Positions 1-64,000 of a stretch of 64,000 nt of DNA are shown one piece after another. This stretch comes from Ptiloglossa arizonensis (taxonomy: Eukaryota > Arthropoda > Insecta > Hymenoptera > Colletidae). The position numbers and the translations under genes were made by a program. The stretch is taken from contig NW_027478865.1 in assembly GCF_051014685.1 (NCBI RefSeq), positions 1 to 64,000 on the forward strand, given 5' to 3'. The notes beneath the pieces are model-generated. The model was not told the origin of the DNA. It worked only from the letters and a program-made list of their open reading frames with translations, and made no database searches. How positions within the stretch are numbered: the stretch's first letter is position 1; every line of letters begins with the position of its first letter.

Positions 1-429
1 TTTCGCTGGTCTGATACTCGAAACCAATAACTGGAATGGCCTAGGGGAAAAGTACACACAGCATCGTAATCGGGCGAGTTTCTGCTTTCAGATGCAACTT
101 GAATTTCTCTAGTTCGTCAATCCGTTCGCGAGATATGGGAGTTTGAAGTTAAGGAATGATTGAGGATCCCTCAAAATTTTCGCAAGTCTGATACTCGAAA
201 CCAATAACTACAACTGCCTAGGGCAAAAATACACATACCGTTGTAATCGGGCGAGTTTTTGCTTTCAGATGCAACAGGAACTTCTCGAGTTCGTCAATCC
301 GTTCGCGAGACATGGGACCTTGAAGTTAAGGAATGGTTGAGAAGCCATCAAAATTTTCGCAAGTCTGATACCCGAAACCAATAACTACTGTGGCCTAGGG
401 CAAAAATACACATACCATTGTAATCGGGC

Positions 430-2450
430 GAGTTTCTGCTTTCAGATGCAACTGGAATTTCTCGAGTTCGTCAATCCGTTCGCGAGATATGGGAGCTTGA
501 AATAAAGGTATGGTTGAGAAACCATCAAAATTTTAGTAAGTCTGATACTCGAAACCAATAACTACTATGGCCTAGGGCAAAAATACACATACCACTGTAG
601 TCGGGCGAGTTTCTGTTTTCAGATGCAACAGGTATTTCTCGAGTTCGTCAATCAGTTCGCGAGATATGGGAGTTTGAAGTTAAGGAATGGTTGAGAAACC
701 ACCAAAATTTTCGCAAGTCTGATACCCGAAACCAGTAACTACTATTGCCTAGGGAAAAAATACACATGCCGTTGGAATCGGGCGAGCTTCTACTTTCAGA
801 TGCAGCAGGAGTTTCTCGAGTTCGTCAATCCGTTCGCGAGATATGGGACTTTGAAGTTAAGGAATGGTTGAGAAACAATCAAAATTTTCGCTGGTCTGAT
901 ACTCGAAACCAATAACTGGAATGGCCTAGGGGAAAAGTACACAGACCACTGTAATCGGGCGAGTTTCTGCTTTCAGATGCAACAGGAATTTCTCGAGTTC
1001 GTCAATCCGTTCGCTAGATATGGGAGTTTGAAGTTAAGGAATGGCTGAGAAATCATCAAAATTTTCGCAAGTCTGATACTCGAAACCATTATCTACTATT
1101 GCCTAGGGCAAAAATACAAATACCGTTGCAATCGGGCGAGCTTCTACTTTCAGATGCAGCAGGAGTTTCTCGAGTTCGTCAATCCGTTCGCGAGATATGG
1201 GCTTTGAAGTTAAGGAATGGTTGAGAAACCATCAAAATTTTCGCTGGTCTGATACTCGAAACCAATAACTGGAATGGCCTAGGGGAAAAGTACACATACC
1301 ATTGTAATCGGGCGAGTTTCTGCTTTCTGATGCAACTGGAATTTCTCTAGTTCGTCAATCCGTTCGGGAGATATGGGATTTTGGAGTTAAGGAATGGTTG
1401 AGAAACCATCAAAATTTTCGCAAGTCTGATACTCGAAACCAATAAGTACTACTGCCTAAGGCAAAAATACACATACCGTTGTAATCGGGCGAGTTTCTGC
1501 TTTCAGATGCAACTGGAATTTCTCGAGTTCGTCAATCCGTTCGCGAGATATGGGAGCTTGAAATAAAGGTATGGTTGAGAAACCATCAAAATTTTAGTAA
1601 GTCTGATACTCGAAACCAATAACTACTATGGCCTAGGGCAAAAATACACATACCACTGTAATCGGGCGAGTTTCTGTTTTCAGATGCAACAGGTATTTCT
1701 CGAGTTCGTCAATCAGTTCGCGAGATATGGGAGTTTGAAGTTAAGGAATGGTAGAGAAACCACCAAAATTTTCGCAAGTCTGATACTCGAAACCAGTAAC
1801 TACTATTGCCTAGGGAAAAAATACACATACCGTTGGAATCGGGCGAGCTTCTACTTTCAGATGCAGCAGGAGTTTCTCGAGTTCGTCAATCCGTTCGCGA
1901 GATATGGGACTTTGAAGTTAAGGAATGGTTGAGAAACCATCAAAATTTTCGCTGGTCTGATACTCGAAACCAATAACTGGAATGGCCTAGGGGAAAAGTA
2001 CACAGACCATTGTAATCGGGCGAGTTTCTGCTTTCAGATGCAACAGGAATTTCTCGAGTTCGTCAATCCGTTCGCTAGATATGGGAGTTTGAAGTTAAGG
2101 AATGGCTGAGAAATCATCAAAATTTTCGCAAGCCTGATACTCGAAACCATTATCTACTATTGCCTAGGGCAAAAATACACATACCGTTGCAATCGGGCGA
2201 GCTTCTACTTTCAGATGCAGCAGGAGTTTCTCGAGTTCGTCAATCCGTTCGCGAGATATGGGACTTTGAAGTTAAGGAATGGTTGAGAAACCATCAAAAT
2301 TTTCGCTGGTCTGATACTCGAAACCAATAACTGGAATGGCCTAGGGGAAAAGTACACATACCATTGTAATCGGGCGAGTTGCTTCAGATGCAACTGGAAT
2401 TTCTCTAGTTCGTCAATCCGTTCGGGAGATATGGGATTTTGAAGTTAAGG
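430..2450 (+). repeat. Six-monomer duplication, offset 1,061 bp
   Basis: About 430-1,400 and 1,491-2,450 share the same ordered set of rare variants: GAGCTTGAAATAAAGG, ATTTTAGTAAG, TTCTGTTTTCAG, CAATCAGTTCGCG and finally TTCGGGAGATATGGGATTTT. The offset is 6 x 177 - 1. Differences are few, for example TTGAG to TAGAG near 1,751 and a small deletion near 2,380 that fuses GAGTT to GCTTCAG. This supports a block duplication rather than independent mutation. Confidence 0.75.
688..701. repeat. Conserved inverted repeat in every monomer (class A example)
   Basis: TGGTTGAGAAACCA forms a 5-bp stem closed by a GAGA tetraloop. Most class A units have flanks that extend it to 6 bp (ATGGTT/AACCAT). It is one of the best-preserved parts of the monomer, although variants such as GGTAGAGAAACC and GGTTGAGAAGCC weaken it in some units. 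It could be a protein-binding dyad or a hairpin in satellite RNA. Role unknown. Confidence 0.6.
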
Positions 2451-5400
2451 AATGGTTGAGAAACCATTAAAATTTTCGCTGGTCTGATACTCGAAACCAA
2501 TAACTGGAATGGCCTAGGGGAAAAGTACACACAGCATCGTAATCGGGCGGGTTTCTGCTTTCAGATGCAGCTTGAATTTCTCTAGTTCGTCAATCCGTTC
2601 GCGAGATATGGGAGCTTGAAGTTAAGGAATGGTTGAGAAGCCATCAAAATTTTCGAAAGTCTGATACCCGAAACAAATAACTACTGTGGCCTAGGGCAAA
2701 AATACACATACCATTGTAATCGGGCGAGTTTCTGCTTTCAGATGCAACTGGAATTTCTCGAGTTCGTCAATCCGTTCGCGAGATATGGGAGCTTGAAATA
2801 ATGGAATGGTTGAGAAACCATCAAAATTTTAGTAAGTCTGATACTTGAAACCAATAACCACTATGGCCTAGTGCAAAAATACACTTACCACTGTAATCGG
2901 GCGAGTTTCTGATTTCAGATGCAACAGGTATTTCTCGAGTTCGTCAATCAGTTCGCGAGATATGGGAGTTTGAAGTTAAGGAATGGTTGAGGAACCACCA
3001 AAATTTTCGCAAGTCTGATACTCGAAACCAGTAACTACTGTTGCCTAGGGCAAAAATACACGTACCGTTGGAATCGGGCGAGCTTCTACTTTCAGATGCA
3101 GCAGGAGTTTCTCGAGTTCGTCAATCCGTTCGCGAGATATGGGACTTTGAAGTTAAGGAATGGTTGAGAAACCATCAATATTTTCGCTGGTCTGATACTC
3201 GAAACCAATAACTGGAATGGCCTAGGGGAAAAGTACACATACCATTGTAATCGGGCGAGTTTCTGCTTTCAGATGCAACTGGAATTTCTCTAGTTCGTCA
3301 ATCCGTTCGGGAGATATGGGAGTTTGAAGTTAAGGAATGGTTGAGAAACCATCAAAATTTTCGCAAGTCTGATACTCGAAACCAATAAGTACTACTGCCT
3401 AAGGCAAAAATACACATACCGTTGTAACCGGGCGAGTTTCTGCTTTCAGATGCAACTGGCATTTCTCGAGGTCGTCAATCCGTTCGCGAGATATGGGAGC
3501 TTGAAGTTAAGGAATGGTTGAGAAACCATCAAAATTTTCGCTGGTCTGATACTCGAAACCAATAACTGGAATGGCCTATGGGAAAAGTACACACCCCATT
3601 GTAATCGGGCGAGTTTCTACTTTCAGATGCAACAGGAATTTCTCGAGTTTGTCAATCCGTTCGCGAGATATGGGAGTTTGAAGTTAAGGATTGGTTGAGA
3701 AACCATCAAAATTTTCGCTGGTCTGATACTCGAAACCAGTAACTACTATTGCCTAGGGCAAAAATACACATACCGTTGTAATCGGGCGAGCTTCTACTTT
3801 CAGATGCAGCAGGAGTTTCTGGAGATCGTCAATCCGTTCGCGAGATATGGGAGTTTGAAGTTAAGGAATGTTTGAGAAACCCTCAAAATTTTCGCAAGTC
3901 TGATACTCGAAACCAATAACTACAACTGCCTAGGGCAAAAATACATATACCGTTGTAATCCGGCGAGCTTCTACCTTCAGATGCAACAGGAATTTCTCGA
4001 GTTCGTCAATCCCTTCGCGAGATATGGGAGTTTGAAGTTAAGGAATGGTTGAGAAACCATCAAAATTTTCGCAAGTCTGATACTCGAAACCAATAACTGC
4101 TATGGCCTAGGGAAAAAATACACATACCATTGTAATCGGGCGAGATTATGCTTTCAGATGTAACTGGAATTTCTCGAGTTGGTAATCCGTTCGCGAGATA
4201 TGGGAGTTTGAAGTTAAGGAATGTTTGAGAAACTATCAAAATTTTAGTAAGTCTGATACTCGAAACAAATTACTACTATGGCCTAGGGCAAAAATACACA
4301 TACCGTTGTAATCGGGCGTGTTTCTACTTTCAGATGCATCAGGATTTTCTCGAGTTCGTTAATCCGTCCGCGATATATGGGAATTTGAAGTTAAGGAATG
4401 GTTGAGAAACTATCAAAAAATTTAGTAAGTCTGATACTCGAAACCAATAATTACTAATGCCTAGGGCAAAAATAAACATACTGTTGTAATCGGGCGAGTT
4501 TCTACTTTCAGGTGCAACAGGAATTTCTCGAGTTAGTCAATCCGTTCGCGAGATATGGGAGTTTGAAGCTAAGGAATGGTTGAGAAACCATCAAAATTTT
4601 CGCTGGTCTGATACTCGAAACCAATAACTGGAATAGCCTAGGGGAAAAGTGCGCACCCCATTGTAATCGGCCGAGTTTCTACTTTCAGATGCAACAGGAA
4701 TTTCTCGAGTTCGTCAATCCGTTCGCGAGATATGGGAGTTTGAAGTTAAGGAATGGTTGAGAAACCATCAAAGTTTTCGCTGGTCTGATACTCGAAACCA
4801 ATAACTGGAATGGACTAGGGGAAAGGTACACATACCACTATAATCGGGCGAGTTTCTGCTTTCAGACTCATCAGGAATTTCTCGAGTTGGTAATCCGTTC
4901 GCGAGATATGGGAGTTTGAAGTTAAGGAATGGTTGAGAAACCATCAAAATTTTCGCTGGTCTGATACTCAACACCAATAACAGGAATGGCCTAGGGGAAA
5001 AGTACACATACCATTGTAATCAGACGGGTTTTTGCATTCAGATGCAACTGGAATTTCTCGAGGTCGTCAATCCGTTCGCGAGATATGGGAGCTTGAAGTT
5101 AAGGAATGGTTGAGAAACCATCAAAATTTTCGCTGGTCTGATACTCGAAACCAATAACTGGAATGGCCTAGGGGAAAAGTACATACCCCATTGTAATCGG
5201 GCGAGTTTCTACTTTCAGATGCAACAGGAATTTCTCGAGTTCGTCAATCCGTTCGCGAGATATGGGAATTTGAAGTTAAGGAATGGTTGAGAAACCATCA
5301 AAATTTTCGCTGGTCTGATACTCGAAACCAATAACTGGAATGGCCTAGGGGAAAAGTACACATACCACTGTAATCGGGCGAGTTTCTGCTTTCAGATGCA

Positions 5401-8400
5401 TCAGGAATTTCTCGAGTTCGTCAATCCGTTCGCGAGATATGGGAGTTTGAAGTTAAGGAATGGTTGAGAAACCATCAAAATTTTCGCTGGTCTGATACTC
5501 GAAACCAATAACTGGAATGGCTTAGGGGAAAAGTACACATACCATTGTATCGGGCGAGTTTCTGCTTTCAGATGCAACTGGAATTTCTCTAGTTCGTCAA
5601 TCCGTTCGCGAGATATGGGAGTTTGAAGTTAAGGAATGTTTGAGAAACCCTCAAAATTTTCGCAAGTCTGATACTCGGAACCAATAACTGCTATGGCCTA
5701 GGGCAAAAATACACATACCATTGTAATCGGGCGAGATTATGCTTTCAGATGTAACTGGAATTTCTCGAGTTGGTAATCCGTTCGCGAGATATGGGAGTTT
5801 GAACTTAAGGAATGGTTGAGAAACTATCAAAATTTTAGTAAGTCTGATACTCGAAACCAATAATTACTAATGCCTAGGGCGAAAATACACATACTGTTGT
5901 AATCGGGCGAGTTTCTACTTTCAGGTGCAACAGGAATTTCTCGAGTTAGTCAATCCGTTCGCGAGATATGGGAGTTTGAAGTTAAGGAATGGTTGAGAAA
6001 CCATCAAAATTTTCGCTGGTCTGATACTCGAAACCAATAACTGGAATAGCCTAGGGGAAAAGTACGCACCCCATTGTAATCGGCCGAGTTTCTACTTTCA
6101 GATGCAACAGGAATTTCTCGAGTTCGTCATTCCGTTCGCGAGATATGGGAGTTTGAAGTTAAGGAATGGTTGAGAAACCATCAAAATTTTCGCAAGTCTA
6201 ATGCTCGAAACCAATAACTACTATGGCCTACGGCAAAAATACACATGCCATTGTAATCGGGCGAGTTCCTGTTTTCAGGTGCAACAGGAATTTCTCGAGT
6301 TAGTCAATCCGTTCGCGAGATATGGGAGTTTGAAGTTAAGGAATGGTTGAGAAACCATCAAAATTTTCGCAAGTCTGATACTCGAAACCAATAAGTACTA
6401 TTGCCTAAGGCAAAAATACACATGCCATTGTAATCGGGCGAGTTTCTATTTTCAGGTGCAACAGGAATTTCTCGAGTTAGTCAATCCGTTCGCGAGATAT
6501 GGTAGTTTGAAGTTAAGGAATGGTTGAGAAACCATCAAAATTTTCGCTGGTCTGATACTCGAAACCAATAACTGGAATGGCCTAGGGGAAAAGTACACAC
6601 AGCATCGTAATCGGGCAAGTTTCTGCTTTCAGATGCAACTGGAATTTCTCTAGTTCGTCAATCCGTTCGCGAGATATGGGAGTTTGAAGTTAAGGAATGG
6701 TTGAGAATCCCTCAAAATTTTCGCAAGTCTGATACTCGAAACCAATAACTACAACTGCCTAGGGCAAAAATACACATACCGTTGTAATCGGGCGAGTTTT
6801 TGCTTTCAGGTGCAACAGGAATTTCTCGAGTTCGTCAATCCGTTCGCGAGATATGGGAGTTTGAAGTTAAGGAATGGCTGAGAAACCATCAAAATTTTCG
6901 CAAGTCTGATACTCGAAACCAATAAGTACTATTGCCTAAGGCAAAAATACACATACCGTTGTAATCGGGCGAGTTTCTGCTTTCAGATGCAACAGGAAGT
7001 TCTCGAGTTCGTCAATCCGTTCGCGAGATATGGGAGTTTGAAGCTAAGGAATGGTTGAGAAACCACCAAAATTTTCGCTAGTCTGATACTCGAAACCAAT
7101 AACTGGATTGGCCTAGGGGAAAAGTACACATACCATTGTAATCGGGCGAGTTTCTGCTTTCAGATGCAACTGGAATTTCTCTAGTTCGTCAATCCGTTCG
7201 TGAGATATGGGAGTTTGAAGTTAAGGAATGGTTGAGAAACCATCAAAATTTTCACTGGTCTGATACACGAAACCAATAACTGGAATAGCCTAGGGGAAAA
7301 GTACGCACCCCATTGTAATCGGCCGAGTTTCTACTTTCAGATGCAACTGGAATTTCTCGAGTTCGTCAATCCGTTCGCGAGATATGGGAATTTGAAGTTA
7401 AGGAATGGTTGAGAAACTATCAAAAAATTTAGTATGTCTGATACTCGAAACCCATAATTACTAATGCCTAGGGCAAAAATACACATACTGTTGTAATCGG
7501 GCGAGTTTCTACTTTCAGGTGCAACAGGAATTTCTCGAGTTAGTCAATCCGTTCCCGAGATATGGGAGTTTGAAATTAAGGAATGGTTGAGAAACAATCA
7601 AAATTTTCGCTGGCCTGATACTCGAAACCAATAACTGGAATAGCCTAGGTGAAATGTACGCACCCCATTGTAATCGGCCGAGTTTCTACTTTCAGATGCA
7701 ACAGGAATTTCTCGAGTTCGTCAATCCGTTCGCGAGATATGGGAGTTTGAAGTTAAGGAATGGTTGAGAAACCATCAAAATTTTCGCAAGTCTAATGCTC
7801 GAAACCAATAACTACTATGGCCTACGGCAAAAATACACATGCCATTGTAATCGGGCGAGTTCCTACTTTCAGGTGCAACAGGAATTTCTCGAGTTAGTCA
7901 ATCCGTTCGCGAGATATGGGAGTTTGAAGTTAAGGAATGGTTGAGAAACCATCAAAATTTTCACTGGTCTGATACACGAAACCAATAACTGGAATAGCCT
8001 AGGGGAAAAGTACGCACCCCATTGTAATCGGCCGAGTTTCTACTTTCAGATGCAACAGGAATTTCTCGAGTTCGTCAATGCGTTCGCGAGATATGGGAGT
8101 TTGAAGTTAAAGAATGGTTGAGAAACCATCAAAATTTTCGCAAGTCTAATGCTCGAAACCAATAACTACTGTGGCCTAGGGCAAAAATACACATACCATT
8201 GTAATCGGGCGAGCTTCTGCTTTCAGATACATCAGGAATTTCTCGAATTCGTCAATCCGTTCGCGAGACATGGGAGTTTGAAGTTAAGGAATGGCTGAGA
8301 AACCATCAAAATTTTCGCAAGTCTGATACTCGAAACCAATAAGTACTATTGCCTAAGGCAAAAATACACATACCGTTGTAATCGGGCGAGTTTCTGCTTT

Positions 8401-10980
8401 CAGATGCAGCAGGAATATCTCGAGTTCGTCAATCCGTTCGCGAAATATGGGAGTTTGAAGTTAAGGAATGGCTGAGAAACCATCAAAATTTTCGCAGGTC
8501 TGATACTCGAAACCAATAACTACAACTGCCTAGGGCAAAAATACACATACCGTTGTAATCGGGCGAGTTTTTGCTTTCAGATGCAACAGGAATTTCTCGA
8601 CTTCGTCAATCCGTTCGCGAGATATGGGAGTTTGAAGTTAAGGAATGGTTGAGAAACCACCAAAATTTTCGCAAGTCTGATACTCGAAACCAGTAACTAC
8701 TATTGCCTATGGCGAAAATACACATACCGTTGGAATCGGGCGAGCTTCTACTTTCAGATGCAGCAGGAGTTTCTCGAGTTCGTCAATCCGTTCGCGAGAT
8801 ATGGGACTTTGAAGTTAAGGAATGGTTGAGAAACCATCAAAATTTTCGCTGGTCTGATACTCGAAACCAATAACTGGAATGGCCTAGGGGAAAAGTACAC
8901 ACACCATTGTAATCGGGCGAGTTTCTGCTTTCAGATACAACAGGAATTTCTCGAGTTCGTCAATCCGTTCGCTAGATATGGGAGTTTGAAGTTAAGGAAT
9001 GCCTGAGAAATCTTCAAAATTTTCGCAAGTCTGATACTCGAAACCATTAACTACTATTGCCTAGGGCAAAAATACACATACCGTTGCAATCGGGCGAGCT
9101 TCTACTTTCAGATACAGCAGGAGTTTCTCGAGTTCGTCAATCCGTTCGCGAGATATGGGACTTTGAAGTTAAGGAATGGTTGAGAAACCATCAAAATTTT
9201 CGCTGGTCTGATACTCGAAACCAATATCTGGAATGGCCTAGGGGAAAAGTACACGCACCATTGTAATCGGGCGAGTTTCTGCTTTCAGATGCAACAGGTA
9301 TTTCTCGAGTTCGTCAATCAGTTCGCGAGATATGGGAGTTTGAAGTTAAGGAATGGTTGAGAAACCACCAAAATTATCGCAAGTCTGATACTCGAAACCA
9401 ATAACTACAACTGCCTAGGGCAAAAATACACATACCGTTGTAATCGGGCGAGTTTTTGCTTTCAGATGCAACTGGAATTTCTCGAGTTCGTCAATCCGTT
9501 CGCGAGATATGGGAGTTTGAAGTTAAGGAATGGTTGAGAATCCCTCAAAATTTTCGCAAGTCTGATACTCGAAACCAATAACTACAACTGCCTAGGGCAA
9601 AAATACACATACCGTTGTAATCGGGCGAGTTTTTGCTTTCAGATGCAACTGGAATTTCTCGAGTTCGTCAATCCGTTCGCGAGATATGGGAGTTTGAAGT
9701 TAAGGAATGGTTGAGAAACCATTAAAATTTCCGCTGGACTGATACTCGAAACCAATAACTGGAATGGCCTAGGGGAAAAGTACACACAGCATCCTAATCG
9801 GGCGAGTTTCTGCTTTCAGATGCAACAGGAATTTCTCGAGTTCGTCAATCCGTTCGCGAGATATGGGAGTTTGAAGTTAAGGAATGGTTGAGAAACCACC
9901 AAAATTATCGCAAGTCTGATACTCGAAACCAATAACTACAACTGCCTAGGGCAAAAATACACATACCGTTGTAATCGGGCGAGTTTTTGCTTTCAGATGC
10001 AACTGGAATTTCTCGAGTTCGTCAATCCGTTCGCGAGATATGGGAGCTTGAAATAAAGGAATGGTTGAGAAACCATCAAAATTTTCGCAAGTCTGATACT
10101 CGAAACCAATAAGTACTACTACCTAAGACAAAAAAACACATACCGTTGTAATCGGGCGAGTTTCTGCTTTCAGATGCAACAGGAATTTCTCGAGTTCGTC
10201 AATCCGTTCGCGAGATATGGGAGTTTGAAGTTAAGGAATGGTTGAGAAACCATCAAAATTTTCGCAAGTCTAATGCTCGAAACCAATAACTACTATGGCC
10301 TACGGCAAAAATACACATGCCATTGTAATCGGGCGAGTTTCTACTTTCAGGTGCAACAGGAATTTCTCGAGTTAGTCAATCCGTTCGCGAGATATGGGAG
10401 TTTGAAGTTAAGGAATGGTTGAGAAACCATTAAAATTTTCGCTGGTCTGATACTCGAAACCAATAACTGGAATGGCCTAGGGGAAAAGTACACACACCAT
10501 TGTAATCGGGCGAGTTTCTGCTTTCAGATGCAACAGGTATTTCTCGAGTTCGTCAATCAGTTCGCGAGGTATGGGAGTTTGAAGTTAAGGAATGGTTGAG
10601 AAACCACCAAAATTATCGCAAGTCTGATACTCGAAACCAGTAACTACTATTGCCTCGGGCAAAAATACACATACCGTTGGAATCGGGCGAGCTTCTACTT
10701 TCAGATGCAGCAGGAGTTTCTCGAGTTCGTCAATCCGTTCGCGAGATATGGGACTTTGAAGTTAAGGAATGGTTGAGAAACCATCAAAATTTTCGCTGCT
10801 CTGATACTCGAAACCAATAACTGGAATGGCCTAGGGGAAAAGTACACACAGCATCGTAATCGGGCGAGTGTCTGCTTTCAGATGCAACTGGAATTTCTCT
10901 AGTTCGTCAATCAGTTCGCGAGATATGGGACTTCGAAGTTAAGGAATGGCTGAGAAACCATCAAAATTTTCGCAGGTCTG
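2450..10980 (+). repeat. Class A satellite with overlapping partial duplications
   Basis: Only satellite monomers are present. Marker variants recur in small groups without a clean long period. GCGAGATTATGC with the one-base-short form GAGTTGGTAATCCG occurs near 4.14 and 5.73 kb. GGAATAGCCTAGG with ATCGGCCGAG occurs near 4.63, 6.04, 7.28 and 8.0 kb. TCTAATGCTCGAAACC with GGCCTACGGC occurs near 6.2, 7.8 and 10.26 kb. This looks like repeated small exchanges that blurred older blocks. No gene is visible. Confidence 0.7.
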
Positions 10981-13430
10981 ATACTCGAAACCATTAACTA
11001 CTATTGCCTAGGGCAAAAATACACATACCGTTTCAATCGGGCGAGCTTCTACTTTCAGATGCAGCAAGAGTTTCTCGAGTTCGTCAATCCGTTCGCGAAA
11101 TATGGGAGTTTGATGTTAAGGAATGGTTGAGAAACCATTAAAATTTTCGCTGCTCTGATACTCGAAACCAATAACTGGAATCGCCTAGGGGAAAAGTACA
11201 CACAGCATCGTAATCGGGCGAGTGTCTGCTTTCAGATGCAACTGGAATTTCTCTAGTTCGTCAATCCGTTCGCGAGATATGGGAGTTTGAAGTTAAGGAA
11301 TGGTTGAGAATCCCTCAAAATTTTCGCAAGTCTGATACTCGAAACCAATAACAACAACTGCCTAGGGCAAAAATACACATACCGTTGTAATCGGGCGAGT
11401 TTTTGCTTTCAGATGCAACTGGAATTTCTCGAGTTCGTCAATCCGTTCGCGAGATATGGGAGCTTGAAATAAAGGAATGGTTGAGAAACCATCAAAATTT
11501 TCGCAAGTCTGATACTCGAAACCAATAAGTACTACTACCTAAGGCAAAAAAACACATACCGTTGTAATCGGGCGAGTTTCTGCTTTCAGATGCAACAGGA
11601 ATTTCTCGAGTTCGTCAACCCGTTCGCGAAATATGGGAGTTTGAAGTTAAGGAATGGTTGAGAAATCATTAAAATTTCCGCTGGACTGATACTCGAAACC
11701 AATAACTGGAATGGCCTAGGGGAAAAGTACACACAGCATCGTAATCGGGCGAGTTTCTGCTTTCAGATGCAACAGGAATTTCTCGAGTTCGTCAATCCGT
11801 TCGCGAGATATGGGAGTTTGAAGTTAAGGAATGGTTGAGAAAACATCAGAATTTTCGCAAGTCTAATGCTCGAAACCAATAACTACTATGGCCTACGGCA
11901 AAAATACACATGCCATTGTAATCGGGCGAGTTTCTACTTTCAGGTGCAACAGGAATTTCTCGAGTTAGTCAATCCGTTCGCGAGATATGGGAGTTTGAAG
12001 TTAAGGAATGGTTGAGAAACCATTAAAATTTTCGCTGGTCTGATACTCGAAACCAATAACTGGAATGGCCTAGGGGAAAAGTACACACACCATTGTAATC
12101 GGGCGAGTTTCTGCTTTCAGATGCAACAGGAATTTCTCGAGTTCGTCAATCCGTTCGCTAGATATGGGAGTTTGAAGTTAAGGAATGGCTGAGGAATCTT
12201 CAAAATTTTCGCAAGTCTGATACTCGAAACCATTAACTACTATTGCGTAGGGCAAAAATACACATACCGTTTCAATCGGGCGAGCTTCTACTTTCAGATG
12301 CAGCAGGAGTTTCTCGAGTTCGTCAATCCGTTCGCGAAATATTGGAGTTTGATGTTAAGGAATGGTTGAGAAACCATTAAAATTTTCGCTGCTCTGATAC
12401 TCGAAACCAATAAATGGAATCGCCTGGGGGAAAAGTACACACAGCATCGTAATCGGGCGAGTGTCTGCTTTCAGATGCAACTGGAATTTCTCTAGTTCGT
12501 CAATCCGTTCGCGAGATATGGGAGTTTGAAGTTAAGGAATGGTTGAGAATCCCTCAAAATTTTCGCAAGTCTGATACTCGAAACCAATAACTACAACTGC
12601 CTAGGGCAAAAATACACATACCGTTGTAATCGGGCGAGTTTTTGCTTTCAGATGCAACTGGAATTTCTCGAGTTCGTCAATCCGTTCGCGAGATATGGGA
12701 GCTTGAAATAAAGGAATGGTTGAGAAACCATCAAAATTTTCGCAAGTCTGATACTCGAAACCAATAAGTACTACTACCTAAGGCAAAAAAACACATACCG
12801 TTGTAATCGGGCGAGTTTCTGCTTTCAGATGCAACAGGAATTTCTCGAGTTCGTCAATCCGTTCGCGAAATATGGGAGTTTGAAGTTAAGGAATGGTTGA
12901 GAAACCATTAAAATTTCCGCTGGAATGATACTCGAAACCAATAACTGGAATGGCCTAGGGGAAAAGTACACACAGCATCGTAATCGGGCGAGTTTCTGCT
13001 TTCAGATGCAACAGGAATTTCTCGAGTTCGTCAATCCGTTCGCGAGATATGGGAGTTTGAAGTTAAGGAATGGTTGAGAAACCATCAAAATTTTCGCAAG
13101 TCTAATGCTTGAAACCAATAACTACTATGGCCTACGGCAAAAATACACATGCCATTGTAATCGGGCGAGTTTCTACTTTCAGGTGCAACAGGAATTTCTC
13201 GAGTAAGTCAATCCGTTCGCGAGATATGGGAGTTTGAAGTTAAGGAATGGTTGAGAAACCATTAAAATTTTCGCTGGTCTCATACTCGAAACCAATAACT
13301 GGAATGGCCTAGGGGAAAAGTACACACACCATTGTAATCGGGCGAGTTTCTGCTTTCAGATGCAACAGGAATTTCTCGAGTTCGTCAATCCGTTCGCTAG
13401 ATATGGGAGTTTGAAGTTAAGGAATGGTTG
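10980..13430 (+). repeat. Seven-monomer higher-order repeat, two copies, offset 1,239 bp
   Basis: Copy 1 (about 10,980-12,190) and copy 2 (about 12,219-13,430) lie 1,239 bp apart, exactly 7 x 177. Shared rare variants in the same order are CCGTTTCAATCGGG, GAGTTTGATGTTAAGG, CGCTGCTCTGATAC, GAGTGTCTGC, ACTACCTAAGGC, AAAATTTCCGCTGG and TCTAATGCT with CCTACGGC. The units within one copy differ far more from each other than from their counterparts, which is the signature of a higher-order repeat. Confidence 0.8.
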
Positions 13431-16400
13431 AGAAACCATCAAAATTTTCGCAAGTCTAATGCTCGAAACCATTAACTACTATTGCCTAGGGCAAAAATAC
13501 ACATACCGTTGCAATCGGGCGAGCTTCTACTTTCAGATGCAGCAGGAGTTTCTCGAGTTCGTCAATCCGTTCGCGAGATATGGGACTTTGAAGTTAAGGA
13601 ATGGTTGAGAAACCATCAAAATTTTCGCTGGTCTGATACTCGAAACCAATAACTGGAATGGCCTAGGGGAAAAGTACACACACCATTGTAATCGGGCGAG
13701 TTTCTGCTTTCAGATGCAACAGGTATTTCTCGAGTTCGTCAATCAGTTCGCGAGATATGGGAGTTTGAATTTAAGGAATGGTTGAGAAACCACCAAAATT
13801 ATCGCAAGTCTGATACTCGAAACCAGTAACTACTATTGCCTCGGGCAAAAACACACATACCGTTGGAATCGGGCGAGCTTCTACTTTCAGATGCAGCAGG
13901 AGTTTCTCGAGTTCGTCAATCCGTTCGCGAGATATGGGACTTTGAAGGTAAGGAATGGTTGAGAAACCATCAAAATTTTCGCTGCTCTGATACTCGAAAC
14001 CAATAACTGGAATGGCCTAGGGGAAAAGTACACACAGCATCGTAATCGGGCGAGTGTCTGCTTTCAGATGCAACTGGAATTTCTCTAGTTCGTCAATCAG
14101 TTCGCGAGATATGGGACTTCGAAGTTAAGGAATGGCTGACAAACCATCAAAATTTTCGCAGGTCTGATACTCGAAACCAATAACTACAACTGCCTAGGGC
14201 AAAAATACACATACCGTTGTAATCGGGCGAGTTTTTGCTTTCAGATGCAACAGGAATTTCTCGAGTTCGTCAATCCGTTCGCGAGATATGGGAGTTTGAA
14301 GTTAAGGAATGGTTGAGAAACCACCAAAATTTTCGCAAGTCTGATACTCGAAACCAATAACTGGAATGGCCTAGGGGAAAAGTACACACACCATTGTAAT
14401 CGGGCGAGTTTCTGCTTTCAGATGCAACAGGTATTTCTCGAGTTCGTCAATCAGTTCGCGAGATATGGGAGTTTGAAGTTAAGGAATGGTTGAGAAACCA
14501 CCAAAATTATCGCAAGTCTGATACTCGAAACCAGAAACTACAATTGCCTAGGGCAAAAATACACATACCGTTGGAATCGGGCGAGCTTCTACTTTCAGAT
14601 GCAGCAGGAGTTTCTCGAGTTCGTCAATCCGTTCGCGAGATATGGGACTTTGAAGTTAAGGAATGGCTGAGAAACCATCAAAATTTTCGCAAGTCTGATA
14701 CTCGAAACCAATAAGTACTACTGCCTAAGGCAAAAATACACATACCGTTGTAACCGGGCGAGTTTCTGCTTTCAGATGCAACAGGCATTTCTCGAGTTCG
14801 TCAATCCGTTCGCTAGATATGGGAGTTTGAAGTTAAGGAATGGTTGAGAAACATTAAAATATTCGCTGGTCTGATACTCGAAACCAATAACTGGAATGGC
14901 CTATGGGAATAGTACACACACCATTGTAATCGAGCGAGTTTCTGCTTTCAGATGCAACAGGAATTTCTCGAGTTCGTCAATTCGTTCGCGAGATGTGGGA
15001 GTTTGAAGTTAAGGAATGGTTGAGAAACCATCAAAATTTTGGCAAGTCTGATACCCGAAACCAATAACTACAATTGCCTAGGGCAAAAATACGCACACCA
15101 TTGTAATCGGGCGAGTTTCTACTTTCAGATGCAACTGGAATTTCTCGAGTTGGTAATCCGTTCGCGAGATATGGGAGTTTGAAGTTAAGGAATGGTTGAG
15201 TAACCATCAAAATTTTAGTAAGTCTGATACTCGAAACCAATAACTACTAATGCCTAGGGCAAAAACACACATACCGTTGTAATCGGGCGAGTTGCTGCTT
15301 TCAGATGCAACTGCAATTTCTCTAGTTTGTCGATCCGTTCGCGAGATATGGGAGTTTGAAGTTAAGGAATGGTTGAGAATCCATCAAAATTTTCGCAAGT
15401 CTGATACTCGAAACCAATAACTACAATTGCCTAGGGCAAGAATACACACACCGTTATAATCGGGCGAGTTTCTGCTTTCAGATGCAACAGAAATTTCTGG
15501 AGTTCGTCAATCCGTTCGCGAGATATGGGAGTTTGAAGTTAAGGAATGGTTGAGAAGCCATAAAAATTTTCGCAAGTCTGATACTCGAAACCAATAACTA
15601 CTATGGCCTAGGACAAAAATGCACATACCATTGTAATCGGGCGAGTTTCTGCTTTCAGATGCAACTGGAATTTCTCGAGGTCGTCAATCCGTTCGCGAGA
15701 TATGGGAGCTTGAAGTTAAGGAATGGTTGAGAAACCATCAAAATTTTCGCTGGTCTGATACTCGAAACCAATAACTGGAATGGCCTATGGGTAAAGTACA
15801 CACCACATTGTAATCGGGCGAGTTTCTACTTTCAGATGCAACAGGAATTTCTCGAGTTCGTCAATCCGTTCGCGAGATATGGGAGTTTGAAGTTAAGGAA
15901 TGGTTGAGAAACCATCAAAATTTTCGCTGGTCTGATCCTCGAAACCAATAACTGGAATGGCCTAGGGGAAAGGTACACATACCAATGTAATCGGGCGAGT
16001 TTCTGCTTTCAGACGCATCAGGAGTTTCTCGAGTTCGTCAATCCGTTCGCGAGATATGGGAGTTTGAATTTAAGGAATGGTTGAGAAATCATTAAAATTT
16101 TCGCAAGTCTGATACTCGAAACCAATAACCACTATTGCCTAGGGCAAAAATACACACACCATTGTAATCGGGCGAGTTTCTACTTTCAGATGCAACTGGA
16201 ATTTCTCGAGTTGGTAATCCGTTCGCGAGATATGGGGGTTTGAAGTTAAGGAATGGTTGAGAAACTGTCAAAATTTTAGTAAGTATGATACTCGAAACCA
16301 ATAACCACTATTGCCTAGGGCAAAAATACACACACCATTGTAATCGGGCTAGTTTCTGCTTTCAGATGCATCAGGAATTTCTCGAGTTCGTCAATCCGTT

Positions 16401-19400
16401 CGCGAGATATGGGAGTTTGAAGTTAAGGAATGGTTGAGAAACCATCAAAATTTTCGCAGGTCGGATACTAGAAAACAATAACTGGAATGGCCTAGGGGAA
16501 AAGTACATACCCCATTGTAATCGGGCGAGTTTCTACTTTCAGATGCAACAGGAATTTCTCGAGTTCGTCAATCCGTTCGCGAGATATGGGAGTTTGAAGT
16601 TAAGGAATGGTTGAGAAACCATCAAAATTTTCGCTGGTCTCATACTCGAAACCAATAACTGGAATGGCCTAGGGGAAAAGTACACACACCATTGTAATCG
16701 GGCGAGTTTCTGCTTTCAGATGCAACAGGAATTTCTCGAGTTCGTCAATCCGTTCGCTAGATATGGGAGTTTGAAGTTAAGGAATGGTTGAGAAACCATC
16801 AAAATTTTCGCAAGTCTAATGCTCGAAACCATTAACTACTATTGCCTAGGGCAAAAATACACATACCGTTGCAATCGGGCGAGCTTCTACTTTCAGATGC
16901 AGCAGGAGTTTCTCGAGTTCGTCAATCCGTTCGCTAGATATGGGAGTTTGAAGTTAAGGAATGGTTGAGAAACCATCAAAATTTTCGCAAGTCTAATGCT
17001 TGAAACCAATAACTACTATGGCCTACGGCAAAAATACACATGCCATTGTAATCGGGCGAGTTTCTACTTTCAGGTGCAACAGGAATTTCTCGAGTAAGTC
17101 AATCCGTTCGCGAGATATGGGAGTTTGAAGTTAAGGAATGGTTGAGAAACCATTAAAATTTTCGCTGGTCTCATACTCGAAACCAATAACTGGAATGGCC
17201 TAGGGGAAAAGTACACACACCATTGTAATCGGGCGAGTTTCTGCTTTCAGATGCAACAGGAATTTCTCGAGTTCGTCAATCCGTTCGCTAGATATGGGAG
17301 TTTGAAGTTAAGGAATGGTTGAGAAACCATCAAAATTTTCGCAAGTCTAATGCTCGAAACCATTAACTACTATTGCCTAGGGCAAAAATACACATAGCGT
17401 TGCAATCGGGCGAGCTTCTACTTTCAGATGCAGCAGGAGTTTCTCGAATTCGTCAATCCGTTCGCGAGATATGGGACTTTGAAGTTAAGGAATGGTTGAG
17501 AAACCATCAAAATTTTCGCTGGTCTGATACTCGAAACCAATAACTGGAATGGCCTAGGGGAAAAGTACACACACCATTGTAATCGGGCGAGTTTCTGCTT
17601 TCAGATGCAACAGGTATTTCTCGAGTTCGTCAATCAGTTCGCGAGATATGGGAGTTTGAATTTAAGGAATGGTTGAGAAACCACCAAAATTATCGCAAGT
17701 CTGATACTCGAAACCAGTAACTACTATTGCCTCGGGCAAAAACACACATACCGTTGGAATCGGGCGAGCTTCTACTTTCAGATGCAGCAGGAGTTTCTCG
17801 AGTTCGTCAATCCGTTCGCGAGATATGGGACTTTGAAGGTAAGGAATGGTTGAGAAACCATCAAAATTTTCGCTGCTCTGATACTCGAAACCAATAACTG
17901 GAATGGCCTAGGGGAAAAGTACACACAGCATCGTAATCGGGCGAGTGTCTGCTTTCAGATGCAACTGGAATTTCTCTAGTTCGTCAATCAGTTCGCGAGA
18001 TATGGGACTTCGAAGTTAAGGAATGGCTGACAAACCATCAAAATTTTCGCAGGTCTGATACTCGAAACCAATAACTACAACTGCCTAGGGCAAAAATACA
18101 CATACCGTTGTAATCGGGCGAGTTTTTGCTTTCAGATGCAACAGGAATTTCTCGAGTTCGTCAATCCGTTCGCGAGATATGGGAGTTTGAAGTTAAGGAA
18201 TGGTTGAGAAACCACCAAAATTTTCGCAAGTCTGATACTCGAAACCAATAACTGGAATGGCCTAGGGGAAAAGTACACACACCATTGTAATCGGGCGAGT
18301 TTCTGCTTTCAGATGCAACAGGTATTTCTCGAGTTCGTCAATCAGTTCGCGAGATATGGGAGTTTGAAGTTAAGGAATGGTTGAGAAACCACCAAAATTA
18401 TCGCAAGTCTGATACTCGAAACCAGAAACTACAATTGCCTAGGGCAAAAATACACATACCGTTGGAATCGGGCGAGCTTCTACTTTCAGATGCAGCAGGA
18501 GTTTCTCGAGTTCGTCAATCCGTTCGCGAGATATGGGACTTTGAAGTTAAGGAATGGCTGAGAAACCATCAAAATTTTCGCAAGTCTGATACTCGAAACC
18601 AATAAGTACTACTGCCTAAGGCAAAAATACACATACCGTTGTAACCGGGCGAGTTTCTGCTTTCAGATGCAACAGGCATTTCTCGAGTTCGTCAATCCGT
18701 TCGCTAGATATGGGAGTTTGAAGTTAAGGAATGGTTGAGAAACATTAAAATATTCGCTGGTCTGATACTCGAAACCAATAACTGGAATGGCCTATGGGAA
18801 TAGTACACACACCATTGTAATCGAGCGAGTTTCTGCTTTCAGATGCAACAGGAATTTCTCGAGTTCGTCAATTCGTTCGCGAGATGTGGGAGTTTGAAGT
18901 TAAGGAATGGTTGAGAAACCATCAAAATTTTGGCAAGTCTGATACCCGAAACCAATAACTACAATTGCCTAGGGCAAAAATACGCACACCATTGTAATCG
19001 GGCGAGTTTCTACTTTCAGATGCAACTGGAATTTCTCGAGTTGGTAATCCGTTCGCGAGATATGGGAGTTTGAAGTTAAGGAATGGTTGAGTAACCATCA
19101 AAATTTTAGTAAGTCTGATACTCGAAACCAATAACTACTAATGCCTAGGGCAAAAACACACATACCGTTGTAATCGGGCGAGTTGCTGCTTTCAGATGCA
19201 ACTGCAATTTCTCTAGTTTGTCGATCCGTTCGCGAGATATGGGAGTTTGAAGTTAAGGAATGGTTGAGAATCCATCAAAATTTTCGCAAGTCTGATACTC
19301 GAAACCAATAACTACAATTGCCTAGGGCAAAAATACACACACCGTTATAATCGGGCGAGTTTCTGCTTTCAGATGCAACAGAAATTTCTGGAGTTCGTCA

Positions 19401-20531
19401 ATCCGTTCGCGAGATATGGGAGTTTGAAGTTAAGGAATGGTTGAGAAGCCATAAAAATTTTCGCAAGTCTGATACTCGAAACCAATAACTACTATGGCCT
19501 AGGACAAAAATGCACATACCATTGTAATCGGGCGAGTTTCTGCTTTCAGATGCAACTGGAATTTCTCGAGGTCGTCAATCCGTTCGCGAGATATGGGAGC
19601 TTGAAGTTAAGGAATGGTTGAGAAACCATCAAAATTTTCGCTGGTCTGATACTCGAAACCAATAACTGGAATGGCCTATGGGAAAAGTACACACCACATT
19701 GTAATCGGGCGAGTTTCTACTTTCAGATGCAACAGGAATTTCTCGAGTTCGTCAATCCGTTCGCGAGATATGGGAGTTTGAAGTTAAGGAATGGCTGAGA
19801 AACCATCAAAATTTTCGCTGGTCTGATCCTCGAAACCAATAACTGGAATGGCCTAGGGGAAAGGTACACATACCAATGTAATCGGGCGAGTTTCTGCTTT
19901 CAGACGCATCAGGAATTTCTCGAGTTCGTCAATCCGTTCGCGAGATATGGGAGTTTGAATTTAAGGAATGGTTGAGAAATCATTAAAATTTTCGCAAGTC
20001 TGATACTCGAAACCAATAACCACTATTGCCTAGGGCAAAAATACACACACCATTGTAATCGGGCGAGTTTCTACTTTCAGATGCAACTGGAATTTCTCGA
20101 GTTGGTAGTCCGTTCGCGAGATATGGGGGTTTGAAGTTAAGGAATGGTTGAGAAACTGTCAAAATTTTAGTAAGTATGATACTCGAAACCAATAACCACT
20201 ATTGCCTAGGGCAAAAATACACACACCATTGTAATCGGGCTAGTTTCTGCTTTCAGATGCATCAGGAATTTCTCGAGTTCGTCAATCCGTTCGCGAGATA
20301 TGGGAGTTTGAAGTTAAGGAATGGTTGAGAAACCATCAAAATTTTCGCAGGTCGGATACTCGAAAACAATAACTGGAATGGCCTAGGGGAAAAGTACATA
20401 CCCCATTGTAATCGGGCGAGTTTCTACTTTCAGATGCAACAGGAATTTCTCGAGTTCGTCAATCCGTTCGCGAGATATGGGAGTTTGAAGTTAAGGAATG
20501 GTTGAGAAACCATCAAAATTTTCGCTGGTCT
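13046..20531 (+). repeat. 22-monomer duplication, offset 3,891 bp
   Basis: About 13,046-16,640 reappears nearly unchanged at 16,937-20,531 (offset 22 x 177 - 3). Diagnostic shared variants include TCTAATGCTTGAAACC, CTCGAGTAAGTCAATCC, GGTCTCATACTCG, AACCAGAAACTACAATTGCC, CAATTCGTTCGCGAGATGTGG and GTCGATCCGTTCGC. Only a handful of single-base differences were seen, e.g. GCAAGAATAC near 15,436 against GCAAAAATAC near 19,327. The link at 16,631-16,936 is itself a copy of 13,271-13,576, so more than one exchange event built the block. Confidence 0.85.
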
Positions 20532-23500
20532 GATACTCGAAACCAATAACTGGAATGGCCTAGGGGAAAAGTACACATACCACTGTAATCGGGCGAGTTT
20601 CTGCTTTCAGATGCATCAGGAATTTCTCGAGTTCGTCAATCCGTTCGCGAGATATGGGAGTTTGAATTTAAGGAATGGTTGAGAAATCATCAAAATTTTC
20701 GCAAGTCTGATACTCGAAACCAATAACCACTATTGCCTAGGGCAAAAATACACACACCATTGTAATCGGGCGAGTTTCTGCTTTCAGATGCATCAGGAAT
20801 TTCTCACGTTCGTCAATCCGTTCGCGAGATATGGGAGTTTGAAGTTAAGGAATGGTTGAGAAACCATCAACATTTTCGCTGGTCTGATACTCGAAACCAA
20901 TAACTGGAATGGCCTAGGGGAAAAGTACACATACCATTGTAATCGGGCGAGTTTCTGCTTTCAGATGCAACTGGAATTTCTCTAGTGCGTCAATCCGTTC
21001 GGGAGATATGGGAGTTTGAAGTTAAGGAATGTTTGAGAAACTCTCAAAATTTTCGCAAGTCTGATACTCGAAACCAATAACTACAACTGCCTAGGGCAAA
21101 AATACGTATACCGTTGTAATCCGGCGAGCTTCTACCTTCAGATTCAACAGGAATTTCTCGAGTTCGTCAATCCCTTCGCGAGATATGGGAGTTTGAAGTT
21201 AAGGAATGGTTGAGAAACCATCAAAATTTTCGCATGTCTGATACTCGAAACCAATAACTGCTATGGCCTAGGGCAAAAATACACATACCATTGTAATCGG
21301 GCGAGATTATGCTTTCAGGTGCAACAGGAATTTCTCGAGTTGGTAATCCGTTCGCGAGATATGGGAGTTTGAAGTTAAGGAATGGTTGAGAAACTATCAA
21401 AAAATTTAGTAAGTCTGATACTCGTAACCAATAATTACTAATGCCTAGGGCAAAAATACACATACTGTTGTAATCGGGCGAGATTCTACTTTCAGGTGCA
21501 ACAGGAATTTCTCGAGTTAGTCAATCCGTTCGCGAGATATGGGAGTTTGAAGTTAAGGGATGGTTGAGAAACCATCGAAATTTTCGCAAGTCTAATGCTC
21601 GAAACCAATAACTACTATGGCCTACGGCAAAAATACACATGCCATTGTAATCGGGCGAGTTTCTACTTTCAGGTGCAACAGGAATTTCTCGAGTTAGTCA
21701 ATCCGTTCGCGAGATATGGGAGTTTGAAGTTAAGGAATGGTTGAGAAACCATCAAAATTTTCGCAAGTCTGATACTCGAAACCAATAACTGCTATGGCCT
21801 AGGGCAAAAATACACATACCATTGTAATCGGGCGAGGTTATGCTTTCCGATGCAACTGGAATTTCTCGAGTTCGTCAATCCGTTCGCGAGATATGGGAGC
21901 TTGAAATAAAGGAATGGTTGAGAAACCATCAAAATTTTAGTAAGTCTGATACTCGAAACCAATAACTACTATGGCCTAGGGCAAAAATACACATACCACT
22001 GTAATCGGGCGAGTTTCTGATTTCAGATGCAACATGTATTTCTCGAGTTCGTCAATCAGTTCGCGAGATATGGGAGTTTGAAGTTAAGGAATGGTTGAGA
22101 AACCACCAAAATTTTCGCAAGTCTGATACTCGAAACCAGTAACTACTATTGCCTAGGGCAAAAATACATATACCGTTGTAATCCGGCGAGCTTCTACCTT
22201 CAGATGCAACAGGAATTTCTCGAGGTCGTCAATCCCTTCGCGAGATATGGGAGTTTGAAATTAAGGAATGGTTGAGAAACCACCAAAATTTTCGCAAGTC
22301 TGATACTCGAAACCAGTAACTACTATTGCCTAGGGCAAGAATACACATACCGTTGGAATCGGGCGAGCTTCTACTTTCAGATGCAGCAGGAGTTTCTCGA
22401 GTTCGTCAATCCGTTCGCGAGATATGGGACTTTGAAGTTAAGGAATGGTTGAGAAACCATCAAAATTTTCGCTGGTCTGATACTCGAAACCAATAACTGG
22501 AGTGGCCTAGGGGAAAAGTACACACACCATTGTAATTGGGCGAGTTTCTGCTTTCAGATGCAGCAGGAATTTCTCGAGTTCGTCAATCCGTTCGCTAGAT
22601 ATGGGAGTTTGAAGTTAAGGAATGGCTGAGAAATCTTCAAAATTTTCGCAAGTCTGATACTCGAAACCATTAACTACTATTGCCTAGGGCAAAAATACAC
22701 ATACCGTTGCAATCGGGCGAGCTTCTACTTTCAGATGCAGCAGGAGTTTCTCGAGTTCGTCAATCCGTTCGCGAGATATGGGACTTTGAAGTTAAGGAAT
22801 GGTTGAGAAACCATCAAAATTTTCGCTGGTCTGATACTCGAAAACAATAACTGGAATGGCCTAGGGGAAAAGTACACACACCATTGTAATCGGGCGAGTT
22901 TCTGCTTTCAGATGGAACAGGTATTTCTCGAGTTCGTCAATCAGTTCGCGAGATATGGGAGTTTGAAGTTAAGGAATAGTTGAGAAACCACCAAAATTAT
23001 CGCAAGTCTGATACTCGAAACCAGTAACTACTATTGCCTAGGGGAAAAGTACACACACCATTGTAATCGGGCGAGTTTCTGCTTTCAGATGCAACAGGAA
23101 TTTCTCGAGTTCGTCAATCCGTTCGCGAAATATGGGAGGTTGATGTTAAGGAATGGTTGAGAAGCCATTAAAATTTTCGCTGGTCTGATACTCGAAACCA
23201 ATAACTGGAATGGCCTAGGGGAAAAGTACACACAGAATCGTAATCGGGCGAGTTTCTGCTTTCAGATGCAACTGGAATTTCTCTTGTTCGTCAATCCGTT
23301 CGCGAGATATGGGAGTTTGAAGTTAAGGAATGGTTGAGAATCCCTCAAAATTTTTGCAAGTCTGATACTCGAAACCAATAACTACAACTGCCTAGGGCAA
23401 AAATACACATACCGTTGTAATCGGGCGAGTTTTTGCTTTCAGATGCAACTGGAATTTCTCGAGTTCGTCAATCCGTTCGCGAGATATGGGAGCTTGAAGT

Positions 23501-23620
23501 AAAGGAATGGTTGAGAAACCATCAAAATTTTAGTAAGTCTGATACTCGAAACCAATAACTACTATGGCCTAGGGCAAAAACACACACACCATTGTAATCG
23601 GGCGAGTTTCTGCTTTCAGA
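20531..23620 (+). repeat. Class A satellite sharing a haplotype with 3.9-4.5 kb
   Basis: Satellite only. The monomers around 21,030-21,500 carry the rare series TAATCCGGCGAGCTTCTACC, CAATCCCTTCGCG, GCGAGATTATGC, GTTGGTAATCCG and ATCAAAAAATTTAG, in the same order as 3,880-4,500 about 17.1 kb away. One monomer is missing from the second occurrence. No gene is visible. Confidence 0.65.
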
Positions 23621-26600
23621 TGCAACAGGAATTTCTCAAGTTCGTCAATCCGTTCGCGAGATATGGGAGTTTGAAGTTAAGGAATGGTTGAGAAACCATC
23701 AAAATTTTCGCAAGTCTAATACTCGAAACCAATAACTACTATGGCCTAGGGCAAAAACACACATGTCATTGTAATCGGGCGAGCTTCTGCTTTCAGATGC
23801 ATCAGGAATTTCTCAAGTTCGTCAATCCGTTCGCGAGATATGGGAGTTTGAAGCTAAGGAATGGTTGAGAAACCATCAAAATTTTCGCTAGTCTGATACT
23901 CGAAACCAATAACTGGATTGGCCTAAGGGAAAAGTACACATACCATTGTAATCGGGCGAGTTTCTGCTTTCAGATGCAACAAGAATTTCTCTAGGTCGTC
24001 AATCCGTTCGGGAGATATGGGAGTTTGAAGTTATGGAATGGTTGAGAAATCATCAAAATTTTTGCAAGTCTGATTCTCGAAAACAAAACTACTATTGCCT
24101 AGGGCAAAAATACACATACCGTTGTAATCGGGCGAGCTTCTACATTCAGATGCAACAGGAATTTCTCGAGTTCGTCAATTCGTTCGCGAGATATGGGAGC
24201 TTGAAGTTAAGGAATGGTTGAGAAACCATCAAAATTTTCGCTGGTCTGATACTCGAAACCAATACCTGGAATGGCCTAGGGGAAAAGTACACACACCTTT
24301 GTAATCGGGCGAGTTTCTGCTTTAAGATGCAACTGCAATTTCTCTAGTTCGTCAATCCGTTCGCGAGATATGGGAGTTTAAAGTTAAGGAATGGTTGAGA
24401 AACCACCAAAATTTTCGCAAGTCTGATACACGATACCAATAACTCCAATTGCCTAGGGCAGAAATACACACACCATTGTAATCGGGCGAGTTTCTACATT
24501 CAGATGCAACTGGAATTTCTCGAGTTGGTAATCCGTTCGCGAGATATGGGAGTTTGAAGTTAAGGAATGGTTGAGAAATCATCAAAATTTTCGCAAGTCC
24601 GATACTCGAAACCAATAACTACAATTGCCTAGGGCAAAAATACACACACCATTGTAATCGGGCGAGTTTCTGCTTTCAGATGCAACAGGAATTTCTCGAG
24701 TTCGTCAATCCGTTCGCGAGATATGGGAGCTTGAAGTTAAGGAATGCTTGAGAAACCATCAAAATTTTCGCAAGTCTGATACACGATACCAATAACTCCA
24801 ATTGCCTAGGGCAGAAATACACGCACCATTGTAATCGGGCGAGTTTCTACTTTCAGATGCAACTGGAATTTCTCGAGTTGGTAATCCGTTCGCGAGATAT
24901 GGGAGTTTGAAGTTAAGGAATGGTTGAGAAATCATCGAAATTTTCGCAAGTCCGATTCTCGAAACCAATAACTACAATTGCCTAGGACAAAAATACACAC
25001 ACCATTGTAATTGGGCGAGTTTCTGCTTTCAGATGCAACAGGAATTTCTCGAGTTCGTCAATCCGTTCGCGAGATACGGGAGCTTGAAGTTAAGGAATGG
25101 TTGAGAAACCATCAAAATTTTAGTAAGTCTGATACTCGAAACCAATAACTACTATGGCCTAGGGCAAAAATACACATACCACTGTAATCGGGCGAGTTTC
25201 TGCTCTCAGATGCAACAGGTATTTCTCGAGTTCGTCAATCAGTTCGCGAGATATGGGAGTTTGAAGTTAAGGAGTGGTTGAGAAACCACCAAAATTTTCG
25301 CAAGTATAATACTCGAAACCAGTAACCACTATTGCCTAGGGCAAAAATACACATACCGTTGGAATCGACGAGCTTCTACTTTCAGATGCAGAAGGAGTTT
25401 CTCGAGTTCGCCAATCCGTTCGCGAGATATGGGAGTTTGAAGTTAAGGAATGGTTGAGAAACCATCAAAATTTTCGCAAGTCTAATACTCGAAACCAATA
25501 ACTACTATGGCCTAGGGCAAAAATTCCCATGTCATTGTAATCGGGCGAGCTTCTGCTTTCAGATGCATCAGGAATTTCTCAAATTCGTCAATCCGTTCGC
25601 GAGATATGGGAGTTTGAAGCTAAGGAATGGTTGAGAAACCATCAAAATTTTCGCTAGTCTGATACTCGAAACCAATAACTGGATTGGCATAGGGGCAAAG
25701 TGCACATACCATTGTAATCGGGCGAGTTTCTGCTTTCAGATGCAACTGGAATTTCTCTAGTTCGTCAATCCGTTCGGGAGATATGGGAGTTTGAAATTAA
25801 GGAATGGTTGAGAAACCATCAAAATTTTCGCAAGTCTGATACTCGAAACCAATAACTGCATTGCCTAGGGCAAAAATACACACACCATTGTAATCGGGCG
25901 AGTTTCTACTTTCAGATGCAACTGGAATTTCTCGAGTTGGTAATCCGTTCGCGAGATATGGGAGTTTGAAGTTAAGGAATGGTTGAGAAATCATCAAAAT
26001 TTTCGCAAGTCCGATACTCGAAACCAATAACTACAATTGCCTAGGGCAAAAATACACACACCATTGTAATCGGGCGAGTTTCTGCTTTCAGATGCAACAG
26101 GAATTTCTCGAGTTCGTCAATCCGTTCGCGAGATATGGGAGCTTGAAGTTAAGGAATGGTTGAGAAACCATCAAAATTTTCGCTGGTCTGATACTTGAAA
26201 CCAATAACTGGAATGGCCTAGGGGAAAAGTACACATACCATTGTAATCGGGCGAGTTTCTGCTTTCAGATGCAACTGGAATTTCTCTAGTCTTCAATCCG
26301 TTCGCGAGATATGGGAGTTTGAAGTTAAGGAATGTTTGAGAAATCATCAAAATTTTTGCAAGTCTGATTCTCGAAACCAAAACTACTATTGCCTAGGGCA
26401 AAATACACATACCGTTGTAATCGGGCGAGCTTCTACATTCAGATGCAACAGGAATTTCTCGAGTTCGTCAATTCGTTCGCGAGATATGGGAGCTTGAAGT
26501 TAAGGAATGGTTGAGAAACCATCAAAATTTTCGCTGGTCTGATACTCGAAACCAATACCTGGAATGGCCTAGGGGAAAAGTACACATACCTTTGTAATCG

Positions 26601-29600
26601 GGCGAGTTTCTGCTTTAAGATGCAACTGCAATTTCTCTAGTTCGTCGATCCGTTCGCGAGATATGGGAGTTTAAAGTTAAGGAATGGTTGAGAAACCACC
26701 AAAATTTTCGCAAGTCTGATACAAGATACCAATAACTCCAATTGCCTAGGGCAGAAATACACACACCATTGTAATCGGGCGAGTTTCTACTTTCAGATGC
26801 AACAGGAATTTCTCGAGTTGGTAATCCGTTCGCGAGATATGGGAGTTTGAAGTTAAGGAATGGTTGAGAAATCATCAAAATTTTCGCAAGTCCGATACTC
26901 GAAACCAATAACTACAATTGCCTAGGACAAAAATACACACACCATTGTAATTGGGCGAGTTTCTGCTTTCAGATGCCACAGGAATTTCTCGAGTTCGTCA
27001 ATCCATTCGCGAGATATGGGAGCTTGAAGTTAAGGAATGGTTGAGAAACCATCAAAATTTTAGCAAGTATGATACTCGAAACCAATAACTGGAATGGCCT
27101 AGGGGAAAAGTACGGACACCATTTTAATCGGGCGAGTTTCTACTTTCAGATGCAACAGGAATTTCTCGAGTTCGTCAATCCGTTCGCGACATATGGGAGT
27201 TTGAAGTTAAGGAATGGTTGAGGAACCATCAAAATTTTCGCTGGTCTGATACTCGAAAGTAATAACTGGAATCGCCTAGCGGAAAAGCACACACACCATT
27301 GTAATCGGGAGAGTTTCTACTTTCAGATGCAACAGGAGTTTCTCCAGTCCGTCAATCCGTTCGCGAGATATGGGAGTTTGAAGTTAAGGAATGGTTGAGA
27401 AACCATCAAAATTTTCGCAAGTCTGATACTCGAAACCGATAACTAGAATGGCCCAGGGGAAAAGTACACATACCGTTGTAATCGGGCGAGTTTCTACTTT
27501 CAGATGCAACAGGAGTTTCTCCAGTCCGTCAATCCGTTCGCGAGATATGGGAGTTTGAAGTTAAGAAATGGTTGAGAAACCATCAAAATTTTCGCAAGTC
27601 TGATACTCGAAACCGATAACTAGAATGACCCAGGGGAAAAGTACACACACCGTTGTTATCGGGCGAGTTTCTGCTTTCAGATGCAATCGGTTATTCTCGA
27701 GTTCGACAATCCGTTCGCGACATATGGGAGCTTGAAGTTAAGGAATGGTTGAGAAACCATCAAAATTTTCGCAAGTATTATACTCGAAACCAGTAACTGG
27801 AATGGCCTAGGGGAAATGTACACACACCATTGTAAACGGGCGAGTTTCTACTTTCAGATGCAACAGGAATTTCTCGAGTTCGTCAATCCGTTCGCGACAT
27901 ATGGGAGTTTGAAGTTAAGGAATGGTTGAGGAACCATCAAAATTTTCGCTGGTCTGATACTCTGAACTAATAACTGGAATCGCCTAGGGGAGAAGTACAC
28001 ACACCATTGTAATCGGGCGAGTTTCTGCTTTCAGATGCAACAGGTATTTCTCGAGTTCGTCAATCCGTTCGCGAGATATGGGAGCTTGAAGTTAAGGAAT
28101 GGTTGAGAAACCATCAAAATTATCGCAAGTCTGATAATCGAAACCAATAACTGCTATGGCCTAGGGCAAAAATACACATACCATTGTAACCGTGCGAGTT
28201 TCTGCTTGCAGATGCAACTGCAATTTCTCTAGTTCGTCAATCCGTTCGCGTGATATGGGAGTTTGAAGTTAAGGTATGGTTGAGAAACCATCAAAATTTT
28301 CGCAAGTCTGATACTAGAAACCAATAACTACAATTGCCTACGGCAAACATACACACACCATTGTAATCGGGCGAGTTTCTGCTTTCAGATGCAACAGGAA
28401 TTACTCGAGTTCGTCAATCCGTTCGCGAGATATGGGAGCTTGAAATTAAGGAATGGTTGAGAAACCATCAAAATTATCGCTGGTCTGATACTCGAAACCA
28501 ATAACTGGAATGGCCTAGGGGAAAAGGACACATACCATTGTAATCGGGCGAGTTTCTGCTTTCAGATGCAACAGGAATTGCTCTAGCTCGTCAATCCGTT
28601 CGCGAGATATGGGAGTTTGAAGTTAAGGAATGATTGAGAAACTATCAAAATTTTAGTAAGTCTGATACTCGAAACCAATAAGTGGAATGGCCTAGGGGAA
28701 AAGTACACACCGCATTGTAATCGGGCGAGTTTCTACTTTCAGATGCAACAGGAATTTCTCGAGTTCGTCAATCCGTTCGCGAGATATGGGAGTTTGAAGT
28801 TAAGGAATGGTTGAGAAACCATCAAAATTATCGCAAGTCTGATAATCGAAACCAATAACTGCTATGGCCTAGGGCAAAAATACACATACCATTGTAACCT
28901 GCCGAGATTATGCTTCCAGATGCAACTGGAATTTCTCGAATTGGTAAACCGTTCGCGAGGCATGAAGTTTGAAGTTAAGGAATGGCTGAGAAATCATCAA
29001 AATTTTCGCAAGTCTGATACTCGAAACCAATAACTACTATGGCCTAGGGCAAAAATACACATACCACTGTAATCGGACGAGTTTCTGCTTTCAGATGCAA
29101 CAGGTATTTTTCGAGTTCGTCAATCAGTTCGCGAGATATGGGAGTTTGAAGTTAAGGAATGGTTGAGAAACCACCAAAATTTTCGCAAGTCTGATACTCG
29201 AAACCAGTAACTACTATTGCCTAGGGCAAAAATACACATACCGTTGGAATCGGGCGAGCTTCTACTTTCAGATGTAGCAGGAGTTTCTCGAGTTCGTCAA
29301 TCCGTTCGCGAGATATGGGAGTTTGAAGTTAAGGAATGGTTGAGGAACCATCAAAATTTTCGCAAGTCTAATACTCGAAACCAATAACTACTATGGCCTA
29401 GGGCAAAAACACACATGTCATTGTAATCGGGCGAGCTTCTGCTTTCAGATGCATCAGGAATTTCTCAAGTTCGTCAATCCGTTCGCGAGATATGGGAGTT
29501 TGAAGCTAAGGAATGGTTGAGAAACCATCAAAATTTTCGCTAGTCTGATACTCGAAACCAATAACTGGATTGGCCTAAGGGAAAAGTACACATACCATTG

Positions 29601-31757
29601 TAATCGGGCGAGTTTCTGCTTTCAGATGCAACAAGAATTTCTCTAGGTCGTCAATCCGTTCGGGAGATATGGGAGTTTGAAGTTATGGAATGGTTGAGAA
29701 ATCATCAAAATTTTTGCAAGTCTGATTCTCGAAAACAAAACTACTATTGCCTAGGGCAAAAATACACATACCGTTGTAATCGGGCGAGCTTCTACATTCA
29801 GATGCAACAGGAATTTCTCGAGTTCGTCAATTCGTTCGCGAGATATGGGAGCTTGAAGTTAAGGAATGGTTGAGAAACCATCAAAATTTTCGCTGGTCTG
29901 ATACTCGAAACCAATACCTGGAATGGCCTAGGGGAAAAGTACACATACCTTTGTAATCGGGCGAGGTTCTGCTTTAAGATGCAACTGCAATTTCTCTAGT
30001 TCGTCAATCCGTTCGCGAGATATGGGAGTTTAAAGTTAAGGAATGGTTGAGAAACCACCAAAATTTTCGCAAGTCTGATACACGATACCAATAACTCCAA
30101 TTGCCTAGGGCAGAAATACACACACCATTGTAATCGGGCGAGTTTCTACTTTCAGATGCAACTGGAATTTCTCGAGTTGGTAATCCGTTCGCGAGATATG
30201 GGAGTTTGAAGTTAAGGAATGGTTGAGAAATCATCAAAATTTTCGCAAGTCCGATACTCGAAACCAATAACTACAATTGCCTAGGGCAAAAATACACACA
30301 CCATTGTAATCGGGCGAGTTTCTGCTTTCAGATGCAACAGGAATTTCTCGAGTTCGTCAATCCGTTCGCGAGATATGGGAGCTTGAAGTTAAGGAATGCT
30401 TGAGAAACCATCAAAATTTTCGCAAGTCTGATACACGATACCAATAACTCCAATTGCCTAGGGCAGAAATACACACACCATTGTAATCGGGCGAGTTTCT
30501 ACTTTCAGATGCAACTGGAATTTCTCGAGTTGGTAATCCGTTCGCGAGATATGGGAGTTTGAAGTTAAGGAATGGTTGAGAAATCATCGAAATTTTCGCA
30601 AGTCCGATACTCGAAACCAATAACTACAATTGCCTAGGACAAAAATACACACACCATTGTAATTGGGCGAGTTTCTGCTTTCAGATGCAACAGGAATTTC
30701 TCGAGTTCGTCAATCCGTTCGCGAGATACGGGAGCTTGAAGTTAAGGAATGGTTGAGAAACCATCAAAATTTTAGTAAGTCTGATACTCGAAACCAATAA
30801 CTACTATGGCCTAGGGCAAAAATACACATACCACTGTAATCGGGCGAGTTTCTGCTCTCAGATGCAACAGGTATTTCTCGAGTTCGTCAATCAGATCGCG
30901 AGATATGGGAGTTTGAAGTTAAGGAATGGTTGAGAAACCACCAAAATTTTCGCAAGTATAATACTCGAAACCAGTAACCACTATTGCCTAGGGCAAAAAT
31001 ACACATACCGTTGGAATCGACGAGCTTCTACTTTCAGATGCAGAAGGAGTTTCTCGAGTTCGCCAATCCGTTCGCGAGATATGGGAGTTTGAAGTTAAGG
31101 AATGGTTGAGAAACCATCAAAATTTTCGCAAGTCTAATACTCGAAACCAATAACTACTATGGCCTAGGGCAAAAATTCCCATGTCATTGTAATCGGGCGA
31201 GCTTCTGCTTTCAGATGCATCAGGAATTTCTCAAATTCGTCAATCCGTTCGCGAGATATGGGAGTTTGAAGCTAAGGAATGGTTGAGAAACCATCAAAAT
31301 TTTCGCTAGTCTGATACTCGAAACCAATAACTGGATTGGCATAGGGGCAAAGTGCACATACCATTGTAATCGGGCGAGTTTCTGCTTTCAGATGCAACTG
31401 GAATTTCTCTAGTTCGTCAATCCGTTCGGGAGATATGGGAGTTTGAAATTAAGGAATGGTTGAGAAACCATCAAAATTTTCGCAAGTCTGATACTCGAAA
31501 CCAATAACTGCATTGCCTAGGGCAAAAATACACACACCATTGTAATCGGGCGAGTTTCTACTTTCAGATGCAACTGGAATTTCTCGAGTTGGTAATCCGT
31601 TCGCGAGATATGGGAGTTTGAAGTTAAGGAATGGTTGAGAAATCATCAAAATTTTCGCAAGTCCGATACTCGAAACCAATAACTACAATTGCCTAGGGCA
31701 AAAATACACACACCATTGTAATCGGGCGAGTTTCTGCTTTCAGATGCAACAGGAATT
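23620..31757 (+). repeat. Multi-monomer duplication, offset 5,652 bp
   Basis: About 23,620-26,105 is repeated at 29,272-31,757 (offset 32 x 177 - 12). Shared rare features include ACATGTCATTGTAATC, TTCTCTAGGTCGTC, a run TTTTTGCAAGTCTGATTCTCG, CCAATACCTGGAATGG, GCTTTAAGATGC, TACACGATACC and a three-base deletion giving GGAATCGACGAGC. Identity is very high, with isolated differences such as GGCGAGTTTCTGC (24,310) against GGCGAGGTTCTGC (29,962). The sequence between the copies (26.1-29.27 kb) is also satellite. Confidence 0.85.
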
Positions 31758-34700
31758 TCTCTAGTCTTCAATCCGTTCGCGAGATATGGGAGTTTGAAGT
31801 TAAGGAATGTTTGAGAAATCATCAAAATTTTTGCAAGTCTGATTCTCGAAACCAAAACTACTATTGCCTAGGGCAAAATACACATACCGTTGTAATCGGG
31901 CGAGCTTCTACATTCAGATGCAACAGGAATTTCTCGAGTTCGTCAATTCGTTCGCGAGATATGGGAGCTTGAAGTTAAGGAATGGTTGAGAAACCATCAA
32001 AATTTTCGCAAGTCTGATACTCGAAACCGATAACTAGAATGGCCCAGGGGAAAAGTACACATACCGTTGTTATCGGGCGAGTTTCTGCTTTCAGATGCAA
32101 TCGGTATTTCTCGAGTTCGACAATCCGTTCGCGACATATGGGAGCTTGAAGTTAAGGAATGGTTGAGAAACCATCAAAATTTTCGCAAGTATTATACTCG
32201 AAACCAGTAACTGGAATGGCCTAGGGGAAATGTACACACACCATTGTAAACGGGCGAGTTTCTACTTTCAGATGCAACAGGAATTTCTCGAGTTCGTCAA
32301 TCCGTTCGCGACATATGGGAGTTTGAAGTTAAGGAATGGTTGAGAAACCATCAAAATTTTCGCTGGTCTGATACTCGAAACCAATACCTGGAATGGCCTA
32401 GGGGAAAAGTACACATACCTTTGTAATCGGGCGAGTTTCTGCTTTAAGATGCAACTGCAATTTCTCTAGTTCGTCGATCCGTTCGCGAGATATGGGAGTT
32501 TAAAGTTAAGGAATGGTTGAGAAACCATCAAAATTTTCGCAAGTCTGATACTCGAAACCAATAACTGCATTGCCTAGGGCAAAAATACACACACCATTGT
32601 AATCGGGCGAGTTTCTACTTTCAGATGCAACTGGAATTTCTCGAGTTGGTAATCCGTTCGCGAGATATGGGAGTTTGAAGTTAAGGAATGGTTGAGAAAT
32701 CATCAAAATTTTCGCAAGTCCGATACTCGAAACCAATAACTACAATTGCCTAGGACAAAAATACACACACCATTGTAATTGGGCGAGTTTCTGCTTTCAG
32801 ATGCAACAGGAATTTCTCGAGTTCGTCAATCCATTCGCGAGATATGGGAGCTTGAAGTTAAGGAATGGTTGAGAAACCATCAAAATTTTAGCAAGTATGA
32901 TACTCGAAACCAATAACTGGAATGGCCTAGGGGAAAAGTACGGACACCATTTTAATCGGGCGAGTTTCTACTTTCAGATGCAACAGGAATTTCTCCAGTC
33001 CGTCAATCCGTTCGCGAGATATGGGAGTTTGAAGTTAAGGAATGGTTGAGAAACCATCAAAATTTTCGCAAGTCTGATACTCGAAACCGATAACTACAAT
33101 TGCCTAGGACAAAAATACACACACCATTGTAATTGGGCGAGTTTCTGCTTTCAGATGCAACAGGAATTTCTCGAGTTCGTCAATCCATTCGCGAGATATG
33201 GGAGCTTGAAGTTAAGGAATGGTTGAGAAACCATCAAAATTTTAGCAAGTATGATACTCGAAACCAATAACTGGAATGGCCTAGGGGAAAAGTACGGACA
33301 CCATTTTAATCGGGCGAGTTTCTACTTTCAGATGCAACAGGAATTTCTCGAGTTCGTCAATCCGTTCGCGACATATGGGAGTTTGAAGTTAAGGAATGGT
33401 TGAGGAACCATCAAAATTTTCGCTGGTCTGATACTCGAAAGTAATAACTGGAATCGCCTAGGGGAAAAGCACACACACCATTGTAATCGGGAGAGTTTCT
33501 ACTTTCAGATGCAACAGGAGTTTCTCCAGTCCGTCAATCCGTTCGCGAGATATGGGAGTTTGAAGTTAAGGAATGGTTGAGAAACCATCAAAATTTTCGC
33601 AAGTCTGATACTCGAAACCGATAACTAGAATGGCCCAGGGGAAAAGTACACATACCGTTGTAATCGGGCGAGTTTCTACTTTCAGATGCAACAGGAGTTT
33701 CTCCAGTCCGTCAATCCGTTCGCGAGATATGGGAGTTTGAAGTTAAGGAATGGTTGAGAAACCATCAAAATTTTCGCAAGTCTGATACTCGAAACCGATA
33801 ACTAGAATGGCCCAGGGGAAAAGTACACATACCGTTGTTATCGGGCGAGTTTCTGCTTTCAGATGCAATCGGTATTTCTCGAGTTCGACAATCCGTTCGC
33901 GACATATGGGAGCTTGAAGTTAAGGAATGGTTGAGAAACCATCAAAATTTTCGCAAGTATTATACTCGAAACCAGTAACTGGAATGGCCTAGGGGAAATG
34001 TACACACACCATTGTAAACGGGCGAGTTTCTACTTTCAGATGCAACAGGAATTTCTCGAGTTCGTCAATCCGTTCGCGACATATGGGAGTTTGAAGTTAA
34101 GGAATGGTTGAGGAACCATCAAAATTTTCGCTGGTCTGATACTCTGAACTAATAACTGGAATCGCCTAGGGGAGAAGTACACACACCATTGTAATCGGGC
34201 GAGTTTCTGCTTTCAGATGCAACAGGTAGTTCTCGAGTTCGTCAATCCGTTCGCGAGATATGGGAGCTTGAAGTTAAGGAATGGTTGAGAAACCATCAAA
34301 ATTATCGCAAGTCTGATAATCGAAACCAATAACTGCTATGGCCTAGGGCAAAAATACACATACCATTGTAACCGTGCGAGTTTCTGCTTGCAGATGCAAC
34401 TGCAATTTCTCTAGTTCGTCAATCCGTTCGCGAGATATGGGAGTTTGAAGTTAAGGTATGGTTGAGAAACCATCAAAATTTTCGCAAGTCTGATACTCGA
34501 AACCAATAACTACAATTGCCTAGGGCAAACATACACACACCATTGTAATCGGGCGAGTTTCTGCTTTCAGATGCAACAGGAATTACTCGAGTTCGTCAAT
34601 CCGTTCGCGAGATATGGGAGCTTGAAATTAAGGAATGGTTGAGAAACCATCAAAATTATCGCTGGTCTGATACTCGAAACCAATAACTGGAATGGCCTAG

Positions 34701-35074
34701 GGGAAAAGGACACATACCATTGTAATCGGGCGAGTTTCTGCTTTCAGATGCAACAGGAATTGCTCTAGCTCGTCAATCCGTTCGCGAGATATGGGAGTTT
34801 GAAGTTAAGGAATGATTGAGAAACTATCAAAATTTTAGTAAGTCTGATACTCGAAACCAATAAGTGGAATGGCCTAGGGGAAAAGTACACACCGCATTGT
34901 AATCGGGCGAGTTTCTACTTTCAGATGCAACAGGAATTTCTCGAGTTCGTCAATCCGTTCGCGAGATATGGGAGTTTGAAGTTAAGGAATGGTTGAGAAA
35001 CCATCAAAATTATCGCAAGTCTGATAATCGAAACCAATAACTGCTATGGCCTAGGGCAAAAATACACATACCAT
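26905..35074 (+). repeat. Multi-monomer duplication, offset 6,182 bp
   Basis: About 26,905-28,892 is repeated at 33,087-35,074 (offset 35 x 177 - 13). Shared rare features: CCTAGGACAAAAATAC, TAGCAAGTATGATAC, AGTACGGACACCATTTTAATC, ACTCGAAAGTAATAACTGG, TCTCCAGTCCGTCAATCC, AACTAGAATGGCCCAGG, GATGCAATCGG, ACTCTGAACTAATAACTGG and ATAATCGAAACC. The copies are broken at the right end, where 28,893 continues AACCTGCCGAGATTATGC but 35,075 continues with a different unit. Confidence 0.85.
31756..33400 (+). repeat. Mosaic patch of short satellite segments
   Basis: This stretch is assembled from pieces matching different source monomers. 31,756-31,975 follows 26,281-26,500. About 31,990-32,330 matches 33,770-34,110. 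32,341-32,500 matches 26,521-26,680. 32,505-32,740 matches about 25,796-26,031. 32,741-33,060 matches the monomers carrying CCTAGGACAAAAATAC and AGTACGGACACC. All joins preserve the 177-bp register, so the breaks fall between homologous positions. Confidence 0.7.
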
Positions 35075-37240
35075 AGTAATCGGGCGAGCTTCTGTTTTCA
35101 GATTCAACAGGTATTTCTCGAGTTCGTCAATCCATTCGCGAGATATGGGAGCTTGAAGTTAAGGGATGGTTGAGAAACCATCAAAATTTTAGCAAGTATG
35201 ATACTCGAAACCAATAACTGGAATGGCCTAGGGGAAAAGTACGGACACCATTTTAATCGGGCGAGTTTCTACTTTCAGATGCAACAGGAATTTCTCGAGT
35301 TCGTCAATCCGTTCGCGACATATGGGAGTTTGAAGTTAAGGAATGGTTGAGAAACCATCAAAATCTTCGCAAGTCTCATACTCGAAACCAATAACTACTA
35401 CGGCCTAGGGCAAAAATACACATACCGTTGTAATCGGGCGAGTTTCTGCTTTCAGATGCAACAGGAATTTCTCGAGTTCGTCAATCCGTTCGCGGGATAT
35501 GGGAGTTTGATATTAAGGAATGGTTGAGAAACCACCAAAATTTTCGCAAGTCTGATACTCGAAACCAATAACTACTATGGCCTAGGGCAAAAATACACAT
35601 ACCATTGTAATCGGGCGAGTTTCTGCTTTCAGATGCAACAGGTATTTCTCGAGTTCGTCAATCAGTTCGCGAGATATGGGAGTTTGAAGTTAAGGAATGG
35701 TTGAGAAACCATCAAAATTTTCGCAAGTCTGATACTCGAAACCAATAACTACTATGGCATAGGGCAAAAATACACATACCACTGTAATCGGGTGAGTTTC
35801 TGCTTTCAGATGCAACAGGTATTTCTCGAGTTCGTCAAACAGTTCGCGAGATATGGGAGTTTGAAGTTAAGGAATGGTTGAGAAACCACCAAAATTTTCG
35901 CAAGTCTGGTACTCGAAACCAATAACTACTATGGCCTAGGGCAAAAATACACATACCGTTGTAATCGGGCGAGTTTCTGCTTGCAGATGCAACCGGCATT
36001 TCTCGAGTTCGTCGATCCGTTCGCGAGATATGGGTGTTTGAAGTTAACGAAAGGTTGAGGAGCCATCAAAATTTTCGCATGTCTGATACTGGAAACCAAT
36101 AGCTGGAATGGCCTAGAGGAAAAGTACACATACCATTGTAATCGGGCGAGTTTCTGCTTTCAGATGCAACCGGAGTTTCTCGAGTTCGTCAATCCGTTCG
36201 CGAGATATGGGAGTTTGAAGTTAAGGAATGGTTGAGAGACCATCAAAATTTTAGCAAGTCTGATACTCGAAACCAATAACTACTATGGCCTACGGAGAAA
36301 ACACACATACCATTGTAAGCGGTCGTGTTTCTGCTTTCAGATGCAACTGGAATTTCTCGAGTTCGTCAGTCCGTTCGCGAAATATGGGAGTTTGAAGTTA
36401 AGGAATTGTTGAGAAACCATCAAAATTTTCGCAAGTCTGATACTCGAAACCAATAACTACCATGGCCTAGGGGAAAAGTACACATACCGTTGTAATCGGG
36501 CGAGTTTCTACTTTCAGATGCAACAGGAATTTCTCCGGTACGTCAATCAGTTCGCGAGATATGGGAGCTTGAAGTTAAGGAATGGTTGAGAAACCATCTA
36601 ATCCTCGCAAGTCTGATACTCGAAACCAATAACTACTATGGCCTAGGGCAAAAATACACATACCGTTGTAATCGGGCGAGTTTCTGCTTGCAGATGCAAC
36701 CGGCATTTCTCGAGTTCGTCAATCCGTTCGCGAGATATGGGAGTTTGAAGTTAACGAATGGTTGAGAAACCATCAAAATTCTCGCAAGTCTGATACTCGA
36801 AACCAATAACTACCATGGCCTAGGGGAATAGTACACATACCGTAGTAATCGGGCGAGTTTCTACTTTCAGATGCAACAGGTATTTCTCCGGTTCGTCAAT
36901 CAGTTCGCGAGATATGGGAGCTTGAATTTAAGGAATGGTTGAGAAACCATCAAATCTTCGCAAGTCTGATACTCGAAACCAATAACTACTATGGCCTAGG
37001 GGAAAAGTACGCATACCATTGTAATCGGGCGAGTTTCTACTTTCAGATGCAACAGGAATTTCTCGAGTTCGTCAATCCGTTGGCGAGGTATGGGAGTTTG
37101 AATTTAAGGAATGGTAGAGAAACCATCAAAATTTCCGCTGGTCTGATACTCGAAACCATAACTCGAATCGCCTAGGGGAAAAGTACGCACACCATTGCAA
37201 TCGGGCGAGTTTCTACTTTCAGATGCAACAGGAATTTCTC
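35074..37240 (+). repeat. Class A satellite, last pure class A block before class B appears
   Basis: Satellite only. Local variants are GCTTGCAGATGCAACCGGC, GTTAACGAAAGGTTGAGG, CCTACGGAGAAAAC with TAAGCGGTCGTG, and TCTCCGGTACGTC. Several recur between 37.8 and 38.5 kb, about 10-11 monomers downstream. No gene is visible. Confidence 0.7.
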
Positions 37241-37299
37241 GAGTTCGGCTATCCGTTCGCGAAATATCGGTGTTTGGATTTAAGAGATGCTTGAGAAAC

Positions 37300-39786
37300 C
37301 ATCAAAATTTTCGCAATTCTGATGCTAGAAACGAATAACTGGAATAGCCTCGGAGAGAAGTACACACACCATTGTAATCGGGCAGGTTTCTACTTTCAGA
37401 TGCTACAGGAATTTCTCGAGTTCGTTAATCCGTTCGCGAGATATGGGAGTTTGAACTTAAGGAATGGTAGAGAAACCATCAAAATTTTCGCAAGTCTGAT
37501 ACTCGAAACCCATAACTACAATGGCCGAGGGGAAAAAGACACATACCGTTGTAATCGGGCGAGCTTCTACTTTCAGTAGCAACAGGAATTAATCGAGTTC
37601 GTCAATCCGTTCGCGAGATATGGGTGTTTGAAGTTAAGGAATGGTTGGGAAACCATCAAAATTTTCGCAAGTCTGATCCTCGAAACCAACAACTACTTTG
37701 GCCGAGGGGAAAAAGACACATACCGTTGCAATCGGGCGAGTGTCTGCTTTCAGATGCAACAGGAATTTCTCGAGTTCGTCAATCCGTTGGCGAGGTATGG
37801 GAGTTTGAAGTTAAGGAATGGTTGAGAAACCACCAAAATTTTCGCAAGTCTGGTACTCGAAACCAATAACGACTATGGCCTAGGGCAAAAATACACATAC
37901 CGTTGTAATCGGGCGAGTTTCTGCTTGCAGATGCAACCGGCATTTCTCGAGTTCGTCAATCCGTTCGCGAGATATGGGAGTTTGAAGTTAACGAAAGGTT
38001 GAGGAGCCATCAAAATTTTAGCAAGTCTGATACTCGAAACCAATAACTACTATGGCCTACGGAGAAAATGCACATACCATTGTAAGCGGTCGTGTTTCTG
38101 CTTTCAGATGCAACTGGAATTTCTCGAGTTCGTCAGTCCGTTCGCGAAATATGGGAGTTTGAAGTTAAGGAATTGTTGAGAAACCATCAAAATTTTCGCA
38201 AGACTGATACTCGAAACCAATAACTGGAATGGCCTAGGGGAAAAGCACACAAACCATTGTAACCGGGCGAGTTTCTACTTTCAGATGCAACAGGGATTTC
38301 TCGAGTTCGTCAATCCGTTCGCGAGATATGGGAGCTTGAAATTAAGGAATGGTTGAGAAACCATCAAAATTCTCGCAAGTCTGATACTCGAAACCAATAA
38401 CGACCATGGCCTAGGGGAATAGTACACATACCGTTCTAATCGGGCGAATTTCTACTTTCAGATGCAACAGGAATTTTTCCGGTTCGTCAATCAGTTCGCG
38501 AGATATGGGAGCTTGAATTTAAGGAATGGTTGAGAAACCATCAAATCTTCGCAAGTCTGGTACTCGAAACCAATAACGACTATGGCCTAGGGCAAAAATA
38601 CACATACCGTTGCAATCGGGCGAGTGTCTGCTTTCAGATGCAACAGGAATTTCTCGAGTTCGTCAATCCGTTGGCGAGGTATGGGAGTTTGAAGTTAAGG
38701 AATGGTTGAGAAACCATCAAAATTTTCGCTGGTTTGATACTCGAAACCAATAACTGGAATCGCCCAGGAGAAAAGTACACGCAGCATTGTAATCGGGCGA
38801 GTTTCTACTTTCAGATGCAACTGGAATTTCTCGAGTTCGTCAATCCGTTCGCGACATATGGGACTTTGAAGTTAAGGAATGGTTGAGAAACCATCAAAAT
38901 TTTCGCTGGTCTGACACTCGAAACCAATAACTGGAATGGCCTAGGGGAAAAGTACACACACCATTGTAAGCGGGCGGGTTTCTACTTTCAGATGCAACAG
39001 AAATTTTTCGGATTCGTCAATCCGTTCGCGAAAAATCGGAGTTTGGATTCAAGAGATGGTTGAGAAACCATCAATATTTTCGCAATTCTGATACTCGAAA
39101 CCAATAACAACAATGGCCTAGGGGAAGAATACACACACCGTTGTAATCGGGAGAGTTTCTACTTTTAGATGCAACAGAAATTTTTCGAATTCGTCAATCC
39201 GTTCGCGAAATATCGGAGTTTGGATTCAAGAAATGGTTGAGAAACCATCAAAATTTTCGCAATTCTGATGCTAGAAACGAATAACTGGAATGGCCTCGGG
39301 GAAAAGTACACACACCATTGTAATCGGGCAGGTTTCTACTTTCAGATGCTACAGGAATTTCTCGAGTTCGTTAATCCGTTCGCGAGATATGGGAGTTTGA
39401 ACTTAAGGAATGGTAGAGAAACCATCAAAATTTTCGCAAGTCTGATACTCGAAACCAATAACTACAATGGCCGAGGGGAAAAAGACACATACCGTTGTAA
39501 TCGGGCGAGCTTCTACTTTCAGTAGCAACAGGAATTAATCGAGTTCGTCAATCCGTTCGCGAGATATGGGTGTTTGAAGTTAAGGAATGGTTGAGAAACC
39601 ATCAAAATTTTCGCAAGTCTGATACTCGAAACCAACAACTACTTTGGCCGAGGGGAAAAAGACACATACCGTTGCAATCGGGCGAGTGTCTGCTTTCAGA
39701 TGCAACAGGAATTTCTCGAGTTCGCCAATCCGTTGGCGAGGTATGGGAGTTTGAAGTTAAGGAATGGTTGAGAAACAATCAAAATT
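37300..39786 (+). repeat. Eleven-monomer duplication, offset 1,946 bp
   Basis: About 37,300-37,840 is repeated at 39,246-39,786 (11 x 177 - 1). Both begin with a class B unit (CAATTCTGATGCTAGAAACG) and share GCAGGTTTCTAC, GATGCTACAGGAATTTC, TTTCAGTAGCAACAGG, GAATTAATCGAG and CAACAACTACTTTGGCCGAG. They diverge where the left copy continues GGTACTCG and the right copy continues CTGGTTTGATACTCG. Confidence 0.8.
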
Positions 39787-40288
39787 TTCGCTGGTTTGAT
39801 ACTCGAAACCAATAACTGGAATCGCCCAGGAGAAAAGTACACGCAGCATTGTAATCGGGCGAGTTTCTACTTTCAGATGCAACTGGAATTTCTCGAGTTC
39901 GTCAATCCGTTCGCGACATATGGGACTTTGAAGTTAAGGAATGGTTGAGAAACCATCAAAATTTTCGCTGGTCTGATACTCGAAACCAATAACTGGAATG
40001 GCCTAGGGGAAAAGTACACACACCATTGTAATCGGGCGGGTTTCTACTTTCAGATGCAACAGAAATTTTTCGGATTCGTCAATCCGTTCGCGAAAAATCG
40101 TAGTTTGGATTCAAGAGATGGTTGAGAAACCATCAATATTTTCGCAATTCTGATACTCGAAACCAATAACAACAATGGCCTAGGGGAAGAATACACACAC
40201 CGTTGTAATCGGGAGAGTTTCTACTTTCAGATGCAACAGAAATTTTTCAAATTCGTCAATCCGTTCGCGAAATATCGGAGTTTGGATT
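38690..40288 (+). repeat. Six-monomer duplication, offset 1,062 bp, interrupted by the mobile element
   Basis: About 38,690-39,226 is repeated at 39,752-40,288 (exactly 6 x 177). Shared variants are GGTTTGATACTCG, CGCCCAGGAGAAAAG, CACGCAGCATTG, CGCGAAAAATCG and AACAACAATGGCC. The duplication continues on the far side of the mobile element: the sequence after 41,300 (GATTCAAGAAATGG) matches 39,223 onward. The left copy therefore supplies an empty-site version of the insertion locus. Confidence 0.8.
40285..40288. repeat. Target-site duplication GATT, left
   Basis: GATT precedes the left LTR in satellite sequence. The homologous uninterrupted satellite (39,223-39,226) has a single GATT at this point, followed by CAAGAAATGG. 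Confidence 0.85.
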
Positions 40289-40372
40289 TGTGGCGGCACT
40301 ACCCACGCTTGCCACCAGAGGGAAACTCACCACCAACCGTTTCCCGCAAGTTCCCGTACCTGCTCCGATCGC

Positions 40373-40380
40373 TATATATA
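40373..40380 (+). promoter_or_regulatory. TATA box in left LTR
   Basis: TATATATA in an otherwise GC-rich context. A Pol II start about 30 bp downstream would fall near 40,403, a few bases before the 5' edge of the ribozyme (40,409), so the primary transcript would just include stem III. No initiator element was assigned. Confidence 0.5.
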
Positions 40381-40408
40381 CGACCTCTTACCGATCTTCC
40401 AATGTCCC

Positions 40409-40478
40409 GGCGTATAAGGCAGGGCCTGCTAGGATGCCTTACTGACGAGTCCACTAGCAGGCCCGGGATGAAACGCTT
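40409..40478 (+). ncRNA. Type III hammerhead ribozyme, left LTR copy
   Basis: Self-cleaving RNA. Stem III (open ended) pairs GGCGU 40,409-40,413 with ACGCU 40,473-40,477: four Watson-Crick pairs plus one G-U. The cleavage triplet is GUA, with scission predicted after A40,414. Stem I is a perfect 6-bp helix (TAAGGC 40,415-40,420 with GCCTTA 40,436-40,441). The catalytic core CTGACGA is at 40,442-40,448. Stem II is GTCC 40,449-40,452 with GGAT 40,466-40,469, including a G-U pair at the core. The second core segment GAAA is at 40,470-40,473. Every essential core base is present. Loops I (15 nt) and II (13 nt) share an 11-nt perfect complement, GGGCCTGCTAG 40,422-40,432 with CTAGCAGGCCC 40,454-40,464. 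Stem III is short, as is common in type III hammerheads of retrozymes, which often work best as dimers. Confidence 0.92.
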
Positions 40479-40541
40479 ATCCCCACTCCTTTTCTATTTC
40501 CGTTCTCTCCTACCCTAAACATCTTCTTAGTGCCGCCAAAG

Positions 40542-40554
40542 TGGTGACCCCGTC
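40542..40554 (+). other. Primer-binding site, tRNA-Trp type
   Basis: TGGTGACCCCGTC begins one base after the left LTR. TGG is the complement of the universal CCA tail. The first 11 bases match the complement of the animal tRNA-Trp 3' end (the TGGTGACCCCGACGTG site used by Rous sarcoma virus and many gypsy elements); 12 of 13 bases match overall. Plant tRNA-Trp, as I recall it, would give TGGTGAACCC, a poorer fit. Confidence 0.75.
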
Positions 40555-41037
40555 TAAGAACAACGCAACCTTCTGGACAACAGCACAGCAGCAGTAGAGG
40601 TGCAGCACAAGACGATGGAAGGAACGCAACGTAAAGGCCGATTTTCGTTAATCCCCCTCTCCGAGGGTTGACTCCTCAACCTGCCAGCGACGACACGGAC
40701 GCTATACTCCCGGCTAACCATCAGGATCAACCCCAGGAGGACAGCAGGCAGCTTTGTCGACATTATTCACCGACCACACCGATGCGTTTCATAAATACTG
40801 GTACGCGCACGCATCAACGTCGGACAACAAGCGAAAAACGCGGCTTGAGCAAACGATGCTCGCCACGCGTATTCCGCAATCGACAGCAGCTGGGCCTTAC
40901 TACGAAAAAGAAGCATTCTTCCCTTCCACCGCTCTGGACACCTCCTCCTGTGCCTGTTGTGCCACCGAACAACGGAACAAATACCTACGCCACTGGGGAC
41001 ATCAGGACGGAACTTCAAAGTATCGTTTACCACTGGC

Positions 41038-41044
41038 AAGGGGG
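41038..41044 (+). other. Candidate polypurine tract
   Basis: AAGGGGG (within GGCAAGGGGG) lies three bases (TTA) before the right LTR, the place where plus-strand synthesis is primed in LTR elements. It is short and not directly abutting the LTR, so the call is tentative. Confidence 0.5.
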
Positions 41045-41131
41045 TTATGTGGCGGCACTACCCACGCTTGCCACCAGAGGGAAACTCACCACCAACCGTT
41101 TCCCGCAAGTTCCCGTACCTGCTCCGATCGC

Positions 41132-41139
41132 TATATATA
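41132..41139 (+). promoter_or_regulatory. TATA box in right LTR
   Basis: Second copy of TATATATA. If active it would drive read-through into the neighbouring satellite rather than the element. Confidence 0.4.
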
Positions 41140-41167
41140 CGACCTCTTACCGATCTTCCAATGTCCC

Positions 41168-41237
41168 GGCGTATAAGGCAGGGCCTGCTAGGATGCCTTA
41201 CTGACGAGTCCACTAGCAGGCCCGGGATGAAACGCTT
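41168..41237 (+). ncRNA. Type III hammerhead ribozyme, right LTR copy
   Basis: Identical to the left copy, offset 759 nt. Predicted cleavage is after A41,173; the core CTGACGA lies at 41,201-41,207 and GAAA at 41,229-41,232. Cleavage at both copies would release a 759-nt RNA (40,415-41,173) with 5'-OH and 2',3'-cyclic phosphate ends, suitable for ligation into a circle. Confidence 0.92.
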
Positions 41238-41299
41238 ATCCCCACTCCTTTTCTATTTCCGTTCTCTCCTACCCTAAACATCTTCTTAGTGCCGCCAAA

Positions 41300-41303
41300 G
41301 ATT
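41300..41303. repeat. Target-site duplication GATT, right
   Basis: GATT follows the right LTR and leads into CAAGAAATGGTTGAG, the expected continuation of the interrupted monomer. A 4-bp duplication is in the range usual for Ty3/gypsy-type integrases. The boundary is ambiguous by one base because G also follows the left LTR. Confidence 0.85.
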
Positions 41304-41479
41304 CAAGAAATGGTTGAGAAACCATCAAAATTTTCGCAATTCTGATGCTAGAAACGAATAACTGGAATGGCCTCGGGGAAAAGTACACACACCATTGTAA
41401 TCGAGCGGGTTTCTACTTTCAGATGCAACAGAAATTTTTCGGATTCGTCAATCCGTTCGCAAAAAATCGGAGTTCGGAT

Positions 41480-42707
41480 TCAAGAGATGGTTGAGAAACC
41501 ATCAAAATTTTCGCAATTCTGATGCTAGAAACGAATAACTGGAATGGCCTCGGGGAAAAGTACACACACCATTGTAATCGAGCGAGTTTCTACTTTCAGT
41601 TGCAACAGGAATTTCTCGAGTACGTCAATCCGTTCGCGAGATATGGGAGTTTGAACTTAAGGAATGGTAGAGAAACCATCAAAATTTTCGCAAGTCTGAT
41701 TCTCGAAACCAATAACTACAATGGCCTAGGGGAAAAAGGCACATACCGTTGTAATCGGGCGAGCTTCTACTTTCAGTTGCAACAGGAATTTCTCGAGTTC
41801 GTCAATCCGTTCGCGAGATATGGGAGTTTGATGTTAAGGAATGGTTGAGATGTCATCAAAATTTTCGCAAGTCTGATACTCGAAACCAATAACTACAATG
41901 GCCTAGGGGGAAAATACACACACCGTTGTAATCGGGGAGTTTCTACTTTCAGATGCAGCAGAAATTTTTCGGTTTCGTCAATCCGTTCGCGAAATATCGG
42001 AGTTTGGATTTAAGAGATGGTTGAGAAACCATCAAAATTTTCGCAATTCTGATGCTAGAAACGAGTAACTGGAATGGCCTCGGGGAAAAGTACACACACC
42101 ATTGTAATCGGGCGGGTTTCTACTTTCAGATGCAACAGAAATTTTTCGGATTCGTCAATCCGTTCGCGAAAAATCGGAGTTTGGATTCAAGAGATGGTTG
42201 AGAAACCATCAAAATTTTCGCAATTCTGATGCTAGAAACGAATAACTGGAATGGCCTCGGGGAAAAGTACACACACCATTGTAATCGAGCGAGTTTCTAC
42301 TTTCAGTTGCAACAGGAATTTCTCGAGTACGTCAATCCGTTCGCGAGATATGGGAGTTTGAACTTAAGGAATGGTAGAGAAACCATCAAAATTTTCGCAA
42401 GTCTGATTCTCGAAACCAATAACTACAATGGCCTAGGGGAAAAAGGCACATACCGTTGTAATCGGGCGAGCTTCTACTTTCAGTTGCAACAGGAATTTCT
42501 CGAGTTCGTCAATCCGTTCGCGAGATATGGGAGTTTGATGTTAAGGAATGGTTGAGATGTCATCAAAATTTTCGCAAGTCTGATACTCGAAACCAATAAC
42601 TACAATGGCCTAGGGGGAAAATACACACACCGTTGTAATCGGGGAGTTTCTACTTTCAGATGCAGCAGAAATTTTTCGGATTCGTCAATCCGTTCGCGAA
42701 ATATCGG
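41480..42707 (+). repeat. Four-monomer duplication, offset 707 bp
   Basis: About 41,480-41,975 is repeated at 42,187-42,682 (4 x 177 - 1). Both copies share ATTGTAATCGAGCGAG, CTCGAGTACGTC, GGAAAAAGGCACATACCG, GAGTTTGATGTTAAGG, GGTTGAGATGTCATC and a one-base deletion giving ATCGGGGAGTTTC. Each is a B-A-A-type run of units. Confidence 0.8.
42193..42210. repeat. Conserved inverted repeat, class B example with a longer stem
   Basis: In class B units the same site reads GATGGTTGAGAAACCATC, a perfect 7-bp stem around GAGA. The class B base change just upstream of the site lengthens the dyad relative to class A. This is a direct reading of the sequence; function is not known. Confidence 0.6.
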
Positions 42708-42709
42708 AG

Positions 42710-43549
42710 TTTGGATTCAAGAGATGGTTGAGAAACCATCAATATTTTCGCAATTCTGATGCTAGAAACGAATAACTGGAATGGCCTAGGGGAAAGGTAC
42801 ACACACCATTGTAATCGGGCGGGTTCCTACTTTCAGATGCAACAGAAATTTTTCGGATTCGTCAATCCGTTCGCGAAAAATCGGAGTTTGGATTCAAGAG
42901 ATGGTTGAGAAACCATCAAAATTTTCGCAATTCTGATGCTAGAAATGAATAACTGGAATGGCCTTGGGCAAAAGTACACACACCATTGTAATCGGGCGGG
43001 TTTCTACTTTCAGATGCAACTGGAATTTCTCGAGTTCGTCAATCCGTTCACGAGATATGGGACTTTGAAGTTAATGAATGGTTGAGAAACCATCAAAATT
43101 TTCGCTGGTCTGATACTCGAAACCAATAACTGGAATGGCCTAGGGGAAAAGTACACACACCATTGTAATCGGGCGGGTTTCTACTTTCAGATGCAACAGA
43201 AATTTTTCGGATTCGTCAATCCGTTCGCGAAAAATCGGAGTTTGGATTCAAGAGATGGTTGAGAAACCATCAATATTTTCGCAATTCTGATGCTAGAAAC
43301 GAATAACTGGAATGGCCTAGGGGAAAAGTACACACACCATTGTAATCGGGCGGGTTCCTACTTTCAGATGCAACAGAAATTTTTCGGATTCGTCAATCCG
43401 TTCGCGAAAAATCGGAGTTTGGATTCAAGAGATGGTTGAGAAACCATCAAAATTTTCGCAATTCTGATGCTAGAAATGAATAACTGGAATGGCCTTGGGC
43501 AAAAGTACACACACCATTGTAATCGGGCGGGTTTCTACTTTCAGATGCA
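42710..43549 (+). repeat. Three-monomer duplication, offset 531 bp
   Basis: About 42,710-43,018 recurs at 43,241-43,549 (exactly 3 x 177), sharing CATCAATATTTTCGC, GGGCGGGTTCCTAC, GCTAGAAATGAATAACTGG and GGCCTTGGGCAAAAG. The left copy then continues TGGAATTTCTCGAG (class A) and the right copy AGAAATTTTTCGG (class B). Confidence 0.75.
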
Positions 43550-43759
43550 ACAGAAATTTTTCGGATTCGTCAATCCGTTCGCGAAAAATCGGAGTTTGGA
43601 TTCAAGAGATGGTTGAGAAACCATCAAAATTTTCGCAATTCTGATGCTAGAAACGAATAACTGGAATGGCCTAGGGGAAAAGTACACACACCATTGCAAT
43701 CGGGCGAGTTTCTACTTTCAGATGCAACAGGAATTTCTCCAGTTCGTCAATCCGTTCGC

Positions 43760-46700
43760 GAGATATGGGAGTTTGAAGTTAAGGAATGGTTGAGAAACCA
43801 TCAAAATTTTCGCAAGTCTGATACTCGAAACCAATAACTACAATGGACTAGGGGAAAAATACACACACCGTTGTAATCGGGAGAGTTTCTACTTTCAGAT
43901 GCAACAGAAATTTTTCGAATTCGTCAATCCGTTCGCGAAATATCGGAGTTTGGATTCAAGAGATGGTTGAGAAACCATCAAAATTTTCGCAATTCTGATG
44001 CTAGAAGCGAATAACTGGAATGGCGTCGGGGAAAAGTACACACAACATTGTAATTCGGCGAGTTTCTACTTTCAGATGCAACAGGAATTACTCCAGTTCG
44101 TCAATCCGTTCGCGAGATATGGGAGTTCGAAGTTAAGGAATGGTTGAGAAACCATCAAAATTTTCGCAATTCTGATGCTAGAAACGATCAACTGGAATGG
44201 CCCAGGGGAAAAGTACACACACCATTGTAATCGGGCGGGTTTCTACTTTCAGATGCAACAGGAAGTTCTCGAGTTCGTCAATCCGTTCGCGAGATATGGG
44301 TGTTTGAAGTTAAGGAATGGTTCAGATGTCATCAAAATTTTCGCAAGTCTGATACTCGAAACAAATAACTACAATGGCCTAGGGGGAAAATACACACACC
44401 GTTGAAATCGGGAGAGTTTCTACTTTCAGATGCAGCAGAAATGTTCGGATTCGTCAATCCGTTCGCGAAATATCGGAGTTTGGATTTAAGAGATGGTTGA
44501 GAAACCATCAAAATTTTCGCAACTCTGATGCTAGAAACGAGTAACTGGAATGGCCTCGGGGAAAAGTACACACACCATTGTAATCGAGCGGGCTTCTACC
44601 TTCAGATGCAACAGAAATTTTTCGGATTTGTCAATCCGTTCGCGAAAAATCGGAGTTTGGATTCAAGAGATGGTTGGGAAACCATCAATATTTTCGCAAT
44701 TCTGATGCTAGAAACGAATAACTGGAATGGCCTAGGGGAAAAGTACACACACCGTTGTAATCGGGAGAGTTTCTACTTTCAGATGCAACAGGAATTTCTC
44801 CAGTTCGTCAATCCGTTCGCGAGATATGGGAGTTTGAAGTTAAGGAATGATTGAGAAACCATCAAAATTTTCGCAAGTCTGATACTCGAAACCAATAACA
44901 ACAATGGCCTAGGGGAAGAATACACACACCGTTGTAATCGGGAGAGTTTCTACTTTCAGATGCAACAGAAATTTTTCGAATTCGTCAATCCGTTCGCGAA
45001 ATATCGGAGTTTGGATTCAAGAAATGGTTGAGAAACCATCAAAATTTTCGCAATTCTGATGCTAGAAACGAATAACTGGAATGGCCTCGGGGAAAAATAC
45101 ACACACCATTGTAATCGAGCGGGTTTCTACTTTCAGATGCAACAGAAATTTTTCGGATTCGTCAATCCGTTCGCGAAAAATCGGAGTTTGGATTTAAGAG
45201 ATGGTTGAGAAACCATCAAAATTTTCGCAATTCTGATGCTAGAAACGAATAACTGGAATGGCCTTGGGCAAAAGTACACACACCATTGTAATCGGGCGGG
45301 TTTCTACTTTCAGATGCAACAGAAATTTTTCGGGTTCGTCAATCCGTTCGCAAAAAATCGGAGTTCGGATTCAAGAGATGGTTGAGAAACCATCAAAATT
45401 TTCGCAATTCTGATGCTAGAAACGAATAACTGGAATGGCCTCGGGGAAAAGTACACACAACATTGTAATCGAGCGAGTTTCTACCTTCAGATGCAACAGA
45501 AATTTTTCGGATTTGTCAATCCGTTCGCGAAAAATCGGAGTTTGGATTCAAGAGATGGTTGAGAAACCATCAAAATTTTCGCAATTCTGATGCTAGAAAT
45601 GAATAACTGGAATGGCCTTGGGCAGAAGTACACACACCATTGTAATCGGGCGGGTTTCTACTTTCAGATGCAACAGAAATTTTTCGGATTCGTCAATCCG
45701 TTCGCGAAAAATCGGAGTTTGGATTCAAGATATGGTTGAGAAACCATCAAAATTTTCGCAAGTCTGATACTCGAAACCAATAACTACAATGGCCGAGGGG
45801 AAAAAAACACATACCGTTGTAATCGGGCGAGTTTCTACTTTCAGTTGCAACAGGAACTTCTCGAGTTCGTCAATCCGTTCGCGAGATATGGGAGTTTGAA
45901 GTTAAGGAATGCTTGAGAAACCATCAAAAATTTCGCTGGTCTGATACTCGAGACCACTAACTGGAATCGCGTAGGGGAAAAGTACACACACCATTGTAAT
46001 CGGGCGAGTTTCTACTTTCGGATGCATCAGGAATTTCTCCAGTTTGTCAATCCGTTCGCGAGATATGGGAGTTCGAAGTTAAGGAATGGTGGAGAAACCA
46101 TCAAAATTTTCGCACTTCTGATGCTAGAAACTATTAACTGGAATGGCGTAGGGGAAAAGTACACACATCATTCTAATCGGGCGGGTTTCTACTTTCATAT
46201 GCAACAGGAATTTCTCGAGTTCGTCAATCCGTTCGCGAGATATGGGAGTTTGAAGTTAAGGAATGGTAGAGAAACCATCAAAATTTTCGCAATTCTGATG
46301 CTAGAAACTCATAATTGGAATGGCCTAGGGGAAAAGTACACACACCATTGTAACCGGGCGAGTTTCCACTTTCAGATGCAACTGGAAGTTCTCGAGTTCG
46401 TCAATCCGTACGCGAGATATGGGAGTTTGAAGTTAAGGAATGGTTGAGAAACCATCAAAATTTTCGCAAGTCTGATACTCGAAACCAGCAACTACAATGG
46501 ACTAGGGGAAAAATACACACACCGTTGTAATCGGGAGAGTTTCTACTTTCAGATGCAACAGAAATTTTTCGAATTCGTCAATCCGTTCGCGAAATATCGG
46601 AGTTTGGATTCAAGAGATGGTTGAGAAACCATCAAAATTTTCGCAATTCTGATGCTAGAAACGAATAACTGGAATGGCGTCGGGGAAAAGTACACACAAC

Positions 46701-47409
46701 ATTGTAATTCGGCGAGTTTCTACTTTCAGATGCAACAGGAATTTCTCCAGTTCGTCAATCCGTTCGCGAGATATGGGAGTTCGAAGTTAAGGAATGGTTG
46801 AGAAACCATCAAAATTTTCGCAATTCTGATGCTAGAAACGATCAACTGGAATGGCCCAGGGGAAAAGTACACACACAATTGTAATCGGGCGGGTTTCTAC
46901 TTTCAGATGCAACAGGAATTTCTCGAGTTCGTCAATCCGTTCGCGAGATATGGGTGTTTGAAGTTAAGGAATGGTTCAGATGTCATCAAAATTTACGGAA
47001 GTCTGATACTCGAAACCAATAACTACAATGGCCGAGGGGGAAAATACACACACCGTTGTAATCGGGAGAGTATCTACTTTCAGATGCAGCAGAAATGCTC
47101 GGATTCGTCAATCCGTTCGCGAAATATCGGAGTTTGGATTTAAGAGATGGTTGAGAAACCATAAAAATTTTCGCAACTCTGATGCTAGAAACGAGTAACT
47201 GGAATGGCCTCGGGGAAAAGTACACACACCATTGTAATCGGGCGGGTTTCTACCTTCAGATGCAACAGAAATTTTTCGGATTTGTCAATCCGTTCGCGAA
47301 AAATCGGAGTTTGGATTCAAGAGATGGTTGGGAAACCATCAAAATTTTCGCAGTTCTGATGCCAGAAACGAATAACTGGAATGGCCTAGGGGAAAAGTAC
47401 ACACACCAT
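43760..47409 (+). repeat. 15-monomer duplication, offset 2,654 bp
   Basis: About 43,760-44,755 matches 46,414-47,409 (15 x 177 - 1). Shared: CAATGGACTAGGGG, ATTGTAATTCGGCGAG, GGCGTCGGGG, ACGATCAACTGGAATGGCCC, GGTTCAGATGTCATC and a one-base-short CAGAAATGTTCGG / CAGAAATGCTCGG. Divergence is somewhat higher than in the other blocks, suggesting an older event. The intervening 44.76-46.41 kb is satellite of mixed A and B class. Confidence 0.75.
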
Positions 47410-50400
47410 TGTAATCGGGGGAGTTTCTACTTTCATTTGCAACAGGAATTTCTCGTGTTCGTCAATCCGTTCGCGAGATGTGGGAGTTTGAAGTTAAGGA
47501 ATGGTAGAGAAACCATCAAAATTTTCGCAAGTCTGATACTCGAAACCAATAACTACAATGGCCGAGGGGAAAAAGACACATACCGTTGTAATCGGGCGAG
47601 TTTCTACTTTCAGTTGCAACAGGAACTTCTCGAGTTCGTCAATCCGTTCGCGAGATATGGGAGTTTGACGTTAAGGAATAGTTGAGAGACCATCAAAATT
47701 TTCGCAAGTCTGATACTCGAAACCAATAACTGGAATGGCCTAGGGGAAAAGTACACACACCATTATAATCGGGCGAGTTTCCACTTTCAGATGCAACGGA
47801 AACTTTTCGGATTCGTCAATCCGTTCGCGAAATATCGGAGTTTGGAGTTAAGAGATGATTGAGAAACCATCAAAATTTTCGCAATTCTGATGCTAGAAAC
47901 GAAGAACTGGAATGACCTAGGGGAAAAGTACACACACCATTGTAATCGGGCGAGTTTCTACTTTCAGATGCAACAGGAATTTCTCGAGTTCGTCAATCCG
48001 TTCGCGAGATATGGGAGTTTGAAATTGAGGAATGTTTGAGAAACCATCAAAATTTTCGCAAGTCTGACACTCGTAACCAATAACTACTATGGCGTAGGGC
48101 AAAAATACACACACCATTGTAATCGGGCGAGTTTCTACTTTCAGATGCAACGCGAATTTCTCGAGTTCGTCAATCCGTTCGCGAGATATGGGAGTTTGAA
48201 TTTAAGGAATGGTTGAGAAACCATCCAAATTTTCGCTGGTCTGATACTCGAAACCAATAACTGGATTGGCCTAGGGGAAAAGAACACACACCGTTATAAT
48301 CAGGCGATTTTCCACTTTCAGATGCAACAGGAATTTCTCGAGTTCGTCAATCCGTTCGCGAGATATGGGAGTTTGAAGTTAAAGAATGGTTGAGAAACCA
48401 TCAGAATTTTCGCAAGTCTGATACTCGAAACCAATAACTGGAATGGCCTAGGGGAAAAGTACACACACCTTTGTAATCGGGCGAGTTTCTACTTTCAGAT
48501 GCAACGGGAATTTCTCGAGTTCGTCAATTCTTTCGCGAAATATGGGAGTTTGAAGTTAAGGAACAGTTGAGATACCATCAAAATTTTCGCAAGTCTGATA
48601 TTCGAAACCAATAACTACAATGGCCTAGGGGAAAAATACACATACCGATGTAATCGGGCGAGATTCTACTTTCAGATGCAATAGGAGTTTCTCGAGTTCG
48701 TCAAAACGTTCGCGAGATATGGGAGTTTGAAGTTAAGGAATGATTGAGAAACCATCAAAATTTTCGCAAGTCTGATACTCGAAACCTATAACTGGAATTG
48801 CCTAGGGGAAAAGTACACACACCATTGTAATCGGGCGAGTTCCTACTTTCAGGTGCAACAGGAATTTCTCGAGTTCGTCAATCCGTTCGCGAGATATGGG
48901 AGTTTGAACTTAAGGAATGGTTGAGAAACCATCAAAATTTTCGCTGGTCTGATACTCGCAACAAATAACTACAATCGCCTAGAGGAAAAATACACACACC
49001 ATTGTAACCGGGCGAGTTTCGACTTTCAGATGCAACAGAAATTTTTCAGATTCGTGAATCCGTTCGCGAAATATCGGAGTTTGGATTTAAGAGATGGTTG
49101 AGAAACCATCAAAATTTTCGCAATTCTGATGCTAGAAACGAATAACTGGAATGGCCTAGCGGAAAAGTACACAGACCATTGTAATCGGGCGAGTTTCGAC
49201 TTTCAGATGCAACAGGAATTTCTCGAGTTCGTCAATACGTTCGCGAGATATGGGAGTTTGAGATTAAAGAATGGTTGAGAAACCATCAAAATTTTCGCAA
49301 GTCTGATACTCGAAACCAACAACTACAATTTCCTGGGACAAAAATACACACACCTTTGTAATCGGGAGAGTTTCTGCTTTCAGATGCAACAGGAATTTCT
49401 CGAGTTCGTCAATCCGTTCGCGAGATATGGGAGTTTGAAGTTAAGGAATGGTTGGGAAACCATCAAAATTTTCGCAATTCTGATGCTAAAAACGAATAAT
49501 TGGACTGGCCTAGGGGAAAAGTACACACACCATTGTAACCGGGCGAGTTTCCACTTTCAGATGCGACAGGAACTTCTCGAGTTCGTCAATCCGTGCGCGA
49601 GATATGGGATTTTGAAGTTTAGGAATGGTTGAGAAGCCATAAAAACTTTCGCAAATCTGATACTCGAAACCAACATCTACTATGGCCTGGGGCAAAAATA
49701 CACACACCGTTGTGATCGGGAGAGTTTCTGCTTTCAGATGCAACAGGAATTTCTCGAGTTCGTCAATCCGTACGCGAGATATGGGAGTTTGAAGTTAAGG
49801 AATGGTTGGGAAACCATCAAAATCTTCGCAAATCTGATACTAGAAACGAATAACTGGAATGGCCTCGGGGAAAAGTACACACACCATTGTGATCGGGCGT
49901 GCTTCTACTTTCATATGCAACAGAAATTTTTCGGATTCGTCAATCCGTTCGCGAGATATGGGAGTTTGAACTTAAGGAATGGTAGAGAAACCATCAAAAT
50001 TTTCGCAAGTCTGATACTCGAAACCAATAACTGGAATGGCCTAGGGGAAAAGTACACACACCTTTGTAATCGGGCGAGTTTCTACTTTCAGATGCAATAG
50101 GAATTTCTCGAGTTCGTCATTACGTTCGCGAGGTATGGAATTTTGAAGTTAAGGAATGGTTGAGAAACCGTCAAAATTTTCGCAAGTCTGATACTCGAAA
50201 CCAATTGCTACAATGGCCTAGGGCAAAAATACACACAGCGTTGTAAACGGGCGAGTTTCTACTTTCCGATGCAACAGAAATTTTTCGAATTCGTCAATCC
50301 GTTCGCGAAATATCGGAGTTTGGATTTAAGAGATGGTTGAGAAACCATCAAAATTTTCGCAATTCTGATGCTAGAAACGAGTAACTGGAATGGCCTCGGG

Positions 50401-50518
50401 GAAAAGTACACACACCATTGTAATCGGGCGTGTTTCTACTTTCAGATGCAACAGAAATTTTTCGGATTCGTCAATCCGTTCGCGAAAAATCGGAGTTTGG
50501 TTTCTAGAGATGGTTGAG
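47409..50518 (+). repeat. Mixed-class satellite with many class A units
   Basis: Satellite only. Individually diverged units dominate, with markers such as GCAACGCGAATTTC, AATCAGGCGATTTTCC, CAAAACGTTCGCG and CAACATCTACTATGGCCTGG. A hybrid unit at 49,918-49,970 joins a class B first half (CAGAAATTTTTCGGATTCG) to a class A second half (CGCGAGATATGGGAG). No long internal duplication was detected by eye. Confidence 0.65.
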
Positions 50519-53500
50519 AAACCATCAAAATTTTCGCAATTCTGATGCTAGAAACGAATAACTGGAATGGCCTAGGGGAAAAGTACACCCACCATTGTAA
50601 TCGGGCGATTTTCTACTTTCAGATGCAGCAGGAATTTCTCGAGTGCGTCATTACGTTCGCGAGGTATGGAATTTTGAAATTAAGGAATGGTTGAGAAACC
50701 GTCAAAATTTTCGCAAGTCTGATACTCGAAACCAATTGCAACAATGGCCTAGGGCAAAAATACACATACCGTTGTAATCGGGAGAGTTTCTGCTTTCAGA
50801 TGCAACAGGAATTTCTCGAGTTCGTCAATCCGTTCGCGAGTTATGCAAGTTTGAAGTTAAGGAATGGTTGAGAAGTCATCAAAATTTTCGCAAGTCTGAT
50901 ACTCGAAATCAATAACTACAATGGCCGAGGGGAAAAAGGCACATACCGTTGTAATTGGGAGAGTTTCTACTTTCAGATGCAACAGGAATTTCTCGAGTTC
51001 GTCAATCCGTTCGCGAGGTATGGAATTTTGAAGTTAAGGAATGGTTGAGAAACCGTCAAAATTTTCGCATGTCTGATACACGAAACCAATTACTACAATG
51101 GCCTAGGGCAAAAATACACATACCGCTGTAATCGAGAGAGCTTCTGCTTTCAGATGCAACAGGAATTTTTCGGATTCGTCAATCCTTTCGCGAAAAATCG
51201 GAGTTTGGATTCAAGAGATGGTTGAGAAACCATCAAAATTTTCGCAAGTCTGATACTCGAAACCAATAACTACAATGGCCGAGGGGAAAAAAACACATAC
51301 CGTTGTAATCGGGCGAGCTTCTACTTTCAGTTGCAACAGGAATTTCTCGAGTTTGTCAATCCGTTCGCGAGATATGGGAGTTTGAAGTTAAGGAATGGTT
51401 GAGATGTCATCAAAATTTTCGCAAGTCTGATACTCGAAACCAATAACTACAATGGCCTAGGGGGAAAATACACAAACCGTTGTAATCGGGAGAGTTTCTA
51501 CTTTCAGATGCAGCAGAAATTTTTCGGATTCGTCAATCCTTTCGCGAAAAATCGGAGTTTGGATTCAAGAGATGGTTGAGAAACCATCACAATTTTCGCA
51601 ATTCTGATGCTAGAAACGAATAACTGGAATGGCCTTGGGCAAAAGTACACACACCATTGAAATCGGGCGAGTTTCTACTTTCAGTTGCAACAGGAATTTC
51701 TCGAGTTCGTCAATCCGTTCGCGAGATATGGGAGTTTGAAGTTCAGGAATGGTAGAGAAACCATCAAAATTTTCGCAAGTCTGATACTCGAAACCAATAA
51801 CTACAATGGCCGAGGGGAAAAAGACACATACCGTTGTAATCGGGCGAGTTTCTACTTTCAGTTGCAACAGGAACTTCTCGAGTTCGTCAATCCGTTCGCG
51901 AGATATGGGAGTTTGAAGTTAAGGAATGGTTGAGAAACCATCAAAAGTTTCGCTGGTCTGATACTCGAGACCACTAACTGGAATCGCCTATGGGAAAAGT
52001 ACACACACCGTTGTAATCGGGCGAGTATCTACTTTCAGATGCAACAGGAATTTCTCCAGTTCGTCAATCCGTTCGCGAGATATGGGAGTTCGAAGTTATG
52101 GAATGGTTGAGAAACCATCAAAATTTTCGCAAGTCTGATACTCGAAACCAATAACTACAATGGCCTAGGGGAAAAATACACACACCGTTGTAATCGGGAG
52201 AGTTTCTACTTTCAGATGCAACAGAAATTTTTCGAATTCGTCAATCCGTTCGCGAAATATCGAAGTCAGGATTCAAGAAATGGTTGAGAAACCATCAAAA
52301 TTTTCGCAATTCTGATGCTAGAAACGAATAACTGGAATGGCCTCGGGGAAAAGTACACACACCATTGTAATCGGGCGGGTTTCTACTTTCAGATGCAACA
52401 GCAATTTTTCGGATTCGTCAATCCGTTCGCAAAAAATCGGAGTTCGGATTCAAGAGATGGTTGAGAAACCATCAAAATTTTCGCAATTCTGATGCTAGAA
52501 ACGAATAACTGGAATGGCCTTGGGCAAAAGTACACACACCATTGTAATCGGGCGGGTTTCTATTTTCAGATGCAACAGAAATTTTTCGGATTCGTCAATC
52601 CGTTCGCGAAAAATCGGAGTTTGGATTCAAGAGATGGTTGAGAAACCATCAAAATTTTCGCAAGTCTGATACTCGAAACCAATAACTACAATGGCCGAGG
52701 GGGAAAAAACACATACCGTTGTAATCGGGCGAGTTTCTACTTTCAGTTGCAACAGGAACTTCTCCAGTTCGTCAATCCGTTCGCGAGATATAGGATTTTG
52801 AAGTTAAGGAATGGTTGAGAAACCATCAAAATTTTCGCAAGTCTGATACTCGAAACCAATAACTACAATGGCGTAGGGGGAAAATACACACAGCGTTGTA
52901 AACGGGCGAGGTTCTACTTTCCGATGCAACAGAAATTTTTCGAATTCGTCAATCCGTTCGCGAAATATCGGAGATTGGATTTAAGAGATGGTTGAGAAAC
53001 CATCAAAATTTTCGCAATTCTGATGCTAGAAACGAGTAACTGGAATGGCCTCGGGGAAAAGTACACACACCATTGTAATCGGGCGTGTTTCTACTTTCAG
53101 ATGCAACAGAAATTTTTCGGATTCGTCAATCCGTTCGCGAAAAATCGGAGTTTGGATTCTAGAGATGGTTGAGAAACCATCAAAATTTTCGCAATTCTGA
53201 TGCTAGAAACGAATAACTGGAATGGCCTAGGGGAAAAGTACACACACCATTGTAATCGGGCGAGTTTCTACTTTCAGATGCAACAGGAATTTCTCCAGTT
53301 CGTCAATCCGTTCGGGAGATATGGGAGTTTGAAGTTAAGGAATGGTTGAGAAACCATCAAAATTTTCGCAAGTCTGATACTCGAAACCAATTGCTACAAT
53401 GGCCTAGGGCAAAGATACACATACCGTTGTAATCGGGAGAGTTTCTGCTTTCAGATGCAACAGGAGTTTCTCGAGTTCGCCAATCCGTTCGCGAGTTATT

Positions 53501-56399
53501 GAAGTTTGATGTTAAGGAATGGTTGAGAAGTCATCAAAATTTTCGCAAGTCTGATACTCGAAACCAATTGCTACAATGGCCTAGGGCAAAGATACACATA
53601 CCGTTGTAATCGGGAGAGTTTCTGCTTTCAGATGCAACAGGAATTTCTCGAGTTCGTCAATCCGTTCGCGAGATATGGTAGTTTGAATTTAAGGAATGGT
53701 TGAGAAGTCATCAAAATTTTCGCAAGTCTGATACTCGAAACCAATAACTACAATGGCCTAGGGGAAGAAGACACATACCGTTGTAATCGGGCGAGCTTCT
53801 ACTTTCAGTTGCAACAGGAATTTCTCGAGTTCGTCAATCCGTTCGCGAGATATGGGAGTTTGAAGTTAAGGAATGGTTGAGATGTCATCAAAATTTTCGC
53901 AAGTCTGATACTCGAAACCAATAACTACAATGGCCTAGGGGGAAAATACACAAACCGTTGTAATCGGGAGAGTTTCTACTTTCAGATGCAGCAGAAACTT
54001 TTCGGATTCGTCAATCCGTTCGCGAAAAATCGGAGTTTGGATTCAAGAGATGGTTGAGAAACCATCACAATTTTCGCAATTCTGATGCTAGAAACGAATA
54101 ACTGGAATGGCCTTGGGCAAAAGTACACACACCATTGAAATCGGGCGGGTTTCTACTTTCAGATGCAACAGAAATTTTTCGGATTCGTCAATCCATTCGC
54201 GAAAAATCGGGGTTTGGATTCAAGAGGTGGTTGAGAAACCATCAAAATTTTCGCAATTCTGATGCTAGAAACGAATAACTGGAATGGCCTAGGGGAAAAG
54301 TACACCCACCATTGTAATCGGGCGATTTTCTACTTTCAGATGCAGCAGGAATTTCTCGAGTGCGTCATTACGTTCGCGAGGTATGGAATTTTGAAATTAA
54401 GGAATGGTTGAGAAACCGTCAAAATTTTCGCAAGTCTGATACTCGAAACCAATTGCAACAATGGCCTAGGGCAAAAATACACATACCGTTGTAATCGGGA
54501 GAGTTTCTGCTTTCAGATGCAACAGGAATTTCTCGAGTTCGTCAATCCGTTCGCGAGTTATGCAAGTTTGAAGTTAAGGAATGGTTGAGAAGTCATCAAA
54601 ATTTTCGCAAGTCTGATACTCGAAATCAATAACTACAATGGCCGAGGGGAAAAAGGCACATACCGTTGTAATTGGGAGAGTTTCTACTTTCAGATGCAAC
54701 AGGAATTTCTCGAGTTCGTCAATCCGTTCGCGAGGTATGGAATTTTGAAGTTAAGGAATGGTTGAGAAACCGTCAAAATTTTCGCATGTCTGATACACGA
54801 AACCAATTACTACAATGGCCTAGGGCAAAAATACACATACCGCTGTAATCGAGAGAGCTTCTGCTTTCAGATGCAACAGGAATTTTTCGGATTCGTCAAT
54901 CCTTTCGCGAAAAATCGGAGTTTGGATTCAAGAGATGGTTGAGAAACCATCAAAATTTTCGCAAGTCTGATACTCGAAACCAATAACTACAATGGCCGAG
55001 GGGAGAAAAACACATACCGTTGTAATCGGGCGAGCTTCTACTTTCAGTTGCAACAGGAATTTCTCGAGTTTGTCAATCCGTTCGCGAGATATGGGAGTTT
55101 GAAGTTAAGGAATGGTTGAGATGTCATCAAAATTTTCGCAAGTCTGATACTCGAAACCAATAACTACAATGGCCTAGGGGGAAAATACACAAACCGTTGT
55201 AATCGGGAGAGTTTCTACTTTCAGATGCAGCAGAAATTTTTCGGATTCGTCAATCCTTTCGCGAAAAATCGGAGTTTGGATTCAAGAGATGGTTGAGAAA
55301 CCATCACAATTTTCGCAATTCTGATGCTAGAAACGAATAACTGGAATGGCCTTGGGCAAAAGTACACACACCATTGAAATCGGGCGAGTTTCTACTTTCA
55401 GTTGCAACAGGAATTTCTCGAGTTCGTCAATCCGTTCGCGAGATATGGGAGTTTGAAGTTCAGGAATGGTAGAGAAACCATCAAAATTTTCGCAAGTCTG
55501 ATACTCGAAACCAATAACTACAATGGCCGAGGGGAAAAAGACACATACCGTTGTAATCGGGCGAGTTTCTACTTTCAGTTGCAACAGGAACTTCTCGAGT
55601 TCGTCAATCCGTTCGCGAGATATGGGAGTTTGAAGTTAAGGAATGGTTGAGAAACCATCAAAAGTTTCGCTGGTCTGATACTCGAGACCACTAACTGGAA
55701 TCGCCTATGGGAAAAGTACACACACCGTTGTAATCGGGCGAGTATCTACTTTCAGATGCAACAGGAATTTCTCCAGTTCGTCAATCCGTTCGCGAGATAT
55801 GGGAGTTCGAAGTTATGGAATGGTTGAGAAACCATCAAAATTTTCGCAAGTCTGATACTCGAAACCAATAACTACAATGGCCTAGGGGAAAAATACACAC
55901 ACCGTTGTAATCGGGAGAGTTTCTACTTTCAGATGCAACAGAAATTTTTCGAATTCGTCAATCCGTTCGCGAAATATCGAAGTCAGGATTCAAGAAATGG
56001 TTGAGAAACCATCAAAATTTTCGCAATTCTGATGCTAGAAACGAATAACTGGAATGGCCTCGGGGAAAAGTACACACACCATTGTAATCGGGCGGGTTTC
56101 TACTTTCAGATGCAACAGCAATTTTTCGGATTCGTCAATCCGTTCGCAAAAAATTGGAGTTCGGATTCAAGAGATGGTTGAGAAACCATCAAAATTTTCG
56201 CAATTCTGATGCTAGAAACGAATAACTGGAATGGCCTTGGGCAAAAGTACACACACCATTGTAATCGGGCGGGTTTCTATTTTCAGATGCAACAGAAATT
56301 TTTCGGATTCGTCAATCCGTTCGCGAAAAATCGGAGTTTGGATTCAAGAGATGGTTGAGAAACCATCAAAATTTTCGCAAGTCTGATACTCGAAACCAA
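50518..56399 (+). repeat. 21-monomer duplication, offset 3,717 bp
   Basis: About 50,518-52,682 is repeated nearly base for base at 54,235-56,399 (exactly 21 x 177). Shared rare features: AGTACACCCACC, GAGTGCGTCATTACG, GAGTTATGCAAGTTTG, GGCACATACCGTTGTAATTGG, TACCGCTGTAATCGAGAGAG, AGAAACCATCACAATTTTCGC and ATATCGAAGTCAGG. Few differences exist, such as GGGGAAAAAAAC near 51,284 against GGGGAGAAAAAC near 55,001. Confidence 0.88.
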
Positions 56400-56945
56400 T
56401 TGCTACAATGGCCTAGGGCAAAGATACACATACCGTTGTAATCGGGAGAGTTTCTGCTTTCAGATGCAACAGGAGTTTCTCGAGTTCGCCAATCCGTTCG
56501 CGAGTTATTGAAGTTTGATGTTAAGGAATGGTTGAGAAGTCATCAAAATTTTCGCAAGTCTGATACTCGAAACCAATTGCTACAATGGCCTAGGGCAAAG
56601 ATACACATACCGTTGTAATCGGGAGAGTTTCTGCTTTCAGATGCAACAGGAATTTCTCGAGTTCGTCAATCCGTTCGCGAGATATGGTAGTTTGAATTTA
56701 AGGAATGGTTGAGAAGTCATCAAAATTTTCGCAAGTCTGATACTCGAAACCAATAACTACAATGGCCTAGGGGAAGAAGACACATACCGTTGTAATCGGG
56801 CGAGCTTCTACTTTCAGTTGCAACAGGAATTTCTCGAGTTCGTCAATCCGTTCGCGAGATATGGGAGTTTGAAGTTAAGGAATGGTTGAGATGTCATCAA
56901 AATTTTCGCAAGTCTGATACTCGAAACCAATAACTACAATGGCCT
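53390..56945 (+). repeat. 17-monomer offset continuation of the preceding block, 3,009 bp
   Basis: After 56,399 the homology jumps: 56,400-56,945 matches 53,391-53,936 (exactly 17 x 177) through CCAATTGCTACAATGG, GGCAAAGATACAC, GTTATTGAAGTTTGATG and GGGAAGAAGACACATACCG. Relative to the 21-monomer offset, four monomers are missing from the second copy. This reads as a tandem 21-mer followed by a four-unit deletion. Confidence 0.75.
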
Positions 56946-58850
56946 AGGGGAAAAATACACACACCGTTGTAATCGGGAGAGTTTCTACTTTCAGATGCAA
57001 CAGAAATTTTTCGAATTCGTCAATCCGTTCGCGAAATATCGAAGTCAGGATTCAAGAAATGGTTGAGAAACCATCAAAATTTTCGCAATTCTGATGCTAG
57101 AAACGAATAACTGGAATGGCCTTGGGCAAAAGTACACACACCATTGAAATCGGGCGGGTTTCTACTTTCAGATGCAACAGAAATTTTTCGGATTCGTCAA
57201 TCCATTCGCGAAAAATCGGGGTTTGGATTCAAGAGGTGGTTGAGAAACCATCAAAATTTTCGCAATTCTGATGCTAGAAACGAATAACTGGAATGGCCTA
57301 GGGGAAAAGTACACACACCATTGTAATCGGGCGAGTTTCTACTTTCAGTTGCAACAGGAATTTCTCGAGTTCATCAATCCGTTCGCGAGATATGGGAGTT
57401 TGAAGTTAAGGAATGGTAGAGAAACCATCAAAATTTTCGCAAGCCTGATACTCGAAACCAATAGCTACAATGGCCTAGGGGAAAAATACACACACCGTTG
57501 TAATCGGGAGAGTTTCTACTTTCAGATGCAACAGAAATTTTTCGAACTCGTCAATCCGTTCGCGAAATATCGAAGTCAGGATTCAAGAAATGGTTGAGTA
57601 ACCATCAAAATTTTCGCAATTCTGATGCTAGAAACGAATAACTGGAATGGCCTCGGGGAAAAGTACACACACCATTGTAATCGGGCGGGTTTCTACTTTC
57701 AGATGCAACAGCAATTTTTCGCATTCGTCAATCCGTTCGCAAAAAATCGGAGTTCGGATTCAAGAGATGGTTGAGAAACCATCAAAATTTTCGCAATTCT
57801 GATGCTAGAAACGAATAACTGGAATGGCCTTGGGCAAAAGTACACACACCATTGTAATCGGGCGGGTTTCTATTTTCAGATGCAACAGAAATTTTTCGTT
57901 TTCGTCAATCCGTTCGCGAAAAATCGGAGTTTGGATTCAAGAGATGGTTGAGAAACCATCAAAATTTTCGCAAGTCTGATACTCGAAAACAATAACTACA
58001 ATGGCCGAGGGGAAAAAAACACATACCGTTGTAATCGGGCGAGTTTCTACTTTCAGTTGCAACAGGATTTTCTCGAGTTCGTCAATCCGTTCGCGAGATA
58101 TGGGAGTTTGAAGTTAAGGAATGGTAGAGAAACCATGAAAATTTTCGCAAGTCTGATACTCGAAACCAATAACTACAATGGCCGAGGGGAAAAAGACACA
58201 TACCGTTGTAATCGGGACAGTTTCTACTTTCAGTTGCAACAGGAATTTCTCGAGTTCGTCAATCCGTTCGCGAGATATGGGAGTTTGAAGTTAAGGAATG
58301 GTAGAGAAACCATCAAAATTTTCGCAAGTCTGATACTCGAAACCAATAACTACAATGGCCGAGGGGAAAAAGACACATACCGTTGTAATCGGGCGAGCTT
58401 CTACTTTCAGTTGCAACAGAAATTAATCGAGTTCGTCAATCCGTTCGCGAGATATGGGTGTTTGAAGTTAAGGAATGGTTGAGAAACCATCAAAATTTTC
58501 GCAAGTCTGATACTCGAAACCAATAACTACAATGGCCTAGGGGAAAAATACACACACCATTGTAATCGGGCGAGTTTCTACTTTCAGTTGCAACAGGAAT
58601 TTCTCGAGTTCGTCAATCCGTTCGCGAGATATGGGAGTTTGAAGTTAAGGAATGGTTGAGAAACCATCAAAATTTTCGCTGGTCTGATACTCGAAACCAA
58701 TAACTACAATGGCCTAGGGGAAAAATACACACACCGTTGTAATCGGGAGAGTTTCTACTTTCAGATGCAACAGGAATTTTTCGGATTCGTCAATCCGTTC
58801 GCGAAATATCGGAGTTTGGATTTAAGGGATGGTTGAGAAACCACCAAAAT
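56945..58850 (+). repeat. Mixed-class satellite carrying a short three-monomer repeat
   Basis: Satellite only. The variant CGAAGTCAGGATTCAAG occurs at 57,040 and 57,571 (531 bp apart, exactly 3 x 177) and also at 52,261 and 55,978, showing re-use of the same unit. Between 58,050 and 58,480 three successive units carry the GGCCGAGGGGAAAAAGACAC form. Confidence 0.65.
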
Positions 58851-61800
58851 TTTCGCAAGTCTGATTCTCGAAACCACTAACTGGAATCGCCGAGGGGAAA
58901 AGTACACACACCATTGTAATCGGGCGAGTTTCTACTTTCAGATGCAACAGGAATTTCTCGAGTTCGTCAATCCGTTCGCGAGATATGGGAGTTTGAAGTT
59001 AAGCAATGTTTGAGAAACCATCAAAATTTTCGCAAGTCTGATACACGAAACCAATAACTGGAATGACCTCGGGGAAAAGTACGCACACCACTGTAATCGG
59101 GCCAGTTTCTACTTTCAGATGCAACGGGAATTTCTCGAGTTCGTCAATCCTTTCGCGTGATATGGGAGTTTGAAGTTATGGAATAGTTGAGAAACCATCA
59201 AAATTTTCGCAAGTCTGATACTCGTAACCAATAACTGGAATGGCCTAGGGGAAAAGTACAAACACCATTGTAATCGGGCGAGTTTCTGCTTTCAGATGCA
59301 ACAGGAATTTCTCGAGTTCGTCAATCCTTTCGCGAGATATGGGAGTTTGAAGTTAAGGAATAGTTGAGAAACCATCAAAATTTTCGCAAGTCTGACACTC
59401 GTAACCAATAACTACCACGGCCTAGGGCAAAAATACACAAGCCATTGTAATCGGGCGAATTTCTACTTTCAGATGCAGCGGGAATTTCACGAGTTCGTCA
59501 ATCCGTTCGCGAGATATGGGCGTTTGAAGTTAAGCAATGGGTGAGAAACCATCAAAATTTTCACAAGTCTGATACTCGAAACCAATAACTGGAATGACCT
59601 CGGGAAAGAGTACACACACCATTGTAATCGGGCGGTTTCTACTTTCAGATGCAACGGGAATTTCTCGAGTTCGTCAATCCTTTCGCGAGATATGGGAGTT
59701 TGAAGTTAAGGAATAGTTGAGGACCCATCATAATTTTCGCAAGTCTGATACTCGTAACCATTAACTACTATGGCCTAGGGCAAAAATACAAAAGCCATTG
59801 TAATCGCGCGACATTCTACTTTCAGATGCAACGCGAATTTCTCGAGTTCGTCAATCCGTTCGCGAGATATGGGAGTTTGAAGTTAAGGAATGGTTGAGAA
59901 ACCATCAAAATTTTCGCTGGTCTGATACTCGAAACCAATAACTGGAATGGCCTAGGGGAAAAGTACAAACACCATTGTAATCGGGCGAGATTCTACTTTC
60001 AGATGCAACGGGAATTTCTCGAGTCCGTCAATTCTTTCGCGAGATATGGGAGTTTGAAGTTAAGGAATAGTTGAGAGACCATCAAAATTTTCGCAAGTCT
60101 GATACTCGAAACCAATAACTGGAATGGCCAAGGGTAATAGTGCACACACCATTATAATCGGGCGAGTTTCCACTTTCAGATGCAACAGGAATTTCTCGAG
60201 TTCGTCAATCCGTTAGCGAGATATGGGAGCTTGAAGTTAAGGAATGGTTGAGAAACCATCAAAATTTTCGCAAGTCTCATACTCGAAACCAATAACTGGA
60301 ATGGCCTAGGGGAAAAGTACACACAGCATTGTAATCGGGCGACTTTCTACATTCAGATGCAACGGGAATTTCTCGAGTTCGTCAATCCGTTCGCGAGATA
60401 TGGGAGTTTGAAGTTAAGGAATGGTAGAGAAACCATCAAAATTTTCGCAAGTCTGATACTCGAAACCAATAACTGGAATGGCCTAGGGGAAAAGTACACA
60501 CACCATTGTAATCGGGCGAGTTTCTACTTTTAGATGCAACAGGAATTTCTCCAGTTCGTCAATCCATTCGCGAGATATGGGAGTTCGAAGTTAAGGAATG
60601 GTTGAGAAACCATCAAAATTTTCGCAATTCTGATGCTAGAAACGAGTAACTGGAATGGCCTCGGGGAAAAGTACACACACCATTGTAATCGGGCGAGTTT
60701 CTACTTTCAGTTGCAACAGGAATTTCTCGAGTTCGTCAATCCGTTCGCGAGATATGGGAGTTTGAAGTTAAGGAATGGTAGAGAAACCATCAAAATTTTC
60801 GGAAGTCTGATACTCGAAACCAATAACTACAATGGCCGAGGGGAAAAAGACACATACCGTTGTAATCGGGCGAGTTTCTACTTTCAGATGCAACAGGAAT
60901 TTCTCCAGTTCGTCAATCCATTCGCGAGATATGGGAGTTCGAAGTTAAGGAATGGTTGAGAAACCATCAAAATTTTCGCAATTCTGATGCTAGAAACGAG
61001 TAACTGGAATGGCCTCGGGGAAAAGTACACACACCATTGTAATCGGGCGGGTTTCTACCTTCAGATGCAACAGAAATTTTTCGGATTCGTCAATCCGTTC
61101 GCGAGATATGGGAGTTTTAAGTTGAGGAATGGTAGAGAAACCATCAAAATTTTCGCAAGTCTGATACTCGAAACCAATAACTACAATGGCCGAGGGGAAA
61201 AAGACACATACCGTTGTAATCGGGCAAGTTTCTACTTTCAGTTGCAACAGGAATTTCTCGAGTTCGTCAATCCGTTCGCGAGATATGGGAGTTTGAAGTT
61301 AAGGAATGGTAGAGAAACCATCAAAATTTTCGCAAGTCTGATACTCGAAACCAATAACTACAATGGCCTAGGGGAAAAATACACACACCATTGTAATCGG
61401 GCGAGTTTCTATTTTCAGTTGCAACAGGAATTTCTCGAGTTCGTCAATCCGTTCGCGAGATATGGGAGTTTGAAGTTAAGGAATGGTTGAGAAACCATCA
61501 AAATTTTCGCTGGTCTGATACTCGAAACCAATAACTACAATGGCCTAGGAGAAAAATACACACACCGTTGTAATCGGGAGAGTTTCTACTTTCAGATGCA
61601 ACAGGAATTTTTCGGATTCGTCAATCCGTTCGCGAAATATCGGAGTTTGGATTTAAGGGATGGTTGAGAAACCACCAAAATTTTCGCAAGTCTGATACTC
61701 GAAACGAATAACTGGAATGGCCTAGGGGAAAAGTACACGCACCATTGTAATCGGGCGAGTTTCTACTTTCAGATGCAACAGGAATTTCTCCAGTTCGTCA

Positions 61801-63195
61801 ATCCGTTCGCGAGATATGGGCGTTTGAAGTTAAGGAATGGTTGAGAAACCATCAAAATTTTCGCTGGTCTGATTCTCGAAACCACTAACTGGAATCGCCG
61901 AGGGGAAAAGTACACACACCATTGTAATCGGGCGAGTTTCTACTTTCAGATGCAACAGGAATTTCTCGAGTTCGTCAATCCGTTCGCAAGATATGGGAGT
62001 TTGAAGTTAAGCAATGTTTGAGAAACCATCAAAATTTTCGCAAGTCTGATACACGAAACCAATAACTGGAATGACCTCGGGGAAAAGTACGCACACCACT
62101 GTAATCGGGCCAGTTTCTACTTTCAGATGCAACGGGAATTTCTCGAGTTCGTCAATCCTTTCGCGTGATATGGGAGTTTGAAGTTATGGAATAGTTGAGA
62201 AACCATCAAAATTTTCGCAAGTCTGATACTCGTAATCAATAACTGGAATGGCCTAGGGGAAAAGTACACACACCATTGTAATCGGGAGAGATTCTGCTTT
62301 CAGATGAAACAGGAATTTCTCGAGTTCGTCAATCCGTTCGCGAGATATGGGAGTTTGAAGTTAAGGAATGGTTGAGAAACCATCAAAATTTTCGCTGGTC
62401 TGATACTCGAAACCAATAACTGGAATGGCCTAGGGGAAAAGTACAAACACCACTGTAATCGGGCGAGTTTCTGCTTTCAGATGCAACAGGAATTTCTCGA
62501 GTTCGTCAATCCTTTCGCGAGATATGGGAGTTTGAAGTTAAGGAATAGTTGAGAAACCATCAAAATTTTCGCAAGTCTGACACTCGTAACCAATAACTAC
62601 CACGGCCTAGGGCAAAAATACACAAGCCATTGTAATCGGGCGAATTTCTACTTTCAGATGCAGCGGGAAGTTCACGAGTTCGTCAATCCGTTCGCGAGAT
62701 ATGGGCGTTTGAAGTTAAGCAATGGGTGAGAAACCATCAAAATTTTCACAAGTCTGATACTCGAAACCAATAACTGGAATGACCTCGGGAAAGAGTACAC
62801 ACACCATTGTAATCGGGCGAGTTTCTACTTTCAGATGCAACGGGAATTTCTCGAGTTCGTCAATCCTTTCGCGAGATATGGGAGTTTGAAGTTAAGGAAT
62901 AGTTGTGGACCCATCATAATTTTCGCAAGTCTGATACTCGTAACCATAACTACTATGGCCTAGGGCAAAAATACACAAGCCATTGCAATCGCGCGACATT
63001 CTACTTTCAGATGCAACGCGAATTTCTCGAGTTCGTCAATCCGTTCGCGAGATATGGGAGTTTGAAGTTAAGGAATGGTTGGGAAACCATCAAAATTTTC
63101 GCTGGTCTGATACTCGAAACCAATACCTGGAATGGCCTGGGGGAAAAGTACCCAAACCATTGTAATCGGGCGAGTTTCTACTTTCAGATGCAACG
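58850..63195 (+). repeat. Multi-monomer duplication, offset 3,008 then 3,185 bp
   Basis: About 58,850-59,250 recurs at 61,858-62,258 (17 x 177 - 1), then 59,260-60,010 recurs at 62,445-63,195 (18 x 177 - 1). One extra class A monomer (about 62,270-62,445) separates the two halves of the second copy. Shared rare features: TCTCGAAACCACTAACTGG, GGAATGACCTCGGG, GGGCCAGTTTCTAC, ACCACGGCCTAGG, CACAAGCC, GGGCGTTTGAAGTTAAGC, AATGGGTGAG and ATCGCGCGACATTCTAC. Confidence 0.8.
60551..61030 (+). repeat. Two-monomer duplication, offset 354 bp
   Basis: CCAGTTCGTCAATCCATTCG followed by GGGAGTTCGAAG and a class B unit with ACGAGTAACTGG occurs at 60,551 and 60,905, exactly 2 x 177 apart. It lies in the final stretch that still contains class B units; the last class B-like unit ends near 61,660. 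Confidence 0.7.
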
Positions 63196-64000
63196 GGAAT
63201 TTCTCGAGTTCGTCAATCCTTTCGCGAGATATGGGAGCTTGAAGTTAAGGTACGGTTGAGAAACCATCAAAATTTTCGCAAGTCTGATACTCGAAACCAA
63301 TAACTGGAATGGCCTATGGGAAAAGTACACACACCATTGTAATCGGGCGAGTTTCTACTTTCAGATGCAACGGCAATTTCTCGAGTTCGTCAATCCTTTC
63401 GCGAGATATGGGAGCTTGAAGTTAAGGAATGGTTGAGAAACCATCAAAATTTTCGCAAGTCTGATACTCGAAACCAGTAACTACTATGGCCTAGGGCAAA
63501 AATACACACACCATTGTAATCGGGCGAGATTCTACTTTCAGATGCAATAGGAGTTTCTCGAGTTCGTCAATCCGTTCGCGAAATATGGGAGCTTTACTTT
63601 AAGGAATGGTTGAGGAACCATAAAAATTTTCGCATGTCTGATACTCGAAACAAATAACCGGAATGGCCTAGGGGAAAAGTACACACACCATTGTAATCGG
63701 GCGAGTTTCTACTTTCAGATACAACGGGAATTTTTCCAGTTCGTCAATCCTTTCGCGAGATATGGGAGTTTGAAGTTAAGGAATAGTTCAGAAACCATCA
63801 AAATTTTTGCTATCTGATACTCGAAATCAATAACTACTATGGCCTAGGGCAAAAATACACACACCATTGTAATCGGGCGAGTTTCTACTTTCAGATGCAA
63901 CGAGAATTTCTCGAGTTCGGCAGTGCGTTCGCGAGATATGGGAGTTTGAAGTTAAGGAATGGTTGAGAAACCATCAAAATTTTCGCAAGTCTGATACTCG

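What the first reader, a model, noticed from the sequence alone, without database searches (positions are those of the whole stretch)
40289..41299. A retrozyme-like LTR element inside a satellite array
A 1,011-bp element with identical 252-bp LTRs, a 4-bp target duplication, a tRNA-type primer site, no coding capacity and a full hammerhead ribozyme in each LTR. LTR retrozymes of this form are known from plants, while the small animal retrozymes I know of are hammerhead tandem repeats without LTRs. With an animal-type tRNA-Trp primer site, this could be an undescribed animal family of LTR retrozymes.
Basis: partly seen in the sequence, partly recalled or inferred. Interest (0 to 1): 0.9.

Follow-up and report, generated by a model that had tools for sequence, protein, structure and literature searches.

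The report
LTR retrozyme inserted in satellite DNA
A one-kilobase, non-coding jumping element sits in a satellite DNA array and carries a self-cutting hammerhead RNA motif in each of its two identical ends; this body plan has been described from plants, but its primer site looks animal, so it may be an undescribed animal kind.

Summary
A 1,011-bp element (40289-41299) interrupts a 177-bp satellite array with a GATT target duplication; the exact 70-bp empty site occurs at two other places in the array. The LTRs are 252/252 identical, no protein family was found in it, and each LTR has a complete type III hammerhead core: 0 of 20,000 LTR shuffles match the descriptor.

Best explanation: a recently inserted LTR retrozyme. 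Its transcript would cut itself in both LTRs into a 759-nt RNA that circularises, is primed by tRNA-Trp and copied by a Ty3/gypsy enzyme in trans. The nested hammerhead fold is 20 kcal/mol weaker than a rival fold.

An animal host is inferred. In the passages I read, animal retrozymes are mostly described as non-LTR with type I hammerheads. New variant of a known kind.

The parts
40285..40288 (.). target site duplication GATT, left copy
   Evidence: Empty-site 70-mer with a single GATT found exactly at 2 other places in the array
40289..40540 (+). 5' LTR, 252 bp; near-perfect terminal inverted repeat TGTGGCGGCACTA / TAGTGCCGCCAAA (12 of 13)
   Evidence: 252/252 identical to the 3' LTR; ends printed
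40373..40380 (+). TATATATA, candidate pol II TATA box; an expected start about 30 nt on (~40401-40406) would lie just upstream of the hammerhead (inference)
   Evidence: motif positions; sequence
40409..40477 (+). type III hammerhead motif in the 5' LTR. Helix III 40409-40413/40473-40477 (4 Watson-Crick pairs plus G-U); cleavage triplet GUA with predicted cut after 40414; helix I 40415-40421/40435-40441 (7 bp); CUGACGA 40442-40448; helix II 40449-40452/40466-40469 (4 bp incl. one G-U); GAAA 40470-40473
40422..40432 (+). loop 1 segment GGGCCUGCUAG, fully complementary to the loop 2 segment
   Evidence: 11-nt run; 4 of 200,000 shuffles of the two loops reach 11
40454..40464 (+). loop 2 segment CUAGCAGGCCC: partner for a loop-loop kissing interaction or, alternatively, for a competing 11-bp hairpin
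40542..40552 (+). primer-binding site TGGTGACCCCG, 11 nt complementary to the 3' end (CCA included) of tRNA-Trp
   Evidence: against human tRNA-Trp as printed in PMC6379413
40563..40575 (+). second tRNA-Trp complementary box ACGCAACCTTCTG (13 nt exact), spaced nearly as in the tRNA
40541..41047 (+). non-coding internal region, 507 bp, 54% GC
41038..41044 (+). short polypurine-tract-like stretch AAGGGGG, followed by TTA before the 3' LTR
   Evidence: sequence; weak, not tested statistically
41048..41299 (+). 3' LTR, 252 bp
41168..41236 (+). type III hammerhead motif in the 3' LTR, predicted cut after 41173
40415..41173 (+). predicted 759-nt unit RNA between the two cleavage sites (circularisation inferred)
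   Evidence: fold more stable than shuffles: z -4.3 linear, 20 shuffles; z -4.9 circular, 60 shuffles
41300..41303 (.). target site duplication GATT, right copy

Best explanation
It is a recently inserted, non-autonomous LTR retrotransposon of the retrozyme kind. Shown from sequence: identical LTRs, GATT target duplication with the empty site present elsewhere in the array, primer site, interior without a recognisable gene, an intact type III hammerhead core in both LTRs. Inferred: RNA polymerase II starts just upstream of the 5' hammerhead from the TATATATA box; the nascent RNA cuts itself after 40414 and again after 41173, giving a 759-nt RNA without repeated ends; a host ligase closes it into a circle; host tRNA-Trp pairs with a bipartite primer site; and the reverse transcriptase and integrase of a Ty3/gypsy-type element copy round the circle, restoring a full LTR without an R-to-R jump, and insert it with a 4-bp duplication. 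Also inferred: the long loop-loop complementarity works two ways, as a (probably partial) kissing interaction that aligns helices I and II for cutting, and as a rival 11-bp hairpin that locks the ribozyme in the finished circle.
For: LTR identity 252/252 and TSD; empty site; two hammerheads, 0 of 20,000 LTR shuffles and 0 in 285 Mb simulated; of the three Rfam matches to E 10 in the element region, two are Hammerhead_3, one in each LTR, and the third (ylbH, E 8) is chance; 11-nt loop complementarity, 4 of 200,000 loop shuffles; primer site 11 nt plus 13 nt against tRNA-Trp, nearly collinear (start-to-start 21 nt here, 24 in the tRNA), score 23.5 against Trp and 7.0 against one tRNA-Gly control; no coding remnant in the frames tested; sense unit RNA folds better than its shuffles, z -4.9, antisense z -2.3, 60 shuffles each. 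Plant LTR retrozymes share 4-bp TSD, PBS, PPT, a non-coding centre of 300-600 bp and hammerheads in the LTRs (passages of PMC4918200; type III stated in PMC7229834), and the transcription start of NbRZ1 lies upstream of its ribozyme (passages of PMC9695139). Pseudoknots between stems I and II are likely in about 40% of the hammerheads surveyed in PMC3088659 (passages).
Against: Only one copy has been seen; whether there are others is unknown. The nested hammerhead fold alone is -13.4 kcal/mol against -33.7 for the best fold of the region, which contains the 11-bp hairpin (worth -23.0 alone); in the MFE of growing transcripts from 40400, stem I was absent at all 17 lengths tested. Activity thus depends on pseudoknot or kinetic effects. 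All 11 loop-loop pairs together with a 7-bp helix I and no linker are sterically doubtful. Helix II closes with G-U where the Rfam consensus has G-C, the triplet is GUA where the consensus has GUC, and the outer pairs of helix III are broken. Helices I and II differ by 3 bp, while type III pseudoknots go with a 2-bp difference in PMC3088659. Only 59% of the circle is predicted paired, below the more than 70% quoted in PMC4918200. The interior alone is also somewhat over-stable (z -3.0), so the fold signal is not due to the LTR alone. The LTRs (252 bp) are shorter than the 300-400 bp of plant retrozymes, and the PBS is tRNA-Trp, not tRNA-Met.
Confidence: 0.78

Rival explanations
1. An ordinary TRIM: an internally deleted derivative of one LTR retrotransposon that moves by the usual linear RNA with R repeats. 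The hammerhead lies in the LTR of the whole family, autonomous member included, and is not needed for movement.
For: Small non-coding LTR elements with 4-bp TSDs exist in ants (PbTRIM, passages of PMC3532108) and chalcid wasps (Helenus, sections 3.3 and 3.6 of PMC10886601), some with tRNA-Trp primer sites and lengths up to 1,263 bp. Copy number and the autonomous partner could not be examined here.
Against: An intact catalytic core with flush helices in an LTR is far from chance, and a ribozyme cutting inside the LTR would destroy the R repeats that the linear route needs (inference). No gag or pol remnant in the frames tested.
Confidence: 0.13
2. The hammerhead is inactive or a by-product: the functional feature is the 11-bp GGGCCTGCTAG hairpin (for instance a structure for packaging, pausing or RNA stability).
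For: The hairpin is part of the minimum-free-energy fold and persists in the circular fold; Rfam score is below the gathering threshold.
Against: The hairpin does not explain CUGANGA, GAAA, the UH triplet and three flush helices together (0 of 20,000 shuffles). Hammerheads with loop-loop pseudoknots have been shown active (passages of PMC3088659, and PMC7936874).
Confidence: 0.07
3. The host is a plant, alga or other non-animal eukaryote and this is a conventional LTR retrozyme that switched primer tRNA. (This rival concerns the host and overlaps with the best explanation of the mechanism.)
For: Body plan, TSD, unit length and GC (759 nt, 54%) are close to plant LTR retrozymes. The host was not identified by any search made.
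Against: PBS begins TGGTGACCCCG as in human tRNA-Trp; plant tRNA-Trp has TGGTGAACCCG there (recalled; a text search gave no source). The satellite shows no CpG depletion (observed/expected 1.15 and 1.28) and, in the left array, no CHG depletion (1388 seen, 1369 expected), unlike heavily methylated plant heterochromatin (the comparison with plants is recalled).
Confidence: 0.15

Closest known systems
Plant LTR retrozymes (Cervera et al. 2016, PMC4918200; NbRZ1, PMC9695139 and PMC12029980)
   Same: Type III hammerhead in each LTR, 4-bp TSD, PBS and PPT, non-coding interior of 300-600 bp, unit RNA of about 700 nt; in NbRZ1 transcription starts upstream of the ribozyme
   Different: PBS for tRNA-Trp in two boxes instead of tRNA-Met; LTR 252 bp, not 300-400; hammerhead with 13-nt loops sharing 11 complementary bases instead of a 6-8-nt and a 4-nt loop with non-Watson-Crick contacts (typical type III as described in PMC7936874); lower predicted pairing (59%)
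Animal non-LTR retrozymes (Cervera and de la Pena 2020, PMC7229834)
   Same: Non-coding, hammerhead-bearing; circular RNA there shown, here only presumed
   Different: Those have type I hammerheads, tandem repeats of 150-450 bp, GC below 50%, no LTR, PBS or PPT, and longer TSDs when present
Animal TRIMs: PbTRIM of ants (PMC3532108) and Helenus of wasps, bivalves, fish and others (PMC10886601)
   Same: Small non-coding LTR elements, 4-bp TSD, PBS and PPT; some wasp Helenus use tRNA-Trp; presumed Gypsy help for Helenus
   Different: The words hammerhead and ribozyme do not occur in the PbTRIM paper; Helenus LTRs carry a tRNA-like sequence, not found here; PbTRIM uses tRNA-Leu
Extended type III hammerheads of termite and toad HDV-like RNAs and of dipteran genomes (PMC7936874)
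   Same: Type III, in animals, Watson-Crick pseudoknot between loops 1 and 2
   Different: Those of toad and termite have a 5-bp helix I, an internal loop and an extra hairpin, with a 4-nt conserved contact; termite genomic copies were isolated motifs; here plain 13-nt loops with 11 complementary bases

Membership tests
LTR retrozyme | Hammerhead (type III in plants) in each LTR | tested here: met
   Two sites, both LTRs; by sequence only, below Rfam's gathering score
LTR retrozyme | 4-bp target site duplication | tested here: met
   GATT, empty site elsewhere
LTR retrozyme | Non-coding interior of about 300-600 bp | tested here: met
   507 bp; no protein family in the 4 frames tested, no relative of the longest
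LTR retrozyme | tRNA primer-binding site after the 5' LTR | tested here: met
   11 nt plus 13 nt to tRNA-Trp; not tRNA-Met as in plants
LTR retrozyme | Polypurine tract before the 3' LTR | tested here: inconclusive
   AAGGGGG then TTA, short
LTR retrozyme | LTR length 300-400 bp (plants) | tested here: not met
   252 bp; a size range, not a mechanism
LTR retrozyme | Self-cleavage and circular RNA | not testable with these tools
   No RNA data
LTR retrozyme | Highly self-paired unit RNA (above 70% of bases) | tested here: not met
   59% paired in the circular fold, though z -4.9
LTR retrozyme | Many copies; LTR ends and PBS shared with Ty3/gypsy elements | not tested
   Own-genome search unanswered in 21 tries
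Animal non-LTR retrozyme | Type I hammerhead in short tandem repeats without LTR or PBS | tested here: not met
   Type III only, LTRs and PBS present; the satellite itself holds no hammerhead by the type I/III descriptor or at Rfam gathering scores
Helenus TRIM | tRNA-like sequence in the LTR | tested here: not met
   No tRNA family match to E 10 in 40200-41400; ARAGORN, run with its bacterial settings, none
TRIM (broad) | Short non-coding LTR element with PBS and PPT, under 1,000 bp as defined in PMC10886601 | tested here: inconclusive
   1,011 bp, just over; the same paper counts elements up to 1,263 bp; compatible with being a retrozyme

The most novel reading that the evidence does not exclude
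An LTR retrozyme of an animal: a type III hammerhead in each LTR, primed by tRNA-Trp through a bipartite site and moved by a Ty3/gypsy partner, with a hammerhead whose loops share 11 complementary bases so that the same sequence can either kiss (cutting form) or form a locking hairpin (circle form).
Probability: 0.55. Interest if true: 0.78.

Novelty: new variant of a known kind. Interest (0 to 1): 0.7.

Why it matters
In the passages I read, LTR retrozymes with type III hammerheads belong to plants and animal retrozymes lack LTRs. An animal LTR retrozyme would show that the two-LTR, circular-RNA route is not a plant speciality, would give a non-plant relative for the proposed link between retrozymes and viroid-like RNAs, and would make that link testable in an animal. 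The bipartite tRNA-Trp site would point to its helper element, and the long loop-loop complementarity offers a simple, testable way for a ribozyme to cut once and then stay shut in a circle.

Tried and rejected
Looked for relatives. Exact LTR start and LTR end plus primer site in viral contigs: none. A 21-base piece of the hammerhead gave 3 viral contigs, but in the parts shown they carry the same stretch with no matching hammerhead around it, and Rfam finds nothing in them at gathering scores: chance. A bipartite tRNA-Trp pattern in viral contigs and genome contigs: none. BLASTN of the element against phages: none. All of these are weak tests, since the collections are of viral, bacterial and archaeal DNA.

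Tried to identify the host: the longest frame of the element (0 of 77 candidates at E<=1), one stop-free satellite frame (0 of 1806), a 22-mer lying in a 24-mer seen 152 times in the array, in genome contigs and viral contigs (none).

Considered and rejected: chance inverted repeat or assembly join (empty site and exact TSD); DNA transposon (LTR direct repeats with primer site); animal non-LTR retrozyme (type III, LTRs); Helenus (no tRNA-like sequence found). The antisense fold has the lower raw energy (-290.7 against -241.9 kcal/mol); against its own shuffles it is less remarkable (z -2.3) than the sense (z -4.9). The test of the second tRNA box was decided after seeing it; its alignment-score form is modest (observed 15.0, best of 5,000 mononucleotide shuffles 14.5), the exact 13-nt run is stronger (about 3e-5 expected by my arithmetic).

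Novelty rests on paper searches in an open-licence library (one search listed 20 of 342 papers; of the 27 papers since 2020 listed I read passages of 9). De la Pena and colleagues named insects among organisms with elements bearing type III hammerheads, 'in preparation' (passage of PMC7761336), so a description may exist elsewhere. I read passages of PMC7229834, PMC4918200, PMC7761336, PMC7936874, PMC3532108, PMC6379413, PMC11722881, PMC9695139, PMC3088659, PMC12029980, PMC13096302 and PMC11721086, and the abstract, passages and sections 3.3 and 3.6 of PMC10886601; none was read whole.

Full report
What is there. The window is a 177-bp satellite array broken once, at 40289-41299. The insert has two identical 252-bp repeats (0 of 252 differences) around a 507-bp interior; both parts are 54% GC against 42% in the left array. 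GATT flanks it on both sides. Joining the flanks with one GATT reproduces a 70-base satellite stretch that occurs exactly at two other places in the array, so this is an insertion with a 4-bp target duplication and not a rearrangement. With 0 of 252 LTR differences, the 95% upper bound on LTR divergence is about 1.2% (my arithmetic), while adjacent satellite copies match at 88-89% in the tandem-repeat scan: the insertion is young.

The hammerhead. Each LTR holds, at 40409-40477 and 41168-41236, a type III hammerhead motif: GUA cleavage triplet, 7-bp helix I, CUGACGA, 4-bp helix II, GAAA, and a 4-5-bp helix III, all flush. A type I/III descriptor finds these two and no other in the window, and none in 20,000 dinucleotide shuffles of the LTR; 285 Mb of simulated sequence gave no type III hit on one strand, where about 0.5 would be expected by my arithmetic. 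Rfam names it Hammerhead_3 in both LTRs but far under its gathering score (22.8 against 48.5 bits), and the gathering-threshold scan of the window is empty. The low score is probably due to the large loops, the G-U closing helix II, the GUA triplet and the broken outer pairs of helix III seen in that alignment; it is a caution nonetheless.

Loops 1 and 2 are 13 nt each and share an 11-nt perfect complementarity; 4 of 200,000 shuffles of the two loops reach that length. The same bases can form a simple 11-bp hairpin, worth -23.0 kcal/mol alone, which is part of the predicted best fold of the isolated region (-33.7) and of the 759-nt circle, while the nested hammerhead alone is worth -13.4, and stem I is absent from the best fold at all 17 lengths of a growing transcript. 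Pseudoknots between stems I and II are common in hammerheads (about 40%, passages of PMC3088659), though in type III they go with a 2-bp difference between the stems and here it is 3; they also occur in extended type III hammerheads of animals (passages of PMC7936874). My reading, which is inference, is a switch: a partial kissing contact in the cutting form, the hairpin as a lock afterwards. Eleven kissing pairs together with a complete helix I and no linker are sterically doubtful, so the kissing form probably uses fewer.

A second new feature. Human tRNA-Trp, as printed in PMC6379413, matches the start of the interior in two blocks: TGGTGACCCCG at 40542 (11 nt, the 3' end with CCA) and ACGCAACCTTCTG at 40563 (13 nt exact), start to start 21 nt here and 24 in the tRNA. 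One tRNA-Gly control scores 7.0 against 23.5. Bipartite primer contacts are known from Ty3 and retroviruses (recalled). This ties the element to tRNA-Trp more firmly than the 11-nt site alone. That the 11-nt block is animal-type rather than plant-type rests on recall of plant tRNA-Trp; a text search for it found nothing useful.

Coding and structure. No protein family reaches its cut-off in the four frames tested, and the longest frame has no relative among 77 candidates. The sense 759-nt RNA folds better than its shuffles (z -4.3 linear, 20 shuffles; z -4.9 circular, 60 shuffles); the antisense less so (z -2.3) and the interior alone in between (z -3.0). The paired fraction, 59%, is below the more than 70% quoted for retrozyme RNAs in PMC4918200. 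There is no polyadenylation signal AATAAA or ATTAAA in the LTR, and a TATATATA lies at 40373-40380, which would start transcription just upstream of the ribozyme (inference); in the plant element NbRZ1 the start lies upstream of the ribozyme (passages).

Mechanism. The parts fit the published retrozyme cycle (passages of PMC4918200): self-cleavage in both LTRs, ligation to a circle, tRNA-primed copying round the circle, insertion by a Ty3/gypsy machinery. Only the DNA anatomy and the insertion are shown; cutting, circle and helper are inferred.

Known or new. The passages I read give LTR retrozymes to plants and describe metazoan ones as non-LTR with type I hammerheads (PMC7229834; PMC7761336; review of December 2024 PMC11722881). 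One 2026 paper writes, in its introduction and citing two of those papers, that plant and animal retrozymes depend on Ty3-like elements and have hammerheads in LTRs (PMC13096302); I take this as loose wording, but it counts against a strict plants-only reading. Animal TRIMs exist, some wasp ones with tRNA-Trp primer sites (PMC10886601). A structure-based search for the HDV-like extended type III hammerhead found none in hymenopterans but some in dipterans (PMC7936874). An LTR retrozyme in an animal would therefore be a new variant of a known kind. Insects were named among organisms with type III hammerhead elements, 'in preparation', so priority is uncertain.

Limits. No second copy was seen in the window, and the own-genome search did not complete in 21 calls.

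Noticed in passing
window 1-40284 and 41305-64000: The satellite monomer is 177 bp, i.e. 59 codons, and some stretches stay open over several monomers (4 satellite frames of 176 aa); no protein relatives were found for one of them, so this is probably only a consequence of the period.
   Followed up: partly
window 1-64000: CpG in the satellite is above expectation (1.15 left, 1.28 right of the element) and CHG in the left array is not depleted, suggesting a host that does not methylate this array heavily.
   Followed up: partly
window, GGATTCAAGA variant, 35 places: Only a minority of monomers carry the GGATTCAAGA variant at the insertion site; whether the variant clusters near the element or reflects higher-order repeats was not examined.
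   Followed up: no
40289-40301 and 40528-40540: The LTR has a long terminal inverted repeat (12 of 13 bases) and ends in AAA instead of the usual CA (the usual end is recalled).
   Followed up: no
2241, 25766, 26294, 31418, 31769, 32475: A few monomer spacings are 2-4 bases short (one of 173, five of 175, among 355 intervals).
   Followed up: no
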